Shown: positions 1-64,000 of the stretch, piece by piece
How positions within the stretch are numbered: the first letter of the stretch is position 1
Layout: every line of letters starts with the position of its first letter
Assembly (NCBI RefSeq): GCF_900114615.1
Contig: NZ_FOTS01000007.1
Span: forward strand, 62,001-126,000
Source: Pelosinus propionicus DSM 13327
Lineage (GTDB): Bacteria > Bacillota > Negativicutes > DSM-13327
Direction of reading: 5' to 3'
Length of the DNA stretch: 64,000 bases
Notes under the pieces: generated by a model
Seen by the model: the letters and a program-made list of their open reading frames with translations, nothing else
What the model was told of the DNA's origin: nothing
Database searches by the model: none
Translations under genes and position numbers: made by a program

Positions 1-11
1 GGAGGGGAAAT

Positions 12-485
12 ATGAGCAATGAAGCAGATACTATATTTTATGATGTAGTAATGTTAAGGAACGTAACAACAAAAGAAGCAGCAATACATTCTTTATCAGA
101 GTACTTGCTAAAGAAGGGGCATGTCAATGAACATTATGAACATGCAACAATTGAAAGGGAAGATACCTATCCTACTGGTCTTCCAACCAAACCAATTGCT
201 ATAGCAATTCCTCATTCTAAACACGAGAATGTAATAAAGCAGTCGGTTGTACTGGGGATATCCGATCAGCTAATCGAGTTTTCTGAGATGGGAAATAGTG
301 ATTCCAAACTGAATGTTGGAATTCTGTTTTTACTGGCACTAAAGGGTGAAAATGGTCATATCAATTATTTGAAGAATATTGTTAATTATTGCAAGGTAGA
401 AGAAAATATTGAAAAACTCTATGGTGTAAAATCGGCAGAGGAAGCGTTACAGATCTTTGTAGCTGAGATCGTAAATGCTGATTAA
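12..485 (+). CDS. PTS sugar transporter subunit IIA (fructose/galactitol type)
   Basis: Cytoplasmic phosphocarrier of a phosphoenolpyruvate sugar phosphotransferase system. The 157-residue protein is a single PTS_EIIA_2 domain with the active-site context AIPHS (His68), which takes the phosphate from HPr and passes it to EIIB. GGAGGGG lies just upstream of the ATG, so the gene is complete although it starts at the window edge. EIIB and EIIC are not in view and presumably lie upstream. It is followed 25 bases later by a dehydrogenase and then an aldolase, which suggests one sugar or sugar-acid catabolic operon. The substrate cannot be told from this subunit. Confidence 0.88.
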   Translation: MSNEADTIFYDVVMLRNVTTKEAAIHSLSEYLLKKGHVNEHYEHATIEREDTYPTGLPTKPIAIAIPHSKHENVIKQSVVLGISDQLIEFSEMGNSDSKLNVGILFLLALKGENGHINYLKNIVNYCKVEENIEKLYGVKSAEEALQIFVAEIVNAD

Positions 486-510
486 AGCAAAATAAGAGGA
501 GGACGTTAGT

Positions 511-1611
511 ATGAATAAAGATAAAAAAATAAAAGCATTAGTCGTGGGAGACGATTGGGTAAAAACAAAAGATCTGATTGAAGCTACCAAGCGTGTATTG
601 GAAGGTTATGATTATGAAATCGATTCATTTGATCAAGTAATGGACAAACCAATGAGCAGAGAAAAAAAAGACGATATAGGCGATGACAGTGTTACCGAAT
701 ATTGTGGGCATCCCCAAGAACTGATCAGCAGAATTGATGGTGTGCATTTACTGGTGGTTCATACATCTCCTGTTACAAAGCAAGTAATTGAGGCAGGCAA
801 AGATCTAATTGCAATTGGCTGCTGCAGATCTGATGCTGTAAGTGTAAATGTAGATGCTGTTACGGATAAAGGAATTTATTTCTTTAATGCCCCAGGACGG
901 TCCGTTGAACCAGTATCGGATCTTACGATCACTTTCGCTTTGGCGCTTTGCAGAAATATATTGAGAGCTGATCGGTACGTAAAAGAGGGCAGATGGGCAG
1001 GCGATCTCAATAGAGAAGTACCAAGCTGGGAAGAGTACGAAACCTTTAGAGGACTTACCCTTAAAAATAAAAAATTTGGCGTGGTTGGCCTTGGTAAAAT
1101 AGGGCGGAAAGTCGCTGAGAAGGCAGCCGGACTTGGTATGGACGTACAAGTGTATGATCCGTTTTTAGATAAAAAGATATTAGGTGAGTATGGCACGGTA
1201 TGTACTCTGGAGGAGCTGTTTGTAAACAGCGATTTTATAACCATTCACATTCCCCCCGTTGAATCAAACAGAGGCATCATCAGCAAAGAACTCTTTAATA
1301 AGATGAAACCTTCTGCATACTTCATCAATGTTGCAAGAGGAGAAATTATTGACGAAGAAGCGCTGATTGATGTATTGCAGAAGGGGAAAATAGCGGGAGC
1401 AGCCCTGGATGTATATTATACAGAGCCTTTGCCTGCGACCAGCCCTTTAGTCAAATTGGACAATGTGATTCTGACTCCTCATTTAGCAGGGCAAAGAAAA
1501 GATGTTTCAGAAGGGTCAGCCTCCATATTAGAAGGAACGATGAAGCCATTCTTCCAGGAAGACAGCCTTGCTACTTGCTTTAATTCCGCTGAAATTAAGA
1601 AAAATAAATAA
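511..1611 (+). CDS. D-isomer-specific 2-hydroxyacid dehydrogenase
   Basis: NAD-dependent oxidoreductase of the phosphoglycerate dehydrogenase/D-lactate dehydrogenase superfamily, 366 residues. The Rossmann segment carries GVVGLGKIG near residues 190-200 and an acidic residue (YDP) that favours NAD. The catalytic triad is visible: Arg in VARGEIID, Glu in YTEPLP and His in LTPHLAGQ. The N-terminal half is longer than in simple lactate dehydrogenases, and there is no C-terminal ACT domain, so it is not a typical SerA. Strong GAGGAGG site upstream. It sits between the PTS EIIA and a class II aldolase and probably oxidises or reduces an intermediate of the same sugar pathway; the substrate is unknown. 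Confidence 0.85.
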   Translation: MNKDKKIKALVVGDDWVKTKDLIEATKRVLEGYDYEIDSFDQVMDKPMSREKKDDIGDDSVTEYCGHPQELISRIDGVHLLVVHTSPVTKQVIEAGKDLIAIGCCRSDAVSVNVDAVTDKGIYFFNAPGRSVEPVSDLTITFALALCRNILRADRYVKEGRWAGDLNREVPSWEEYETFRGLTLKNKKFGVVGLGKIGRKVAEKAAGLGMDVQVYDPFLDKKILGEYGTVCTLEELFVNSDFITIHIPPVESNRGIISKELFNKMKPSAYFINVARGEIIDEEALIDVLQKGKIAGAALDVYYTEPLPATSPLVKLDNVILTPHLAGQRKDVSEGSASILEGTMKPFFQEDSLATCFNSAEIKKNK

Positions 1612-1664
1612 GCGGCAGATATAAGTGCCTTAGAATAAAATATAGAGAAAATGAAGGTGAAAGT

Positions 1665-2498
1665 ATGCTTACAGATATGAAAAGCATTCTGGCAGATGCC
1701 AAGAAGAAATCTTACGGGGTGGCAGCTCCTAATGCATGGAATGAAGATAGCATAAGAGCAGCAATCAGGACTGCCGAAAGAGAAAAAGCGCCGATCATCA
1801 TTGCCCTTTATCCTGTAATGGCTGATATTTTTGAATTTGGCAAAATTGCCGTTGAACTGGCAAAGAACGCTTCGGTACCGGTTGCAGTTCATTTAGACCA
1901 TGGACAAGAGTTAGAGCAAGTAGTGAAGGCGATACGAGCCGGCTTTACATCGGTTATGGTTGATCGTTCAACTTTGCCTTTTGACAAGAATGTAGAAGCC
2001 GTGAAAGAAATTGTTACGTTTGCTCATGCCGTAGGGGTAACAGTAGAAGCAGAATTAGGTCATGTTGGGCAGGGATGTGACTATACAGAAACCAAGGATC
2101 AAGGGCTTACAGACCCAAAAGAAGCAATTCAATTTGTAGAAATGACAGGTGTGGATTGCCTTGCGGTTGCTGTAGGAACTTCTCATGGTGTGTATAAAGG
2201 AAAGCCTGAATTGCAGTTTGATTTGCTGAGCAGGTTAAATCATGCAGTAGACGTTCCCTTAGTACTTCATGGATGCTCAGGCACAGGAGATGGAAATTTA
2301 AAAAAAGCCATCGGGTATGGAATAACAAAGCTTAATTTATATACTGATTTGGATATGGCGGGATATACTTTATTTCAAGAGTCCATAAAAGCAAAAGAAA
2401 TAAGTAAAATAACAGAAGCCTGCAATCTTATGTTTAAAGGTTACTCTGATAAACTGGCACACTACATACAATGGTTTGGAGCAAGCGGGAGAGCCTAG
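1665..2498 (+). CDS. Class II fructose-bisphosphate/ketose-bisphosphate aldolase family protein
   Basis: Zinc-dependent aldolase of the FbaA/GatY/KbaY family, 277 residues, near the family's usual length of about 280. Metal and substrate motifs are visible: HLDHGQ near residue 83, AELGHVGQ near 130, SHGVYKG near 175 and LHGCSGTGD near 205. The family cleaves a ketose (bis)phosphate to dihydroxyacetone phosphate and an aldehyde. It is the last gene of the PTS-dehydrogenase-aldolase run and is followed by a strong terminator. Divergence from housekeeping FbaA and the operon context suggest a tagatose-like or unusual sugar phosphate rather than glycolysis; this is inference. Confidence 0.87.
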   Translation: MLTDMKSILADAKKKSYGVAAPNAWNEDSIRAAIRTAEREKAPIIIALYPVMADIFEFGKIAVELAKNASVPVAVHLDHGQELEQVVKAIRAGFTSVMVDRSTLPFDKNVEAVKEIVTFAHAVGVTVEAELGHVGQGCDYTETKDQGLTDPKEAIQFVEMTGVDCLAVAVGTSHGVYKGKPELQFDLLSRLNHAVDVPLVLHGCSGTGDGNLKKAIGYGITKLNLYTDLDMAGYTLFQESIKAKEISKITEACNLMFKGYSDKLAHYIQWFGASGRA

Positions 2499-2530
2499 TA
2501 ATTTAATAGCGTATAAATTTCTTCTATTTT

Positions 2531-2575
2531 GAGATATGTAAGCTTACTCCTATCAGCTTACATATCTCTTTTAGA
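2531..2575 (+). terminator. Rho-independent terminator of the PTS/aldolase operon
   Basis: A perfect 14-bp inverted repeat (2531-2544 and 2555-2568) with a 10-base loop is followed by TTTT. It lies 32 bases past the aldolase stop and separates that operon from the LevR-type regulator. Confidence 0.85.
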
Positions 2576-2692
2576 AAGTAGATAGTAGACGAATTTATTT
2601 TTACTGGGGTAACGATTGTAACTTAGTGTAAAAAAATGTGGAAAAATGTAATGATTTTTTGTGTATTCTAACCTGTATTTTTTAATTTGCGT

Positions 2693-2698
2693 TATAAT
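2693..2698 (+). promoter_or_regulatory. Candidate -10 element for the LevR-type regulator
   Basis: TATAAT lies 37 bases before the chosen ATG, and no clear -35 box precedes it. Its position inside the longer possible reading frame argues that translation does not begin at GTG 2661. Confidence 0.4.
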
Positions 2699-2735
2699 AA
2701 TGTCATTACATCACTATATTGATAAGGAGAAAAAT

Positions 2736-5639
2736 ATGGCGGAAGGCAACCAGGAAGGCATTACGGAATTAATTAAAAATGAACGCCCCCAAGAGCCATT
2801 AACGGATGAGCAAATATCACAAAAGTTATCCATCTTACGGGAAACCGTTACTAATATTAGAAAAAAATTGAATATCCCCAGTTCTCGAGACAGAAAAAGA
2901 ATGAACGTGAAAAAGGCTGTAGATCTAATAACGACGAATAACTTGGATCTAACGATTGCAAGTCTTGTTGCCAAATTGAAACTGCAGGGATTTAAAGTAA
3001 CTAGGGGCTATATCGGGGAGATCATAAATAGTGAATGCGATGAACGAACAACAAAAGAGTTACAGTCGCGTGCTGAAGAAAAAATGCAAATAGATAGCTT
3101 TCAGAATTTAACAGGTTATGATGGAAGTCTTACTAATAATATCAAACAAGGCAAAGCGTCGGTGTTATATCCGCCCTTTGGTCTCCCTACCCTGATTATT
3201 GGAGAAAGCGGGACTGGTAAAACCTTGTTTGCAGAATGCATCTATCAGTATGCAGTGCAGAAGAAAATAATAGAAGTGGATGGTCCTTTTGTATCACTAA
3301 ACTGTGCTGACTACAGTGATAATCCTCAACTTTTACTGTCCATGCTATATGGATACAAGAAAGGGGCTTTTACAGGAGCAAATCAAGATACAGAAGGCCT
3401 TGTAGAGCGTGCCAATAAAGGAATATTGTTCTTAGATGAAATCCATCGCCTGCCTCCCAAAGGGCAGGAAATGCTATTTTCTATTTTGGATAAAGGAAAA
3501 TTTAGGAGACTTGGTGAGGTTGTAAGCGACCGAAAGGCGCAAATTTATTTTATCGGTGCAACTACTGAGAATATTGAATCCTCCCTGCTTCTAACATTCC
3601 GAAGAAGAATTCCTATGATTATAGAACTGCCATCTCTAAAAGAGAGATCTATCAAAGAGAAGATTCAGTTGATTTACAGTTTCTTTCAAGAAGAATCAAA
3701 TCGGACTCATTTAAAAATCTTTGTAAAGGCTAAAATTATGGAAGCCTTTGTTCAAAAAAAATATCTTGGTAATATAGGTCAACTCAAAAGTGAGATTCAA
3801 GTAACCTGCGCAAATGCTTATGTCGAGAAAATGAACAACAGCAGGGATGAAATTAATATTGGTTTTAATGAGATGTTGTATCATAATTTCTTTAGCAATA
3901 ATACAGAAAATTCCGAAATGCAGGTGACGAAGCTCACAGTTACCTTTAAGGATATGCTATTCATTCCAAACACAACAAATAAGGGGGAGCACCTTGTTAC
4001 TGCAAACAATAGTCATTACTCACTGCCAAAAGATATTTATGAAAAAATTGAAGAAAAATATTATGAATTGAAAAAAGCAAACGTTACATCCGCTGAAATA
4101 GAAAAAATCATTTGGAATTTTATATTAAGTAATTTTAGCATGATGGGAATTGATTCGAATAATGACAAGAATGTAACCTCTCTAGAGGAATTAAAATATC
4201 TTGTAGGTGAAAATATTGCTGTTGTTGTAAAAGAGTTTATTCAAAGGATTAAAAAAGATCATTCTCAATTACAGGTAAATGAGAAGGTTGCAATATACTT
4301 AGCGATTCACATCAGTGAAGCGATGAAAAGGATTAATTTTAAACAAGATATCATTAATCCCAATCTTATCTACATAAAAGAAAACCTCAAATCAGAATAT
4401 GATATGGCATGCAGTCTGGTATATGATTTGGAGGCTATCAATAAAGTCAGGATTCCCGAAGGCGAAGTCGGGTTCATTGCAATGTATATTAATGAGCTGT
4501 TAAAACCCAGGAGCAGCAAAAGCAGGATCAATATCATTGTCATTTCTCATGGCAAAATAGCATCAGAGATGATAGCTGTTGCTAATAAAATGATGAATGT
4601 AGATTTTCCTATTGCTGTAGATATGCCTTTCAATGTGAATCCAATTAAGATCTTTGAGCAAATCATTGAAATTTCTAAAACCTTGGATAGTCAAAGTGGT
4701 ATACTGTTTTTTGTTGATATGGGATCGCTGCTAAATGTTGGAGAAATCGTTGAAAAAAGAACTGGTATTAAAACTCGCACTATTGATAGAGTAGACCTTG
4801 TTTCTGTTATGGAAGCAATTCGAAAAGTATATATATCCGAGGAAACCCTTGATGACATTTATTACGATATAATGAATTCCAAACACACCTATCATATGGT
4901 GTCAACGAATCATTCGGATAAGCCCTTAGCTTTAATTGCTATGTGTCTTACAGGTCATGGAGTTGCTATAAAAATAAAAGAACTTTTAGCTGTAAATTAC
5001 CCTCACATAAAAGTAATTTCCTTAAGCATATTAGAGGCTAACGTAAAGCAGGAAATACACAATTTAAAACAACAGTATACGATTCCAGCGATTATTGGTA
5101 CGATGAATCCGTACATAGAAGGAATCAACTTTATACCCTTTGAAAACAATTTTACCCAAGACAAAAAGATGCTTCTAGATCAGGTATTAAAACAAAAGAA
5201 TTACAATAGTCTTAAGAAGAGTTTTAGAGAAGATTTTATAATGATTGACTTAGCATGTGAAACAAAGCAGGAAGTAATTGAAACCATGAGTATGGTTCTT
5301 TTTAATAACGGTTTTATTAAAAAAGGTTATATAGATTCCGTATTTGAAAGAGAGAATATGAGTAGTACGTGTTTTAAGAAGAATGTAGCCATTCCCCATG
5401 GATTACCCTCATTTGTTAATGAAACTTCGATTATTTCTGCAAGGTTAAGCCAAGCCATTGAGTGGGATGACAGCAAAAATTTGGTCAATTTAGTATTTCT
5501 TCTTGCAGTAAAAGATGATGACATTAATATTATTAATGATTTGTTCAAATTACTTAAACAGAAAAATAATATAGATGAATTTCTAAAGGCAAAAAATCGT
5601 TTTGAATTTATTAAAGTTTTGTATAATTCATTTTCATAA
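2736..5639 (+). CDS. LevR-type sigma-54-dependent PTS transcriptional activator
   Basis: Enhancer-binding activator of 967 residues. Order: N-terminal DNA-binding/HTH region (1-110), AAA+ sigma-54 interaction domain with Walker A GESGTGKT (156-163), GAFTGA loop (210-215) and Walker B FLDEIH, a PTS regulation (PRD) region at about 430-590, an EIIA-Man-like domain with ISHGK (His605), a GatB-like EIIB region, and a C-terminal EIIA-Fru-like domain with AIPHG (His888). Phosphorylation of these sites by the PTS sets its activity. I chose the ATG at 2736 (AAGGAG upstream) over GTG 2661, because a TATAAT sits between them. It probably activates a -24/-12 promoter upstream of the window for the adjacent PTS operon. 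Confidence 0.9.
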   Translation: MAEGNQEGITELIKNERPQEPLTDEQISQKLSILRETVTNIRKKLNIPSSRDRKRMNVKKAVDLITTNNLDLTIASLVAKLKLQGFKVTRGYIGEIINSECDERTTKELQSRAEEKMQIDSFQNLTGYDGSLTNNIKQGKASVLYPPFGLPTLIIGESGTGKTLFAECIYQYAVQKKIIEVDGPFVSLNCADYSDNPQLLLSMLYGYKKGAFTGANQDTEGLVERANKGILFLDEIHRLPPKGQEMLFSILDKGKFRRLGEVVSDRKAQIYFIGATTENIESSLLLTFRRRIPMIIELPSLKERSIKEKIQLIYSFFQEESNRTHLKIFVKAKIMEAFVQKKYLGNIGQLKSEIQVTCANAYVEKMNNSRDEINIGFNEMLYHNFFSNNTENSEMQVTKLTVTFKDMLFIPNTTNKGEHLVTANNSHYSLPKDIYEKIEEKYYELKKANVTSAEIEKIIWNFILSNFSMMGIDSNNDKNVTSLEELKYLVGENIAVVVKEFIQRIKKDHSQLQVNEKVAIYLAIHISEAMKRINFKQDIINPNLIYIKENLKSEYDMACSLVYDLEAINKVRIPEGEVGFIAMYINELLKPRSSKSRINIIVISHGKIASEMIAVANKMMNVDFPIAVDMPFNVNPIKIFEQIIEISKTLDSQSGILFFVDMGSLLNVGEIVEKRTGIKTRTIDRVDLVSVMEAIRKVYISEETLDDIYYDIMNSKHTYHMVSTNHSDKPLALIAMCLTGHGVAIKIKELLAVNYPHIKVISLSILEANVKQEIHNLKQQYTIPAIIGTMNPYIEGINFIPFENNFTQDKKMLLDQVLKQKNYNSLKKSFREDFIMIDLACETKQEVIETMSMVLFNNGFIKKGYIDSVFERENMSSTCFKKNVAIPHGLPSFVNETSIISARLSQAIEWDDSKNLVNLVFLLAVKDDDINIINDLFKLLKQKNNIDEFLKAKNRFEFIKVLYNSFS

Positions 5640-5701
5640 ATTCTGCATGGTAAAGCCTTTGATGAGGGCATTCGACAATATACAAAGGAGAGGGAATACA
5701 G

Positions 5702-6007
5702 ATGATTGTTACATGCGTTACTATTTATGTAAAAGAACCGTTTATATCTAATTTTATTGAAGCTACTCTTGATAATCACAGAAATTCAATAAAAGAGGAA
5801 GGAAATCTTCGCTTCGATGTACTGCGGTGCACAAGTGATGAAACCAGGTTTTTTCTTTATGAAGCCTACTCCTCAGAGGAGGCTGCTGCAGACCATAAAA
5901 GGACAGCTCATTATTTAAAATGGAGAGATACAGTGGCCGATTGGATGGCACGACCACGCGCAGGAGTAGCACATTCTGTTATTGCTCCTCTTGCAGACTC
6001 TTTTTGA
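5702..6007 (+). CDS. Antibiotic biosynthesis monooxygenase (LsrG-like) family protein
   Basis: Small ABM-fold protein of 101 residues, dimeric ferredoxin-like in known relatives. The segments EGNLRFDVLR, YEAYSSEEA and HKRTAHY match the pattern of E. coli LsrG, which isomerises phospho-AI-2, and of related quinol monooxygenases. An AAAGGAGAGGG site precedes the ATG. It follows the LevR-type regulator after 62 bases and may belong to the same sugar locus. No LsrF, LsrK or Lsr transporter is visible, so a role in AI-2 turnover is only a possibility. Confidence 0.75.
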   Translation: MIVTCVTIYVKEPFISNFIEATLDNHRNSIKEEGNLRFDVLRCTSDETRFFLYEAYSSEEAAADHKRTAHYLKWRDTVADWMARPRAGVAHSVIAPLADSF

Positions 6008-6074
6008 CAAAGTGAAAGCAGTCTATAAAAAAAGGTCAAAAAACGGACGGGATAATCAGCGTAATTGAGAATCC

Positions 6075-6623
6075 TTAATGCTCATTATCCTCTTGCTTTT
6101 CAGGGTCCAATGGTTTAGCAGCTTTTGGCTGTAAAAGTTGCAGGTTCTTTATTCTCTCGGCTTTTTCATAATGAACGAAAATACCTTCTTGCCACATTTG
6201 ATAAGCATATACTAAAACACCATCGGCAGTAGTAATTAATGCATTTCTAAAAGGAGTTAAGCCGATCTCATGAAAAATCCCTCTACTACCAAGAACATAG
6301 ATATGAAGTAAATAGATAAATCCTAAGTTTAGTACTAGATCGATTATGATATATTTTCCGAAATTACCATAAATGAAGTGAAAAAGCCAGATAGTTGTGA
6401 CACAATTTAATCCGAAAATAAGATAAGAAGATGTCCTTAAAGGATAAGTTGTCTGTCCGTAAATAAACCACCCTAGACTTTCACCCATCTCTACAGCTAA
6501 TACGCTAGTAAGCGCTGAGAACAGCGCAGCAGGCATAAAACGCTTCACCTCTTCCTTATTCATAAAAAACAAAGTAAGCCAGGGCAGAAATAGCATAGAC
6601 CACATTAACATCTGATTATTCAC
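6075..6623 (-). CDS. CBO0543-type multi-pass membrane protein
   Basis: Integral membrane protein of 182 residues with about four to five hydrophobic segments and a charged C-terminal tail (KPLDPEKQEDNEH). The overall pattern, with FLPWLTLFF near the start and WLFHFIYG in the middle, fits the uncharacterised CBO0543 family found in spore-forming Firmicutes. It starts with GTG, supported by AGGAGG seven bases upstream on the minus strand. Function is unknown and it has no obvious operon partner. Confidence 0.65.
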   Translation of the reverse strand: MNNQMLMWSMLFLPWLTLFFMNKEEVKRFMPAALFSALTSVLAVEMGESLGWFIYGQTTYPLRTSSYLIFGLNCVTTIWLFHFIYGNFGKYIIIDLVLNLGFIYLLHIYVLGSRGIFHEIGLTPFRNALITTADGVLVYAYQMWQEGIFVHYEKAERIKNLQLLQPKAAKPLDPEKQEDNEH

Positions 6624-6741
6624 AGTAAGACCTCCTATCGTTTATATACTCCTGTAGTTTTGCCTGATAAAAGCAGATATACACATCAATCGCATATAAA
6701 AATTTACCAGACTGTCTGCCGATGGGTGGTCTGGAAGGGTT

Positions 6742-6776
6742 AAAGGGATAGATTCAGCAAATCTGTTCCTTTTTTT
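6742..6776 (+). terminator. Terminator-like hairpin with no gene in front (possible small RNA 3' end)
   Basis: AAAGGGATAGATT and AATCTGTTCCTTT pair with G-U wobbles and are followed by seven T residues. The only upstream gene is on the other strand. A second hairpin (CCAGAC...GTCTGG, about 6707-6734) lies just before it. This could be the 3' end of a short transcript started near 6640. Confidence 0.35.
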
Positions 6777-6799
6777 GCGTATTTTAAAAGCAATTTAAA

Positions 6800-6828
6800 T
6801 TGACAAAGTAAGATCAATAAAGTAAAAT
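6800..6828 (+). promoter_or_regulatory. SigmaA-type promoter of the marR/P-ATPase operon
   Basis: TTGACA (6800-6805), a 17-base spacer and TAAAAT (6823-6828). The expected start of transcription near 6835 falls inside the palindrome described next. Confidence 0.75.
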
Positions 6829-6830
6829 TA

Positions 6831-6845
6831 GTTTGAATATCAAAC
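6831..6845. promoter_or_regulatory. Candidate MarR operator overlapping the transcription start
   Basis: GTTTGA-ATA-TCAAAC is a perfect inverted repeat placed immediately after the -10 box. The position suits autorepression by the downstream MarR protein. Confidence 0.6.
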
Positions 6846-6889
6846 AATCATAAATTAAAATAATAAGGAAATCAAAGGAGTAGTGAATA

Positions 6890-7309
6890 ATGGATTCTTT
6901 AGATGAATTGACACATGAGTTATTTACTTTTTTCAATGGATTTTCATCATGGGAAAACTCCGTAATCAAGACGAGTGAACTGTCAGTATCAGAAGCTCAT
7001 GCCATAGAGATATTGGGAACACATGGCCAAATGAAGATGAAAACTCTTGCAGGGCATTTGGGGGTCACTACTGGTACCACTACGGTTACTGTTGATCGCC
7101 TGGAAAAGAAAGACTATGCCAGAAGAGAGGCAGTGAAGGAAGACCGCCGCATACATTTAATTACGTTAACGCAAAAAGGCCAACAAGCATTTGCTGAGCA
7201 TCATCAGTATCATTCGAATTTAACCGAACAGATACTTTCTGTTCTTTCCGTTGAAGAAAATCAACAATTAATAAACATACTTAAAAAAATTAATGCGGAG
7301 GCTTTTTAA
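6890..7309 (+). CDS. MarR family transcriptional regulator
   Basis: Winged-helix regulator of 139 residues. The helix-turn-helix spans about 55-85 (MKMKTLAGHLGVTTGTTTVTVDRL) and the wing contains KEDRRIHL, typical of MarR proteins. It is followed after three bases by a heavy-metal P-type ATPase and is preceded by a consensus promoter and palindrome, so it probably represses its own operon until a ligand binds. Several histidines and acidic residues occur in the C-terminal helix (EHHQYH), which could bind metal as in AdcR/ZitR, but this is inference. Confidence 0.88.
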   Translation: MDSLDELTHELFTFFNGFSSWENSVIKTSELSVSEAHAIEILGTHGQMKMKTLAGHLGVTTGTTTVTVDRLEKKDYARREAVKEDRRIHLITLTQKGQQAFAEHHQYHSNLTEQILSVLSVEENQQLINILKKINAEAF

Positions 7310-7312
7310 AGA

Positions 7313-9217
7313 ATGGAAGATGAATGCAGACTGATCGCAAAAGAAGAAGCAACGGAGCAATTTGAGCATATGGAGCATGGGGCAGGAGGACATATTCGAG
7401 ATTATATAGTCATTGCATCCACATCGATTTTGTTAGTAAGCAGTTGGTCTCAGTGGCTGCCGCAAATTTTTGGCATTGAGACGACGCTGATTGCAGCGAT
7501 CATCGGTGGAGTGCCCATTGTGAAAGAAGCCATAACAGCCATTTATAAAAGAGGAGATACCAGGGTTGGTCTTTTAGTAAGTATTGCAATTATTGCTTCC
7601 ATTGCCATTGGTGAATATTTAGCAGCTGCTGAAGTGGCTCTTATTATGACGATAGGTGAGATGTTAGAACATATTACCTTGGAAAAATCGAATACTGCAT
7701 TAAAAAAACTTGCAGAACTATCCCCATTACAAGCTCGCATTATAGAGGACGGAATAGAACGAGAAATTGCAGCGGAATTAGTACGGACTGGGGATAAGCT
7801 GTTGATAAAGCCAGGAGAAAAGATACCGGTTGATGGTATAGTAGTTAGTGGTCAGGCTACAGTCGATCAGGCTACGATAACGGGTGAATCGATACCTGCT
7901 GAATGCAGAAATGGTGCGAGTGTTTTTGGCGGGACGATTGTGACTATGGGGAGTATTGAAATTGTAGCGACGAAGGTTGGGCAAGATACAGCCTTAGGTC
8001 ATATTATTCGAATGGTAAAGGAGGCTCAGGCCAATAAGGCACCGAGCGCTCGAATCATCGATCGTTGGGCGAATTGGTTTGTTCCATTAAGCTTGGCGAT
8101 TGCAGTATTGGTCTACCTGGCAACAGGAGATCTTGTACGAGGCGTTACAATTCTAATCGTATTCTGTCCCTGCGCGATGTTATTAAGTACTCCTACTGCT
8201 GTGGCTGCGGCTATTGGAGCAGCGGCTCGTCGAGGCATTTTAATTAAGGGCGGGGAAATACTAGAAAAAGTGGGAGCACTCGATACGATTTTATTTGATA
8301 AAACAGGTACAATCACACTTGGGAAGCCTTCATTAAAAGAGATCCGAAGCTATAATGGCTGGAAAAGAAATGAGCTGTTGGCCATTGCAGCAGGAATCGA
8401 AAAGCGCTCCGAGCATCATTTGGCAAAAGCAATTATTGAGGAGGCACAAAAAGAAAACATATCCTTTGTTGAACCATCTTATTGGGAGCCTGTCATTGGT
8501 CAAGGAATAATTGCAGAAAAAGATAGTGATCATTTCTTGTTGGGAAATCAATTTTTAATGGAATCCCAAAATATAGGGATTACATCAGAGCAGCAGGCTT
8601 ATTGTTCTGAAAGCCAAAGATTAGGAGCTACCGTTGTTTTTATAGCCGTCAATGGAATGATAAATGGGATACTGACAATACAAGATCCCATTCGGACAGG
8701 TTCAAAAGAGACAATTAACAGTTTAAAACGAGAAAAAATTACAAAAACAGTGATGCTGACAGGAGATGCCTCAGCGGTTGGAGAGGCTGTTGGGAAGCAA
8801 GTAGATATTTCTATTGTTCATGGTGATCTATTACCTACAGACAAAGTTAAGTATGTAGAAACTTATCAACGGCTAGGCTGTAATGTAGCAATGATTGGGG
8901 ATGGAATTAACGATGCTCCAGCCCTGGCCAAGGCGAATATTGGTATTGCCATGGGTTACTCTGGAACGGATATTGCCATTGAGGCTGCAGATATTGTATT
9001 ACTTTCCGATGACCTGAAAAAGTTGCCTCAGACAATACAAAAAAGCCGCAAGGCGATTCGTACCATTTGGCAGAATATTGTAGTCTCCAATGTAATTAAC
9101 TTTGTCGCAATTGTTTTGGCTGCTCTTGGTCTGTTAGGACCTGTTGCCGCTGCTATTGTGCATAATGTTGGCTCGATCTTAGTCGTATTGAATTCTGCGC
9201 GTTTATTAAGAAATTAA
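7313..9217 (+). CDS. Heavy-metal translocating P1B-type ATPase (Zn/Cd-like)
   Basis: Membrane pump of 634 residues that exports a transition metal at the cost of ATP. Visible motifs: TGES actuator loop, CPC metal-binding motif (C285-C287), DKTGT phosphorylation site (D329), SEHHLA in place of the usual HP, and GDGINDAP (D530). The C-terminal membrane segment has HNVGSI followed by LNSARLL, as in Zn/Cd/Pb pumps. There is no N-terminal HMA domain; instead there is a short His-rich stretch (HMEHGAGGH). Translation is likely coupled to the MarR gene three bases upstream. The exact metal is not settled by sequence. Confidence 0.9.
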   Translation: MEDECRLIAKEEATEQFEHMEHGAGGHIRDYIVIASTSILLVSSWSQWLPQIFGIETTLIAAIIGGVPIVKEAITAIYKRGDTRVGLLVSIAIIASIAIGEYLAAAEVALIMTIGEMLEHITLEKSNTALKKLAELSPLQARIIEDGIEREIAAELVRTGDKLLIKPGEKIPVDGIVVSGQATVDQATITGESIPAECRNGASVFGGTIVTMGSIEIVATKVGQDTALGHIIRMVKEAQANKAPSARIIDRWANWFVPLSLAIAVLVYLATGDLVRGVTILIVFCPCAMLLSTPTAVAAAIGAAARRGILIKGGEILEKVGALDTILFDKTGTITLGKPSLKEIRSYNGWKRNELLAIAAGIEKRSEHHLAKAIIEEAQKENISFVEPSYWEPVIGQGIIAEKDSDHFLLGNQFLMESQNIGITSEQQAYCSESQRLGATVVFIAVNGMINGILTIQDPIRTGSKETINSLKREKITKTVMLTGDASAVGEAVGKQVDISIVHGDLLPTDKVKYVETYQRLGCNVAMIGDGINDAPALAKANIGIAMGYSGTDIAIEAADIVLLSDDLKKLPQTIQKSRKAIRTIWQNIVVSNVINFVAIVLAALGLLGPVAAAIVHNVGSILVVLNSARLLRN

Positions 9218-9261
9218 TGTTGTAGGATGAACAAGAGCTGTGGCTAGCATACTATATATAG

Positions 9262-9306
9262 AAACTCCTGTAGGATGAGATTTTATCTCAATCTTGCAGG
9301 AGTTTT
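9262..9306 (+). terminator. Terminator after the P-type ATPase
   Basis: AAACTCCTG (9262-9270) pairs with CAGGAGTTT (9297-9305), with an inner TGAGA/TCTCA stem, followed by a T-rich stretch. Confidence 0.75.
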
Positions 9307-9380
9307 GCATTTTTATAGTAATATAGAAAATATAAGTTTTTGATGGTAAAAGCACGGTTCAAAATATTTTTTTGCATTTA

Positions 9381-9394
9381 TGTTCGTGAGAACA
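9381..9394. promoter_or_regulatory. Palindrome upstream of the CooA-like gene
   Basis: TGTTC-GTGA-GAACA is a perfect inverted repeat 44 bases before the start codon. It has the general shape of a Crp-family half-site pair but differs from the CooA site before cooS. The regulator that uses it is unknown. Confidence 0.4.
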
Positions 9395-9437
9395 CAAAGT
9401 ATTTTATACCCAGATCGAAATAGTGGGAGGGCTGATA

Positions 9438-10109
9438 ATGAAAAATCTAGGGAAACTGCAGAGAAAACAATTATTTAGCCAATTGCCTGTACCGATTGTA
9501 ACCAAATATTTAAGTCACTGTCTTTCTAAAAAATATAAAAAGAAAGCAGAAATTTTTGGACCAGAGGAGCATTCTGAGTATATTTATCTTGTGGTTAGCG
9601 GCAGAATTCGTGTGTATTTACGATACCCAAATGGTAAAGAGTTCACCCTCACACTGCTGGATGCAGGCGATACGTATAGTGGTCATACCCGTGCTTTTGG
9701 TCAGGCGATTGTCGATAGCGAAATTTTATTTATTCCTGTAGAAACATTTCGAAATTTGTTAATGGAGGTTCCTTCCTTTGCGATGACCGTAATTGGAGTA
9801 CTGGGAGACTCCTTAAAAAATTCAATTAACACCATTGAAAGTCTAGTTTTTAAAGAAGTGAATAAACGCCTCTATCAGTTTATTTATAGCCTGGCTTTGT
9901 CTAGTGACAGGCAAGAGTTACATTCCTTCCAAGTTAATATTGGGTTAACTCATCAGCAGATTGCTACGATTGTGGGAAGTACAAGGCAAACGGTGAACAC
10001 ATTCTTTAACAATCTGCAGAAAGAGGGAGTACTCATTCTTGGAAAGGATAAGATCATCATTCAAAAATTTGATATCATTATGGAGCGAGCCAAGGATGAT
10101 GATGAATAG
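9438..10109 (+). CDS. cooA: CooA-like CO-sensing Crp/Fnr family activator
   Basis: Crp/Fnr-type regulator of 223 residues: an N-terminal cyclic-nucleotide-like sensor domain (about 15-125), a long dimer helix and a C-terminal HTH with HQQIATIVGSTRQTVNTFFNNL. The sensor segment AGDTYSGHTRAF aligns with the heme-ligand loop of CooA; His83 lies where known CooA proteins have the proximal heme histidine (His77 in Rhodospirillum, His82 in Carboxydothermus). The cysteine two to three residues before this His is replaced by Ser. I chose ATG 9438 (GGGAGG upstream) over GTG 9423. It sits directly before cooS, with a CooA-type site between them. Confidence 0.75.
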   Translation: MKNLGKLQRKQLFSQLPVPIVTKYLSHCLSKKYKKKAEIFGPEEHSEYIYLVVSGRIRVYLRYPNGKEFTLTLLDAGDTYSGHTRAFGQAIVDSEILFIPVETFRNLLMEVPSFAMTVIGVLGDSLKNSINTIESLVFKEVNKRLYQFIYSLALSSDRQELHSFQVNIGLTHQQIATIVGSTRQTVNTFFNNLQKEGVLILGKDKIIIQKFDIIMERAKDDDE

Positions 10110-10132
10110 AGATATAAAAAAACATAAAATTC

Positions 10133-10148
10133 TGTCAGCTAGCCGACA
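10133..10148. promoter_or_regulatory. CooA-type operator upstream of cooS
   Basis: TGTCA-GCTAGC-CGACA matches exactly the TGTCA-N6-CGACA pattern bound by Rhodospirillum CooA. Its centre is about 46 bases upstream of the start expected from a TATAGA box at 10175-10180, as for a class II activator site. The 4-bp arms with an 8-base gap are too weak for a terminator. Confidence 0.7.
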
Positions 10149-10270
10149 TTTTTATTTCCGTCTCTCTGCTAGTGTATAGATAAGTAGACTAAAGAACCGG
10201 GTGGATATTTTACTCCAGCTGGTTTAAAGTTGAACTTATTTTAGGATCAATTTAAAGGGGAGGATTTACA

Positions 10271-12232
10271 ATGCCTAAGACTCAGAATCACATTCATACG
10301 CAGAGGATCTCTTTGGATCAAGACTTTGAAGTTCTTTACGAGAAGGCCTGTGAAGCAGGAATTGAGACAGCATTTTCTCGGGCAAAACAAACCCCTGTTC
10401 CTTGTCCTTTTGGGTCTGCAGGAGTTTGCTGTAGACACTGTTTGGAAGGTCCATGCCGTATTGGATTGAATGGCAAAGGACCCCAAGAAGGCATATGTGG
10501 AGCGAATGGAGATACGATTGTTGCTCGCAATTTATTAACGATGATGATTGAAGGTGCGGCGGGGCATGCCGAGCATGGCAGAGAGACGGCGTTGGCCTTA
10601 TTAGAAGCTTCAGAAGGAAATTCTGATTATCAGATTAAAGGTGTGGAAAAGTTATATCAGGTAGCTGCCGGTTTAGGAATTGAAACGAGTGGTAAAGCTG
10701 TGGAGGATATTGGGAAACAAGTAGCTCTCAAGGCTTTAGAAGACTTCCAAAAGCAAACAGGAGTCATGAACTGGTTAGCGCTTCACGCACAACAGCAATC
10801 CATCCATAAGTGGAACGAGCTTGGTATAACTCCTGTTAACATTCATTTAGAGATTTCCAAAGCTGTTACCCGAACAACAATGGGATGCGATGCAGATCCG
10901 ATAAATCTTCTTTTAGGCTGTTTGACCATGGGACTGGTAGATGGCTTTGGCGGGCTGCATTTGTCTTCAGATTTACAAGACATTCTATTTGGTGTGCCTA
11001 AATTGGTAAAATCCAATTTTAGACTCGGTGTAATAAAAAAAGAAATGGTTAATATTGCAGTACATGGTCATGTTCCTTTATTATCCGAAAAAATCGTAGA
11101 GTGGTCTCGGAAATTATCTGGAGAAGCAAAGGCTGTTGGGGCGGCAGGCATTAATGTTGTGGGAATTTGCTGTTCGGGCAATGAAGTGCTCATGCGTCAT
11201 GGCATACCTGCGGCTTCAAGTTTTTCATCCCAGGAACTGGTTATTGTAACAGGCATGCTCGAAGCAATGATTGTAGACGTGCAATGCATAATGCCTGGCA
11301 TTCAAAAGGTAGCAGAATGTTATCATACCGAGGTTATTACAACTCTGCCTTACGTTAAAATTGCAGGATCGACTCATGTTGATTTTCACACAGATAAAGC
11401 GGATAAAGCGGCTCAGGATATCGTTCGCAAAGCAATTGCCAACTTCCCTAAAAGAGATCATCAGAAAATTAACAGTTTTACTGGGACTGTAGAGGCATAT
11501 GCAGGTTTTTCCAACGAACAAATCATAGAAGCGCTAAGTGCGTTAAATAGAGAAGATCCCCTTAAACCCTTGCTTGATGCAATAGCAAGCGGAGCAATTC
11601 GGGGTGTTGCGGCTATTGTTGGCTGTACAAATGTCCGAGAATTTCAAGATTGGGGAAATGTTACAGTTGCCAAAGAACTGCTCAAGAATAATGTTCTAGT
11701 CGTTGCTACAGGGTGTTCGGCTCATTCTTTGGCAAAACATAACTTGATGAACATGCAAGGGTTGGAATATTGCGGCGAATCCTTACGGGGCGTCTTAAAG
11801 GCGGTTGGGCAAGCTGCTGGTCTTGAATCGCTGCCGCCGACTCTTCATATGGGAAGCTGTGTTGATAATTCTCGTCCTGCCGATCTGTTGACGGCAGTAG
11901 CAAATCGATTGGGTGTGGAAGTTAAGGATTTGCCTGCTGTCGGATCTTGCCCAGAAACGCATAGTCCGAAAGCATTGGTCATTGGTACGTACTTTCTAGC
12001 CAATGGGGTGGATGTTCATGTTGGTGTGAATCCTCAAGTATCTGGCTCCCAGTTTGTCACAGATGTACTGTGCAATGGTGTGAAAGATGATGGTCTGAAT
12101 TTAGAAAAACTATTTGGCGGTAAATTGATCTATGAAAAAGATCCAGTAAAAGCAGCTGCTATTTTGTTACGTCGAATTGAAGAAAAGCGCTTGGCGCTGG
12201 GGCTCAGCTCAAAATTGGAGTCAGGAATATGA
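10271..12232 (+). CDS. cooS: Anaerobic carbon monoxide dehydrogenase, catalytic subunit
   Basis: Ni-Fe CO dehydrogenase (CO + H2O to CO2 + 2 e- + 2 H+) of 653 residues, full family length. Near the N-terminus Cys45 and Cys53 match the intersubunit D-cluster, and Cys54, Cys57, Cys62 and Cys76 the B-cluster. C-cluster ligands are suggested by VHGHVPLL, GICCSGNEV, VDVQCIMPG, VGCTN, ATGCSAH and MGSCVDN. GGGGAGG precedes the ATG. It is followed by cooC with a 4-base ATGA overlap. No cooF ferredoxin, energy-converting hydrogenase or acetyl-CoA synthase gene is next to it, so the electron acceptor is not defined here. Confidence 0.96.
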   Translation: MPKTQNHIHTQRISLDQDFEVLYEKACEAGIETAFSRAKQTPVPCPFGSAGVCCRHCLEGPCRIGLNGKGPQEGICGANGDTIVARNLLTMMIEGAAGHAEHGRETALALLEASEGNSDYQIKGVEKLYQVAAGLGIETSGKAVEDIGKQVALKALEDFQKQTGVMNWLALHAQQQSIHKWNELGITPVNIHLEISKAVTRTTMGCDADPINLLLGCLTMGLVDGFGGLHLSSDLQDILFGVPKLVKSNFRLGVIKKEMVNIAVHGHVPLLSEKIVEWSRKLSGEAKAVGAAGINVVGICCSGNEVLMRHGIPAASSFSSQELVIVTGMLEAMIVDVQCIMPGIQKVAECYHTEVITTLPYVKIAGSTHVDFHTDKADKAAQDIVRKAIANFPKRDHQKINSFTGTVEAYAGFSNEQIIEALSALNREDPLKPLLDAIASGAIRGVAAIVGCTNVREFQDWGNVTVAKELLKNNVLVVATGCSAHSLAKHNLMNMQGLEYCGESLRGVLKAVGQAAGLESLPPTLHMGSCVDNSRPADLLTAVANRLGVEVKDLPAVGSCPETHSPKALVIGTYFLANGVDVHVGVNPQVSGSQFVTDVLCNGVKDDGLNLEKLFGGKLIYEKDPVKAAAILLRRIEEKRLALGLSSKLESGI

Positions 12233-13041
12233 AAGAAAAAGGGATGAAAATTGCCATTTCCGGTAAGGGGGGTGTGGGGAAAACAACGCTGGCATCACTG
12301 CTGTGCCATATTTTATCCCAGCGTAAAAGTAAGGTACTTGCCGTTGATGCAGATCCTGATGCCAATCTAGGTATGGCGCTAGGATTCAGTTCTACGCTTC
12401 TTGATCAAGCAACAACCATTGCTCAGGATGAAAAGCTGATTGAAGAACGTACTGGTGCGGTTCCTGGGGAATTCGGAGGCTGGTTTGCACTAAACCCTTT
12501 TGTAGAAGATATACCAGAGAAATATGTAGTAAAACAAGGGAACATCAGTCTATTGCAAATGGGGGTTAAATCTACAGGTGGTACAGGATGCGCATGTCCC
12601 CAAAGTATATTGCTGAAATCTCTCTTAAATCATTTGGTAGTAGAGCGGGATGAAGCGGTTATTGTTGATATGGAAGCAGGCTTAGAGCATTTAGGACGGG
12701 GTACTGCTGAAGGTGTGGATGCCTTCATTATCGTAGTGGAACCTGGACAACGCAGCTTTGCTACCGCACGTGCCGTTGCCAAGATGGCCAGAGATTTAAG
12801 TGTTCAAAATGTATATATTGTTGTGAGTAAGCTTCACGGAGTCAGTGCATCCGCTATCAAAGATGAACTGCAGGATTTAAATGTAATTGGTTTTCTGCCC
12901 TATAAAGTAGAGGCGGTTTTCGCCGATTTGCAAGGAGACACCTTATTTGAGTTATGTCCTGATTTGGTAGAAGAAGCTGCTGCTATTCTAGAGCGAATTG
13001 GCAAAGATATGGCGGAAGAGAGGAAAAAAAGCAAAGTGTAA
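12229..13041 (+). CDS. cooC: CooC-type ATPase for CO dehydrogenase maturation
   Basis: P-loop ATPase of the MinD/Mrp class, 270 residues, which inserts nickel into the CO dehydrogenase C-cluster. The Walker A variant GKGGVGKTT lies at about residues 12-20, and the CxC metal motif is seen in TGCACPQ near residue 122. VDMEAGLEHLGRG is the usual CooC switch region. It overlaps the cooS stop by four bases, indicating translational coupling. An internal ATG at 12244 is a possible alternative start, but GGAG before 12229 favours the longer form. Confidence 0.93.
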   Translation: MKEKGMKIAISGKGGVGKTTLASLLCHILSQRKSKVLAVDADPDANLGMALGFSSTLLDQATTIAQDEKLIEERTGAVPGEFGGWFALNPFVEDIPEKYVVKQGNISLLQMGVKSTGGTGCACPQSILLKSLLNHLVVERDEAVIVDMEAGLEHLGRGTAEGVDAFIIVVEPGQRSFATARAVAKMARDLSVQNVYIVVSKLHGVSASAIKDELQDLNVIGFLPYKVEAVFADLQGDTLFELCPDLVEEAAAILERIGKDMAEERKKSKV

Positions 13042-13056
13042 CAAGTTGAAAGAAAC

Positions 13057-13095
13057 AAGCCAGGAGTATTGCCGACCGATACTCCTGGCTTCTTC
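13057..13095 (+). terminator. Terminator of the cooS-cooC operon
   Basis: A perfect 13-bp stem (13057-13069 with 13079-13091) and a 9-base loop are followed by a pyrimidine-rich tail. It suggests that the downstream ABC transporter has its own promoter. Confidence 0.8.
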
Positions 13096-13209
13096 CTGTC
13101 CTTCGCATGCTAGTAGTTTGCTTGGGCTTTATATGTTTTAAAAGATAACGAATCTATGTTATTATGGATGAAGAAGAATTAACTATATGGAAGAACGGAG
13201 GATTTTGAA

Positions 13210-14166
13210 GTGAAAAAAATCATGGTATTCCTGCTCATATGTGCTATGACGGTTTTTCTCGCAGCTTGCGCTAATGGTAAAAAAGAAAGCGCTGATTCAA
13301 AGGCGGGACAACTGCAGAATATTACTATTGGACTTATGCCTGACGTCGATTCTATACCTTTCATCATTGCCCAGGAAAAGGGATACTTTAAAGAAGAAGG
13401 GATAACGGTAACTCTCAAATCATTTCGAAGTGCCGTAGACCGGGATAGTGCACTGCAAAGCGGCAATTTGGACGGAGCAATTTCGGACATGCTGGCAGAA
13501 GCTTTTGCTAAGGAAGGCGGATTTAATACCGTGATAACCTCTTTAACTAGCGGTAGTTACAAGCTGGTTATTAACAAAGATGAAACAATCACGTCGATTA
13601 AAGAACTGAAAGGCAAGGATGTTGCGATATCAAAGAATACAATTATTGAATATGTAACGGATAAGATTATAAGCCAAGGGGGGCTTGCTCCAGAAGACAT
13701 TCATAAAGTTGTGATCCCTCAAATTCCTACGAGGCTAGAAATGCTGCAAAATGGTAAGGTCGCTGCTGCCACTCTGCCGGAGCCTATGGCAAGCATTGCT
13801 GTGCGCAATGGGGGCAAGTTGCTGAATAGTTCAGACCAACTGGGCATCAACCCTGGAGTTCTGATTTTTACTACTAAGGCAGTGAATGAAAAAGATAAAG
13901 AACTGCAAGGGATGTATCGGGCCTACAATAAAGCCATAGAATATCTATCACGAGAGCCAATGGAGAATTACATTGACCTGTTAATTGAAAAAGGAGGTTT
14001 CCCTGAAAGTGTAAAAGGTGCGCTGGTCCTGCCTCAATATAAGAAAGCAGTAGCACCAGGTATAAAGGATGTTGAAGATTGTGTGACATGGCTTCAAGCT
14101 AGACAATTGATCCAAAAGGCTTATCCCTACAAAGAACTGGTTGATGATCGGTTTGTAAGGCAATGA
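13210..14166 (+). CDS. ABC transporter substrate-binding lipoprotein (SsuA/TauA/NrtA type)
   Basis: Lipoprotein of 318 residues with a signal peptide and lipobox LAAC (Cys20). The mature part has the NMT1/SsuA-like fold signature (IGLMPDVDSIPFIIAQEKGYFKEEG) and later RLEMLQNGKVAAATLPEP. It binds a small organic or anionic solute outside the cytoplasmic membrane and hands it to the two genes that follow. Start is GTG 13210 with GGAGG upstream. It overlaps the ATPase gene by four bases. The family covers sulfonates, nitrate, thiamine precursors and other ligands, so the substrate is open. Confidence 0.87.
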   Translation: MKKIMVFLLICAMTVFLAACANGKKESADSKAGQLQNITIGLMPDVDSIPFIIAQEKGYFKEEGITVTLKSFRSAVDRDSALQSGNLDGAISDMLAEAFAKEGGFNTVITSLTSGSYKLVINKDETITSIKELKGKDVAISKNTIIEYVTDKIISQGGLAPEDIHKVVIPQIPTRLEMLQNGKVAAATLPEPMASIAVRNGGKLLNSSDQLGINPGVLIFTTKAVNEKDKELQGMYRAYNKAIEYLSREPMENYIDLLIEKGGFPESVKGALVLPQYKKAVAPGIKDVEDCVTWLQARQLIQKAYPYKELVDDRFVRQ

Positions 14167-14915
14167 TTCAAATCAAGAACTTGAACGTTACCTATGAAGC
14201 CATGGGAGAGGGATACGCTGCTCTAGAAAATATTAATATGGAGCTTGGAGCAGGGGAGACCTGCGCTATTATTGGACCTTCTGGCTGTGGCAAATCTACA
14301 CTTTTAAAGGTATTGGCAGGGATTATCAGAGAATATGAAGGCATAGTAGAAATAAATGGACAGCCTATAATGCCTATGAAACAGAAGATTGGTTTTATTC
14401 CCCAGAATTATGGACTGCTGCCTTGGAAGAATGTATATGAAAATATCCGTTTGAGTGCCAAAATAAAAAATATAAAAGATCGGGATAATTCTAAAGAACT
14501 AGATTTTTTTGTTCAGCAGTTAGGACTGGCAGGGTTGGAGGGCAGGTATCCTGGAGAGTTAAGTGGCGGGCAGCAGCAGCGTGTTGCATTAGCCCGCTCC
14601 TTTCTGCTAAAGCCGGATCTGCTATTAATGGATGAGCCATTTTCGGCTTTAGATGCGATGACACGGGAAGAAATACAAAATGTTTTCCTGGATGTTTGGC
14701 GGAAATATTCGGTTTCCACCATTCTTGTTACTCACTATGTAGAAGAAGCGTTGTATTTAGGACAAAAGATTGTAATATTATCTGGTATTCCCGGCACAAT
14801 CAGCAAAATAATAGATAATCCTCTCTTTGGTATTGAGAATATTCGAAACCATCAAGATTTTTTCCAACTCAGCCTTGCACTGCGAAAAATGATAAAAGAG
14901 GATTGGTTAAAATGA
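14163..14915 (+). CDS. ABC transporter ATP-binding protein (SsuB/TauB type)
   Basis: ATPase of 250 residues. Walker A GPSGCGKST at about 38-46, Q-loop in GFIPQNYGLLPW, signature LSGGQQQR near 138, Walker B LLLMDEPFSALD and switch His in THYVEEAL are all present. The fold is typical of the nitrate/sulfonate/taurine group. It overlaps both neighbours by four bases (ATGA), so the three genes are a coupled operon. Confidence 0.93.
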   Translation: MIQIKNLNVTYEAMGEGYAALENINMELGAGETCAIIGPSGCGKSTLLKVLAGIIREYEGIVEINGQPIMPMKQKIGFIPQNYGLLPWKNVYENIRLSAKIKNIKDRDNSKELDFFVQQLGLAGLEGRYPGELSGGQQQRVALARSFLLKPDLLLMDEPFSALDAMTREEIQNVFLDVWRKYSVSTILVTHYVEEALYLGQKIVILSGIPGTISKIIDNPLFGIENIRNHQDFFQLSLALRKMIKEDWLK

Positions 14916-15658
14916 TAGAACAGCGAAGGGGAGTGTGGTATCTTTACGGCATACTGATTTTTTTCACGTTATGGTATATGGCTGCCAGCTTAGTAAATCT
15001 GCCAATTATCCCAATGCCTTGGATTGTGATGGAGAATTTGCTGGGGATTTTTGTTTCTAAAATTCTGATTCACGGTTCTTATAGTCTATGGCGTATTGTG
15101 GCGGGCGTTATTTTGGCTGTAATTATTGGAGTTCCTGCCGGTCTATACATGGGGTATTTTCCAAAATGGGACAGGGCTCTTTCCCCCATTGTTTATTTAA
15201 CCTACCCTATTCCTAAAATTGCTTTATTACCGATTATGATGCTGCTGCTGGGCTTAGGAGAAGTATCAAAAATCCTTATGATCTTTTTGATTATTATTTT
15301 TCAGGTCATTATAGCCGTACGAGATGGAGTTAAAAGTATACCGAAGGAAACGTATTATCCCTTATATTCATTAGGTGCTACATCTGGTAATATTTTTTGG
15401 GAAATTCTCATACCTGCTTCTATGCCTAAATTTTTGACATCGATACGAGTGGCTATGGCAACAGCTATTTCGGTACTGTTTTTTACAGAAACATTTGGCA
15501 CTGAGTATGGGATGGGATATTTCATAATGGATGCCTGGATGCGGGTAAATTATTTGGAAATGTATTCAGGAATCGTAGTGCTAAGCTGCATGGGGCTAGT
15601 TTTATTTGGTGTAATTGATTATTTGGATCGAAAAATATGCCACTGGCAGTACAAATGA
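14912..15658 (+). CDS. ABC transporter permease (SsuC/TauC type)
   Basis: Inner-membrane permease of 248 residues with about six membrane helices and the BPD_transp_1 EAA-like loop (YSLGATSGNIFWEILIPASMP). Pairs with the ATPase and lipoprotein just upstream. I chose ATG 14912, which overlaps the ATPase stop, over TTG 14903. A terminator follows. Confidence 0.9.
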   Translation: MIEQRRGVWYLYGILIFFTLWYMAASLVNLPIIPMPWIVMENLLGIFVSKILIHGSYSLWRIVAGVILAVIIGVPAGLYMGYFPKWDRALSPIVYLTYPIPKIALLPIMMLLLGLGEVSKILMIFLIIIFQVIIAVRDGVKSIPKETYYPLYSLGATSGNIFWEILIPASMPKFLTSIRVAMATAISVLFFTETFGTEYGMGYFIMDAWMRVNYLEMYSGIVVLSCMGLVLFGVIDYLDRKICHWQYK

Positions 15659-15679
15659 ACAAAATGCAGCATACGTCAT

Positions 15680-15727
15680 AAAGTCCCAGCGATACTCTCT
15701 TTTGCAGGAGAATATTGCTGGGACTTT
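15680..15727. terminator. Bidirectional terminator between convergent operons
   Basis: AAAGTCCCAGC (15680-15690) pairs with GCTGGGACTTT (15717-15727). It lies between the plus-strand permease and the minus-strand response regulator, so it can serve both. Confidence 0.75.
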
Positions 15728-15760
15728 ACTATGTTATTAGGAAATAGGCAGTTTCTGCTG

Positions 15761-16681
15761 TTAGAGCCGTTTTTTTGATTCCAGATACAAAACTTTTACA
15801 AATTTCTTAATATTGATATGAGAATTGGAGATGGAAGGTTTCATATTATTTTGTAAGTTGAGCATCATTTTTCGGACTTCAACAAAATCATAGAATTTTG
15901 GTGCATATTCTTCGAACTTTGGATTGGTGTAATCCGTAACACCGATGGAAGATAAATGATGCAGTCCTTGAAAGATTGCACGGCGCACTCGCTGTTCTAA
16001 TGCTTTTGTTTCTCTTTTTATATCATTTGGGTCAGACAAGCCGAGCTTCTTCATTGCTACATTCATAAAGATATCTTTTAAAGAAGGGAATTCCTGTTCT
16101 AGTGGTTGATGATTCTCATAGCTTTTTAAATAGTCTAGTATGCCCAATAAGTCACTGCAGCCATTTTCTCCTATCATTCCCAATTCAGCGAGCAGGTTTT
16201 GCCCCGATGCTACAATAGAATGTTTACTTATTGCAGCAGTTGAAGATGCAGGAGGATTTTTTTCTGTATTGAGCACATTTAGGTTTTTTTCAATATTATG
16301 GATGACATTTTGCATCCTTATATGTTCCATTACATTTTGTATAATACCAATAACCTCTAGGCGGTTAATCGGTTTTGTAATGTAATAATTTACGCCAAGT
16401 AAATAAGAATTTCCTATCATCTCTTTATTATCTACTTGCGAGAGCATGATAATTTTTCCATCGAAGCTAGGTTTTATTGCACGAACCGTTTCAATGCCAT
16501 CTCGCAGGGGCATGAGTAGATCGATTATTAGAATATCAACAGCTTTCATATTTAACAAATGATCGTCAATGGCAGCACCATTTTCCGCTTCTCCTACTAC
16601 GGTGCCCAGATCATAATCTTCAATGATTTCGGACAACATAGAACGGATTGCTTCATCATCATCAACAATAAAAAAACGCAT
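15761..16681 (-). CDS. Response regulator with YcbB-type output domain (GlnL-like)
   Basis: Two-component response regulator of 306 residues. The receiver domain (1-120) has the acidic pocket VDDDE, phospho-acceptor Asp54 in ILIIDLLMP and the conserved Lys in ITKPI. The C-terminal part (about 175-300) resembles the YcbB/GlnL DNA-binding domain, with a conserved helix-rich region ending in LYLESKK. It lies two bases downstream of the sensor kinase gene and divergent from a glutamate symporter gene, the arrangement seen for Bacillus GlnK-GlnL with glutamine use genes. Glutamate or glutamine control of the symporter is inferred. Confidence 0.87.
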   Translation of the reverse strand: MRFFIVDDDEAIRSMLSEIIEDYDLGTVVGEAENGAAIDDHLLNMKAVDILIIDLLMPLRDGIETVRAIKPSFDGKIIMLSQVDNKEMIGNSYLLGVNYYITKPINRLEVIGIIQNVMEHIRMQNVIHNIEKNLNVLNTEKNPPASSTAAISKHSIVASGQNLLAELGMIGENGCSDLLGILDYLKSYENHQPLEQEFPSLKDIFMNVAMKKLGLSDPNDIKRETKALEQRVRRAIFQGLHHLSSIGVTDYTNPKFEEYAPKFYDFVEVRKMMLNLQNNMKPSISNSHINIKKFVKVLYLESKKRL

Positions 16682-16683
16682 GA

Positions 16684-17976
16684 TTATCCTTCCCTTACTA
16701 AATGTTGTGGTGGTAACGTTATGGTGAAAATGGTTTCATTGCCAGGGGAATTTTCTTCGAGGGTAAGACTGCCCTTTAGGCTATTGGCTAAATCTTTACT
16801 GTATGGCAGCCCCATACCTGTAGAAGGATTGCCAGATACATCAAACTTAGTGGTGTAGCCAGGTTTGAAAATCAGAGTTCTTTTTTTGATTGGAATTCCT
16901 GGTCCGTTATCGGCTACCTGGAAGACGATGAATTGCTCTTTGCGATAAAAAAGGATTCTGATGGAGCCAGAAGCTTGAATGGATTCTACAGCATTAGAAG
17001 CGAGGTTATTGACGAGAGATAAAACGGTATACACGTGCAATGGTGGCAGAGTTGTTTCAACCTGCAGGTCAAAGATTATATTCTTGCCCAAAGAGCGAGC
17101 ATATTTTTGATGGGATTGTACGATAATTTCACCTAGCTCCGATGCGGTCATGTAGTCATGCAATTCACCGTCTGAGATTAACTGGGTAAGACTGGCATAG
17201 ATTCTTTGGTTATCTTTTTTTATTTCATGTACTTGTCCGGCTATTTCCAGTATGTTTTGAGCAAGTTCATTTTTAGTAAGCAGAAAATGACCATCATTTA
17301 CATCTTTATATAATTTATAACAGTCTCGCGTGATATTTTCGGCATTTTGCAGAGACTTTGTAAGTTGGATAGCTTCTTCATATAAGCTGGAAATCAATAG
17401 TAATATGTGCTTATTTTGTTCCTTTTGCTGTTCAGCGGCAAATTCCGCGTGACGTAAGTTTGTGATAAAAAAGAAGCTAAGAACAAAAAAGCTGCGTATA
17501 ACGGCAGCGATTAAAAGCTTACTAAGAATTGAAAATGTAAGTATAAAGGCTGCACTAGAATAGGTAAGGGGCAGTAAGAGTTCTATCATACTAGCGGTAA
17601 TTTCTGCTAGTATCGATAACAGTCCAATGCGTAAGGGACTGCTATATAAATCATTGGCTTTTGCCAAATAAAAAATCCCTGCATAAATCACATAATAAAG
17701 AAATGCTGGCATATGAAGCAAAAAACTAGAAGTCCAAGAACTATCGCCAGTGCTCCAATCCAAAAGTAAGCGAAAGACTAAAACGGATAAACCTGCAAGC
17801 AAGCCTGGCAGCATGAATGAGGTGCTGCGCAGCCACAACAGAAAAAATAAAAATGCTGGAGAACCAAAACTAACGCGAAAAGAATGAAATTCTCCTTCAA
17901 AAGGATAAAATTTTAATTCCCCTGCTAAGGGAACAATGACCATCATAAGTAAAATAGCAATGTAGTGTTTCTTCAT
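16684..17976 (-). CDS. Sensor histidine kinase (GlnK-like)
   Basis: Membrane sensor kinase of 430 residues. Five to six hydrophobic segments fill residues 1-165, then a helical dimer region carries the likely phospho-His in VHEIKKDNQ, and a GHKL ATPase domain has NNLASNAVES (N box), VADNGPGIP (G1) and STGMGLPYS (G2). The layout matches kinases of the citrate/GlnK class without an extracellular PAS domain. Start is ATG 17976; GTG 17988 is too close to the AAGGA site. It is the first gene of the kinase-regulator operon and faces the symporter promoter. Confidence 0.87.
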   Translation of the reverse strand: MKKHYIAILLMMVIVPLAGELKFYPFEGEFHSFRVSFGSPAFLFFLLWLRSTSFMLPGLLAGLSVLVFRLLLDWSTGDSSWTSSFLLHMPAFLYYVIYAGIFYLAKANDLYSSPLRIGLLSILAEITASMIELLLPLTYSSAAFILTFSILSKLLIAAVIRSFFVLSFFFITNLRHAEFAAEQQKEQNKHILLLISSLYEEAIQLTKSLQNAENITRDCYKLYKDVNDGHFLLTKNELAQNILEIAGQVHEIKKDNQRIYASLTQLISDGELHDYMTASELGEIIVQSHQKYARSLGKNIIFDLQVETTLPPLHVYTVLSLVNNLASNAVESIQASGSIRILFYRKEQFIVFQVADNGPGIPIKKRTLIFKPGYTTKFDVSGNPSTGMGLPYSKDLANSLKGSLTLEENSPGNETIFTITLPPQHLVREG

Positions 17977-18195
17977 TAGACGGTACACTTCCTTGAAAAG
18001 AATCTTGGTAGTGCTGTTGGTACTCTCTACAGGATAACAGAAAATATAACCGTCTTCCAGGCATTCTTTTTAAAGTTTTCAGTAGCTTTCTAGTATTATG
18101 TTGGATTTTATAGGTTGCGTGATACATTAAAATCAGAAAATTGTATTACGTTAGACTTTTCCATCATATTAGAATAATTGAAAGGGCGATGAAAA

Positions 18196-19461
18196 ATGAA
18201 GAGAATAAAATTGGGATTAGGCATGCAAATTCTGATTGGTCTTGTACTAGGGGTAGCAGTGGGAGCTGCTTACTATGGTGATCCAACGATTGAAGGGTAT
18301 CTCAAACCTTTAGGGGATATGTTTATTAGGCTGATTAAAATGATTGTAGTACCTATTGTGGTGTCCTCCCTGATTGTTGGGATTGCAGGTGTTGGTGATG
18401 CTAAGAAGCTTGGGAAAATAGGCGGTAAAACCATTCTTTTTTTCGAAATTGTTACAACGATAGCCATTGTTATGGGACTAATCATTGCGAATGTGGTAAA
18501 ACCGGGAATTGGTATTGAAAATAGTGGCACTCTTGCTAAAACGAATATTGCCAATTATGTGAATACTGCTGAAAATATGAGCCATCATAGTTTTGCCGAT
18601 ACCTTTGTTAACATTGTTCCTACGAATGTGTTTGATGTATTGGCCAAGGGTGATTTACTTGCTATCATCTTTTTCTCCGTTATGTTTGGTCTAGGGGTAG
18701 CAGCAATTGGAGAAAAGGGAAAACCTGTTCTCAAACTTTGTGAAGGAATTGCAGAAACGATGTTTTGGGTAACGAACCAAGTTATGAAATTTGCGCCTTT
18801 TGGTGTATTTGCATTAATTGGCTCAACCGTTGCCAAATTTGGTCTTCAATCTTTGATTCCTCTGGGGAAGCTAGTGATTACAGTTTACGGAGCGATGTTT
18901 GTATTTGTCTTCGTCGTACTGGGCGCAATTGCCAAGCTTTACAGTCTAAGTATTATGAATTTTATTAGGGTACTGAAAGATGAATTGATTCTTGCCTACA
19001 CAACAGCAAGCTCGGAGGCTGTTCTGCCTAATATTATGCTGAAAATGGAGAAGATGGGCTGTCCTAAGTCGATTACAACTTTTGTAATTCCAACAGGATA
19101 CTCATTTAATCTGACTGGTTCAACCCTTTACCAGGCAGTTGCTGCTATTTTCTTAGCTCAATTATATGGTATTGATTTGTCCATTCGCAGTCAGATTGAC
19201 TTAATGCTGGTACTTATGCTTACTTCTAAAGGAATAGCAGGTGTGCCAGGCGCATCCTTTGTTGTATTATTAGCAACCCTTGGCACCGTAGGAATTCCGG
19301 CAGAAGGATTGGCTTTTATTGCAGGGGTTGACCGCTTTATGGACATGGCAAGAACAGTGGTCAATGTTATTGGGAATGCGTTAGCTGCTGTAGTAATTTC
19401 CAAATTAGAACATCAGTACGATACGAAAAAAGAAGAAGAAATACTTCGTAAAATTGCATAG
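18196..19461 (+). CDS. gltP: Proton/sodium-glutamate symporter (GltP-like)
   Basis: Dicarboxylate/amino acid:cation symporter of 421 residues. The hairpin motif SSEAVLPN, the GYSFNLTGSTLYQAVAAIF segment and the TSKGIAGVPGASFVVL loop match E. coli GltP more closely than DctA, where a different residue set follows the NL-G motif. It imports glutamate or aspartate with cations. Divergent from the GlnK/GlnL-like two-component pair, its probable regulator. Followed by a strong terminator. Confidence 0.88.
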   Translation: MKRIKLGLGMQILIGLVLGVAVGAAYYGDPTIEGYLKPLGDMFIRLIKMIVVPIVVSSLIVGIAGVGDAKKLGKIGGKTILFFEIVTTIAIVMGLIIANVVKPGIGIENSGTLAKTNIANYVNTAENMSHHSFADTFVNIVPTNVFDVLAKGDLLAIIFFSVMFGLGVAAIGEKGKPVLKLCEGIAETMFWVTNQVMKFAPFGVFALIGSTVAKFGLQSLIPLGKLVITVYGAMFVFVFVVLGAIAKLYSLSIMNFIRVLKDELILAYTTASSEAVLPNIMLKMEKMGCPKSITTFVIPTGYSFNLTGSTLYQAVAAIFLAQLYGIDLSIRSQIDLMLVLMLTSKGIAGVPGASFVVLLATLGTVGIPAEGLAFIAGVDRFMDMARTVVNVIGNALAAVVISKLEHQYDTKKEEEILRKIA

Positions 19462-19480
19462 AATTGCTGCTCGACTTTAT

Positions 19481-19526
19481 AAAATAGTTTGAAGCTTTGC
19501 AAAAAGCATCAAACTATTTTATTTTT
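19481..19526 (+). terminator. Terminator of the glutamate symporter gene
   Basis: AAAATAGTTTGA (19481-19492) pairs perfectly with TCAAACTATTTT (19509-19520), then ATTTTTT. Confidence 0.85.
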
Positions 19527-19628
19527 TACCACTTAGTAGTCATACAACTACAATTTAAAAGGAATTTACAAAGTTTATCACTTATAATTGACTCAATAAT
19601 TATAAGTGTGAGGAGAAGTGATATTCGC

Positions 19629-20186
19629 ATGGTTAAGATAAACTGCCTATGGATATCTCAAAAAAAGAAATGGCTGCATCATAGTATATCAATATTGCTA
19701 ATTACAGTGTTTTTTCTGACGGGCATAATGGCTCCTGCTTATGGTCAAAGCAGTTTCCTATCAATTGCTACAAGGGAACCTGGAACCGTTTATTTGGATA
19801 ACACAAGAATCACCAAATATGTTACTAGTGGAATTTTGGATGGCTGGGTGAAAAAGGTTGTTACTGATAAAGAAAGAAAATCTAAGTTGGAGAGTATCAA
19901 AAAAGCTAAGAAAAAGGCATCGAAAAAAGAAAAAGCAAAAATCAAGGAAGTAAAAGAACTTTATCAAAAGATGTCTTATCAATACATACATATTCAATTT
20001 GATTCTAAAAATGTTAGATACAAAATTTTAGAATCCTATTATTATGACAAAGACTCCCAGCTGATTTCTCGAGAAGTAAGCGCCTCTGATTGGGTTACAG
20101 TTCCCGTTGATTCAACAGAGGAAAAGATTATGAGAAACATGGCAGACTATATTCAAAACAATATTGAATATGTAACAATGAAATAG
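19629..20186 (+). CDS. Secreted hypothetical protein with Lys-rich coiled coil
   Basis: Not recognised. The 185-residue product has a basic N-terminus (QKKKWLHH), a hydrophobic stretch and a probable signal-peptidase site near APAYGQ, so it is exported. The mature part starts with a beta-rich segment, has a very Lys/Glu-rich helix at about 78-110 (KAKKKASKKEKAK), and ends with a region of mixed charge. Start ATG 19629 follows GAGGAG by 13 bases; an earlier ATG at 19497 lies inside the preceding terminator. It precedes the barrel protein by 45 bases and may share its transcript. Confidence 0.65.
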   Translation: MVKINCLWISQKKKWLHHSISILLITVFFLTGIMAPAYGQSSFLSIATREPGTVYLDNTRITKYVTSGILDGWVKKVVTDKERKSKLESIKKAKKKASKKEKAKIKEVKELYQKMSYQYIHIQFDSKNVRYKILESYYYDKDSQLISREVSASDWVTVPVDSTEEKIMRNMADYIQNNIEYVTMK

Positions 20187-20231
20187 TCAAAGTGCCGTGA
20201 GATAAAGGTAGTAGAATGGGGAGGGATTTAG

Positions 20232-20726
20232 TTGAAAAAGGTAATCATGACTCTTATATCTTTCCTTTTGTTCAATATGAATAATGTATTTGCAACGCCG
20301 ATCAATGATCTGGAAAGAGATGATACAGCTGTTGGTGTTATAAGCGGCAGCAAGAATAGCATGTACTATTTGGAAACGCAAACTACGGATAATTTAATCC
20401 TTGGTATTTCATACCGCGACTTAAGAAATGATAAAAGTGCAACGGATTATTATGCCCAGATCAGAACGGATAATGATACATTGAGAGTGATCGTTGGAAA
20501 TCGAATCTCTGATTCTCACTCAATAGGGTATTTAGGGGGAGCTGTGCAGAGTGAACTAGCTGATGATTTAGAGGGCTACGCTTCTTTAATTGCTGGGAAC
20601 GGATTACAAGAGCTGCAGCTGGGGGCTAATTATCGCCTGACGGATACTAGTGATCTAAACATCAATTTGTCGACTCTTTCTGGAAATAAATCTAGTATTG
20701 GAATAGGTGTTAGTTGTAAATTTTAG
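20232..20726 (+). CDS. Small outer-membrane beta-barrel-like protein
   Basis: Exported protein of 164 residues. A signal peptide (MKKVIMTLISFLLFNMNNVFA) is followed by alternating polar/hydrophobic strands of 8-12 residues and a terminal Phe (GVSCKF), the pattern of outer-membrane barrels recognised by BamA. It is too short for a general porin; an eight-strand barrel is plausible. Start is TTG with GGGGAGG upstream. No known family was recognised. It supports a diderm host. Confidence 0.7.
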   Translation: MKKVIMTLISFLLFNMNNVFATPINDLERDDTAVGVISGSKNSMYYLETQTTDNLILGISYRDLRNDKSATDYYAQIRTDNDTLRVIVGNRISDSHSIGYLGGAVQSELADDLEGYASLIAGNGLQELQLGANYRLTDTSDLNINLSTLSGNKSSIGIGVSCKF

Positions 20727-20739
20727 AAATCCAGAACTT

Positions 20740-20903
20740 CTAGTACCTTATCTGCATTAAAAACTCTGCCACTTTAGCAGTCTGTTCCCGTCCAGCTTCG
20801 TTGTCGTTGCCTTACCGATTCCCAATTTGTGTGGCCCTCCGTCTTGCAGGTCGAAAAAATCCTCACTAAATTATCTATCGTTTTAACGCAGATGAGGTAC
20901 TAG
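20740..20903. repeat. 164-bp dispersed repeat with 23-bp terminal inverted repeats (copy 1)
   Basis: The ends 20740-20762 and 20881-20903 are inverted copies matching at 21 of 23 positions, beginning CTAGTACC. The reverse complement aligns along its whole length with 47905-48067. No reading frame is apparent. TA at both borders would fit a TA target duplication. Function unknown: a MITE-like element or a structured RNA. Confidence 0.8.
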
Positions 20904-20913
20904 CGATTCTTAA

Positions 20914-20942
20914 CTCCCACTTACAGTAAGCGGGGGTTTTTT
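20914..20942 (+). terminator. Terminator after the repeat element
   Basis: CCC-A-CTTA pairs with TAAG-C-GGG around 20916-20934, followed by six T residues. It probably ends transcripts from the barrel-protein gene. Confidence 0.65.
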
Positions 20943-21071
20943 GCTATATCAGTATATAGAGAGTAACTATGGTACTAATAAGTTTGTACTTGTCAAAGAG
21001 TATCCTATTATTTACTATTATAGTAGAAATACTGAAACTGGATGACCATATTACACAAGGAGGATTTATCG

Positions 21072-22067
21072 ATGTCACATTTACTTAAACCTTTAGAGGC
21101 AGGATCGCTAACATTGGCGAACCGCTTAGTAATGCCTCCTATGGCTACGGCAAAAGCTGGAGCTGATGGGAGTGTAAGTCAGGATGTATTAGACTATTAT
21201 GCAGAAAAAACAGAGGGCGGTTATTTACCCTTAGTTATAATTGAACATAGTTTTATACAGTTAGCAGGAAAGGCTAGTGAACGTCAGCTGTCCATTGCTG
21301 GAGACAGTGCCATTCCAGGATATAAGAAATTAGCAGATGTCATTCATCGCAACGGTTCTAAAGCAATCGTACAAATGAATCATGCTGGCAGTGCTGCAGA
21401 TCAGAGAGTAACAGGAATCATTCCAGTAGGACCGTCCGCAATTGCCAATCCTCGTAAAGGAACGGTGCCTCATGAGCTGACAATACAAGAGATTAGCGAG
21501 ATTATAACTGAATTTCAAAAGGCTGCCCAGCGAGCTAAAGAAGCTGGATTTGATGGTGTAGAAATTCACTCAGCTCACGGATATCTTCTGAACCAATTTT
21601 TTTCTCCTTTGACGAATCAGCGTAAAGACGAGTATGGTGGAACGGTGCTAAAGCGCATTCGCATTCATCTTGAGGTAATTGCTGCAGTTCGGAAAGTGGT
21701 GGGAAAGGATTTTCCAGTTTTGCTGCGCTTAGGAGCATCCGACTTTACTGAAGGAGGAAGCACCATTGAAGACAGTATTGTTGCAGCGCAGGAATTTGAA
21801 AAGGCTGGTGTAGATATCCTTGATATTTCTGGCGGATTTTGCGGTTACATGATGCCAGGTGGCAGCAGCGAACAGGGCTATTTTTCTCCATTAACAGCCG
21901 CAATCAAAAAAGTTGTGTCTATACCAGTTATCCTTACCGGGGGGATTACTCAGGCGCAATCTGCAGAGGGGCTATTAGCTGAAGGAAAAGCAGATTTAAT
22001 TGGTGTGGGCAGGGTCGTACTGAAAGATTCCAATTGGGCGCAGCAGGCTGTAAACAGTCTTTTGTAA
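21072..22067 (+). CDS. NADH:flavin oxidoreductase, old yellow enzyme family
   Basis: FMN-dependent TIM-barrel reductase of 331 residues. Motifs: PLEAGSLTLANRLVMPPMAT at the N-terminus, the active-site-like HSAHGYLLNQFFSP segment near 165-180, and LTGGI with GVGRVVLKD near the C-terminus for FMN phosphate binding. There is no C-terminal Fe-S/FAD extension, so it belongs to the short YqjM-like group that reduces activated alkenes. ATG 21072 follows AGGAGG by eight bases. It stands alone between two terminators. Confidence 0.92.
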   Translation: MSHLLKPLEAGSLTLANRLVMPPMATAKAGADGSVSQDVLDYYAEKTEGGYLPLVIIEHSFIQLAGKASERQLSIAGDSAIPGYKKLADVIHRNGSKAIVQMNHAGSAADQRVTGIIPVGPSAIANPRKGTVPHELTIQEISEIITEFQKAAQRAKEAGFDGVEIHSAHGYLLNQFFSPLTNQRKDEYGGTVLKRIRIHLEVIAAVRKVVGKDFPVLLRLGASDFTEGGSTIEDSIVAAQEFEKAGVDILDISGGFCGYMMPGGSSEQGYFSPLTAAIKKVVSIPVILTGGITQAQSAEGLLAEGKADLIGVGRVVLKDSNWAQQAVNSLL

Positions 22068-22090
22068 AATACATCGAAGATCAGAAAAGA

Positions 22091-22121
22091 AGATCCTGCA
22101 ACCTTGCAGGGTCTCTTTTTT
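22091..22121 (+). terminator. Terminator of the old yellow enzyme gene
   Basis: AGATCCTGCAA pairs with TTGCAGGGTCT (one G-U), then a run of six T residues. Confidence 0.8.
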
Positions 22122-22243
22122 AATGTAGCTCACTCGAGGTGCTTTCTAATTATAAAGTCACATTTACCATTCATATTTTCTTAAGAGTGGTAGTACTATT
22201 AATAAGTGACTGTCATAAGAACAATGGAAAGGAGTGAGGACAA

Positions 22244-22405
22244 ATGACAGTACCCGATACAATGGAGGGGGCCTATATCTTAAGTGTGATTGATTTTTTC
22301 TTAAGTTTTGTAATTATCTGGGGTATAAGTCTAGTATTATATATTTTCCCGTATCTCAATAAACTGGGGTACCTGGATGATAGTAAATTAAGAGGCGGGC
22401 ATTAG
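22244..22405 (+). CDS. Small membrane protein (53 aa) heading the Na+-decarboxylase cluster
   Basis: Not recognised. A 53-residue frame with a single strong membrane helix at about 11-36 and a polar, charged C-terminus (LGYLDDSKLRGGH). GGAGTGAGGA precedes the ATG. It ends 37 bases before the beta-subunit gene, so it is likely co-transcribed with the decarboxylase genes. It might be an assembly or anchor subunit. Confidence 0.6.
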   Translation: MTVPDTMEGAYILSVIDFFLSFVIIWGISLVLYIFPYLNKLGYLDDSKLRGGH

Positions 22406-22442
22406 AACGGATTTGGTGGACGATATATTAGGAGGAACTTAC

Positions 22443-23573
22443 ATGTTTCAGCAAATTATATCTCTCATGGTAAATCTTGCAGAACAGACTGGACTTGCTC
22501 AAATTTGGTGGGGAAATATTTTCATGATCGTAGTAGGGGCAATACTCGTCTACTTAGCGCTTTATCGAAAATATGAGCCATTTTTGTTACTGGGAATAGG
22601 ATTTTCGTGTATTGTTGCAAATGTACCTGGATCGGACTTAACCCAGCCTGGAGGATTGTTTTATTATGCATATCGAGGAGTAGAGCTGGTCATTATACCT
22701 CCTTTAATTTTTTTAGGGGTAGGTGCGATGACTGATTTTGGCCCCATGATTGCAAATCCAAGTTTGATGATTCTTGGTGCAGCTGCTCATTTAGGAATTT
22801 TTATTGCTCTGATTGGCGCCAAAGCGCTTGGGTTTACATTAGCTGAAGCTGGTGCAATCGGTATAATTGGTGGTGCTGACGGCCCTATGGCAATCTTTGT
22901 TACGATGAAACTTGCGCCCCATTTGCTGCCGCAAATTGCTGTCGCGGCCTATTCCTATATGGCATTGATGCCTCTTATTCAACCGCCTATTATGAAGTTG
23001 TTGACTTCGCCAGCAGAGCGGCAGATTGTTATGGTGCAAAGTCGCAAGGTAAGTCGCCTGGAGAAAATCTGCTTTCCTTTCGTTATGGCAATTATCGTGA
23101 ATCTTCTCCTGCCGCCAGTTGCTCCATTGATCACGATGCTCATGCTAGGCAATATGCTGCGAGAAGTGCTATTGGTTGACCGTTTGGCAAGTACGGCAGC
23201 TAATGATTTAATGAATGTCATTACTATTACTTTAACAGTAGCTGTTGGGTCAACGATGGAGGCAGATAAGTTTTTAAATATAAAAACTCTGCAAATTATT
23301 GTTCTTGGATTAATTGCCTTTATTGGAGGGACTGCTTCAGGGGTAATTGGTGCTAAAATTATGAATTGGTTCAGCGGTGGAAAGATTAATCCGCTGATCG
23401 GTTCGGCGGGCATTGCTTCTGTACCCATTGCAGCACGGGTGTCGCACGTAGTAGGGTTACAAGAAAACCCTTACAATTTTTTAATCATGCATGCAATGGG
23501 GCCTAATCTTGCAGGTGTTTTTGGTACGGCGATATCCGGCGGCATCATGTTGGCGCTTATTGGAGTTAAATAA
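22443..23573 (+). CDS. oadB: Sodium ion-translocating decarboxylase, beta subunit (OadB/MmdB/GcdB)
   Basis: Integral membrane subunit of 376 residues that couples decarboxylation of a biotin-bound carboxyl group to Na+ export. Family hallmarks: GVGAMTDFGPMIANP, the conserved GAIGIIGGADGP re-entrant region and NPLIGSAGIAS(V)PIAARV. ATG 22443 has AGGAGG upstream. The family serves oxaloacetate, methylmalonyl-CoA, glutaconyl-CoA and malonate decarboxylases, so the symbol marks the family and not a proven substrate. The alpha carboxyltransferase is not found in the neighbourhood. Confidence 0.93.
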   Translation: MFQQIISLMVNLAEQTGLAQIWWGNIFMIVVGAILVYLALYRKYEPFLLLGIGFSCIVANVPGSDLTQPGGLFYYAYRGVELVIIPPLIFLGVGAMTDFGPMIANPSLMILGAAAHLGIFIALIGAKALGFTLAEAGAIGIIGGADGPMAIFVTMKLAPHLLPQIAVAAYSYMALMPLIQPPIMKLLTSPAERQIVMVQSRKVSRLEKICFPFVMAIIVNLLLPPVAPLITMLMLGNMLREVLLVDRLASTAANDLMNVITITLTVAVGSTMEADKFLNIKTLQIIVLGLIAFIGGTASGVIGAKIMNWFSGGKINPLIGSAGIASVPIAARVSHVVGLQENPYNFLIMHAMGPNLAGVFGTAISGGIMLALIGVK

Positions 23574-23599
23574 GGGAAGGTTTCTTAAATAAAAGGCGG

Positions 23600-23689
23600 G
23601 TGAAAAGCATAAATACAACAGCATTTGTTTTGGCATTGGTGGTAACGTTAGGCTACTATTTCTTTTCTGCATATCGAGAAAAAAGATAA
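23600..23689 (+). CDS. 29-residue single-helix membrane peptide in the decarboxylase cluster
   Basis: A GTG-initiated frame between the beta and delta subunit genes. It encodes a short basic start, a hydrophobic helix of about 18 residues (AFVLALVVTLGYYFF) and a charged end (YREKR). GGCGG overlaps the start region and the ribosome site is weak. The size and place are like accessory micro-proteins of transporters, but no homologue was recognised. Confidence 0.45.
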   Translation: MKSINTTAFVLALVVTLGYYFFSAYREKR

Positions 23690-23703
23690 AGGGAGTGGTA
23701 TAG

Positions 23704-23988
23704 ATGATGTGGCTGGTTTTTGCTATTTTTATAATCTGTGTGATTGCAGTATTGCGGAAAAATAGGTCACAACAAGAAGTTGCCATGCAGGTGGATCATA
23801 AGCAGTATGGAAAAGTAGCAGCATCTGCTAGCACTGATGCAGATGTTGAAGATGAATATATCATTGCCGCTATTACAGCAGCCATTCATGAATTTACTGA
23901 ATCAGAAGAATTTGAGGTGGTGAGGATTCGGTTGACTGCGCAAAATTGGATACTAACAGGTCGGCAAAATTTACTTATAAATCGTTAG
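23704..23988 (+). CDS. OadG/MmdD-like small membrane subunit of Na+-decarboxylase
   Basis: Protein of 94 residues with an N-terminal membrane helix, a variable linker, the sequence IIAAITAAIHEF and the C-terminal NWILTGRQN, all features of the gamma/delta anchor subunits of Na+-pumping decarboxylases (delta in methylmalonyl-CoA and glutaconyl-CoA enzymes). It anchors the soluble carboxyltransferase to the beta subunit. Two ATG codons overlap the start; the first (23704) has GGGAG 7 bases upstream. Confidence 0.78.
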   Translation: MMWLVFAIFIICVIAVLRKNRSQQEVAMQVDHKQYGKVAASASTDADVEDEYIIAAITAAIHEFTESEEFEVVRIRLTAQNWILTGRQNLLINR

Positions 23989-24024
23989 AAAGGAATAGAA
24001 CCTATAAGTATTGGAGGAAAATCC

Positions 24025-24387
24025 ATGACAAACTATACGATATTGGTGAATGGCAGATCCTATGATGTTACTGTACAGAAAAAGAAGACGCTTGCTGACA
24101 CGCCCATAAGCACTGGTAAAACCGTGACTCCTATGGCTGCAGTCCAGCCAAGTTTGTCAGCTGGTGGTGATGGCGAAAAAGTCACAGCGCCAATGCCAGG
24201 TAAGATTATTGAAATACATGTACATGAGGGTGAGCGTGTTAAAAAAGGGCAAGCTTTATTGATTATGGAAGCAATGAAAATGCATAATCCGATTCTTGCA
24301 GCGAATGATGGTACCATTAGTAAGTTATTTGTCAAAGTGAATGAATCAGTGCAGAGCGGCCAACCCTTATTATCCATAGGAACGTAA
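24025..24387 (+). CDS. Biotin carboxyl carrier protein of Na+-decarboxylase
   Basis: Protein of 120 residues. A short N-terminal segment and Pro/Ala-poor linker (1-50) lead to a biotinyl domain (51-120) with the biotinylation motif EAMKM (Lys85). It shuttles the carboxyl group from the alpha subunit to the membrane beta subunit. TTGGAGG lies upstream. It is the last gene of the cluster; no transcarboxylase follows. Confidence 0.9.
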   Translation: MTNYTILVNGRSYDVTVQKKKTLADTPISTGKTVTPMAAVQPSLSAGGDGEKVTAPMPGKIIEIHVHEGERVKKGQALLIMEAMKMHNPILAANDGTISKLFVKVNESVQSGQPLLSIGT

Positions 24388-24444
24388 TAGTCAGATTACT
24401 CGGAGATATTGGGGCAGGGGCGACTTTGTAAAGCACAAAGATGT

Positions 24445-24491
24445 ACAGAGAACACAAAGATGGGTTTATTTCACCCCTTTGTGTTCTCTGT
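24445..24491. terminator. Bidirectional terminator between biotin carrier and thioesterase genes
   Basis: ACAGAGAACACAAAG (24445-24459) pairs perfectly with CTTTGTGTTCTCTGT (24477-24491), with an inner GGG/CCC. The genes on either side converge on it. Confidence 0.7.
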
Positions 24492-24523
24492 GTTTGTCTC
24501 ATCCTTTAGACCAGTTGATGGTG

Positions 24524-24943
24524 TTAGGACAACCGATTATTGATACGCTGATCTGCTTTTTCAAAAAGACGCTTGCGATTAACGACGGCCCGCTGGTGGT
24601 GCCCACGGCCTACTTCACCATAATCATCAGAAGCTACGATATCAAATAACAGATTTTCGCCATTAATTTCAATGAGAGTTGATTTTACTCTTAGAGTCAT
24701 GCCCATGCAAGTAGGAGCATCGTGAGTAAATTCAAATGAGGTTCCTACCGTTGTAAAGCCTTCGGGGAGACGATTTTCTACTGTTGCAATTGATGCATCA
24801 ATCATTAAAGAAACAAATGCTGGAGTGGCAATTAGAGTCCCTAGTGAGCCTCTGCCATAATGTGTGGCGGTATCGGACTCATCTACTAATTTTTGAACCG
24901 TATTATTCATACCTGGTAGTAAGGCGCTTCTCAAGTCGAACAT
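24524..24943 (-). CDS. Hot-dog fold thioesterase (FlK-like)
   Basis: Protein of 139 residues resembling fluoroacetyl-CoA-type thioesterases: start region with VDESDTATHYG, GTSFEFTHDAPTCMGM in the central strands and EVGRGHHQRAVV near the C-terminus. It would hydrolyse a small acyl-CoA. It is monocistronic, with a TTGGAA-17-TATAAT promoter on the minus strand. The substrate is not predictable; fluoroacetate resistance should not be assumed. Confidence 0.8.
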   Translation of the reverse strand: MFDLRSALLPGMNNTVQKLVDESDTATHYGRGSLGTLIATPAFVSLMIDASIATVENRLPEGFTTVGTSFEFTHDAPTCMGMTLRVKSTLIEINGENLLFDIVASDDYGEVGRGHHQRAVVNRKRLFEKADQRINNRLS

Positions 24944-25248
24944 ATGAATAGCCTCCCTTTTTACTTGATAGAAAAAGCAATATAACTATATTATATAGAA
25001 AACATATTAAAATTCCAATATATGTAAAATGTATACATGTTTTATCATGATGAAATTAAAATTTGGCTGAAGCAAATAACTATTGGGAAAAGAATGATAT
25101 AATAACAGCAGGATTAAAAAGAAACTACATATATCAAAAAGCATAAGTAGTTTTTTGGCTAGCAAAGTAACTTCCAAGGATATAGGTCGTTTCGTGAAAA
25201 TATTGTAAGCAATCATCATAAATAAAAAGAATAAGGTGAGGGGATGAA
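24944..25248. promoter_or_regulatory. AT-rich intergenic region with divergent promoters
   Basis: A minus-strand promoter for the thioesterase is seen (TTGGAA at 25018-25013, 17-base spacer, TATAAT at 24995-24990). A plus-strand TATAAT at 25098-25103 may serve the lysO genes but lacks a clear -35 box. I see no riboswitch structure. Confidence 0.45.
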
Positions 25249-25548
25249 GTGGAAATTGTAATCATCAGCTTACTGGCAGGTTGTTTGTTGGGGGCCAGTA
25301 ATGTAATTTCTGAAAAATGGATTGGACGTTTGGATCAAATCGTAATGGCAATTGTTTTTGTATTATTAATTGCTGTTGGTATTGGAATTGGCAGCAATCG
25401 AGAACTTATAGGAAACTTAACATTGTTGGGCTACAAAGCAATAGTGGTCGCAGGGATAAGTACGATTGGCAGTGTGCTTGCGTTATGGTTTGTTGTATTA
25501 AAGGTAGATTTTTTTCAACATCATAAAAAAGAGGAAGAGCAATTATGA
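25249..25548 (+). CDS. Lysine exporter LysO family, N-terminal part (split gene)
   Basis: Membrane protein of 99 residues with three hydrophobic segments, equal to the first third of the single-chain LysO (YbjE/DUF340) family. Motifs LLAGCLLGASN and GIGIGSNRELI are seen. Start is GTG with GGTGAGGGG upstream. It overlaps the next gene, which supplies the rest of the transporter, by four bases. Confidence 0.78.
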   Translation: MEIVIISLLAGCLLGASNVISEKWIGRLDQIVMAIVFVLLIAVGIGIGSNRELIGNLTLLGYKAIVVAGISTIGSVLALWFVVLKVDFFQHHKKEEEQL

Positions 25549-26147
25549 GAATGATTGGCTGTATTATGTCAGCGGTTTTAGCAGGCATTGCTCTAGGATG
25601 GATGTTACCTTCGGTGAATCCTGAGGTATTGGATCAAGTAATCACCGATGTATTGGCGGTCATGCTGTTTGGTGTAGGAATCAGCATAGGATATAATCGC
25701 CGGGAGTTGGTAAAAATAAAAGCAGTTGGCTGGCGTATTGTATTAGTACCTGGAGCGATTGCAGGAGGAAGCCTTTTGGGCGCTTCGATTGGCAGCATGC
25801 TTTTAGATATGTCCTTAAAAGAAGTGTTGCTTGTCGGAGCGGGATTTGGCTGGTATAGTTTGTCTAGTGTTCTCATTACGCAGCTGTATAGCGCTGAGTT
25901 GGGAGCGATTGCCTTCTTAGCTAATGTTTTTCGAGAATTAATGGCTTTTGTCCTAATTCCTTTTTTAGCAATTCATATTGGGAAGATTGTAGCGATTGCT
26001 CCTGGCGGTGCGACAACCATGGATTCTACCCTGCCGATTATTGCTAAAATGACGGATACACCCACAGCAATGATTGCCTTCGTGAGTGGTCTAATATTAA
26101 CAACAATGGTACCATTTCTGATCCCCTTATTAGTGGCGATTTCTTAG
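25545..26147 (+). CDS. Lysine exporter LysO family, C-terminal part (split gene)
   Basis: Membrane protein of 200 residues corresponding to the C-terminal two thirds of LysO: GVGISIGYNRRELVKIK repeats the motif of the first gene, followed by GFGWYSLSSVL and NVFRELMAFVLIP. LysO-type proteins export lysine and toxic analogues. ATGA overlap with the preceding gene suggests that the two chains are made together and form a complex. Confidence 0.8.
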   Translation: MRMIGCIMSAVLAGIALGWMLPSVNPEVLDQVITDVLAVMLFGVGISIGYNRRELVKIKAVGWRIVLVPGAIAGGSLLGASIGSMLLDMSLKEVLLVGAGFGWYSLSSVLITQLYSAELGAIAFLANVFRELMAFVLIPFLAIHIGKIVAIAPGGATTMDSTLPIIAKMTDTPTAMIAFVSGLILTTMVPFLIPLLVAIS

Positions 26148-26208
26148 TTTGAGAGTGTCTTTTACGTAATGATAAAATTAAAAAGGTTCTGGTAGAAGGG
26201 GAAATAGT

Positions 26209-26997
26209 ATGAACTTTACTATCTATTATTATTCAGCTACAGGCAATTCGTTGCACGCAGCAAAATCCCTTGGAAGACAGCTGCACAATTGTAGGCTTTT
26301 ATCTATGCCAAGTTTTAGAGGTGCAGAAGAAGTAAAGATTGATACGGATGGAGTCGGTTTTGTTTTTCCAACACATTATTTTGGTTTGCCGCCGCTTGTA
26401 ATAGAATTTATTAAGAAATTGAACCTGGATAAGATGAAATACTCTTTTGCAGCTGCAACTTGTGGAAGCCGTTATATTACTAGTGTATTACATCAGCTGG
26501 ATTTGTTATTAAGGCAAAAGAATAAGGGTCTGGATGCTGGATTTCATATAGAAATGATTTCAAGTTATATACCACTATCTGATATTCCTCCAGCAGAAAA
26601 AGTAAAAAAGAGGCTGGAGCAAGCAGATCTAAAGATACAAAAAATTGCAGAAGTTATAAAGAAACAGCAAACAGGCAGAGACTCCGAGTATCTTTGGCCG
26701 GCTTCCCGGGCTATTAACAATCATTGGAGGGAAAAACGTCTTTCACATGCCCCGGGGAAGTTCTCCGTTTCGGAATCCTGTATCTCTTGTGGATGCTGTG
26801 AAAAGATTTGTCCTGTCAATAATATTCAAATGAACGGTAAGAAGCCCCAATGGAGTAACAATTGTCAAGAATGCTTATCTTGTTTACACTTTTGTCCAAC
26901 CCAAAGTATTGAGTTTGGTATGCGTACAGCCGGAAGAAAACGATATCATCATCCTAAAATAGTAAGTTCTGAGATAATTGGATATAAAGAACACTAA
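26209..26997 (+). CDS. EFR1-type flavodoxin-ferredoxin fusion protein
   Basis: Protein of 262 residues. The N-terminal flavodoxin-like fold has YYSATGNSLHAAK for FMN phosphate binding. The C-terminus holds two [4Fe-4S] motifs, CISCGCCEKICPVNN and CQECLSCLHFCPT. EFR1 proteins are cytoplasmic electron carriers of strict anaerobes with no firmly assigned partner. Monocistronic with AAGGGG upstream and a terminator behind. Confidence 0.87.
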   Translation: MNFTIYYYSATGNSLHAAKSLGRQLHNCRLLSMPSFRGAEEVKIDTDGVGFVFPTHYFGLPPLVIEFIKKLNLDKMKYSFAAATCGSRYITSVLHQLDLLLRQKNKGLDAGFHIEMISSYIPLSDIPPAEKVKKRLEQADLKIQKIAEVIKKQQTGRDSEYLWPASRAINNHWREKRLSHAPGKFSVSESCISCGCCEKICPVNNIQMNGKKPQWSNNCQECLSCLHFCPTQSIEFGMRTAGRKRYHHPKIVSSEIIGYKEH

Positions 26998-27009
26998 ATT
27001 TGTTTTATA

Positions 27010-27052
27010 AAAGAGCTGTTCTGGAATCGGTGATTCTAGAGCAGCTCTTTTA
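27010..27052 (+). terminator. Terminator of the EFR1 gene
   Basis: AAAGAGCTG (27010-27018) pairs with CAGCTCTTT (27042-27050), with a second inner stem, followed by TTATATT. Confidence 0.7.
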
Positions 27053-27180
27053 TATTACTCATAGAACAAAAAAATCATGCAATAAATAGAATGTTATTTC
27101 GTCATTTATAATAATGGTACAATAGGAAAGAGGAAGCATGATGCTATAAATTGTCATTAGGTTGGGGGAATTCAAATGCT

Positions 27181-27714
27181 ATGTATAAGCAAGAACAAGA
27201 TGTAGTCGAGATCATTAGTAAAGAGCAGAAGAATTTCTTGCAATATATTCGACGCAGAATAAAAAATATTTCAGATATGGATGCAGAAGATATTGTAGCG
27301 GATGTAGTCTTTAATGTATATAACAAAGTCGATATTCAATACCATATAGAAAATATTCTTGCATATATGTATCGCTCGATAAAAAATAAGATGATTGATT
27401 ATCTTCGACAGCCTTCTAGAGCAATTTCGCTGTATCAATCCGATGAAGTTTCAGGGAGATCAATAGTAGAGTTTATCGTAGATAGGAGTGCTGATATTGA
27501 AACAAAGATGCTGCAAGAGGAATTGCGAAACCAGTTGTATGGAGCACTCATGAAACTTGATCGCAAGCAGCGTGAAGTGTGGATTGCCACTGAAATAGAA
27601 GGCTATACATATAAAGAACTAGCTGCTAAATGGGGAGAGCCGATTGGAACATTGTTATCTCGGAAAAGCCGAGCAACAAAAATACTGCGAAAGTTACTTA
27701 AAAATAATGTATAA
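27181..27714 (+). CDS. Small sigma-70 family RNA polymerase sigma factor (ECF-like)
   Basis: Sigma factor of 177 residues with region 2 (DAEDIVADVVFNVYNK and IENILAYMYRSIKNKMIDYLR) and region 4 (KLDRKQREVWIATEIEGYTYKELAAKWGEPIGTLLSRKSRA). There is no region 3, as in ECF factors. Start ATG 27181 follows a GGGGG stretch by 12 bases. The next gene, 12 bases downstream, encodes a small membrane protein and not a recognised anti-sigma factor. Confidence 0.87.
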   Translation: MYKQEQDVVEIISKEQKNFLQYIRRRIKNISDMDAEDIVADVVFNVYNKVDIQYHIENILAYMYRSIKNKMIDYLRQPSRAISLYQSDEVSGRSIVEFIVDRSADIETKMLQEELRNQLYGALMKLDRKQREVWIATEIEGYTYKELAAKWGEPIGTLLSRKSRATKILRKLLKNNV

Positions 27715-27726
27715 GGAGGAATCAAT

Positions 27727-28071
27727 ATGCAAGCAGATAATAATCCATGTATAGCAGGGGGGAAACTGCTCGTAATTCATGTTTTCGCAGGTATCATCAT
27801 GGCTTTTGCTTTTGGCCTTATTTTTGGATATTTTGTCATGCTACTATGGAATTTTCTAATGCCTGACATTTTTGGCTTAAAAGCAATAAACTTTTGGCAG
27901 GGTAGTGGTTTGGTGATCCTGTGTCGCCTGCTTTTTGGCACCTGTGGTTATGGAAAACATGGGGACCAGGCCAAAAAATATAAAAAAACGCTAAAAAAAG
28001 AACAGCATCAGCTATGGTGGGAGAATGAGGGAAGGGAGGCTTTTGAAAAATATTTGGAAAAGGAAAATTAA
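27727..28071 (+). CDS. Small membrane protein co-transcribed with the sigma factor
   Basis: Not recognised. The 114-residue protein has two hydrophobic segments (about 15-40 and 55-70), a Cys/Gly turn (FGTCGYGKHGD) and a basic-acidic C-terminal tail with WWENEGREAFEKYL. AAGGAGG spacing is strong. Its 12-base distance from the sigma factor suggests a linked role, possibly membrane control of the sigma factor. Confidence 0.65.
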   Translation: MQADNNPCIAGGKLLVIHVFAGIIMAFAFGLIFGYFVMLLWNFLMPDIFGLKAINFWQGSGLVILCRLLFGTCGYGKHGDQAKKYKKTLKKEQHQLWWENEGREAFEKYLEKEN

Positions 28072-28120
28072 AATGTAAGCCTGTAATGGAGCAAGAAGCA
28101 AAAAAGAATGAGGCGTTAAA

Positions 28121-28501
28121 ATGTCATATGGGGTACTATTTATAAACTGTGCCTTTGTATTATATACAGTTGGAGTTTGGAGTGAGAAGATACAAGGCAA
28201 TTTAAAACGAGGACATTTAGTTCTTTTCTGGTTGGGAATTGTATGTGATGTTCTAGGCACAGCAGCCATGGGAGAAATTGCTAAAGGGCATGTTGCTGGT
28301 ATGATACCCATAACCAGTGAATTTCATAGTTTGACTGGTATAATAGCACTGCTTCTCATGCTAGTACATACATGCTGGGCAACGGTCATTATCGCAGCTC
28401 ATAAAGAAAGCTGGATTCGAAAATTTCATCGCTATAGTTTAATGGTCTGGCTGATTTGGCTGCTGCCCTTTATCAGTGGGGCAATTGTCCATTTTCCATA
28501 A
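28121..28501 (+). CDS. TIGR03987/HsmA-like small membrane protein
   Basis: Membrane protein of 126 residues with four hydrophobic helices. The spacing of WLGIVCDVLGTAAMGEIA, FHSLTGIIALLLMLVH and FHRYSLMVWLIWLLPF agrees with the uncharacterised HsmA-like/TIGR03987 family; His residues inside helices 3 and 4 could bind heme or metal. It follows the sigma-factor pair after 49 bases. Function unknown. Confidence 0.6.
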   Translation: MSYGVLFINCAFVLYTVGVWSEKIQGNLKRGHLVLFWLGIVCDVLGTAAMGEIAKGHVAGMIPITSEFHSLTGIIALLLMLVHTCWATVIIAAHKESWIRKFHRYSLMVWLIWLLPFISGAIVHFP

Positions 28502-28605
28502 ATAAGCCAGCAGCCAAAGGGATGGTATAGTAAAAACGCTTTGGATTCATACTAAAGTGGATTGTATTGGCAAAGAAGGTATATAGTGAAAAGGAGTCGA
28601 TCGTA

Positions 28606-29151
28606 ATGAATATTTATGAGTTTGAATTGAAATCCATTGAAGGTAAAAAAGTAGCCTTAACCGATTATCATGGCAGAGTTCTCATAATTGTCAATACTGC
28701 CAGTAAATGTGGATTTACGCCTCAATATGAAGAGTTGCAGGCACTTTATCAAAAATACCAAGAGCAAGGTCTGGTTATCTTAGGCTTTCCCAGCAACCAA
28801 TTTGCAGAACAAGAGCCAGGAAGTAATGCAGAGGTACAAAACTTCTGTCAGATTAATTATGGTGTAACCTTTCCGCTCTTTGAGAAAATAGATGTTCGAG
28901 GCGAAGGGGCTCATCCTTTATTTCGCTATTTGACACAAAAGGCGCCCTTTAAAGGGTTTGATCTGAATCATCCTATTGGAGAACGATTGCAGGGCATATT
29001 ACAAGAAAAATTTCCTGAAATTCTGGCAGGGAATGATATTAAATGGAACTTCACCAAATTCCTCATTGACCGCCAGGGGAATGTTGCAGGACGTTATGAG
29101 CCAACAACTGCGCCTTTGAGTATGGAAAAGGACATTGAGAAGTTATTATAA
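28606..29151 (+). CDS. Glutathione peroxidase family thiol peroxidase
   Basis: Peroxidase of 181 residues. Catalytic Cys35 in NTASKCGFTPQ stands where some relatives have selenocysteine; GFPSNQFAEQEPG supplies the Gln and KWNFTKFL the Trp of the catalytic tetrad. Bacterial members mostly use thioredoxin. ATG 28606 follows AAGGAG by nine bases. It likely removes lipid or organic hydroperoxides in this oxygen-sensitive anaerobe. Confidence 0.9.
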   Translation: MNIYEFELKSIEGKKVALTDYHGRVLIIVNTASKCGFTPQYEELQALYQKYQEQGLVILGFPSNQFAEQEPGSNAEVQNFCQINYGVTFPLFEKIDVRGEGAHPLFRYLTQKAPFKGFDLNHPIGERLQGILQEKFPEILAGNDIKWNFTKFLIDRQGNVAGRYEPTTAPLSMEKDIEKLL

Positions 29152-29392
29152 TAACACTGCATATAGTAAAGACGATTTAATTGCCGAGAGCACAGAGGAG
29201 ACAGAGGCACATTGTGCCTCTGTTGATCGGCTTTCTTTACAGCCTTAGTATCTTTGCATTTGAAATGTTTTATTTTAAGCTCTTCCATTGTTACTCTTGC
29301 AGGAAAATGTCTTTGAATGGTAAATAAAACATAAATAGCGATTGTGGATTACTTGTCCAAGAGTCTATGATCATGAGAATAAGGAGGATACT

Positions 29393-30511
29393 ATGGAAAA
29401 ATCAAAGGTTTATTTTACAAATATGCGAGCAACTAGTAAGATGAATTTGCTGCAAAAGTTAGAGCGGTTAGTAAAGAGCGCTGGGATTGAGCAAATTGAT
29501 TTCAAAGGCAAATTTAGTGCGATTAAAATCCATTTTGGTGAGCCTGGCAATCTTGCATATCTTAGACCCAATTACTCCAAAGTGATTGCAGATGTAATCA
29601 AAAGTTTAGGCGGCAGGGTATTTCTTACGGACTGTAATACCTTATACGTTGGAAGGCGTAAGGATGCTCTTGAGCACTTAGATGCAGCATATGAAAATGG
29701 CTATAACCCTTTCACTACAGGCTGTCAAATTATTATAGGAGATGGTTTGAAGGGCACAGATGAGTCCTATGTACCTGTTCCTGTTGGAGAATATGTGAAG
29801 GAAGCAAAAATTGGGCGCGCTGTCATGGATGCGGACATCATTATTAGTCTCAATCATTTTAAAGGGCATGAACTTACTGGATTTGGCGGTGCATTAAAAA
29901 ATCTTGGTATGGGCTGTGGCTCAAGGGCAGGAAAAATGGAAATGCATAGTGAAGGCAAGCCGAGCGTTCGTACGAAAAGCTGCGTAGGCTGTGGTGCTTG
30001 TGTAAAAATTTGTGCACATAGCGCCATAAGTCTTATCGATAAAAAGGCCCAAATTGACCATGCCAAATGCGTAGGCTGTGGAAGGTGCATAGGTGTTTGT
30101 CATTTTAATGCCGTTGGTGCTGCCTGGGATGAATCCAATGATGTCCTTAATAAGAAAATTGCCGAATACACCTGGGCGATTTTAAATGGCAGACCACATT
30201 TTCATATCAGCTTAGTAATTGATGTATCACCAAATTGTGACTGTCATGCTGAAAATGATGTAGCGATCATTCCTGACATTGGCATGTTTGCATCCTTTGA
30301 TCCTGTAGCCCTTGACATGGCCTGTGCTGATAAAGCAAATGAGGCACCTGTGATCACAAACAGCTACTTAGCTGAACAGCTAAAGAATAAGAGCTCCAAC
30401 GACAATGATCACTTCCAAGCGGCTCATCCTGAAACCAACTGGATGTCCTGTGTTGATCATGCTGAGAAAATCGGTATTGGTACGAAGCAGTATGAGCTGA
30501 TTGAAGTTTAA
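29393..30511 (+). CDS. DUF362 domain protein with two [4Fe-4S] clusters
   Basis: Protein of 372 residues. The DUF362 core is seen in KIHFGEPGNLAYLRPNY, LTDCNTLYVGRR and LNHFKGHELTGFGGALKNLGMG; an inserted ferredoxin module has CVGCGACVKICAHSA and CVGCGRCIGVC. This group is common in anaerobes as an electron-transfer protein of unknown partner. ATG 29393 has AAGGAGG six bases upstream. Followed by a strong terminator. Confidence 0.88.
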   Translation: MEKSKVYFTNMRATSKMNLLQKLERLVKSAGIEQIDFKGKFSAIKIHFGEPGNLAYLRPNYSKVIADVIKSLGGRVFLTDCNTLYVGRRKDALEHLDAAYENGYNPFTTGCQIIIGDGLKGTDESYVPVPVGEYVKEAKIGRAVMDADIIISLNHFKGHELTGFGGALKNLGMGCGSRAGKMEMHSEGKPSVRTKSCVGCGACVKICAHSAISLIDKKAQIDHAKCVGCGRCIGVCHFNAVGAAWDESNDVLNKKIAEYTWAILNGRPHFHISLVIDVSPNCDCHAENDVAIIPDIGMFASFDPVALDMACADKANEAPVITNSYLAEQLKNKSSNDNDHFQAAHPETNWMSCVDHAEKIGIGTKQYELIEV

Positions 30512-30534
30512 AAAGTAATAAGAACAATCATAGG

Positions 30535-30570
30535 AACGGCTACTCATGCATAGATGAGTAGCCGTTTTCT
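30535..30570 (+). terminator. Terminator of the DUF362 gene
   Basis: AACGGCTACTCAT (30535-30547) pairs perfectly with ATGAGTAGCCGTT (30554-30566), then TTCT. Confidence 0.8.
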
Positions 30571-30600
30571 AATGCTTGAAAATAGGATGATAAATAAGAA

Positions 30601-30632
30601 GCACTTCCTAATTTACCGAAATTAGGAAGTGC
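30601..30632 (-). terminator. Terminator of the minus-strand barrel protein gene
   Basis: A perfect 14-bp stem (30601-30614 with 30619-30632) and a 4-base loop lie nine bases past the minus-strand stop codon. Confidence 0.65.
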
Positions 30633-30640
30633 TATAGGGA

Positions 30641-31258
30641 CTATAGCTTAAAATGAATACCGCCAATGAACCCTTTTGAGATTACGTCGCTCTTAGTGTC
30701 ATCTTCAAAAGTTAAATCTTTATATTTGGTATCGTGGTAGCCAAGGTTAAAGTCTGTATCTTTAGCTATATGATAGCTTATGCCTATTTCATAACCTCCA
30801 AGGTGGTTGCCTGTGCTGAGTACTCCATAGACTTTCGTTTTTGGCGCGATTGGCATATTTGCAGCGATTCCCACAACAAGTCCATCCTTTTGAGATCCGC
30901 CAACGGCCTCAGTTTGTGAAATACCCCCAAAAACAGAAACATTAGCAATGGTATCAAATATATTGCTTATGACATTTAGCTGCTGAGCCTTAATTTCATT
31001 GCTTCCATTAAGAGGAGATTTTGTCTTGAAATTATTATAGGTATATTGTCCGGCAAAACCAAATCCAACCCCTGCTGTTACACTGTATCCTACATTATAT
31101 TTTCCGTCGGCTTTTCCACTGTCATTTGTCAGGTCCGGGGCACCTAAATTCATGTCAATTGAGATTTCCCCCAAGGAATAGTTTGGCACAGGACTGGCTG
31201 AGCAAAGAGCTGAAGTGGAGATAAATAATAAAAAGACCACAGTAATAATTTTTTTCAT
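30641..31258 (-). CDS. Outer-membrane beta-barrel-like protein
   Basis: Exported protein of 205 residues. The signal peptide ends near ALCSAS; the mature chain consists of amphipathic strands separated by Gly/Asn turns and ends with the aromatic/hydrophobic C-terminal signature GGIHFKL. The style resembles YfaZ-like or opacity-type barrels. ATG 31258 has GGGAGG upstream on the minus strand. It faces the efflux operon. Specific function unknown. Confidence 0.7.
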   Translation of the reverse strand: MKKIITVVFLLFISTSALCSASPVPNYSLGEISIDMNLGAPDLTNDSGKADGKYNVGYSVTAGVGFGFAGQYTYNNFKTKSPLNGSNEIKAQQLNVISNIFDTIANVSVFGGISQTEAVGGSQKDGLVVGIAANMPIAPKTKVYGVLSTGNHLGGYEIGISYHIAKDTDFNLGYHDTKYKDLTFEDDTKSDVISKGFIGGIHFKL

Positions 31259-31557
31259 AGATAAAACCTCCCTGTTTTTGTGTAAAATGATCTTTTGCAT
31301 AATTATAAGGTAATTCTAATCGATCTATATATTCTCTGTGTCCTCGGCTTAAGACAGAAACACAAAGCAATTTTATATGGATTATAACAAAAGATTATTT
31401 TATTTGTATTTGAAGACTCGATATAAATCGCATATAGTTGCTTTTTGTCGTTTCATAAATAAATAAGAATTGTGACAGAATCGACACATAAGTTACAACT
31501 AAATGTAATTTTAGGTTGATATAATTTACAGATCTAAGATTCATTAGGAGGTAACGA

Positions 31558-32847
31558 ATGAATATACAACTGCGGTGCTTTACAGCATTAGTCCCCATTT
31601 TCATTTTGACTTTCAGCCAAGCTGCATTTGCAAACCCCATTGAGCTGTCATTGGATGAAGGAATAGCATTGGCTCTGCAAAATAACCATGATATAAAATA
31701 TGCACAGTCCTCGCGGGAAAAATCGTATTGGGCTGTCGAAGAAGCAAAGAAGAATAAAGGAGTGTCTCTTGACTATAGTCACATAAGTGAAAGGTACAAG
31801 ACAGCACCTACAGTATTAACTCCCGCATACACCTATACTACTGAATTTGATAATAGCTTATCGCTTAGCCTGCCGATTTACTCGGGTAATAAATTAGAGA
31901 ATAAAATTGATCAGGCTAAACTGAGCCTTGAAGTGGCGGAAATGGAAATTGATCTAGCGAAACAGCAGCTTAAATTAGATGTGGTTACGGACTATTTTAC
32001 GGTTTTAGAATATCGCAACGAAGTGCAAGTGAATCAGGACACCGTGAATAACTATGTGGATCATTTGAATTTAGTAAAAACAAAATATGATTTAGGTCTT
32101 GTTGCTAAAACGGATATACTATCAAGCCAAGTCAATTTGGCAACGGCTCAAAATAGTCTAGTTAAAGCGCAAAATAATTACAATAATGCGATGGCTGCAC
32201 TTAATAATGCAATAGGGCTATCCCATGACACGGAGTTAAAATTAAAAGACAGCTTTCAATATGAAAAGTATTCCAAAACCCTTGAGGAATGTATTGAATA
32301 TGCTAAAAACCACCGTTTGGAGCTAGCACAAAGTGATGCAAATATCGCCAGTGCCCAATATGACGTTAAAATTGCTAAAAGCGGTTATCTGCCTACAGTT
32401 GATCTGGCAGCTACGGAGGATTGGAATGATACACATCTTCCGGGTGCAAAAAATAATAATTGGACGCTGAAAATGACAGCTTCTTTCAATGTATTTGATT
32501 CCGGATTAACCAATTCCAAAGTGAAGCAGGCACAACATAATGTGGATATGGTAGAAGATAAGGCGAAAACAGAACGGGATACTATCTTGTTGAGTGTTCG
32601 CCAGTATTATCTCAGTATGTATGAAGCTGAAAAACGGATTGAGACAAGTAAAGTCTCGGTAGACCAAGCGGAGGAAAGTCTTATGATCCAAAAAGTTCGT
32701 TATGATGTGGGAGTTGGTACTAATCTTGACCTTCTTGATGCAGTATTATCGTTAGATTCCGCTAAGAAAGATCATATCCAGGCTTTATATGACTATAATA
32801 CCAATAAAGCAAAGTTAGAGCAGGCTATGGGGATTCCCATAAAATAA
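31558..32847 (+). CDS. TolC family outer-membrane efflux channel
   Basis: Outer-membrane factor of 429 residues with a signal peptide (cleavage near AFANP), followed by two OEP repeats made of long helices and short strands; LSLDEGIALALQNN opens the first repeat and GVGTNLDLLDAVLSLD closes the second. It forms the channel for the adaptor and RND pump encoded next. AGGAGG seven bases upstream of ATG. Its presence requires an outer membrane. Confidence 0.93.
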   Translation: MNIQLRCFTALVPIFILTFSQAAFANPIELSLDEGIALALQNNHDIKYAQSSREKSYWAVEEAKKNKGVSLDYSHISERYKTAPTVLTPAYTYTTEFDNSLSLSLPIYSGNKLENKIDQAKLSLEVAEMEIDLAKQQLKLDVVTDYFTVLEYRNEVQVNQDTVNNYVDHLNLVKTKYDLGLVAKTDILSSQVNLATAQNSLVKAQNNYNNAMAALNNAIGLSHDTELKLKDSFQYEKYSKTLEECIEYAKNHRLELAQSDANIASAQYDVKIAKSGYLPTVDLAATEDWNDTHLPGAKNNNWTLKMTASFNVFDSGLTNSKVKQAQHNVDMVEDKAKTERDTILLSVRQYYLSMYEAEKRIETSKVSVDQAEESLMIQKVRYDVGVGTNLDLLDAVLSLDSAKKDHIQALYDYNTNKAKLEQAMGIPIK

Positions 32848-32879
32848 AACACCAATGTCGTTATTAGGAGGAATCGTTA

Positions 32880-34049
32880 GTGAACAGTAAATATTCAACT
32901 AGAAGATATGCGGCGGTCATAATTTCGGCGATTTTAGTAGGTGCTGCGATTGTACATTCAGGATGGTTTTCAAAGACACAAACCACCCAAGCTTCACAAG
33001 CAGTAGCAGTAAAAGCAACGAAAGTCGTTCAACGTGATACTCCGATTCAGTATGAATTCGTAGGACAAGTAAAATCGAAAGATGAAATTAAAATTATGTC
33101 TAAAGTTTCTGGTAACATTGTAGCGAAAATGGTCAATGGCGGAGATTTAGTTTATAAGGGGCAGCCATTGTTTCAGATTGATGACAAGCAGTATCGATCA
33201 GCTATAAATTCTGCTAGAGCAACCCTAAACAAATCAAAAGTGACCCTTCGTAATTCCCAAAAAGATGTGGAGAGATATCAGAAACTAGCTAGTGTAAACG
33301 GTATTGCGCAGCAAACCGTAGATGCGAATGTATCGCAAGCAGAAGAAGATGCTGCTACTGTTGAGGTGAATCAGGCCAATTTGCAGCAGGCTGAGCAGGA
33401 TTCACAAGATACGATAATCGTCTCACCTGTTGATGGACGAATTGACGTCAACGACGTAAGTAACGGATATTATGTAGTGGCCGGGTCCACTACTATGGCG
33501 ACCGTATCATCAATGGACCCTATTTGGGTGCAATTTAGTATGAGTGAGAATGAATACTTAAACTTTGCTCAGCAAGGGAATGGTACGCTGCCGAGTAATT
33601 TTAAGGACAATCTTAAACTTACCCTTAGTAATGGCGCAGAATATCCCCTAATTGGTCATATCGAGCAAATCGATAAGGGCGTAAGTGATACCACAGGGAC
33701 AATTACACTAAAAGCAGCTTTTAGTAACCCGCAAAAGCTTCTTTTGCCTGGAATGTTTGCCCGGGTGTCAGCCCAAGGAGATGTTCGTCAGGGAGCGTTG
33801 CTAATTCCCCAGCGGGCAGTAAAAGAATTATTGGAAAATACATTTGTTACGGTAGTGACAAAAGACAACAAAGCCGAAAGCCGCAGCGTCAAGATGGGAA
33901 ATAAGGTTGGCAACATGTGGATCGTAGAAGAAGGACTTACGGTTGATGATTGTATTGTTGTAGAAGGTATCGACAAGGTTAAGCAAGGAACAACATTAAA
34001 AGTAACTATGATAGAACCGGAGGATTTACAGACTCCGGCGAAGCAATAA
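32880..34049 (+). CDS. RND efflux periplasmic adaptor subunit (AcrA/MexA type)
   Basis: Membrane fusion protein of 389 residues. It has an N-terminal hydrophobic anchor, a lipoyl half-motif (VSGNIVAKMVNGGDLVYKGQPLFQID), a helical hairpin at about 100-170, the second lipoyl half (TIIVSPVDGRIDVNDVSNG) and a beta-barrel domain. Start is GTG 32880 with AGGAGG upstream. It links the TolC channel to the pump encoded 13 bases downstream. Confidence 0.93.
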   Translation: MNSKYSTRRYAAVIISAILVGAAIVHSGWFSKTQTTQASQAVAVKATKVVQRDTPIQYEFVGQVKSKDEIKIMSKVSGNIVAKMVNGGDLVYKGQPLFQIDDKQYRSAINSARATLNKSKVTLRNSQKDVERYQKLASVNGIAQQTVDANVSQAEEDAATVEVNQANLQQAEQDSQDTIIVSPVDGRIDVNDVSNGYYVVAGSTTMATVSSMDPIWVQFSMSENEYLNFAQQGNGTLPSNFKDNLKLTLSNGAEYPLIGHIEQIDKGVSDTTGTITLKAAFSNPQKLLLPGMFARVSAQGDVRQGALLIPQRAVKELLENTFVTVVTKDNKAESRSVKMGNKVGNMWIVEEGLTVDDCIVVEGIDKVKQGTTLKVTMIEPEDLQTPAKQ

Positions 34050-34062
34050 GGGGGAGATTTCA

Positions 34063-37000
34063 ATGGCTAAATTTTTTATTGATCGCCCTATTTTTGCTAT
34101 CGTTTTATCAATTATCATAACAATAATAGGCGTAACTGCTGCTTTCAGCCTACCTGTGGCGCAGTATCCGCAGATCTCGCCGCCAACAGTAAGCATTAGC
34201 ACAAGTTATCAAGGGGCAAATGCTGATGTTGTAGATCAAACGGTAGCACAGGTAATTGAGCAGCAAGTAAATGGCGTAGAAGGTATGTCCTCCATGTCTT
34301 CCACCAGTACAGACTCAGGTTCCTACTCCTTAACGGTTCAGTTTGAATCTGGAAAAGATTCTGACACTGCAGCCGTGCAGACGCAAAATCGTGTATCAGA
34401 GGCCAACGCATCATTACCAAGTTCTGTTCAGACAACAGGCATTACAACTCGAAAAGCGTCTCAAGATATGTCCATGATTTTTAATCTCTATTCCCCAGAT
34501 GATACCTATGATGTAAATTTTTTAAAGAACTATGGAAGTATCTACTTTCTTGATGATATCAAACGGGTCAAAGGTGTCGGCGATGTGTCGGCATTTGGTT
34601 CCGATTATAGTATGCGAATATGGCTGCAGCCTGAAAAAATGGCGGAACTGGCAATTTCTACAAGTGAAGTGACATCGGCTATTGAAAAACAAAATGTGCA
34701 GGCTGCTGCTGGTTCTCTTGGAAAAATGCCGGTAGCATCCGATCAGGAGTTCCAGTATACGGCTCGCGTAAAGGGACGTCTTAGTACTGCTAAAGAGTTT
34801 GAAAATATTATTATTCGATCCAATTCCGATGGCTCAGCGGTTCATATCAAAGATGTAGCTAGAGTTGAGTTCGGCAGCAAAGAGTACACCTATGACAGTC
34901 TGATTAATGGTCACCAAAGTGCCGGGTTTGCAATTCAGCTTACCAGTGATGCAAACGCCTTAGAAACAATCGGAAATGTAAAAAAGGTTTTGGAAGAAGC
35001 GTCTAAAAATTTCCCTGTGGGGATGCAATACAAAATAGTCGTTGATAATACCAATTTTGTACGGCAATCAATGATAGAAGTTGGAAAAACCTTTGCCGAA
35101 GCATTGCTGCTGGTAATCATTGTTGTATTCCTTTTTTTGCAGAGCTGGCGTGCCACTTTGATTCCTACATTGGCAATTCCTGTATCCCTGCTGGGAACAT
35201 TCGGAGCTTTTAGTGCCTTAGGCTTTACGATCAATACATTGACCTTATTTGCCATGGTGCTTGCCATCGGGCTTGTAGTGGATGATGCGATTGTTGTAAT
35301 TGAGGCAGTTGAGCATCACATGCGATATTCAGGACTAACTCCTTTAGAAGCTACGAGGCGGGCGATGAGCGAAGTTTCCGGCCCGGTAGTTGCCATAGCC
35401 TTTGTCTTAGCATCTGTATTTATTCCAGTCGCTTTTTTTGGCGGAATGATGGGAATTCTATATAAACAGTTTGCTATAACCATTGCCGTATCCATGGCTC
35501 TATCTGCTGTTGTTGCGTTGTCTCTTACACCGGCACTTTGCGTACTGCTATTGAAACCCTATGACCCCAATAGTCATAAAGGGGCTGTGGGCAGATTTTT
35601 TGATGAATTTAATAACTGCTTTGATAAGGCAATTGAAAAATATGGAGCAGGCTTAACAAAAATCATTGCTAAAGCACGATTGTGTATGGTTCTATTGTTG
35701 GTTGTATTTATATTGATTGGCGTATTGTATAAGCTGGTTCCTACTTCTTTTGTGCCTGATGAAGATCAAGGATTCTATATGACCTCTCTTACTTTGCCAG
35801 AAGCATCCAGCTTAAATCGTACGATTAATGCAATGAAAGGCTTAACCCAAACCGTGTCCTCACAAGGAGGAGTTGTAAATGTGATGTCCTTATCCGGAAT
35901 GGACATGTTAGGCGGAGGAACGAAGCCAAATGCAGGTGCAATGTTTATCTCATTGGCCCCCTGGGAAGAAAGAAAAGATGCGCAATTACAAGTGAAAGCG
36001 GAAATTGCACAAACCTTCATGAGCGGAGCTCAATTGCCAGAAGGAACTGTAATTTCGTTTGCTCCTCCTGCTCTTCCAGGACTTGGGATGGTGGGCGGAT
36101 ATAGCTTTATGCTGGAAGATCGAAGCGGAGGTTCATTGGATGATTTAGACAGTATAGCACAGAAATTTATTGCTGCAGCACAGCAGCGTCCTGAAATTGG
36201 GTCAATTGCGTCTAACTTCAAAGCCAATACACCAGGGTATGAATTTGAAGTAGACCGGGCGAAAGCTGAAAAAATGGGTGTAGACGTTGATGATGTTTTT
36301 ACCACTTTACAGATATTCCTCGGTGGATCACAGGTAAATGATTTCAATAAGTTTGGACGTACTTACAAGGTCTCCGTACAGGCAGATGCCGCATTTCGCA
36401 GTGATGTTAACGCCATGAGATATTTGTTTGTAAAGAGTTCAAACGACACAATGGTACCGTTAAATACCTTGGTAAAACCAAAAAAAGTAAGCGCTCCATC
36501 GGTCATTACAAGATACAATGGTGTTAAGGCAGTTAAAATTAGCGGCAGCCAGGCGGTAGGATATAGTTCGGGTCAAGCAATGACGGCCTTGGAAGAAGTG
36601 GCTGCTGAAGTATTACCTGAAGGTTATACCTATGAATGGTCAGGTCAAAGCCGAGAAGAAAAACTCTCTGGTGATCGGGCCCCCATCGTTTTTGGCATGG
36701 CAATCGTATTTGCATTTTTGTGTTTAGCTGCACTTTATGAAAGCTGGAGTGTTCCCTTTGCAGTGCTGCTTACTGTTCCTGTAGGAATATTTGGTGCGTT
36801 TCTATTTCAGTATGTACGTAATTTAGAAAATAGCGTGTATATGCAGATTGGGCTAGTCATGCTCATTGGTTTGGCAGCAAAGAATGCAATATTAATTGTT
36901 GAATTTGCTAAAGTCAGAGTTGATAAAGGCATGCATCCCGTACAGGCTGCCATAGAATCAGCTAAGATCCGTCTGCGTCCGATTCTGATGACATCATTAG

Positions 37001-37200
37001 CGTTTATTATTGGCTGCTTTCCTTTAGCAATTGCTACGGGAGCTGGTGCTGGCGCTAGAAATTCTATGGGGACGGCAGTTGTTGGAGGTATGTTTACCGC
37101 TACAACTCTTGGGATTTTTTTAATCCCTGTACTGTTCGTAGTGGTAGAAAAGATTACAGGAAAAGGGCATAAAAACGAGGAAAAACCAAAGGCTATGTAG
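34063..37200 (+). CDS. RND efflux transporter permease (AcrB type, HAE1)
   Basis: Inner-membrane multidrug pump of 1045 residues, full length for HAE1. It starts with MAKFFIDRPIFAIVLSI; the proton-relay motif GLVVDDAIVVIEAVEHH with paired Asp lies near residue 407, and AKNAILIVEFAKVR near 945 is the second-half equivalent. Two large periplasmic loops follow helices 1 and 7. It forms a tripartite pump with the two genes before it. Substrates are not predictable. Confidence 0.95.
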   Translation: MAKFFIDRPIFAIVLSIIITIIGVTAAFSLPVAQYPQISPPTVSISTSYQGANADVVDQTVAQVIEQQVNGVEGMSSMSSTSTDSGSYSLTVQFESGKDSDTAAVQTQNRVSEANASLPSSVQTTGITTRKASQDMSMIFNLYSPDDTYDVNFLKNYGSIYFLDDIKRVKGVGDVSAFGSDYSMRIWLQPEKMAELAISTSEVTSAIEKQNVQAAAGSLGKMPVASDQEFQYTARVKGRLSTAKEFENIIIRSNSDGSAVHIKDVARVEFGSKEYTYDSLINGHQSAGFAIQLTSDANALETIGNVKKVLEEASKNFPVGMQYKIVVDNTNFVRQSMIEVGKTFAEALLLVIIVVFLFLQSWRATLIPTLAIPVSLLGTFGAFSALGFTINTLTLFAMVLAIGLVVDDAIVVIEAVEHHMRYSGLTPLEATRRAMSEVSGPVVAIAFVLASVFIPVAFFGGMMGILYKQFAITIAVSMALSAVVALSLTPALCVLLLKPYDPNSHKGAVGRFFDEFNNCFDKAIEKYGAGLTKIIAKARLCMVLLLVVFILIGVLYKLVPTSFVPDEDQGFYMTSLTLPEASSLNRTINAMKGLTQTVSSQGGVVNVMSLSGMDMLGGGTKPNAGAMFISLAPWEERKDAQLQVKAEIAQTFMSGAQLPEGTVISFAPPALPGLGMVGGYSFMLEDRSGGSLDDLDSIAQKFIAAAQQRPEIGSIASNFKANTPGYEFEVDRAKAEKMGVDVDDVFTTLQIFLGGSQVNDFNKFGRTYKVSVQADAAFRSDVNAMRYLFVKSSNDTMVPLNTLVKPKKVSAPSVITRYNGVKAVKISGSQAVGYSSGQAMTALEEVAAEVLPEGYTYEWSGQSREEKLSGDRAPIVFGMAIVFAFLCLAALYESWSVPFAVLLTVPVGIFGAFLFQYVRNLENSVYMQIGLVMLIGLAAKNAILIVEFAKVRVDKGMHPVQAAIESAKIRLRPILMTSLAFIIGCFPLAIATGAGAGARNSMGTAVVGGMFTATTLGIFLIPVLFVVVEKITGKGHKNEEKPKAM

Positions 37201-37276
37201 AACTTTGATACTATTGCTGTAAGGCAATGATAGCACTGCAATCAGCAACTAAATCAAAGCTGGAGGATTCCTTTCC

Positions 37277-37696
37277 ATGAACATTGCATTTTTTCTGATT
37301 CCCAAAAATGAAGTTGTTTATCTGCCAGTAAATAGTACGATGCGGCAGGCTCTTGAGAAAATGGAATATCATCGCTATACGGCTGTTCCTCTCATTGATG
37401 AGGACGGTAAATATGCTGGGACGATTACCGAGGGTGATTTACTTTGGAAGATGAAAAATACACCAGGCTTAACCTTCGCTGATACAGAGCAGGTTATGAT
37501 AGACGAAATTCCTTGGAGGATGATTAATAATCCGGTGCGTGTAAATGCTGAAATTGAAGGATTACTTTCTTTAGCTATCGTACAAAATTTTGTTCCAGTT
37601 GTGGATGACAGTGGAATTTTTATCGGGATTATTCGCCGAAGAGAGATTATTGAGCATTATGCAAAACAATGTTCGAGAAAACCAGATGCTATATAA
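37277..37696 (+). CDS. CBS-pair domain protein
   Basis: Cytoplasmic protein of 139 residues built of two CBS motifs (about 10-60 with TAVPLIDEDGKYAGTITEGDLLW, and 75-135 with FVPVVDDSGIFIGIIRRREII). Such pairs bind adenine nucleotides. It lies 76 bases after the RND pump and may be on the same transcript. Role unknown. Confidence 0.88.
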   Translation: MNIAFFLIPKNEVVYLPVNSTMRQALEKMEYHRYTAVPLIDEDGKYAGTITEGDLLWKMKNTPGLTFADTEQVMIDEIPWRMINNPVRVNAEIEGLLSLAIVQNFVPVVDDSGIFIGIIRRREIIEHYAKQCSRKPDAI

Positions 37697-37718
37697 ATCA
37701 TATAGTAGCAGCAAAAAA

Positions 37719-37748
37719 ACGAGGGCGGCGTAAAAGCCGCACCTCGTT
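37719..37748. terminator. Bidirectional terminator between CBS protein and oxidoreductase genes
   Basis: AACGAGG-GCGGC pairs with GCCGC-CCTCGTT (one bulge), with T- and A-rich flanks on either side, between convergent genes. Confidence 0.75.
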
Positions 37749-37815
37749 CTTGTGTTTTTAATTGGAGACCATTCTAACCATTTATTTATTTTCTGTAGCT
37801 CTGTGGTTCAATTAT

Positions 37816-38817
37816 TTACAAAGCAAGATTGACGATAGTTCTGCCTTGAAGTTTTCCCTGTAGGATTAAGTCGATTTTTTGATTTAAGCCTTCTAATGAT
37901 ACTTCTTCGACATTTTGTTCTAATTGAAAAGGTTTCCATTCATTTGCGAGTAAAGACCAGAGTTCCAAACGCAAATCCATAGGGCACATTACCGAATCTA
38001 CTCCATATAGAGTGATGCCTCTTAAGATAAATGGATATACAGAGGTTAATAGCTCGGGAGAGGCTACATTTCCGCAGCACGTTACACTACCGCCATAGTT
38101 TGTGGATTTTAGTGCAGTGGCTAACATGTTTCCGCCAACGGTATCGATGACACCAGCCCAAGTTCCTTTTAATAGGATTCTTCCTGATTGATCATTAAGC
38201 TCTTCTCTTAAGATAATATCTTTGGCGCCGATTTCTAATAACATCTCTTTAGCTTCTGCTTTACCAGTAGCTGCAATGACGCTATAGCCAAGCTTATGTA
38301 AGATACTCACTGCAATACTGCCTACACCGCCAGTTGCTCCCGTTACGAGAATATTACCTGCACTGGGTTTGATACCGCCCTGTATCATTTTATAGACGGA
38401 AAGCGCAGCCGTAAAGCCAGCAGTGCCGTAGATCATACTTTCTCGTAATGAAAGATTCTCAGGCAACTTAACCACCCAGTCAGCAGGAACTCTAATATAC
38501 TGTCCATAGCCGCCAGATGTATTCATGCCTAAATCATAACCTGTGACCAGAACATGATCGCCAGCATGGTAATTTTCGCTCGTACTTTCCACAACAATTC
38601 CTGCAGCATCGATACCTGGAATATGAGGATATTTCCTTGTGACGCCTTTATTGCCCGAAGCAGATAAAGCATCCTTATAATTTAAAGAAGAATATTTTAC
38701 CTGGATTAAAACATCTCCTTCTGGAAGGGCGACAAGCTCTCTATTGACAATTTCTCTTGAAAATGTAGCATCTGTATTCTCTGTTACCAACATGGCTTTA
38801 AAGTGGGTTGTAGACAT
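37816..38817 (-). CDS. YhdH/YhfP-type quinone oxidoreductase (acrylyl-CoA reductase-like)
   Basis: Zinc-free medium-chain dehydrogenase of 333 residues. The Rossmann motif is VTGATGGVGSIAVSILHKLGY near 160-175; SLNYKDALSASGNKGVTRKYPHIPGIDAAG in the N-terminal domain is the signature of the YhdH/AcuI group, which reduces acryloyl-CoA or related enones with NADPH. It is divergent from a MarR regulator, with a palindrome over its -35 box, so it is probably induced by an electrophile or phenolic compound. Confidence 0.88.
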   Translation of the reverse strand: MSTTHFKAMLVTENTDATFSREIVNRELVALPEGDVLIQVKYSSLNYKDALSASGNKGVTRKYPHIPGIDAAGIVVESTSENYHAGDHVLVTGYDLGMNTSGGYGQYIRVPADWVVKLPENLSLRESMIYGTAGFTAALSVYKMIQGGIKPSAGNILVTGATGGVGSIAVSILHKLGYSVIAATGKAEAKEMLLEIGAKDIILREELNDQSGRILLKGTWAGVIDTVGGNMLATALKSTNYGGSVTCCGNVASPELLTSVYPFILRGITLYGVDSVMCPMDLRLELWSLLANEWKPFQLEQNVEEVSLEGLNQKIDLILQGKLQGRTIVNLAL

Positions 38818-38859
38818 TGGTTCACTTTCCTTTCTTAATTTATAAAGTGTGTTAAAAAC

Positions 38860-38887
38860 ATTATAACAGATAATAGTTTTGTGTCAA
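38860..38887 (-). promoter_or_regulatory. SigmaA-type promoter of the YhdH-like gene
   Basis: On the minus strand TTGACA (38887-38882), a 16-base spacer and TATAAT (38865-38860). Confidence 0.75.
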
Positions 38888-38892
38888 ACTAT
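38873..38892. promoter_or_regulatory. Candidate MarR operator
   Basis: ATAGTTT-TGTGTC-AAACTAT is a perfect 7-bp inverted repeat that covers the -35 box of the minus-strand promoter and lies 26 bases upstream of the plus-strand -35 box. Confidence 0.6.
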
Positions 38893-38917
38893 ATCGAATT
38901 TTAAAGAATATTTCATA

Positions 38918-38947
38918 TTGACATGGGATTTTACGTAGTACTATAAT
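38918..38947 (+). promoter_or_regulatory. SigmaA-type promoter of the marR gene
   Basis: TTGACA (38918-38923), an 18-base spacer and TATAAT (38942-38947). Confidence 0.78.
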
Positions 38948-38996
38948 TACAATGGTTATCCGATATAGAATTACTATTTGTTATGAGGTTGTTATT

Positions 38997-39431
38997 ATGA
39001 AGGATAAATACATCGTCTACTTTATCAGTAGAACGAAAGATAAAATGTTACACTTTATTGAAAAGCAACTACAGGAAAATCAATTAAATGATTTGATTCC
39101 GTCTCATGGTAATATTCTTACCGCCCTTTATGAAAATCATGATAAGCTAACCATGAAGCAAATAGCCAAAACAATCGGAAAGGACAAATCAACGATAACA
39201 CCATTAGTAAATAAGCTAATGGATTTAGGCTATATCACAAGAGAAAAGAATGAAATTGATAAAAGAGTTACGTATATCATGCTAACGGAGAAGGGCAAGC
39301 AAATGCAGGCAAAGTTCAGTGAAATCTCAAGTAAGGTGTATCAGACGGCCTATAAGGGGTTTTCTGTTGATGAACAGGAAGTTTTTTTACGTTTGTTAAA
39401 GAAATTAAATAATAATTTTGATTCGGTTTAG
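38997..39431 (+). CDS. MarR family transcriptional regulator
   Basis: Winged-helix regulator of 144 residues with HTH LTMKQIAKTIGKDKSTITPLVNKL near 53-76 and wing KNEIDKRVTYIML. I chose ATG 38997, because the consensus promoter predicts a transcript start near 38954, which rules out the ATG at 38952. The upstream ribosome site is weak (TGAGG). It probably represses the divergent YhdH-like reductase through the palindrome between them. Confidence 0.88.
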   Translation: MKDKYIVYFISRTKDKMLHFIEKQLQENQLNDLIPSHGNILTALYENHDKLTMKQIAKTIGKDKSTITPLVNKLMDLGYITREKNEIDKRVTYIMLTEKGKQMQAKFSEISSKVYQTAYKGFSVDEQEVFLRLLKKLNNNFDSV

Positions 39432-39454
39432 TATTTACCGAACGGATAAAAAAT

Positions 39455-39490
39455 AACTCCAGTGAAGCTGAAAACTTGCTGGAGTTTTTT
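39455..39490 (+). terminator. Terminator of the marR gene
   Basis: AACTCCAG (39455-39462) pairs with CTGGAGTT (39479-39486) and ends in a run of T residues. Confidence 0.78.
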
Positions 39491-39543
39491 CATTGTAGCC
39501 ATGTAATCTAGCAGTGGGTTGATGAGATCTTGTTCGCTTAGTT

Positions 39544-40230
39544 TTAAGAGCTGATAATACTGCCGTCAACTCCGATAATTACAAAGTCAAAGGGAATGGA
39601 CTTGCCGCTGTTTTCTAATGCTTCCCGGGCAGCATTGACCAAGCCGCTGCAGCAAGGCTTTTCCATTCGCAATACGGTGATGCAGCTGATGGTATTAGAT
39701 TGGAAGATTTCTTTGAGCTTGTCGGCATAATTTCCCTCATCCAGCTTTGGGCAGCCAATAAGGGTAATCTTATCACGCATAAAATCATGATGAATATTAG
39801 CATAGGCATATGCTGTACAATCTGCAGCAATCAAAACATGAGCATTTTGAAAATAACTTGCAGTAGTAGGAATGAGTTTGATCTGACAAGGCCATTGCTG
39901 CAATTGGGATTGTGGAATGATTGTCGGCTCTAGCAGTTGACTGTTAATTTTTTTCCTTTCAATTCGATTAGAGTGGCTTCCCGGGCATTGAAATTTTGTA
40001 TTTGCTGGAGTACTTGCAGGAGCAGCTGTAACGGGTTGTTCTTCCAGGGTAATTGCCCCATTAGGGCAAGCTGGCAGGCAGATCCCCAGACCGTCGCATT
40101 GGGAAGCTGAAATCAATTTGGCTTTACCATTGACTAATTGCAAAGCACCTTCATGACAGGTTTGGGTGCAAATTCCGCATCCGGTGCATTTTTCTTCATC
40201 GATTTTACTCACTTTTCGAAGTTGCATCAT
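39544..40230 (-). CDS. Ferredoxin-domain protein with C-terminal Cys-containing domain
   Basis: Protein of 228 residues. The first [4Fe-4S] motif is complete (CTGCGICTQTCHEG), whereas the second (CDGLGICLPACPNG) lacks one of the usual cysteines. The C-terminal half (about 100-225) has scattered Cys in ADCTAYAY, IGCPKLDE, ISCITVLR and KPCCSG and is a conserved but unnamed domain in anaerobes. It is divergent from a Crp/Fnr regulator with a perfect palindrome in between, a pairing that suggests redox control. Enzymatic role unknown. Confidence 0.78.
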   Translation of the reverse strand: MMQLRKVSKIDEEKCTGCGICTQTCHEGALQLVNGKAKLISASQCDGLGICLPACPNGAITLEEQPVTAAPASTPANTKFQCPGSHSNRIERKKINSQLLEPTIIPQSQLQQWPCQIKLIPTTASYFQNAHVLIAADCTAYAYANIHHDFMRDKITLIGCPKLDEGNYADKLKEIFQSNTISCITVLRMEKPCCSGLVNAAREALENSGKSIPFDFVIIGVDGSIISS

Positions 40231-40253
40231 AATTTCCTCCTAAGGGATATTCA

Positions 40254-40283
40254 TTGAATTCTTATACCTAACTGTAATACAAT
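40254..40283 (+). promoter_or_regulatory. Promoter of the Crp/Fnr regulator gene
   Basis: TTGAAT (40254-40259), an 18-base spacer and TACAAT (40278-40283); transcription would start near 40290, directly before the palindrome. Confidence 0.55.
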
Positions 40284-40295
40284 AGAGATAAAAAA

Positions 40296-40315
40296 TCGGT
40301 AGCTATAGCTACCGA
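40296..40315. promoter_or_regulatory. Perfect 20-bp palindrome in the divergent regulator/ferredoxin region
   Basis: TCGGTAGCTATAGCTACCGA is identical to its reverse complement. It lies just after the predicted transcript start and 18 bases before the TTG start of the Crp/Fnr gene, so it is a likely operator, probably autoregulatory. Confidence 0.65.
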
Positions 40316-40333
40316 GAGTGAGGTGCCCGTCAT

Positions 40334-41026
40334 TTGGATGCAAATATAGTAAAAATTCTGGTTTCATCGCCAATTTTTCATGATATTTCACCGAGTCAAC
40401 TAGATATCATGTTAGAATGTTTAAAACCTAAAATCAATACCTTTAGCAAAAACAGCTATATTGCAGTCCAGGGTGAGCCTTATACCGGTTTGGGCATCTT
40501 GCTTTCAGGAGAGGCATCGATCATCAAAGAAAGTGCGTCAGGCAGCCGCGTTATCATGACAGTGATTCGCCCGGGCGATCTATTTGGAGAAATGATCGCG
40601 TTCTCACCAAGAAAACATTGGCCGGCATCAGTTTTTGCTCAGAGTACATGCTCGGTGATGTTTTTACCCCCTGAGAAAATAATCGGTGAGTGTACTCATG
40701 TTTGTGGAGGGTACAAGCAACTGATTAAAAATATGCTGGTGCTTTTATCAACGAAGGCACTGATGCTGAATCAAAGAGTGGAATACTTGGCGATAAAAGG
40801 TATGCGGGAGAAAATAAGCATTTATCTTCTGGAGCAATATAAGATCAATCAAAAACATACCTTTATTTTACCATTAAAACGTAATGAATTAGCTGATTTT
40901 CTCAGCGTTTCCCGAACAGCGCTTTCCCGCGAACTAGGTCGTATGCGGGATGAAGGGATTATCGAATTTTATCGTACATCGGTTAAAATTAATAATCTTG
41001 CCATGTTAAGACGAGGCGCTGAGTGA
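40334..41026 (+). CDS. Crp/Fnr family transcriptional regulator
   Basis: Regulator of 230 residues with an N-terminal cNMP-like domain (GILLSGEASIIKE and GDLFGEMIAFS) and C-terminal HTH (KRNELADFLSVSRTALSRELGRMRDEG). The recognition helix S-R-T-A-L-S-R-E differs from the E-xx-SR of Crp and Fnr. There is no N-terminal Fnr four-Cys cluster, but Cys28, Cys and Cys residues in TCSV and ECTHVCGG could matter. Start is TTG 40334; the ATG four bases later is followed by a stop. It is divergent from the ferredoxin-domain gene, its probable target. Confidence 0.85.
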   Translation: MDANIVKILVSSPIFHDISPSQLDIMLECLKPKINTFSKNSYIAVQGEPYTGLGILLSGEASIIKESASGSRVIMTVIRPGDLFGEMIAFSPRKHWPASVFAQSTCSVMFLPPEKIIGECTHVCGGYKQLIKNMLVLLSTKALMLNQRVEYLAIKGMREKISIYLLEQYKINQKHTFILPLKRNELADFLSVSRTALSRELGRMRDEGIIEFYRTSVKINNLAMLRRGAE

Positions 41027-41036
41027 CTCCAGCGTA

Positions 41037-41100
41037 ACTATAGCAATAACCCTCTAAAGCAGAAGGAATGTTCACTGCTTTAGAGGGTTATTGCTATAGT
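41037..41100. terminator. Very long perfect hairpin after the Crp/Fnr gene
   Basis: A perfect 26-bp stem (41037-41062 with 41075-41100) closed by a 12-base loop. It lies between convergent genes, so termination in both directions is likely, though no T run follows the plus-strand side. Confidence 0.6.
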
Positions 41101-41166
41101 ATAATCGATAGTAATAGATTGGCTACTTAGATATACTTCAATAGATGGTCGCTGCATTGTAATGAA

Positions 41167-41925
41167 TTAGGATGTTTGACGATGATTGCGAAATTCTAAA
41201 GGAGTGTGCTTCATAAATTTTTTAAACATTACATTATAATAGTTTTGATTATTGAAACCCACGGAAAGAGCAATGTCCAGGACAGATAAATTTTTCTTTA
41301 ATAGCAGTTCCTTGCTTTTCTCAATCCGGATCTCATTGAGGTACTGAGAGAAGTTTTTCCCTGTTTCTTTTTTAAACAAGCTGCAAAGATAATATTTGCT
41401 GATATTCAGGTGCGCCGCAATATCCGATAGTTTGATGGTTTCATGGTAGCGCGCATTTAGGTAATCAATGGATTTTTTGACATAGGTACTATAAGGCATG
41501 TCGTTAAATTTCTTGATTTTTTGCTTCAAATACGCACTATCTGCTGCTATAGTGCCCAGCAATGTAATTAAGTACGGGATACAATAAGCTGGCTTGTATA
41601 CGATGTCGAAAGGGTTGACCGCTTCTAAAGTGGTGTAAGGACCTAGGATGTGAAAGCCCCAATTGATGTTTTTGCTGCAAACCCAGCAAGCGGTGAAAGA
41701 AATCGATTCCAAGCAGGAAATCGTAATAATGCAGTTTTCAGTTTTGGTGACAAGTTTTTGACGTACTTGCTCAAAAATGTCATGGTGTTCAAAAAAATCT
41801 TCCATCTCGCGATTATAGCCAGCGGAATAAATGAGATTTCCGTTGAAATCAAAGGTTCGAATGGGAAGATGAGTACACAAAAAGAATTTTGTATCGATTT
41901 GACGAATATGTTCTTGAACTAACAT
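41167..41925 (-). CDS. AraC family regulator next to siderophore uptake genes
   Basis: Protein of 252 residues. An N-terminal sensor region (1-150), possibly PocR-like, has several Cys (CIITISC, CWVCSK); the C-terminal AraC domain has two HTH motifs (LSDIAAHLNISKYYLCSLFKKETG and VLDIALSVGFNNQNYYNVMFKKFM). ATG 41925 has GGAGG eight bases upstream. A Fur-box-like palindrome lies 51 bases upstream of its start. By analogy with YbtA, PchR and AlcR it may sense an iron chelate and activate the divergent uptake operon. Confidence 0.85.
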   Translation of the reverse strand: MLVQEHIRQIDTKFFLCTHLPIRTFDFNGNLIYSAGYNREMEDFFEHHDIFEQVRQKLVTKTENCIITISCLESISFTACWVCSKNINWGFHILGPYTTLEAVNPFDIVYKPAYCIPYLITLLGTIAADSAYLKQKIKKFNDMPYSTYVKKSIDYLNARYHETIKLSDIAAHLNISKYYLCSLFKKETGKNFSQYLNEIRIEKSKELLLKKNLSVLDIALSVGFNNQNYYNVMFKKFMKHTPLEFRNHRQTS

Positions 41926-41975
41926 GCAGCATACCTCCAAAACATCCGATCGGACTCTTAAGTATCGTTAGGTCG

Positions 41976-41990
41976 TGATAACCATTATCA
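41976..41990. promoter_or_regulatory. Fur-box-like 7-1-7 inverted repeat
   Basis: TGATAACCATTATCA agrees with the Fur consensus TGATAATNATTATCA at all but one defined position. It is in the divergent region between the AraC regulator and the siderophore ABC operon. Confidence 0.65.
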
Positions 41991-42234
41991 ATTGTTGATT
42001 TTATTTATTGTATGCTTCTTTTCCTTGGTTGTCAATGAGATTTGATGAGTTGCCTCGGATTTGGCAAGACATTTATTTTCTGAAAATCACAATATTGTTA
42101 TAAAAATCGTAATATTCTTCTAAGGAATTCATAGGAGAAATGCTATCTTTAATTGAGAAATAAAATCAGTGCAATTTTATGAAGGGAGCGAATATACGTT
42201 TCTTTCTTACTGAGATAAAGTAAGGAGCAATAAC

Positions 42235-43221
42235 ATGACAAGAAAAATGTGGATAGTAGTATTGGCGGTTGTAATCGCTGGCGGTCTCATTACAGGTATT
42301 TATGTCAATAAGACAGTACTATATCAAGCGAAATCGAGTGCGTCAGTTTCAGTAAAGGAGCGGTCAGGAGAAAAACGTCATTCGTATCTTGGAAAAGAAT
42401 ATGTTCTGCCTGGCAAGACTGATAAAATTGTAGTTACAGGTGCGCTGGAAGCGTTAGAGGATCTGTTAGTCTTAGGGGTAAATCCGGTTGGTGTTATGAC
42501 GATTGGAGGGACGTTTCCGGCTCTGTTTGCAGATATTACGAAAGATGCAAAACCCATTGGAGAACGGATGCAGCCTAGCTTTGAAGCGATTTTGAAAATA
42601 AGACCGGATGTCATTTTGAGCAGCGACAAATTCCCTGCATCTACGGCAGAGCAATTGAAAAAAATTGCTCCGACCATCCCCATATCCCATTTTCCCATTG
42701 ATGGGAAAGCCAACCTCCTCTTTCTTGGTGAATTGACTGGTAAAAGAGAGCAGGCAGAAGAAGTACTGCGAAAATATGAAAAGGATGCAGCAGCTGCCAA
42801 AACCCGGTTGCCAGAAGGCGTGAGGGATAAAAAAGTGGTAGCGGTACGAATTCGTGCGGGTAACATTGGTGTTTATCCAGCTGATGTATTTTTTAATGAA
42901 ATATTGTATGGGGAATTAGGTTTGCCTGTTCCAGAGGAAATTAAAGCTGTCAAAGCACAAGAGGTCATTTCTTTAGAGAAGTTTAGTGAAATGGACCCAG
43001 ACTATATCTTTTTGCAATATGCCGTACTTGAAAGTCCTGCTCAACCTAACGTATTAAATGACTTGCAGCAGAATCCGATATGGCGCAGTCTGAAAGCGGT
43101 AAAGAATAATAATGTATTTATTAATGTAGTTGACCCTTTGGTGCAAGGGGTAGCAATCGGCGGAAAAATTCAGTTTCTAAATGCCGCTATGGAAAAATTA
43201 TCAATGAATGGTACAAAGTGA
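42235..43221 (+). CDS. Iron-siderophore ABC transporter substrate-binding protein
   Basis: FecB/FhuD-like binding protein of 328 residues. An N-terminal hydrophobic helix (signal or anchor; no lipobox Cys is apparent) is followed by two lobes, with VVVTGALEALEDLLVLGVNPVGV and PSFEAILKIRPDVILSS typical of the periplasmic-binding fold for siderophores. It opens a four-gene transporter set that also holds an esterase. AAGGAG upstream of ATG. The ligand is probably an Fe(III)-siderophore, as suggested by the esterase and Fur box. Confidence 0.87.
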   Translation: MTRKMWIVVLAVVIAGGLITGIYVNKTVLYQAKSSASVSVKERSGEKRHSYLGKEYVLPGKTDKIVVTGALEALEDLLVLGVNPVGVMTIGGTFPALFADITKDAKPIGERMQPSFEAILKIRPDVILSSDKFPASTAEQLKKIAPTIPISHFPIDGKANLLFLGELTGKREQAEEVLRKYEKDAAAAKTRLPEGVRDKKVVAVRIRAGNIGVYPADVFFNEILYGELGLPVPEEIKAVKAQEVISLEKFSEMDPDYIFLQYAVLESPAQPNVLNDLQQNPIWRSLKAVKNNNVFINVVDPLVQGVAIGGKIQFLNAAMEKLSMNGTK

Positions 43222-43230
43222 GGGGAACCA

Positions 43231-44238
43231 ATGTATGTAAAACGTTATTTTCCTTATATGATTTTGCTGGCATCTCCAGTGTTAATCCTTTTGATGGCAG
43301 CTTTATCTATACTATATGGTGCAAAAGAGATTGATGTAATGACGATACAAAATGCCATATTTCAATTTGATCCCACCAATGTGGATCATCAGATTATTAT
43401 GAGCTCCCGCCTGCCCAGAGTGATAGGAACGATGCTGATTGGCTGTGCTCTTAGTGTATCCGGGGCCCTGATGCAGGGAATTACCAGAAATTATCTAGCT
43501 TCTCCCGGAATTATGGGTATTAGTGATGGTTCAATTTTAGCTGTTACCTTAAGTATGATTTTGCTGCCCGAAGCCTCTGATTTGCAGCGGATCATATTTT
43601 CCTTTGCCGGGTCTGCTCTTGGGGCAGGGATTGTCTTTGGTTTGGGATCCATATTGCCTAATGGATTATCACCAGTAAGGCTGGCTATCTTAGGGACAAT
43701 TATTGGAACATTTCTAAGCAGCTTTGCTTCTGCTTTAGCAATCTATTTTCAAATTTCTCAAAATATTGGCTTTTGGTATCATGCGCGTCTGCATCAGTTG
43801 CAGCTGGAGCAGGTAGGATTAGCGATTCCCTTTGTAGTAGCCGGAATGCTTGCGGCACTTCGAATTTCCAGGTCTGTTACCGTTCTTTCTTTGGGAGAGG
43901 AAGTGGCGGTCAGCCTAGGACAGCGGACTACTGTCGTTAAAGTCTTGGCAGCAGCAGCAGTCATGCTTTTGACAGGGAGTGCTGTGGCTTTAGCTGGCAA
44001 AATTGCTTTTGTAGGTCTGATTATTCCCCATATCGTTCGCTTCCTTGTAGGTGCTGATTATAAATGGGTCATACCTTGTTCAGGGGTGCTAGGTGCTATA
44101 TTTTTGGCTTTATCTGATATAGTAAGCCGTTTCCTCAACTATCCCTTCGAGACTCCAGTTGGAGTTATCACCTCTTTGATTGGCGTGCCTTTCTTTCTTT
44201 ATTTAGCCAGGAAAAAGGGGGGCAATACGTATGCTTAA
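43231..44238 (+). CDS. FecCD-type iron ABC transporter permease 1
   Basis: Membrane permease of 335 residues with about nine to ten helices. Typical FecCD segments: SSRLPRVIGTMLIGCALSVSGALMQGITRNYLASPGIMGIS and AGKIAFVGLIIPHIVRFLVGADYKWVIP. It starts nine bases after the binding-protein stop and overlaps the second permease by eight bases; the two form the channel heterodimer. Confidence 0.93.
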   Translation: MYVKRYFPYMILLASPVLILLMAALSILYGAKEIDVMTIQNAIFQFDPTNVDHQIIMSSRLPRVIGTMLIGCALSVSGALMQGITRNYLASPGIMGISDGSILAVTLSMILLPEASDLQRIIFSFAGSALGAGIVFGLGSILPNGLSPVRLAILGTIIGTFLSSFASALAIYFQISQNIGFWYHARLHQLQLEQVGLAIPFVVAGMLAALRISRSVTVLSLGEEVAVSLGQRTTVVKVLAAAAVMLLTGSAVALAGKIAFVGLIIPHIVRFLVGADYKWVIPCSGVLGAIFLALSDIVSRFLNYPFETPVGVITSLIGVPFFLYLARKKGGNTYA

Positions 44239-45250
44239 ATACAGTCAGGAGCGTTTTGTGGGCATCATGCTTACTGCTTTAGGGCTAATTGTAGCTGCTA
44301 TTTATATAAGCCTTAGTTATGGAGTCTTTGATATTACTTTTGCTGAGGTCGTTAAGACGCTATTCAGCCAGGGTAATGGAGAATATGATATACTGATTTA
44401 TCAATTTCGGCTGCCCAGGATTGTGATTGCCGGGTTGGTAGGGGCGGGTCTGGGAGTCGCCGGAGCTGTATTACAAGGTGTTTCCCGAAATGGATTGGCT
44501 GATCCTGGCATCTTAGGCATCAATGCTGGAGCGGGTCTTGCTATTGTTGTATTTATGTTCTTTTATCAGGGGAAACTTGCTGGAACAGATTGGCTTTCAA
44601 TACTGGCTATGCCCTTTTTTGGTTTAATTGGAGGATTAGCTACTTCCGTTTTAGTGTATCTTCTTTCCTGGAAAAATGGGAGGCTGGATTCTCAGCGCTT
44701 TTTGTTAACGGGAATTGCTCTTGGTTCTGGTTTTGCGGCGCTTTCATTGTATATTACATTAAAAATGGATCCTACGGATTTTCACACCGCGACAGTTTGG
44801 AGCGTCGGCAGTCTGTTTCACGCCGATTGGCAATATAGTATCTCCATATTGCCATGGTTCTTATTTTTACTGCCTATTATTTTCTGGAAAGCCCATATTC
44901 TTGATTTGTTCCAACTTGAGGAAAGCAGCGTCAAAAGCCTAGGTGTTTCTGTAGGGAGAGAGCAGGTCATTTTATTGCTTTGCAGCACTGGGCTAGTTAG
45001 TGCTTGTGTTTCTGTGTCCGGGAGTATCGGGTTTGTAGGATTAATTGTTCCTCATTTAGCCAAATCTCTGACGGGTATTCGCCATCAGCAAATTATTCCT
45101 TTATGTGCAATGTTAGGCATGCTTCTTGTGATCGTGGCGGATTTTATCGCCAAAAACATCTTTGCACCGGCCGAAGTCGCTACAGGGACAATCGTATCCC
45201 TGATCGGAGTACCTTATTTTATTTATTTGTTATTTAGAAGTAAAGCCTAA
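44231..45250 (+). CDS. FecCD-type iron ABC transporter permease 2
   Basis: Second membrane permease, 339 residues, with QFRLPRIVIAGLVGAGLGVAGAVLQGVSRNGLADPGILGINAG and GSIGFVGLIVPHLAKSLTGIRH. Overlap with the first permease points to translational coupling. Pairs with the ATPase encoded next. Confidence 0.93.
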   Translation: MLKYSQERFVGIMLTALGLIVAAIYISLSYGVFDITFAEVVKTLFSQGNGEYDILIYQFRLPRIVIAGLVGAGLGVAGAVLQGVSRNGLADPGILGINAGAGLAIVVFMFFYQGKLAGTDWLSILAMPFFGLIGGLATSVLVYLLSWKNGRLDSQRFLLTGIALGSGFAALSLYITLKMDPTDFHTATVWSVGSLFHADWQYSISILPWFLFLLPIIFWKAHILDLFQLEESSVKSLGVSVGREQVILLLCSTGLVSACVSVSGSIGFVGLIVPHLAKSLTGIRHQQIIPLCAMLGMLLVIVADFIAKNIFAPAEVATGTIVSLIGVPYFIYLLFRSKA

Positions 45251-45260
45251 GAGGATGTGT

Positions 45261-46082
45261 ATGGATATGAGTATACTTAGAGCCGAAAAACTGCAGGCAG
45301 GCTATGAGCAGCGTACCGTTTTTCAGAATCTCAATTTTTCTGTAAAAGAAGGGAAGATCACCACAATTATTGGTCCTAATGGTTGTGGTAAATCAACACT
45401 ATTGAAAACCATGGGACGGATTCTTAAACAAAAATCAGGAACCGTCTTTTTATATGACCAGGATTTAAGAAATCTTTCAACCCGGGAAATTGCTAAAAAA
45501 CTCACACTTCTTCCCCAAAATCCAGTGGGGCCTAAAGAGTTGACCGTAGAAGAATTGATTACGTATGGGCGGTTCCCCCATCGCAATCAAGGACAAAAAA
45601 GTTCAATAGCGGATCAAAAGGCTATTGAATGGGCTATGAATATTACCAAAACGATTTCTTTTCGGCAGCGGGAGTTGGGCAGTTTATCAGGAGGAGAGCG
45701 ACAAAAGGTATGGTTAGCGATGGCATTGGCACAGGAAACTGCAATTCTTCTATTGGATGAACCGACTACCTATTTGGATATGGTACATCAGTTAGAAGTG
45801 CTGAAGATTGTGCAGCAGTTAAATCGTCAAAGGAAATGCACTATTGTTATGGTGTTGCATGATATTAACCACGCAGCCCGTTTTTCTCATGAGATTGTTG
45901 CTATGAAGGAGGGGCATGTCATTGCGTTGGGTAGTCCTCAGGAAATGATCACACCAGAAGTATTGAAACAAGTTTTTTGTATCGATGCTAGGGTGATGCT
46001 TGATCCTCGGGATGGGGTACCTGTTTGCTTTAGTTATGATAATCTGCAGACAGAGAAGGAAACGGTAGGAGGAGAGGAATGA
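45261..46082 (+). CDS. Siderophore ABC transporter ATP-binding protein (FecE type)
   Basis: ATPase of 273 residues with Walker A GPNGCGKST, Q-loop LLPQNPVGP, signature LSGGERQK, Walker B LLLDEPTTYLD and switch His VLHDINHAA, the pattern of FecE/FhuC. ATG 45261 fits best with the GAGG at 45251; ATG 45255 and 45267 are alternatives. It overlaps the esterase gene by four bases. Confidence 0.92.
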   Translation: MDMSILRAEKLQAGYEQRTVFQNLNFSVKEGKITTIIGPNGCGKSTLLKTMGRILKQKSGTVFLYDQDLRNLSTREIAKKLTLLPQNPVGPKELTVEELITYGRFPHRNQGQKSSIADQKAIEWAMNITKTISFRQRELGSLSGGERQKVWLAMALAQETAILLLDEPTTYLDMVHQLEVLKIVQQLNRQRKCTIVMVLHDINHAARFSHEIVAMKEGHVIALGSPQEMITPEVLKQVFCIDARVMLDPRDGVPVCFSYDNLQTEKETVGGEE

Positions 46083-46828
46083 CGGGAACGCTGATTCTTA
46101 GTACTTTTATGAGCAGTGAAATCTGTATTTACCTGCCACCATCCTATGATATGCATCAAAAGCATTTTCCTGTTGTTTATTTGCATGATGGCGGTTATCT
46201 GTTTCGCGACTGTTTGAGTGAGTTAGAAGAAATGATGTTTGCAAAAGAACTGAGGGAGTTTATCTTTGTAGGCATTAAACCGGATAACCGCAATGATGAG
46301 TATAGTCCTTGGTTTGCAAAGGCGGTAACAGCAGGATTTTCGGACTTTGGCGGTAGGGGATCTCAGTATCTTGCTTTTTTGGCAAATGAGCTAAAACCGT
46401 ACATAGATGAGAAGTATCGTACAATGAAGAAGCCGGAAAATACAGCAATTGCAGGTGCATCCTTTGGAGGATTGATCTCGATGTACGCGGCGTACCTGTA
46501 TCCCGGGATTTTTGGCAGGATTGCCTCAATCTCAGGCTCTTTTTGGTATACGGGATTTATTGATTTTATGCGTTCCTCAGATGTTGTACATCTCGGACGC
46601 AGGATTTACATGGACGTTGGATCGTTAGAAGGGAAGAGAAAAAATAACGAGCAAAGAAGCATGGTCGCAAAAAATCAAGAAGCGTATGAAATTTTATTAG
46701 ATAAAGGGTTTCTTAAGGAGCAATGTCAATTTCTTACCCACGAGGGAGAGGATCATGGACACTCCTTTTTTCTGAAGCGTTTCCCAACTGCATTACAATG
46801 GTTATTTCCCATGAAGATGACCAGGTGA
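46079..46828 (+). CDS. Alpha/beta-hydrolase esterase (putative siderophore esterase)
   Basis: Esterase-D/Fes-like hydrolase of 249 residues. The nucleophile elbow is GASFGG (Ser near 124), the acid may be in MDVGSLEGK and the catalytic His in GEDHGHSFF near the C-terminus. No signal peptide, so it acts in the cytoplasm, where it would open an ester-type siderophore after import to release iron, as IroE, Fes and BesA do. It is translationally coupled to the transporter ATPase. The last codons and stop are inside the terminator stem. Confidence 0.82.
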   Translation: MTGTLILSTFMSSEICIYLPPSYDMHQKHFPVVYLHDGGYLFRDCLSELEEMMFAKELREFIFVGIKPDNRNDEYSPWFAKAVTAGFSDFGGRGSQYLAFLANELKPYIDEKYRTMKKPENTAIAGASFGGLISMYAAYLYPGIFGRIASISGSFWYTGFIDFMRSSDVVHLGRRIYMDVGSLEGKRKNNEQRSMVAKNQEAYEILLDKGFLKEQCQFLTHEGEDHGHSFFLKRFPTALQWLFPMKMTR

Positions 46829-46860
46829 TCTAGAAGATAGAGCACCTGGTCATCTTATTA
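46816..46860. terminator. Terminator of the siderophore operon
   Basis: GATGACCAGGTG (46816-46827) pairs perfectly with CACCTGGTCATC (46843-46854), then TTATTATTATT. The left arm includes the final codons of the esterase gene. Confidence 0.8.
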
Positions 46861-46904
46861 TTATTTTAAAGTAGATCTATTTACTTCAGCAGATACATAC
46901 GTTT

Positions 46905-47795
46905 TTAGCTGTTTTGAAAGGCGTATATCGATTTTCTTAAGAAAGTAAATAGCTTTTCTTCTGCTATGCCAAAGGTGCTTTTTTCAGAGCTGCGCAAAAA
47001 TCCTACGTCTAGTTCCAGATCCAAATTTTGTACCATTTTTACTACAGTACCAGCAGGAGCTGGTGTTACAGTAACTGCTGGTACTAGGGCAATGCCATGA
47101 TTGGCTTGAACATAATACTTAAGGGCAGCTAAACTGTTGATTTCAAGTGTTGAGTAAGAAGTGCCTATTTTTTGTAGTAGTATCGATAATTTTTTTCGAA
47201 AAACACATTCGCGGGAGGTAACTAAGAATCGCTCTCCTTTTAAATCCTGTATTGTGATGTCTTGCTTTATTGCAAGGGGATTCATGGAAGGAACCAGCAA
47301 TACAAGGGGTTCCGAAAATAAAGGGTCAAACATTAATCCAGAGCTGGTTGCTGGTACGGAAGAAATAGCAAAGTCGATTTCGCCTTTTAGAGTGAGTTCC
47401 GTCAAGGTGCACGTATTTCCAATTTGAATGGATATTTGTACTTTGGGATATTGTTCCATAAAAGCAGCTAGAATGTTAGGCAATCGGAAGCTTGCTGTAG
47501 GTTCGATAGCACCTAATAAAATGGAACCGGATTCTCCGAGAGTGATATCACTCATAGTATCTTGTAAGTGATCGACATCTCGTAGGATATGGGCGGATTG
47601 TTCGCTGCAAATTCTTCCGGCTTCTGTCAGACGGAAGCTTTTCCCACGTTCAAATAAGATTACTCCTAAATCTCGCTCTAACTTTTGAATTTGCATCGTT
47701 ACGGTAGATTGTGCATAGCGAAGCTCTTGAGCCGCTTGTTGGAAACTGCCTAATTTTACAATTGTTAGAAATGTTTTGAGTCCTCGTAGGTCCAT
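46905..47795 (-). CDS. LysR family transcriptional regulator
   Basis: Regulator of 296 residues. N-terminal winged HTH with LKTFLTIVKLGSFQQAAQELRYAQSTVTMQIQKLERDLG, then a periplasmic-binding-like effector domain (about 90-290). I chose ATG 47795, with GGAG upstream on the minus strand, as it starts at the usual MDLRGLKTF. It is not divergent from an obvious enzyme gene; a repeat element and the QueG-like gene follow on the other side. Effector and targets are unknown. Confidence 0.88.
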   Translation of the reverse strand: MDLRGLKTFLTIVKLGSFQQAAQELRYAQSTVTMQIQKLERDLGVILFERGKSFRLTEAGRICSEQSAHILRDVDHLQDTMSDITLGESGSILLGAIEPTASFRLPNILAAFMEQYPKVQISIQIGNTCTLTELTLKGEIDFAISSVPATSSGLMFDPLFSEPLVLLVPSMNPLAIKQDITIQDLKGERFLVTSRECVFRKKLSILLQKIGTSYSTLEINSLAALKYYVQANHGIALVPAVTVTPAPAGTVVKMVQNLDLELDVGFLRSSEKSTFGIAEEKLFTFLRKSIYAFQNS

Positions 47796-47904
47796 AGTTA
47801 TTATCACTCCAATAATTGATAGTTCAATAATATTGATATAATGATTCTTATATTTCAATTATACAGAATTAAGGAGATGTAGTACAATGAAATTAGAAAA
47901 TTAA

Positions 47905-48067
47905 TAGTATCTCATCTGCGTTGAAAAGATAGATAATTTAGCGAGGCGTTTTTAACCTGCAAAGCGGAAGAATCGTGCAGATCGGGAATCTGTAAGGCGA
48001 TGCCAATGAAGCAGGACGGAAAAAGGCTGCTAAAGTAGCAGAACTTTTAATGCAGATGAGGTACTAG
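47905..48067. repeat. 163-bp dispersed repeat with terminal inverted repeats (copy 2)
   Basis: It aligns end to end with the reverse complement of 20740-20903 at roughly three quarters identity or more by eye. The right end (48045-48067) is identical to the inverted-repeat end of copy 1 at most positions. No reading frame. It lies between the LysR and QueG-like genes. Confidence 0.8.
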
Positions 48068-48154
48068 TCATTGGGTTATTTAAAGCATTGGAAAGGGCTG
48101 CAAAATGACCATTATTTTAGATGGCGCCATGAGCTAGGTGTGGAGGAATGATGT

Positions 48155-48958
48155 ATGACAGGAATAACGTTACAGAGGATTCAAGATGCTGCAAGTGCTT
48201 TTATAAAGGATAGTCCACTGAACACGATTGCAGAGTTAGATTCGCTGCAGCTTTTTGATGCGCCGCTGATAGCAGCAGCGGATGCCTATGATCCATTATT
48301 TACAAAGCTAAAGGAGAATGAAGTTGTTGGCCCGCAGCACCGAATGCCCCAGGAGTGGTTAGAAGGTGCCAAGTCTGTTATATCTTATTTTTTGCCCTTG
48401 ACGAAAAGAGTCCGTGAAGCAAATCGAAAACCAGGGGTGGCTGCTCGGGAATGGATGTATGGACGCTATGAAGGAGAGCAATTCAATAACTCTTTAAGTA
48501 ATTATCTAGTAGCGTTTTTAGAAAATGCAGGAATAAAAGCTGTTGTTCCCGTTATGGATCCTCGTTTTAGTGTGGTCAATCGCCGCAGTAATTGGTCAGA
48601 ACGCCATATTGCATTTATAGCTGGTCTAGGAACCTTTAGTCTGAATCGATCATTAATTACAGCTCGTGGTTCTGCAGGTAGGATTGGCAGTATCATTGTA
48701 GATGCTGCTATTGATGCTACTGAGCGCCAGTATACTGAATTTGATGAACATTGCACAAAATGCGGTGCTTGTATCCTGCGCTGCCCCCCTTTTGCGATCA
48801 ATGAGCAAGGCAAGGATAATGCGGTTTGTTCTGATTACCTTGGTCGCGTATTGGCGCGCTATCGTCCCAGATACGGCTGTGGAAAATGCCAGACCGCTGT
48901 ACCTTGTGAAGCCTGTATTCCTCATGTACAAGGAAATACTTTGTCTATAAACAGATAA
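48155..48958 (+). CDS. Epoxyqueuosine reductase-like 4Fe-4S protein
   Basis: Protein of 267 residues with the QueG-like domain layout: ANRKPG region, the segment WSERHIAFIAGLGTFSLNRSLIT that resembles the cobalamin-binding core, and the ferredoxin motif CTKCGACILRCPP followed by CSDYLG, CGKCQTAVPCEACIP. It is shorter than true QueG (about 350-380) and lacks its C-terminal HEAT repeats, so tRNA modification is not assured; it may be a cobalamin/Fe-S reductase of another substrate. GGAGG upstream. Confidence 0.8.
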   Translation: MTGITLQRIQDAASAFIKDSPLNTIAELDSLQLFDAPLIAAADAYDPLFTKLKENEVVGPQHRMPQEWLEGAKSVISYFLPLTKRVREANRKPGVAAREWMYGRYEGEQFNNSLSNYLVAFLENAGIKAVVPVMDPRFSVVNRRSNWSERHIAFIAGLGTFSLNRSLITARGSAGRIGSIIVDAAIDATERQYTEFDEHCTKCGACILRCPPFAINEQGKDNAVCSDYLGRVLARYRPRYGCGKCQTAVPCEACIPHVQGNTLSINR

Positions 48959-49017
48959 TAAATCAAATAGCACTATGAATGGCAAATCCTAAATATGGAT
49001 CCTCACCAGAAAGTACG

Positions 49018-49128
49018 CTTGACGTTCTGTCGTTGCGAGCGGAGCGCGACAATCTCCAATAGCAAGCTGGGAGGCAGTAGAGATTACCATGTCAGCTGTC
49101 GCCTCCTCGCAATGACAATATTGTCAAG
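49018..49128. repeat. 111-bp palindromic repeat of the TTGCGAG type
   Basis: Both ends read CTTGAC inwards, then GTCGTTGCGAG or GTCATTGCGAG, so the unit forms a long imperfect hairpin. This TTGCGAGCGGAGC-type repeat is known as a dispersed intergenic element in many bacteria. No reading frame. Confidence 0.75.
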
Positions 49129-49313
49129 TAGACATTTTGGTGTTGAGCAAAAATATATAGCTTTATAAAAAAAATCAATGAATTGCTTTTTGCAGTTTGT
49201 TGATTTTTTAGTTTAATTGTATATAGTCAAATGCAGTTCAAAGAAATCCTTTCGATATAAATGTAGGATAGGAAAAAGCTGTACCTTCTCACGAGGGGTT
49301 AGGAGTGAGCATA

Positions 49314-50969
49314 ATGAGAATTAATAGCGCTATTGCGGATACGAATAAGGCTGCAAGTCAAAAAGATAATGTGACAAAGAAGAAGCCGCTATCACTTGTT
49401 TCTAATATAGAGACAAGTTCCTCAACATATGAAGATGCTGCCAAGGTGGAAATGTCTGAAGGTACAAAAAATAAGACAAGCCTACCAGCGAAAACGTTGG
49501 AAAATATACAAAACGGTGTTTCTTTGCTGCAAGCTGCGGATCAAGATTTAGATAAAATTCGTAGTATGCTTGAACGAGGAAAAGAATTAGCGGCTCAAGC
49601 GGCTACTTCTCAGGATGCAGCGGAAAAGGAAAGGCTTCAAAATGAAATTAATAATATAAATCATGAGATTGACAACTATAAAACTACTTACTCATCAGAT
49701 CCAAACAATGAAGAGATTATGACTGCCTTAAAGAGTGACTGGTTAGAAGTAGCAGAAGACGTTATTCAGGAGCGTTACGGGCTAGTCGGTGATGGAGCAG
49801 AATTGCAAATCGTACTGGATGAAGATTCTGTACCTTATCTTGCTGCGATCATGTACAACTACGATAAAGATGGCAAAGCAATTAATCAGACCATGCATAT
49901 TGCAGTTAAGAGTGCACTTCCAGCTGCTTTGCCTAATGGGGGAAGAGATCCTGGACAGTATGATGATCGTGTGGTTACTCATGAGATGGTTCATGTGCTT
50001 ATGGGGAGGACGATGAACTTTCAAGCGATGCCTAACTGGTTCAAAGAAGGAACTGCGGAATTCATCCATGGCCCTAATGAGAGGGTGGCTCTTGATTTGA
50101 AGCGTAGTGGTGGTGGAATGAAGGGCGCGACAGCACTCCAAGATGCTTTGGGTGATGGTACCAATAGTTCCTGGGAAAATACGAGTTTACATTATTCTGC
50201 AGCATCCATGGCAGTACGTTATTTACATACGAAAATAAAAGAAGATGGCTATAGCGGCGGCATAAAAGACTTGATGACGGACCTAAAGTCCAATCCAACG
50301 GAAAGCCTTGATCAGGCTTTGAACCATGTCTCTCGATATTCAAATGTGAAAGCATTTGTTAATGATTATGTTAAAAATGGGAATGGGGCTGCATTTATCC
50401 ATAATCTTGATGCAGCAGGTGAATTTAGAGCCTCTCTAGCTGGAGGAGATACTGGTGCTATAGGAGGTTCTACCGTTGATGGTGGTCCCGTTCAGACGGC
50501 AGAATCGGTAATTCCTGATATCAACCATCCAACGGAGACACCACTGGAAAACTTCCGTGTTATCTGGCCAACTCGCAGGGAAGATCCAATTCCATATCAA
50601 GCAAATAAAGCTGCTACGATTCAGAGTAGTACGGGAAATTACACACCTTTAAAAGTGGATAGCCATGTTCTTGGTACAGATCAAATCGATCTTGTTAATC
50701 ATTCTGATACAGCTAGCGCACTTTTTGATAAGGCCATATCTTATATTACCGATAAGCAAGCACAGCTTGGTGAGATTAAAAATAATTTAAGTAATCAAGA
50801 AAGTATCGTAGTTGAAAATGCAAATTCTTCAGCGATAACGGATTCTAATAGAGCCGAAAAAGAAGTGGAGCAAGTAAAGGCCAGTCTGGAGGGGACAAAC
50901 GCTAACAATGCGTCGAAGATAGCCAGATTACAGCCTGAGAGAGTATTACAATTGCTGAAAACTAGTTAA
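49314..50969 (+). CDS. Flagellin-like zinc metalloprotease (flagellinolysin-like)
   Basis: Protein of 551 residues. The N-terminus MRINSAIAD and the helix at 64-97 (IQNGVSLLQAADQDLDKI...ELAAQAAT) resemble flagellin D0/D1; residues 467-548 resemble the flagellin C-terminal D1/D0 helices and end with RVLQLLKT. Between them lies a gluzincin-like domain: zinc motif HEMVH (His223, Glu224, His227) and a probable third ligand Glu245 in NWFKEGTAEF. No signal peptide. This fits flagellinolysins, in which a protease fills the variable flagellin region, but the flagellin parts are divergent and no flagellar gene is adjacent. ATG 49314 follows AGGAG by eight bases. Confidence 0.75.
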   Translation: MRINSAIADTNKAASQKDNVTKKKPLSLVSNIETSSSTYEDAAKVEMSEGTKNKTSLPAKTLENIQNGVSLLQAADQDLDKIRSMLERGKELAAQAATSQDAAEKERLQNEINNINHEIDNYKTTYSSDPNNEEIMTALKSDWLEVAEDVIQERYGLVGDGAELQIVLDEDSVPYLAAIMYNYDKDGKAINQTMHIAVKSALPAALPNGGRDPGQYDDRVVTHEMVHVLMGRTMNFQAMPNWFKEGTAEFIHGPNERVALDLKRSGGGMKGATALQDALGDGTNSSWENTSLHYSAASMAVRYLHTKIKEDGYSGGIKDLMTDLKSNPTESLDQALNHVSRYSNVKAFVNDYVKNGNGAAFIHNLDAAGEFRASLAGGDTGAIGGSTVDGGPVQTAESVIPDINHPTETPLENFRVIWPTRREDPIPYQANKAATIQSSTGNYTPLKVDSHVLGTDQIDLVNHSDTASALFDKAISYITDKQAQLGEIKNNLSNQESIVVENANSSAITDSNRAEKEVEQVKASLEGTNANNASKIARLQPERVLQLLKTS

Positions 50970-50981
50970 AAATGGGTATAC

Positions 50982-51021
50982 AGATAAACTCCTGCAAGGA
51001 TAATCCTGCAGGAGTTTATCT
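50982..51021 (+). terminator. Terminator of the flagellin-like protease gene
   Basis: A perfect 15-bp stem (50982-50996 with 51007-51021) closed by a 10-base loop, 12 bases after the stop codon. Confidence 0.7.
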
Positions 51022-51107
51022 ATAAAGTGTGAAATAGAATAGAAACAGAGATGTTCTAGCAAAATAAGATTACATATGAGGCCGTTACATAATAGGAGGA
51101 GATACAT

Positions 51108-51716
51108 ATGACATTGCCATTACGAATTATTTTTGATTTTTCTTGCCCATACTGTTACATTGCGTGGGGATATGTACAAAAGTTAAAGGAAACAGTTGAT
51201 CTGGCGGTTAACTGGATTGGCTGGGAAATACATCCTGATCTTCCAAAGGACGGCCGGATGATTCAAGATGTCGTGCCAGGTATTGTATTAAGCGAAAGGG
51301 TTGAGAAACTGAATGGCCTTGGTAAGCCGGCTGGTATTGTTCCGGGAAATAAGCTGTTTGTACCGAATACACGGTTGGCCTTGCAAGGCTTGGAATTTGC
51401 TCGTGACAATGGCAAGATGCAGGAATGGGTTGCTGAGGTTTATAAAACCAGCTATGTGTTAGATAAAAATATCGGTGATATACAGGTACTAATCGATATT
51501 GCTCGTCAGATTGGCCTGGATGCAGCGGCATTTGAGCAGGCAGTTGCAAGTGAACGTTATCTTCCAATATTGCTTGAGACTGATCAGGAATGTATGGACA
51601 AGCAGCTGGAATGGGTTCCGACTATCTTTAGTGGGCCGGAAAAGGTATTAGAAGGGGCCCTAACTTACGAGATTTTTGAAAAGGCACTAGTGGATCTAAG
51701 TCAATTGCAGCAATGA
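51108..51716 (+). CDS. DsbA family oxidoreductase (FrnE/HCCA isomerase-like)
   Basis: Thioredoxin-fold protein of 202 residues. CPYC redox motif at Cys13-Cys16, helical insertion in the middle and EWVPTIFSG near the C-terminus, the cis-Pro segment (VPT). It has no signal peptide, so it is a cytoplasmic FrnE/2-hydroxychromene-carboxylate-isomerase-like member, likely in thiol-disulfide or glutathione-like chemistry. AGGAGG upstream. Confidence 0.88.
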   Translation: MTLPLRIIFDFSCPYCYIAWGYVQKLKETVDLAVNWIGWEIHPDLPKDGRMIQDVVPGIVLSERVEKLNGLGKPAGIVPGNKLFVPNTRLALQGLEFARDNGKMQEWVAEVYKTSYVLDKNIGDIQVLIDIARQIGLDAAAFEQAVASERYLPILLETDQECMDKQLEWVPTIFSGPEKVLEGALTYEIFEKALVDLSQLQQ

Positions 51717-51787
51717 TAAGGATCTATAATAATTTCGATAGAGATACATGAAAAGACCGTTTGAAAATGTAAAAATGAAGGTGAATT

Positions 51788-52132
51788 ATGAAAGTTGCTA
51801 TATTAGTCAGAGAAGAAACCATGAAGCGTTGTACTGGAAAAGGATGCCTAAATGCTTTTTTTCAGAAAAAGGATGCATTTGCCGGCTACAAGGACGATGT
51901 TGAGCTGATCACCTTTTCTCATGCCGACGGCGATATTGACCATAAGATTGAAACAATGATCAAAAATGGTGTGGATGTGGTACATTTGTCTACCTGTATG
52001 AGGGGAAAAGCCGCTAATTATGAGGTACTGGCAAAGCGCCTGAGTGAGCACTTTGATGTCGTTGGATATACTCATGGATCAGAAGAAGGAAAGGGACAAA
52101 AAACCATTATTATAAAGAAAGCTGCTAAGTAA
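51788..52132 (+). CDS. CGGC domain protein (putative metal/thiol binding)
   Basis: Protein of 114 residues fitting the CGGC domain family: an N-terminal strand, then CTGKGCLNAFFQKKDAF and LSTCMRGKAANYEVLAKRL. These Cys residues suggest metal or cluster binding; function is unknown. It lies 71 bases after the DsbA-like gene and could be co-transcribed. Confidence 0.78.
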   Translation: MKVAILVREETMKRCTGKGCLNAFFQKKDAFAGYKDDVELITFSHADGDIDHKIETMIKNGVDVVHLSTCMRGKAANYEVLAKRLSEHFDVVGYTHGSEEGKGQKTIIIKKAAK

Positions 52133-52226
52133 AGAAAATATAAAATATTTATTTATTTCCTATCTTCGCTGCGGGCAGCAACGTTGCTCCTTTGCAGTTT
52201 TATTTTAGTTTATGTGGATAAAGCTT

Positions 52227-52255
52227 TTGACAATCTCACAGTTTTCTGATAGGAT
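52227..52255 (+). promoter_or_regulatory. SigmaA-type promoter of the MATE transporter gene
   Basis: TTGACA (52227-52232), a 17-base spacer and TAGGAT (52250-52255). It predicts a start near 52262. Confidence 0.65.
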
Positions 52256-52298
52256 AAACCAATTGTATTTGGAATCCTGTTTTTGTTGTATGGGGGGG

Positions 52299-53630
52299 AT
52301 GGCTGTGAAGCAGTTGTCATTATTTAAATTAGCCTGGCCGATATTCTTGGAATTATTTCTGATTACATTGGTCGGATTTGTAAATGTATTTATATTAAGC
52401 AAGTATGATAGTGTTGCTGCAGCAGCTGTGGAAGCGACGATTCAAATTTTATGGAATTTTCTTTTGCTATTTGCTATCATTTCCATGGGCACCTCAGTTT
52501 TAGTAGCCCAGAATGTAGGGGCGAAGCGGCCCGAAGAAATTGATAAAGTTGCTGCTGTATCGCTGCTGTTTAATGCGATTTTGGGCGGGTTGGCCAGTCT
52601 GGTGCTAGTCATCGGTGGAAAACAGATGTTGATGTTTATGGGAATTGCTGATAATTTATTATCCTACGCTCATACCTACTTGCTCTTAGCAGGTGGTTTT
52701 ATTTTTTTTGATGCGATGCTTTCGTCGGCTGATGCTATACTGAAAGGATTTGGGAAAACAAAGCAGTGTCTTGTGATTACTGCTTTAATGAATATTTTAA
52801 ATTTGATTGGATCTGTTGTATTGGGACTTGGAGTGACTGGAATTCCGGCGATGGGAGTTTATGGTGTTGGAATTGCAGCTGTTTTCAGTAAAGGAATTGC
52901 TGTGTGCTTTGCTTTGCTATATTTATTTACTAAACTGCTCAAACTTAATATTCTGCGTCATTTAGTTCAATTTCCTAAATCTCAGTTGAAACAATTATTG
53001 AAGATTGGCTTTCCGGCTGCAATGGAAAACATGTCTTATAACATGAGTCAGACAGTGCTGATGACGATCATTATTGTCCACCTGGGTGCCGATGCGTATA
53101 TTACACGCACATATGCCTGGTCCATTATAAAAATGGCTTTTTTATTCTCCTTGGCCATTGGGCAAGCCAATATTATTATGATCGGACAATTAGTAGGAGC
53201 TAAGAAATTTGATGAAGCTGAGAAGGCTGGAATGCAAAATTTCTTGATTGCCTTTGGGTCGGCATGGATCATTGGTGGGATGTTATTCTTATTTAGGTAT
53301 CAACTCATTGGAATCTTCACCACGGATACGAAGATTATCGCTCTTGGTGCTCTGATTTTTGCAATTGATGCTCTTTTAGAGCCGGGGCGAACATTTAATA
53401 TTGTTTTTATTTATGGCCTGCGGGGAGCTGGAGACGTCAATTTTCCAGTTCTGGTTGCCATACTTTCTATGTGGTCTGTTACTATCGGGCTAGGTTACTA
53501 TATGGGAGTTATTTTAGGATTTGGTTTGCCGGCGATTTGGGCTCTAATGCTTGTCGATGAATGGCTGCGGGGAATGTGTATGTTATGGCGCTGGAAAAGC
53601 GGTGTATGGAAAACCAAGGTCATGGTATAA
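52299..53630 (+). CDS. MATE family efflux transporter
   Basis: Twelve-helix multidrug/toxic-compound exporter of 443 residues. Two homologous halves; the N-terminal half has WPIFLELFLITLVGFVNVF and VAQNVGAKRPEEIDK, the C-terminal half IMIGQLVGAKKFDEAEKAG, the duplicated Q-x-x-G-A-K motif of the family. I chose ATG 52299, because a consensus promoter lies between the earlier ATG (52212) and this point; ATG 52290 is an alternative. Its last 11 bases overlap the convergent DNA-repair gene. Confidence 0.9.
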   Translation: MAVKQLSLFKLAWPIFLELFLITLVGFVNVFILSKYDSVAAAAVEATIQILWNFLLLFAIISMGTSVLVAQNVGAKRPEEIDKVAAVSLLFNAILGGLASLVLVIGGKQMLMFMGIADNLLSYAHTYLLLAGGFIFFDAMLSSADAILKGFGKTKQCLVITALMNILNLIGSVVLGLGVTGIPAMGVYGVGIAAVFSKGIAVCFALLYLFTKLLKLNILRHLVQFPKSQLKQLLKIGFPAAMENMSYNMSQTVLMTIIIVHLGADAYITRTYAWSIIKMAFLFSLAIGQANIIMIGQLVGAKKFDEAEKAGMQNFLIAFGSAWIIGGMLFLFRYQLIGIFTTDTKIIALGALIFAIDALLEPGRTFNIVFIYGLRGAGDVNFPVLVAILSMWSVTIGLGYYMGVILGFGLPAIWALMLVDEWLRGMCMLWRWKSGVWKTKVMV

Positions 53631-54423
53631 GGAACTTTGCGGTATTTTCCAGCTTCAGCAAAGACTTTTTTGATGAACTGCCGAATTCGGTCGTATATTT
53701 CCAATAACGTTTTGGCATATGACCCATACGGCATTTGGGGTTATGACGACCCTGTATTTCGATGGTATCGTAGAAGAGCTGCCATAGTGCTCTATAGGAT
53801 TGTTCCTGTTCATCTGGTTCAGGCAGTTCAAGATCGTCAATGGGAATAATGGCTGACTGGTAAGGATGATAAACTAGTGCCATGCCATGAGTTTTATCAT
53901 AAATTAAAAAACGCTCTTCTGGATAACGTTCGCAAAAATGCTGGGTCATCAGCGGCAGCACGCAATTTTTGGGCTCAATTTCAGCGACCAGAACATTGCT
54001 GAAAATGGAGAAGCGTACAAATCCTTTCAGCAGGTGGCTTTCATTATCCAAATGTTTCACAGCCTTAAAGAGGGTATGGACTGCATCATCAGCCAGCATA
54101 TCCATTACGGAACGCCCATGGCGATACCCCAAACGCAGGAATAGAAGGATGTACAGCTCTTTTTTAGGAGCACAGGTTAAGAATGCGCGCTGTATAAAAT
54201 TTAGGGCATCAAATCCCATTTTTTCTGGGATGGACGCCAGCACTCGATTTGCCTTTTGAACATCGGTCCTAATTTCTTTAGCGGCAAAGAGCAACGTCTG
54301 AGAGATATCCGGCAGAATGATTTCTGTCGGAATTTCTTTTTTATCATAGCTCTCAAATACGCAGCAGAGCAGTCCATCAAAGCTTCCGTCATAACGATAA
54401 ATCAGAGTGAATTGGTCAAGCAT
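53620..54423 (-). CDS. TIGR03915-type putative DNA repair protein
   Basis: Protein of 267 residues typical of the TIGR03915 family (DUF4130), which resembles part of the uracil-DNA glycosylase group and is nearly always next to a TIGR03916 radical-SAM gene. Features: YRYDGSFDGLLCCVFESY at the start, LFFLRLGYRHG-like middle (LLFLRLGYRHGRSVMDML) and AEIEPKNCVLPLMTQHFCERYPEERFLIYDKTHGMALVY. Its start overlaps the upstream partner gene by 22 bases. Function is predicted DNA repair or modification, unproven. Confidence 0.85.
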   Translation of the reverse strand: MLDQFTLIYRYDGSFDGLLCCVFESYDKKEIPTEIILPDISQTLLFAAKEIRTDVQKANRVLASIPEKMGFDALNFIQRAFLTCAPKKELYILLFLRLGYRHGRSVMDMLADDAVHTLFKAVKHLDNESHLLKGFVRFSIFSNVLVAEIEPKNCVLPLMTQHFCERYPEERFLIYDKTHGMALVYHPYQSAIIPIDDLELPEPDEQEQSYRALWQLFYDTIEIQGRHNPKCRMGHMPKRYWKYTTEFGSSSKKSLLKLENTAKFLIP

Positions 54424-55739
54424 CTTTGATGATCCTCCTGTGGAAATCCAGATAGTATCATGGGTGGCTGTTCGAAAAGAGAGAGCTGCTCGGCTTGGGA
54501 TTGAAGTGGGAAACTCTGGTGATACATACCCAATGTTTTTTCCGACATTAAAGATCGTAGTACTTTATCCTGGGAGATTTTTAAGCTGCCTATGACTTTA
54601 CCGCCACAGTTAATAAAATACTGTGCCCGCTTTAGTACAACTCCTAGTTTCTTAAGATCATTGAATTGGAGAGTAGCTGTGCGGCGGGCAATTACAATTC
54701 GTCTGGCACTATTGACGCCAATGCCCGGCACTCGCAGCAAGTCAGTATAGGATGCCCGGTTCACATTCATAGGAAAGAAATCCATATGATGGAGTGCCCA
54801 GTTGCATTTCGGATCTAAATAAGGATTGAAGCTTTGATGATGCTCATCCAGAAGCTCATTTGCCGTGAAACCGTAAAAACGAAGCAGCCAGTCGGCTTGA
54901 TAAAGCCTATGCTCGCGCCAAAGAGGCGGAGTTGTATCTAAAGTGGGCAGCAGGTCGTTCTCGGCCACGGGCATGTAGGCAGAAAAAAACACCCGCTTTA
55001 ATTTATATTTTTTATAAAGACCTTCTGTTAAATTTAAAATCTGAAAATCAGTGTCTGGCGTAGCACCGATAATCATTTGAGTACTCTGACCGGCAGGAAC
55101 AAACTTTGGTGCATGACGATATTTTATGATATCCGTGGAATTTTCTTGAATGCGATTTTGAATGTATTTCATAGGCGCTAAAATAGAATGCTTTGACTTG
55201 TCGGGGGCCAGCATCTGGAGACTGCTCTGGGAAGGGAGTTCAATATTTACACTCATACGATCAGTTAACATGCCTAACTGGGCAATGAGACCGCTGTCAG
55301 TGCCAGGAATGGCTTTTGCATGGATGTATCCAAAAAATCGATATTCCTCTCGCAGGATGCGCAGTGCCTCAATCATCTGCTCGGTGGTATAGTCAGGATT
55401 TTTTAACACGCCAGAACTCAAAAAAAGTCCTTCAATATAATTGCGTCGATAAAAATTGATGGTTAGTTCTGCCAATTCCCGTGGTGTAAATGACGCTCTA
55501 GGAGTATCATTTGACTTACGGTTTACACAATACTTACAATCATATGCACATGCATTGGTCATCAGTACCTTTAATAGTGAGATGCAACGCCCATCTCCTG
55601 AGAAGCTGTGGCAGATACCGCTGGCCGCTGCATTGCCAATTCCTCCGGCAGCTGCCTTTTTGTTCACTCCGCTAGAGGTACAGGCAACATCATATTTAGC
55701 TGCATCGGTCAAAATTTTCAGCTTATCAAAAACATCCAT
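54402..55739 (-). CDS. TIGR03916-type radical-SAM putative DNA modification/repair protein
   Basis: Radical-SAM enzyme of 445 residues. The cluster motif CAYDCKYC (Cys-x3-Cys-x2-Cys) binds [4Fe-4S]; YIHAKAIPG follows in the barrel. A helix-hairpin-helix near residue 340 (TDLLRVPGIGVNSARRIVIARR) provides nonspecific DNA contact. The partner gene overlaps its 3' end by 22 bases, so the two proteins are made together. The family is conserved in Firmicutes and some Proteobacteria, but the DNA lesion or modification is unknown. Confidence 0.9.
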   Translation of the reverse strand: MDVFDKLKILTDAAKYDVACTSSGVNKKAAAGGIGNAAASGICHSFSGDGRCISLLKVLMTNACAYDCKYCVNRKSNDTPRASFTPRELAELTINFYRRNYIEGLFLSSGVLKNPDYTTEQMIEALRILREEYRFFGYIHAKAIPGTDSGLIAQLGMLTDRMSVNIELPSQSSLQMLAPDKSKHSILAPMKYIQNRIQENSTDIIKYRHAPKFVPAGQSTQMIIGATPDTDFQILNLTEGLYKKYKLKRVFFSAYMPVAENDLLPTLDTTPPLWREHRLYQADWLLRFYGFTANELLDEHHQSFNPYLDPKCNWALHHMDFFPMNVNRASYTDLLRVPGIGVNSARRIVIARRTATLQFNDLKKLGVVLKRAQYFINCGGKVIGSLKISQDKVLRSLMSEKTLGMYHQSFPLQSQAEQLSLFEQPPMILSGFPQEDHQRCLTNSL

Positions 55740-55894
55740 GTGTATTAGCTCCTTTATGTGTCTTCATTACATTGTAGAACATATGTTCGATTTTTGCAAA
55801 GGAATTTTTGACCATTTAAATAGGTTCTATTCTGTGCTTTTTTATTACGAGCTGAATATATTACCATGTAAAGACTTGATATGGAGTGATTTGC

Positions 55895-56710
55895 ATGGGA
55901 TATTTTATTGAAGTCGAACCAAACGTAAACCTTTATGTAGAAGATGTCAATCCAGGAAGCTGTAAGACTATTGTATTTATACATGGTTGGCCAGCGAATC
56001 ATAGAATGTTCGAATATCAATTTGACCAGCTTCCAGCTATGGGATATCGCTGTATCGGAATTGATCTTAGAGGATTCGGCAATTCGGATAAGCCTTGGAG
56101 AGGCTATGACTACGATCAGTCAGCAGATGATATTCGATGTGTGGTTGATGCCCTTGGTTTAGAGAACTTTGTACTTGGAGGACATTCTACAGGGGGAGGC
56201 ATTGTGATTCGCTACATGGCACGTCACAATGGCTATGGGGTAGCAAAGCTTGCTCTTTTTGCAGCTGCTGCTCCAAGTTTGATTCAACGTCCATATTTTC
56301 CTCATGGCTTAAGGAAAGAAGACGTAGACAAGATGATTCAAGATACACTAAATGATCGTCCTAAAATGCTTAGGGGCTTTGGGGATATGTTTTTCTTTCA
56401 GTATGTATCCCAGCCTTTTTCAGATTGGTTCTTCCAGTTAGGACTACAAGCGGCTGGCTGGTCTACTGCTGCGGTTGCAAACTCGTGGCTAGATGAAGAA
56501 AGGCTCTTTGCCGATCTTGAAGCTATATGCGTTCCTACCTTAATTCTTCATGGTATTCATGATAGAGTATGTTTGTTTCCATTGGCTATTGCGCAGCATG
56601 AAGGAATTAAAAACTCTAAACTTGTGCCCTTCAAGTACAGCGGTCACGGACTGTTCTATGATCAGCGGGATAAATTCAATAAGGAATTAGTGCAATTTGT
56701 GGAGGAATAA
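55895..56710 (+). CDS. Alpha/beta-hydrolase (haloperoxidase/esterase type)
   Basis: Hydrolase of 271 residues. Oxyanion segment FIHGWPANHRMFEYQ, nucleophile elbow GHSTGG (Ser near 95), acid in LILHGIHDRV and catalytic His in YSGHGLFYDQ. This pattern matches non-heme chloroperoxidase-like esterases, which often hydrolyse small esters or lactones. ATG 55895 follows GGAG by eight bases. It is divergent from the radical-SAM operon; substrate unknown. Confidence 0.88.
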   Translation: MGYFIEVEPNVNLYVEDVNPGSCKTIVFIHGWPANHRMFEYQFDQLPAMGYRCIGIDLRGFGNSDKPWRGYDYDQSADDIRCVVDALGLENFVLGGHSTGGGIVIRYMARHNGYGVAKLALFAAAAPSLIQRPYFPHGLRKEDVDKMIQDTLNDRPKMLRGFGDMFFFQYVSQPFSDWFFQLGLQAAGWSTAAVANSWLDEERLFADLEAICVPTLILHGIHDRVCLFPLAIAQHEGIKNSKLVPFKYSGHGLFYDQRDKFNKELVQFVEE

Positions 56711-56744
56711 AGTTGTTCAGAAAAAGATTGCGAAGAACATTATG

Positions 56745-56785
56745 AAAAGGGTTAATTATCAAAATGATAATTAACCCTTTTCCCA
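56745..56785 (+). terminator. Palindromic hairpin after the hydrolase gene (also first copy of repeated motif)
   Basis: A perfect 17-bp stem (56745-56761 with 56765-56781) ends in TTTTC. Its core 24 bases (56749-56772) recur at 56894-56917, so it may also act as an activator site for the next operon. Confidence 0.65.
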
Positions 56786-56790
56786 AATAA

Positions 56791-56830
56791 GACTTCAAAA
56801 ATAGTTTATATAACTTTTGAAGTCCTATTT
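56791..56830 (+). terminator. Second terminator hairpin
   Basis: GACTTCAAAA (56791-56800) pairs perfectly with TTTTGAAGTC (56815-56824), followed by CTATTTTT. Confidence 0.7.
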
Positions 56831-56893
56831 TTATGGTAAAAAGAGTAGTAAATCTTTAACTTTTCTACTTTAGATGCATATGTGAGAAAAAAG

Positions 56894-56936
56894 GGGTTAA
56901 TTATCAAAATGATAATTTTTATCTTTTTGATAATTA
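56894..56936. promoter_or_regulatory. Candidate upstream activating sequences for the ygeX operon
   Basis: The 24 bases at 56894-56917 repeat 56749-56772 exactly; both contain the half-site TTAATTATCAA facing its inverse across AAA. A further inverted half-site (TTGATAATTAA) lies at about 56927-56937. They are about 75-260 bases upstream of the -24 box, the usual range for an enhancer-binding protein. Confidence 0.6.
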
Positions 56937-57008
56937 AAAAGCAAAGTTTTTTTCTAAGATGCTGCTGTTAGAGGCTGATTTTACTGCGATAATATATTTT
57001 TTGAATCA

Positions 57009-57024
57009 TGGCATGAAATTTGCA
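57009..57024 (+). promoter_or_regulatory. Sigma-54 (-24/-12) promoter of the ygeX operon
   Basis: TGGCATGAAATTTGCA agrees with the consensus TGGCACG-N4-TTGCA at all but one position, and the GG to GC distance is correct. The predicted transcript start near 57035 is 33 bases before the GTG start of ygeX. Confidence 0.8.
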
Positions 57025-57067
57025 ATTAGTAAAAGTGAGAAAAAGTATTAAAAGGAAGGTTGATATC

Positions 57068-58288
57068 GTGCTGGGAAAAATAAAGTGGGTTAACAATCTC
57101 ATGGCTAATAATAGTGAATGTAAAGCATCTGTTAGATTCTTAAATAAACAGGAAATTTATAAAGCAAATCAATTTCATATGAGCTTTCCTGGTTATGAAA
57201 AGACACCCTTGCGAAGTCTCAGTCACTTAGCCCAACTATTAGGTGTTTCAGGAATTTATGTAAAAGATGAGTCCTATCGATTTGGTTTAAATGCATTTAA
57301 GGTTCTTGGCGGTTCTTATGCTATGGCAAGATATATGGCAGAGAAATTGCAGAAAGATATTAGTGAGCTGCCTTTTGGAGAAATAACTTCTCAGAGAATC
57401 AGAGCGCAATTAGGTGATGTTACATTTGCAACGACTACCGATGGCAATCATGGGCGTGGTGTGGCATGGACTGCCCGCCAGCTTGGGCAAAAATCAGTGG
57501 TATATATGCCTAAAGGTTCTTCTCCTCGAAGGCTTGAAAATATTAGGGCAGAGGGAGCGGAAGCAAAGATCACAGATTATAATTATGATGATACGGTTCG
57601 GATGATTGCAGAAGAATCAGTAGAAAAAGGCTGGATAATGGTTCAGGATACCGCCTGGCAGGGATATGAGGATATTCCTACTTGGATTATGCAGGGATAT
57701 GGCACAATGGCAGCAGAAGCCCTAGAGCAGTTAAACGAAATTAAGATCCAGCAGCCTACACATATTTTCATACAGGCAGGAGTCGGCTCTTTAGCCGCTG
57801 CTGTACAAGGTTATTTTGCTTCTGTCTTTGCAGCAAGCAGACCTAAAACTGTTGTTGTGGAGGCTGACCAGGCAGATTGTTTATATAAGTCAGTGAAGGC
57901 TGGTGATGGCAAAGCTAGAATTGTTGGTGGCGATATGGCAACGATTATGGCAGGATTGGCTTGTGGTGAACCCAATACCATCGGCTGGAATGTGCTGCGT
58001 GATTACAGCGAAATGTTTATGTCTTGTCCTGATTGGGTTGCAGCAAAGGGAATGAGGATCTTGGCAAATCCTCTAGGCAGCGATTGGAAGGTGGTTTCGG
58101 GAGAATCTGGGGCGGTCACGACTGGCGCTTTGGTCGAACTCATGCAGAGTGAACAGCTAAAACAGGCACAAACAGCCTTGGGACTCAATAAAGACTCAAT
58201 TGTGCTGCTGTTTAGTACAGAAGGTGATACAGACCCTGATCAATATCGTAGCATTGTTTGGGATGGAGCATATCCCAGTTATAAATAA
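57068..58288 (+). CDS. ygeX: Diaminopropionate ammonia-lyase
   Basis: PLP-dependent fold-type II lyase of 406 residues that splits 2,3-diaminopropionate to pyruvate and two ammonia. Lys78 in RFGLNAFKVLGG is the predicted Schiff-base lysine; TTDGNHGRGVAW contacts the cofactor phosphate region and QDTAWQGYEDIPTWIMQGY is diagnostic of the YgeX family. Start is GTG 57068 with AAGGAAGG nine bases upstream; TTG 57020 overlaps the -12 promoter box and is excluded. First gene of a sigma-54-driven operon. Confidence 0.94.
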   Translation: MLGKIKWVNNLMANNSECKASVRFLNKQEIYKANQFHMSFPGYEKTPLRSLSHLAQLLGVSGIYVKDESYRFGLNAFKVLGGSYAMARYMAEKLQKDISELPFGEITSQRIRAQLGDVTFATTTDGNHGRGVAWTARQLGQKSVVYMPKGSSPRRLENIRAEGAEAKITDYNYDDTVRMIAEESVEKGWIMVQDTAWQGYEDIPTWIMQGYGTMAAEALEQLNEIKIQQPTHIFIQAGVGSLAAAVQGYFASVFAASRPKTVVVEADQADCLYKSVKAGDGKARIVGGDMATIMAGLACGEPNTIGWNVLRDYSEMFMSCPDWVAAKGMRILANPLGSDWKVVSGESGAVTTGALVELMQSEQLKQAQTALGLNKDSIVLLFSTEGDTDPDQYRSIVWDGAYPSYK

Positions 58289-58302
58289 AAGGAGTGAAAT
58301 TT

Positions 58303-59487
58303 ATGTTGAGCGAAGGCAGAAAAGAAGAATTAATTACACTTTGCAGTGAATTAGTCCAGCAGCAGAGCTATTCTGGTGAAGAAAATCATGTGGTGCAGCG
58401 AATTCGCAAGGCATTTCAAAAAATGGGGTTTGATGATTTTTGGGTGGATTGTTATGGAAATATTGTTGGTCATATTAAGGGAAAGCGACCAGGTAAACGG
58501 ATTTTATTTGATGGTCATATTGATACGGTGCCTGTTCCCGATGATGGAAAATGGAAGCAAGCGCCTTTTGGTGGAATATTGAAAGATGGAAAAATTTACG
58601 GTCGAGGCGCATCAGACATGAAGGGGGCCGTCAGTGCCATGATTATGGCAGCAGGATACTTTGCAATGGATACAAAGCGGGATTTTGCCGGGGATATCTA
58701 TATTGCTGGAGTAGTACATGAAGAGTGTTTTGAAGGGGTAGCTGCCCGTGAAGTAAGTGAGAGGGTGCAACCGGATTATGTAGTAATTGGGGAGGCCTCG
58801 GAACTGAATTTGAAAATAGGTCAGCGAGGGCGGGCAGAGATTGTAGTAGAAACCTATGGTAGACCTGCTCATTCTGCAAATCCACAGGCCGGAATTAATG
58901 CTGTATACAAGATGTCCAAACTAATTGACAGAATCAGAGAGCTTACCATGACCTTTCATCCTGTTTTAGGACAGGGTATTTTGGAGTTAACCGACATTAA
59001 ATCATCACCCTATCCTGGAGCATCTGTAGTACCTGATTACTGCAGAGCAACCTATGACAGAAGACTGCTGGTTGGCGAAACGCGAGAATCTGTATTAAAA
59101 CCAATATTGGATTTAATTGAAGAAATGAGTAGGGAAGATGCTGAGTTTAAAGGGACAGCCTCATATGCCGTTGGAGTTGAGAAATGTTATACGGGAACTA
59201 ACATTGAGGGCGAGAGGTTCTTCCCAGGATGGTTATATGATGAAGAAGATCAATTTATCCAAGCTGCTTTAAAAGGCATAAAAACGATGGGTATAAGTCC
59301 TGCAGTTACTCAATATTCTTTTTGTACCAATGGCAGTCATTATGCTGGTGAAGCAGGAATTAAAACAATTGGCTTTGGACCTTCACGAGAAAACTTGGCT
59401 CATACAATCGATGAATATATTGAAGTCGAACAGTTAGTGAATGTAGCAAATGGCTACTATGGGATTTTGAAAGAAGTATTGAAGTAA
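58303..59487 (+). CDS. ygeY: YgeY-type M20 metallohydrolase
   Basis: M20-family peptidase/deacylase of 394 residues. Zinc sites are seen in FDGHIDTVP, GRGASDMKGAVSAMI, HEECFEG and NGSHYAGEAGIKTIGFGP; the dimer domain spans about 180-290. YgeY proteins are found next to ygeX and selenium-linked purine genes. It may release diaminopropionate or another amino acid from an acyl or peptide conjugate. ATG 58303 follows AAAGGAG by eight bases and lies 14 bases after ygeX. Confidence 0.9.
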   Translation: MLSEGRKEELITLCSELVQQQSYSGEENHVVQRIRKAFQKMGFDDFWVDCYGNIVGHIKGKRPGKRILFDGHIDTVPVPDDGKWKQAPFGGILKDGKIYGRGASDMKGAVSAMIMAAGYFAMDTKRDFAGDIYIAGVVHEECFEGVAAREVSERVQPDYVVIGEASELNLKIGQRGRAEIVVETYGRPAHSANPQAGINAVYKMSKLIDRIRELTMTFHPVLGQGILELTDIKSSPYPGASVVPDYCRATYDRRLLVGETRESVLKPILDLIEEMSREDAEFKGTASYAVGVEKCYTGTNIEGERFFPGWLYDEEDQFIQAALKGIKTMGISPAVTQYSFCTNGSHYAGEAGIKTIGFGPSRENLAHTIDEYIEVEQLVNVANGYYGILKEVLK

Positions 59488-59502
59488 CAGGAGGTGCAAT
59501 CT

Positions 59503-61098
59503 ATGAAGATTCTTATTCAAAATGGTACCGTTATTGATGGAACAGGAGCGAAAGGATTTATAGGCAATGTAGCAATCGAAAATGATAGAATCACAGCAGT
59601 GGGAAAGACAAGCCTAAATGGATTTGACACCGTCATCGATGGGAAGGGGATGGTAGTTTGTCCGGGATTTATTGATACTCATAGTCATTCTGATCTCAAA
59701 ATATTGCTTGACCCCTATGTGATACCTAAGATTCGTCAGGGAGTTACTACTGAAGTCTTAGGTCAGGATGGAATTTCCATGGCACCATTGCCCAAGCAGT
59801 ATGTTAGTCCTTGGAGAAAAAATTTAGCAGGTCTTGATGGGGACAGCGATGATGTCGACTGGACCTATGAAACAACAGAGTGCTATCTGAAAATGATGGA
59901 AAAGATCGGAGTCGGTCTCAATGAAAGCTATCTTGTTCCTCACGGCAATATTCGCATGGAAGCTATAGGGCTGGATAATCGTTTGCCTACAGCAGACGAA
60001 ATTCAAAAAATGTGTGAAATCACCAGACGAGAAATGGAAGCCGGTGCTTTTGGATTATCAACGGGGCTTATTTATATGCCTTGCGCTTACTCTGAGGCCA
60101 AGGAAATTGTTGAGATGTGCAAAGTTGTTGCTGAATATGATGGTGTCTTTGTTGTTCATCAGCGCAGTGAAGCAGATACCATTGTAGAATCAATGGAAGA
60201 AGTGATTCACATTGGGCGTCAGTCCGGAGTTAAAGTTCACTTTTCACACTTTAAGGTATGTGGCAGAAAGAACTGGGACTTGATTGATCAAGTTGTGGAG
60301 TTATTAGAAAACGCTCAGGCAGAAGGCATCAGGGTTTCTTTTGACCAGTACCCTTATGTAGCAGGAAGTACGATGTTAGGCGTTATTTTACCGCCCTGGG
60401 TACATGACGGCGGGACAGATAAGCTTCTCAAACGTCTGGAAGATGCTGATCTCAGAGAGAAAATGATTTATGATATTGAGTACGGTATACCAGGATGGGA
60501 TAATTTTATAGATTTTGCTGGCTTAGATCAAATCTTTGTAACAAGTGTAAAAACAAAAGCAAATGCGGATTTAATTGGTAAGAATTTAATTGAAATTGGT
60601 CAAATCAGAGGAAAAGATGCCTATCAAGCTACCTTTGACTTGCTGCATGATGAAGAGAATGCCGTAGGTATGGTTGATTTTTATGGGACAGAAGAGCATG
60701 TCATTCGTTTTATGAAGAGACCTGAGCAAAATGTTTGTACCGATGGACTTTTGGGCGGGAAACCCCATCCGCGGGTATTTGGTTCTTTTCCCAGAGTATT
60801 AGGGAAATACGTAAGAGAGGATAAAGCCTTAACATTGGAGGAGGCAATTCAAAAGATGACCTCAAAGCCCGCAGAGGTATTTGGTTTTGTTGATCGCGGG
60901 GTGTTAAAAGCAGGAAATTTTGCTGATATTGTTGTTTTTAATCCGCTAACGATTATTGATAAAGGAACCTTTATTGATCCTGTTCAATACCCTGAAGGGA
61001 TTGAGCACGTCATCATTAATGGAAACCCTGTAGTGCAAAATGGTGTGGAGGCCAAAACACTGGCAGGGAGAGTGATTAGAAAGAATGGTCAATCATAA
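59503..61098 (+). CDS. N-acyl-D-amino-acid deacylase (D-aminoacylase) family amidohydrolase
   Basis: Amidohydrolase of 531 residues. Metal ligands begin with DTHSHSD (about 66-72), VVHQRSEAD and HFSHFK follow, and the C-terminus has KAGNFADIVVFNP. The family removes acyl groups from N-acyl-D-amino acids. In this operon it suggests that conjugates of D-amino acids or of diaminopropionate are degraded. ATG 59503 has AGGAGG upstream, 15 bases after ygeY. Confidence 0.9.
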   Translation: MKILIQNGTVIDGTGAKGFIGNVAIENDRITAVGKTSLNGFDTVIDGKGMVVCPGFIDTHSHSDLKILLDPYVIPKIRQGVTTEVLGQDGISMAPLPKQYVSPWRKNLAGLDGDSDDVDWTYETTECYLKMMEKIGVGLNESYLVPHGNIRMEAIGLDNRLPTADEIQKMCEITRREMEAGAFGLSTGLIYMPCAYSEAKEIVEMCKVVAEYDGVFVVHQRSEADTIVESMEEVIHIGRQSGVKVHFSHFKVCGRKNWDLIDQVVELLENAQAEGIRVSFDQYPYVAGSTMLGVILPPWVHDGGTDKLLKRLEDADLREKMIYDIEYGIPGWDNFIDFAGLDQIFVTSVKTKANADLIGKNLIEIGQIRGKDAYQATFDLLHDEENAVGMVDFYGTEEHVIRFMKRPEQNVCTDGLLGGKPHPRVFGSFPRVLGKYVREDKALTLEEAIQKMTSKPAEVFGFVDRGVLKAGNFADIVVFNPLTIIDKGTFIDPVQYPEGIEHVIINGNPVVQNGVEAKTLAGRVIRKNGQS

Positions 61099-61151
61099 AA
61101 ACTGAATATTTTTAATTGATGCGCAAATGAGTAGTATAAGGGGGCAATTTT

Positions 61152-61338
61152 ATGAAAACGGTTGTAAATACTGATAAAGCGCCAGGGGCAATTCTTAAAA
61201 GATTTAAATGATTTTCAGGCTGTGAATGAGATTTATGGTTTGTACTTTAAAGAGCAGGCTCCTGCTCGGGCATGTGTACAGGTAGTAAAGTTACCGAAGG
61301 ATGTTATGGTTGAAATTGAAGGGATTGCTGTAATCTAA
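61152..61338 (+). pseudogene. ridA: RidA family gene with internal deletion (broken)
   Basis: The first 14 codons read [14 protein letters not shown], the usual RidA start, and then run into a stop. The remainder, in the next frame from about 61192, encodes [16 protein letters not shown] and ends with [16 protein letters not shown], the usual RidA C-terminus. About 190 bases of the roughly 380-base gene are missing and the frame is shifted. GGGGG and the place in the operon suggest that it once removed enamine/imine by-products of the lyase encoded upstream. Confidence 0.8.
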
Positions 61339-61419
61339 AAAACAAGTTGCAGTAAAAGAGGAGTAACGTAATAAATATAGGCAAGAATTTGCCCGCACAA
61401 AAATAGGGAGTGAAAGAGT

Positions 61420-62694
61420 ATGAGTGAGTTAACGCAAGGCGGTTTTCGGTGGAAAGTCAGACACACGATTTTGTCGATTATTTGGGCAGGATGGTTGTTT
61501 TCGTTTCTAGATCGAATGGTCATTAGTATTGCTCTGCCTTTTATCGGCAAAGATCTCAATATTGATGCAACCATGCAAGGCGGAATTTTAAGTGCCTTCT
61601 TTGCTGGATATGCACTATTCCAGATACCTGGTGGAATGCTGGCGGATAAATTTGGCCCGAGAAAAATAATGTCGATTGCGATTGCATGGTTTTCTGTATT
61701 TACCACTCTTACTGGTTTTGTGAGTTCTTATTCTATTATGCTGTTTTGTCGTTTGGTTTTTGGCGTAGGGGAAGGCTGCTTTCCAGGCGCTTCATGGAAA
61801 ATGATTGCAACTTACTTTCCACCGAAAGAAAGGGCGACCGCAACTGCGATACAATCATCTGTAAATACCCTGGGGCCTGCAGTTGCTTCCTTAGTTGCAG
61901 CTGGTATTATTGCAAGCTATGGCTGGCGTCACGTATTTATTTATCTTGGTTTTCCCGGTCTTTTGATTGCAGCGCTCATGTGGTACTACTTTAGAGATAA
62001 TCCGGCAAAGCATCCCAAAATAACAAAAGAAGAATTGCAGGAATTGAATATTGATCAGGTGCAGGGAGGCCATGACACCAATAGCTCTGGTATAACCTTT
62101 AAAACATTCCTTACCAAGCCAATTCTTTGGCAGATGGTTTTAATTTGGTTCTTATTTGATATTACTTTCTGGGGCTTTGTTTCTTGGCTGCCGTCTTATC
62201 TAATGAAAGTCAGAGGATTTTCCCTCATTAAAACAGGTATTACCGGTTCCATACCATTTTTTGTTGGGACAGTTGGTATGTTAGTTGGTGGTTACTTATC
62301 TGACCGTATAAAAGGTCAGCGTAAATGGATGTTTATTCCCAATGCGCTTATCGCTGGATTTTTCTTATATTTAACATATTCTGTAGCTTCAGCAGATATG
62401 GTTATCCTGTATCAGAGTGTTTCCGCATTCTTTATGTTTTTAGCAATGTCAGCATTCTGGGGACTGGTTATGGATACGATTCCTCCTCATATTATGGGGT
62501 CCAGCTCAGGCACAGTAAATTTTGGCGGACAAGTTGCGGGATTTATTTCTCCTTTTATCATGGGCTATCTGATCGATGCAAATCAAGGTTCTTTTGATGA
62601 AGCGTTTATATTCCTGATCATAGCCATTATTGCTTCAGCAGCGGTTGCTTTCACAGTACAGCAAGAGCGTTCTGTATCTGAAGTAAAGGTATAA
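61420..62694 (+). CDS. MFS transporter (anion:cation symporter type)
   Basis: Twelve-helix major facilitator of 424 residues resembling the ACS/glucarate-phthalate permease group: FLDRMVISIALPFI in helix 1, the loop GMLADKFGPRK between helices 2 and 3 and FGVGEGCFPGASWKMIATYFPPKERATA in helix 4. It is in the ygeX operon and likely imports an N-acyl or dipeptide-like amino acid substrate. Followed by a strong terminator. Confidence 0.88.
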   Translation: MSELTQGGFRWKVRHTILSIIWAGWLFSFLDRMVISIALPFIGKDLNIDATMQGGILSAFFAGYALFQIPGGMLADKFGPRKIMSIAIAWFSVFTTLTGFVSSYSIMLFCRLVFGVGEGCFPGASWKMIATYFPPKERATATAIQSSVNTLGPAVASLVAAGIIASYGWRHVFIYLGFPGLLIAALMWYYFRDNPAKHPKITKEELQELNIDQVQGGHDTNSSGITFKTFLTKPILWQMVLIWFLFDITFWGFVSWLPSYLMKVRGFSLIKTGITGSIPFFVGTVGMLVGGYLSDRIKGQRKWMFIPNALIAGFFLYLTYSVASADMVILYQSVSAFFMFLAMSAFWGLVMDTIPPHIMGSSSGTVNFGGQVAGFISPFIMGYLIDANQGSFDEAFIFLIIAIIASAAVAFTVQQERSVSEVKV

Positions 62695-62706
62695 TAAAAG
62701 TTTTGA

Positions 62707-62742
62707 ACAAAGCAGCCGAGATTATTCTCGACTGCTTTGTGT
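62707..62742 (+). terminator. Terminator of the ygeX operon
   Basis: ACAAAGCAGCCGAGA pairs with TCTCGACTGCTTTGT with one mismatch (62707-62721 and 62726-62740), a few bases after the MFS gene. Confidence 0.78.
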
Positions 62743-62790
62743 GGGTAAAATTGCTCATTGAAAAATAGATAATCAATGAGGAGAAACATC

Positions 62791-62892
62791 ATGATATCTT
62801 ACTTTTTAGGCAGAAGAAAATACAGATACTGTATAAAGGGAAAAATGGATATGTCGTGGAATGCAATACTTGATATGATTGTAAGGTGGTGA
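62791..62892 (+). CDS. 33-residue basic ORF upstream of the YgeV-like regulator
   Basis: Not recognised. A 33-residue frame with a strong GAGGAG site seven bases before ATG. Arg/Lys-rich start ([13 protein letters not shown]) and a Trp/Ile-rich end. Its TGA lies 10 bases before the GTG of the regulator, which itself has a weak ribosome site, so this may be a leader peptide for translational coupling. Confidence 0.4.
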
Positions 62893-62902
62893 CAAAGTCC
62901 GA

Positions 62903-64000
62903 GTGAGGGAAGCGATTACGAAGAAAACAAGTTTACAGGAGATCCAAGATGCCGTGATACAATATGCAAAAGTAATATCCCATGTTATCAAAGTCGATGT
63001 AGAGATTGTTGATACTAGGTTATTTCGTATTGCTGGTACAGGGCGCTATGACAATCATCTGAACGAGGACATGTCCCAAGAAGGGTTTGTATATAAGCAA
63101 GTATTAGCTACAGGACAAACCCAATTTATTGAAGAACCTGGTAAACATAAATTATGCACCACATGTCCAAAGTATGAACACTGCGAAGAAAAAATGGAAC
63201 TTTGCACTCCTATCAAGTCTAAAAATGAAATCATTGGTGTAATTGGGCTGATTTGTTTCAATGAAGAACAAAAGCAGCGTTTACTGCAGAACTTGAATTA
63301 TTATCAGCTATTTTTAGTCCAAATTGCTGAATTCATCAGCGCAAAGGCTTATGAGCATCAAGAAAGCGAACGAATTCAGCTCATGATGAATTTATTATTT
63401 CAGGTTATCAATAGCGTAGATAGAGGCGTACTTATTTTAAATCAAAATAACGAGATCATACAAATCAATAATAATGCATTAAAACAATTGCAGTTGTCAT
63501 CATCTTGTATAAATGGGAAAATGATAATTGAGGCTACCGGCGATTCCTTGTTAGGCGCAGAAGAGTATAGGGTTACTATCGGTAATAAGATATTTTCTCT
63601 AATGGGTGAACTGCTAGCAGTTTCGCCAGGAATTTCTGTGTATAATCGGATTTTTATTTTTAATGAAATTAAAAACATCAAGTCAGGTATTTATGGATTG
63701 ACCAATGTAGCTAAGTCTGTAAAGTTAGATCATATCATTGGCAAATCGGAGGTTATTCAGGAGCTAAAGAATAAGATTGTGAAGATTGCTGATTCAAATT
63801 CAACAGTTCTTATTACAGGTGAGAGCGGTACTGGTAAAGAACTGATTGCTAGGGCTATTCACGCAGAAAGCAATCGCAGTGACAAGCCATTTATTGCGAT
63901 TAACTGTGGAGCGATTCCTGATACGCTATTAGAAAGCGAACTTTTTGGATACGTGAAAGGGGCTTTTACTGGGGCTGATCCTCGTGGGAAAATTGGTAAG
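62903..64000 (+). CDS. ygeV: Sigma-54-dependent activator, YgeV-like (partial, runs past the window)
   Basis: The first 366 residues are in view. Residues 1-140 form a GAF-like sensor with the four-Cys motif [11 protein letters not shown]...ELC that could bind Fe-S or metal; a PAS-like region (about 165-265) follows, then the AAA+ domain with [12 protein letters not shown], Walker A GESGTGKE and [11 protein letters not shown]. The rest, including the HTH, is past the edge. Start is GTG 62903, the only initiation codon after the upstream in-frame stop. The gene neighbours the ygeX operon, as ygeV does in E. coli, and should drive its -24/-12 promoter. Confidence 0.85.

What the first reader, a model, noticed from the sequence alone, without database searches (positions are those of the whole stretch)
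49314..50969. Orphan flagellinolysin-like protease: a flagellin with a zinc protease in its variable region
Seen: flagellin-like helices at both ends (MRINSAIAD; IQNGVSLLQAADQDLDKI; ALFDKAISYITDK) and, between them, HEMVH (His223-His227) with NWFKEGTAEF 18 residues later. Established: flagellinolysins are flagellins that carry a catalytic metallopeptidase and assemble into proteolytic filaments. Inference: this copy is isolated from flagellar genes, its D0 helices are unusually divergent, and it has no signal peptide. It may be a minor filament subunit, or a flagellin-derived protease exported by the flagellar system for another use.
Basis: partly seen in the sequence, partly recalled or inferred. 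Interest (0 to 1): 0.82.

Follow-up and report, generated by a model that had tools for sequence, protein, structure and literature searches.

The report
Flagellin-derived protease that lost filament ends
In the anaerobe Pelosinus and several related bacteria, a known type of protein-cutting flagellin has lost both end segments that build the flagellar filament but kept its cutting domain and the chaperone-binding tip, so it is probably shipped out through the flagellum as a free enzyme instead of being built into it.

Summary
The 551-aa ORF at 49314-50969 carries HEMVH (223-227) and E245, and scores 332 bits on NCBIfam's flagellinolysin model (cutoff 205). Its family is known (Nat Commun 2017), so a flagellin with a protease is not new in itself.

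New here: this copy belongs to one well-supported clade (11 sequences, 100/100) from five Negativicutes families. In it both filament-core D0 helices have gone: N-D0 scores -4.7 to 0.7 bits, against 32-74 in other complete flagellinolysins. The protease domain stays under strong purifying selection (dN/dS 0.04-0.08 in Pelosinus). In the C-terminal region only the last nine residues (QPERVLQLL) are as conserved as the protease. In Campylobacter the last ten flagellin residues are needed to bind the export chaperone FliS. All 11 genomes encode FliS; 10 have FlhA, and the exception is 65% complete. A rare promoter-like block precedes the gene in 8 of 11 members. In Pelosinus it also precedes FlxA-like, Spo0E-like and small proteins.

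Best explanation (about 0.55): a protease exported by the flagellar apparatus but not polymerised, like Campylobacter FlaC with an enzyme. Export and activity were not tested; AlphaFold was uninformative (pLDDT 34).

The parts
49314..50969 (+). CDS of the D0-less flagellinolysin-type protease, 551 aa
49227..49258 (+). Promoter-like block: two TTCAAA-type repeats 11 bp apart, then TTCGATAT (sigma28-like -10; TGCA 15 bp before it)
   Evidence: Conserved upstream of 8 of 11 clade members; rare genome-wide
49314..49499 (+). Residues 1-62: polar N-terminal tail in place of the N-terminal D0 helix
   Evidence: N-D0 HMM -1.9 bits; 9-28% identity in ten-residue blocks across the clade
49500..49691 (+). 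Residues 63-126: remnant of the N-terminal D1 helices
   Evidence: N-D1 HMM 34.8 bits; PDB flagellins E 1e-7
49716..50573 (+). Residues 135-420: gluzincin-type metallopeptidase domain
   Evidence: NF033876, dN/dS 0.04-0.08, 65% mean pairwise identity across the clade
49980..49994 (+). HEMVH zinc-binding motif, residues 223-227
   Evidence: Invariant in A2
50046..50048 (+). E245, predicted third zinc ligand; A248 is the 'basement' residue
   Evidence: Invariant; matches E262/A265 of FliA(H) by motif order
50634..50783 (+). Residues 441-490: remnant of the C-terminal D1 region
   Evidence: 28-49% identity in ten-residue blocks across the clade; end of the NF033876 match at 485
50931..50957 (+). 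Residues 540-548 QPERVLQLL: retained flagellin C-terminal tip, position of the FliS-binding end
   Evidence: 66% mean pairwise identity, highest 9-residue window of residues 425-551
50982..51021 (+). Inverted repeat after the gene (AGATAAACTCCTGCA ... TGCAGGAGTTTATCT), possible terminator hairpin without a clear T-tract
   Evidence: Seen directly in the sequence

Best explanation
It is a flagellinolysin-type zinc protease that derives from a filament flagellin, has lost filament-building ability and probably still leaves the cell through the flagellar type III export apparatus. The steps would be: late or special flagellar-type transcription from its own promoter (inferred); binding of FliS to the conserved C-terminal QPxRVLxLL tip (inferred from Campylobacter FliS mapping); export as an unfolded chain, its polar, probably disordered N-terminus acting as export signal (inferred); refolding outside as a soluble or loosely attached Zn/Ca protease that cuts extracellular proteins for food or competition (inferred from characterised relatives). 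Shown here: family assignment, intact catalytic motif under purifying selection, loss of both D0 segments once in a clade, retention of the tip, and co-occurrence with FliS and FlhA.
For: NF033876 332 bits with intact HExxH...E. Both D0 HMMs fail in all 11 clade members while the complete canonical flagellinolysins, from family f11 and two from outside the class, pass. Degenerate-D0 group is one clade, 100/100. Protease dN/dS 0.04-0.08; whole gene under constraint. C-terminal 9-mer as conserved as the protease (66 vs 65%), flanks 12-35%; deleting the last 10 flagellin residues abolishes FliS binding in C. jejuni (PMC5466977). FliS in 11/11 genomes, FlhA in 10/11, the exception 65% complete; 57/62 flagellinolysin genomes of the class are FlhA+ against 148/288 of the rest. 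No Sec-like N-terminus. Promoter block shared with FlxA-like genes; flxA is FliA-dependent in E. coli (PMC4183435).
Against: No direct evidence of export or activity. The known flagellin export signal region is part of what is lost (general knowledge). One member (L061/L093, f12) lacks the C-terminal tip and D1 altogether, so the tip is not needed by all. The f23 members have a weakened tip (QDPISVLHLI) and lack the promoter block. Spo0E-like, which shares the block, is not an export substrate. The generic sigma28 consensus is not enriched genome-wide and gave weak results on true flagellin promoters.
Confidence: 0.55

Rival explanations
1. Minor filament subunit: it still co-polymerises into the filament at low stoichiometry through its D1 remnants, as C. 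haemolyticum flagellinolysin does.
For: D1 remnants detectable at both ends; family precedent.
Against: Both D0 segments, which form the filament core in known flagellins (established knowledge), are lost in every member of the clade, and D1 is also weak (12.7-50 bits, -1.3 in L061, against 75-145 in complete canonical flagellinolysins).
Confidence: 0.13
2. Not exported: an intracellular or lysis-released protease, for example for turnover of flagellin or in sporulating cells, since the same promoter block precedes a Spo0E-like gene.
For: No Sec signal, export signal region lost, Spo0E-like gene behind the same block.
Against: Relatives are surface enzymes; the chaperone tip is kept; tied to flagellated genomes. 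A broad cytoplasmic gluzincin would be dangerous without an inhibitor, and no inhibitor-like neighbour is conserved.
Confidence: 0.2
3. Exported by another route (non-classical, or a different secretion system), the flagellin parts being mere relics.
For: L061 keeps only the protease plus a new N-terminus; f12 and f23 members sit beside outer-membrane and secreted-type genes and an OmpR-family regulator.
Against: Tip conservation and flagellar co-occurrence in the other lineages.
Confidence: 0.08
4. A decaying gene on the way to loss.
For: Five of eight Pelosinus genomes lack it.
Against: No stops or frameshift hiding D0; protease dN/dS 0.04-0.08; the state is shared by five families.
Confidence: 0.04

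Closest known systems
Flagellinolysin / FlaMP (NCBIfam NF033876; C. haemolyticum FliA(H), H. gracilis HgrFlaMP)
   Same: Same protease domain with HExxH and the distal Glu; D1-like flanks; the H. gracilis gene also lies outside flagellar loci (PMC7643111)
   Different: Those have flagellin N- and C-terminal domains and, in C. haemolyticum, are the second most abundant filament protein; this clade has lost both D0 helices
Campylobacter FlaC (secreted non-structural flagellin)
   Same: Flagellin-derived, not motility-related, secreted by the flagellar T3SS, binds FliS (PMC4863622, PMC5466977)
   Different: FlaC keeps D0-D1 and lacks most of D2-D3, with no enzyme; here D0 is lost and the central enzyme is kept, nearly the mirror image
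Bacterial collagenase M9 and Peptidase_MA families
   Same: Related gluzincin domain; weak M9 match; own genome has a separate Peptidase_MA_2 protein (L005)
   Different: Sec-type or membrane proteins without flagellin parts

Membership tests
Flagellinolysin (NF033876) | Score above the curated model cutoff | tested here: met
   332.4 vs 205 bits, model 2-384 of 384
Flagellinolysin (NF033876) | HExxH plus distal Glu and basement Ala | tested here: met
   H223, E224, H227, E245, A248, invariant in the clade
Flagellinolysin (NF033876) | Flagellin N- and C-terminal filament-core domains (D0/D1) on both sides | tested here: not met
   D1 partly present; D0 not detectable at either end (N -1.9, C 1.6 bits; canonical 32-74 and 45-74). 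So it is filed as a D0-less variant, not as a typical flagellinolysin
Flagellinolysin (NF033876) | Proteolytic activity | not testable with these tools
   Only inferred from motif conservation
Flagellinolysin (NF033876) | Assembles into the filament | not testable with these tools
   Loss of D0 argues against it
Flagellin (Pfam Flagellin_N / Flagellin_C) | Above Pfam cutoffs at both ends | tested here: not met
   Flagellin_N 22.4 of 26.6 bits, no Flagellin_C reported; some clade relatives pass Flagellin_N, through D1 only
Flagellar T3SS cargo (FlaC-like) | FliS-binding C-terminal tip | tested here: inconclusive
   Tip sequence conserved, binding not tested; lost in L061
Flagellar T3SS cargo (FlaC-like) | FlhA-dependent secretion | not testable with these tools
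   Only co-occurrence with FlhA and FliS

The most novel reading that the evidence does not exclude
Negativicutes have turned a proteolytic flagellin into a soluble enzyme exported by the flagellum, within a small regulon of non-structural flagellar cargo (FlxA-like, Ser/Thr-rich repeat protein, 46-52-aa proteins with similar Met-x-Ile-Ser/Asn-type N-termini) marked by a shared promoter block.
Probability: 0.33. Interest if true: 0.75.

Novelty: new variant of a known kind. Interest (0 to 1): 0.55.

Why it matters
Why some flagellins are exported but not assembled is an open question for FlaC (stated in PMC5466977). Here evolution appears to have removed the filament-core helices and left the chaperone tip and the enzyme, which would separate export from polymerisation and show the flagellum serving as a plain secretion system for a protease in environmental anaerobes. 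The claim is testable in Pelosinus fermentans JBW45, which has a complete genome and an 88% identical copy. It would also warn that the database name 'flagellinolysin' does not always mean a proteolytic filament.

Tried and rejected
AlphaFold2 with a two-sequence alignment (only window and L035 sequences are allowed): pLDDT 34, no use, so no fold search was run. Hidden D0 in another frame: none convincing. Generic sigma28 consensus scan: not specific. A relaxed promoter pattern with 2 mismatches was not clearly enriched over its control (40 sites against 35 in the control); only the exact sites and the first, stricter pattern (18 against 2) are informative. Viral contigs: no close relative, one distant stand-alone protease. 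Gene neighbours: no partner or inhibitor conserved across the clade. Literature: no paper found on this clade; the discovery paper's main text names none of its genera that I searched for.

Full report
What is there. The ORF from ATG 49314 to stop 50969 encodes 551 aa. It matches NCBIfam flagellinolysin at 332 bits (cutoff 205) and solved flagellins over its N-terminal part, but falls below the Pfam Flagellin_N cutoff with no Flagellin_C match. HEMVH 223-227, E245 and A248 fit the zinc ligands and basement residue described for C. haemolyticum FliA(H).

Host and setting. The closest named copy is in Pelosinus fermentans JBW45 (88% identity); G001 has the same length as that chromosome, so the window's genus is Pelosinus (GTDB). 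Three of eight Pelosinus genomes carry the gene, in the same gene order. The genome has FlhA, FliS, flagellin, FlgK, FlgL, FliW, FliD and FlaG on other contigs. The gene's neighbours are unrelated to motility, so it is positionally isolated, but in a flagellated organism.

A clade without D0. In 350 genomes of the class, 62 have a flagellinolysin over cutoff. Those examined from family f11 and two from outside the class (L119, L120) have normal flagellin ends. HMMs built here from the same organisms' ordinary flagellins score complete canonical flagellinolysins 32-74 bits for N-terminal D0 and 45-74 for C-terminal D0. The 11 relatives of the window gene score -4.7 to 0.7 and -4.3 to 14.9 (L122 in that table is a wrongly cut ORF and is not counted). 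A tree of the protease domain alone puts these 11 in one clade with 100/100 support, beside canonical L120 and L119. Loss of D0 therefore most likely happened once, after the protease was already in a flagellin (the root was placed by midpoint). The D1 helix region persists in ten of eleven (12.7-50 bits). No D0 is hidden in another frame.

Selection. Among the three Pelosinus copies dN/dS is 0.04-0.08 in the protease, 0.12-0.33 in the N-terminal tail, 0.11-0.13 in D1-N, and 0.18-0.50 in the C-terminal parts (Nei-Gojobori, short regions, rough). The enzyme is what is being kept.

The C-terminal tip. Across six representative sequences of four families, residues 540-548 (QPERVLQLL) reach 66% mean pairwise identity, equal to the protease (65%) and the highest 9-residue window of residues 425-551, while blocks between 491 and 540 are 12-35%. 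This corresponds to the very end of flagellin. In C. jejuni, deletion of the last ten residues abolishes FliS binding, and FliS is vital for secretion of the non-structural flagellin FlaC (PMC5466977). FliS is present in all 11 genomes. The exception is L061, which has lost D1 and the whole C-terminus.

Link to flagella. FlhA is found in 10 of the 11 genomes, the missing one being 65% complete. In the class, 57 of 62 genomes with a flagellinolysin over cutoff have FlhA against 148 of 288 others (counted; Fisher p 5e-10; relatedness is not corrected for).

Promoter. 56 bp before the ATG ends a block TCAAATGCAGTTCAAAGAAATCCTTTCGATAT (49227-49258) that is conserved upstream of the gene in Pelosinus and in f27, f32 and f12, but not in f23. 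A strict pattern finds 18 sites in seven genomes against 2 for the reversed control. In Pelosinus the other conserved sites precede a Ser/Thr-rich 284-aa protein with a FlxA-like gene behind it, a Spo0E-like gene, and 46-52-aa proteins without Sec signals. The -10-like CGATAT is shared with the Pelosinus flagellin promoter TAAT-N15-TACGATAT, and in this gene TGCA lies 15 bp upstream of it, which is sigma28 spacing with a poor -35. FlxA is FliA-dependent in E. coli (PMC4183435). The 11-bp repeat spacing would also fit an OmpR-type regulator, and such a gene lies near the protease in f12 and f23. Which factor acts is open. The similarity of the N-termini in this gene set was noticed after the fact and not tested.

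Mechanism and status of each step. Shown: protease family, intact motif, constraint, single-clade loss of D0, tip conservation, flagellar co-occurrence. Inferred: transcription with flagellar genes, FliS binding, flagellar export, extracellular proteolysis. Not tested: enzyme activity, secretion, structure (AlphaFold pLDDT 34).

Compared with what is known. Proteolytic flagellins are established (PMC5595980, PMC7643111). The variant here breaks one defining feature, the filament-core domains, so it should not be filed as a filament flagellinolysin. It works most like Campylobacter FlaC in proposed route and like flagellinolysin in chemistry. Verdict: new variant of a known kind, moderate to good interest.

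Noticed in passing
L185, L188, L056 (family f11 genomes): Flagellinolysin genes with normal D0 occur side by side as tandem or duplicated copies with diverged protease domains.
   Followed up: partly
L184, L186, L187 (family f11 genomes): The same protease domain (HELTH) sits near the N-terminus of giant open frames of 1317-3465 aa without recognised flagellin ends; many more are listed.
   Followed up: partly
L153:5893-6633: A contig from the viral collection encodes a stand-alone 246-aa relative of the protease domain between large repeat-rich genes.
   Followed up: no
L005:1459-2334 (own genome, C38): A separate Peptidase_MA_2 protein with an N-terminal hydrophobic segment, related to the flagellinolysin protease domain.
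   Followed up: no
L012 (Pelosinus G007, C57): A flagellin with a different large insert, apparently repeat-like (perhaps a beta-propeller), another unusual central domain in the genus.
   Followed up: no
L157, L158, L159, L177, L178, L183: Promoter-block genes in Pelosinus: Ser/Thr-rich repeat protein plus FlxA-like, and 46-52-aa proteins such as MAIPAINENINSLYYTNLQKKN..., possible flagellar cargo.
   Followed up: partly
L093:10403-18098 and L099:3-8461: In f12 and f23 the protease gene lies in a conserved set of small secreted-type and outer-membrane barrel-type proteins, an acyltransferase-like hexapeptide protein and an OmpR-family regulator.
   Followed up: partly
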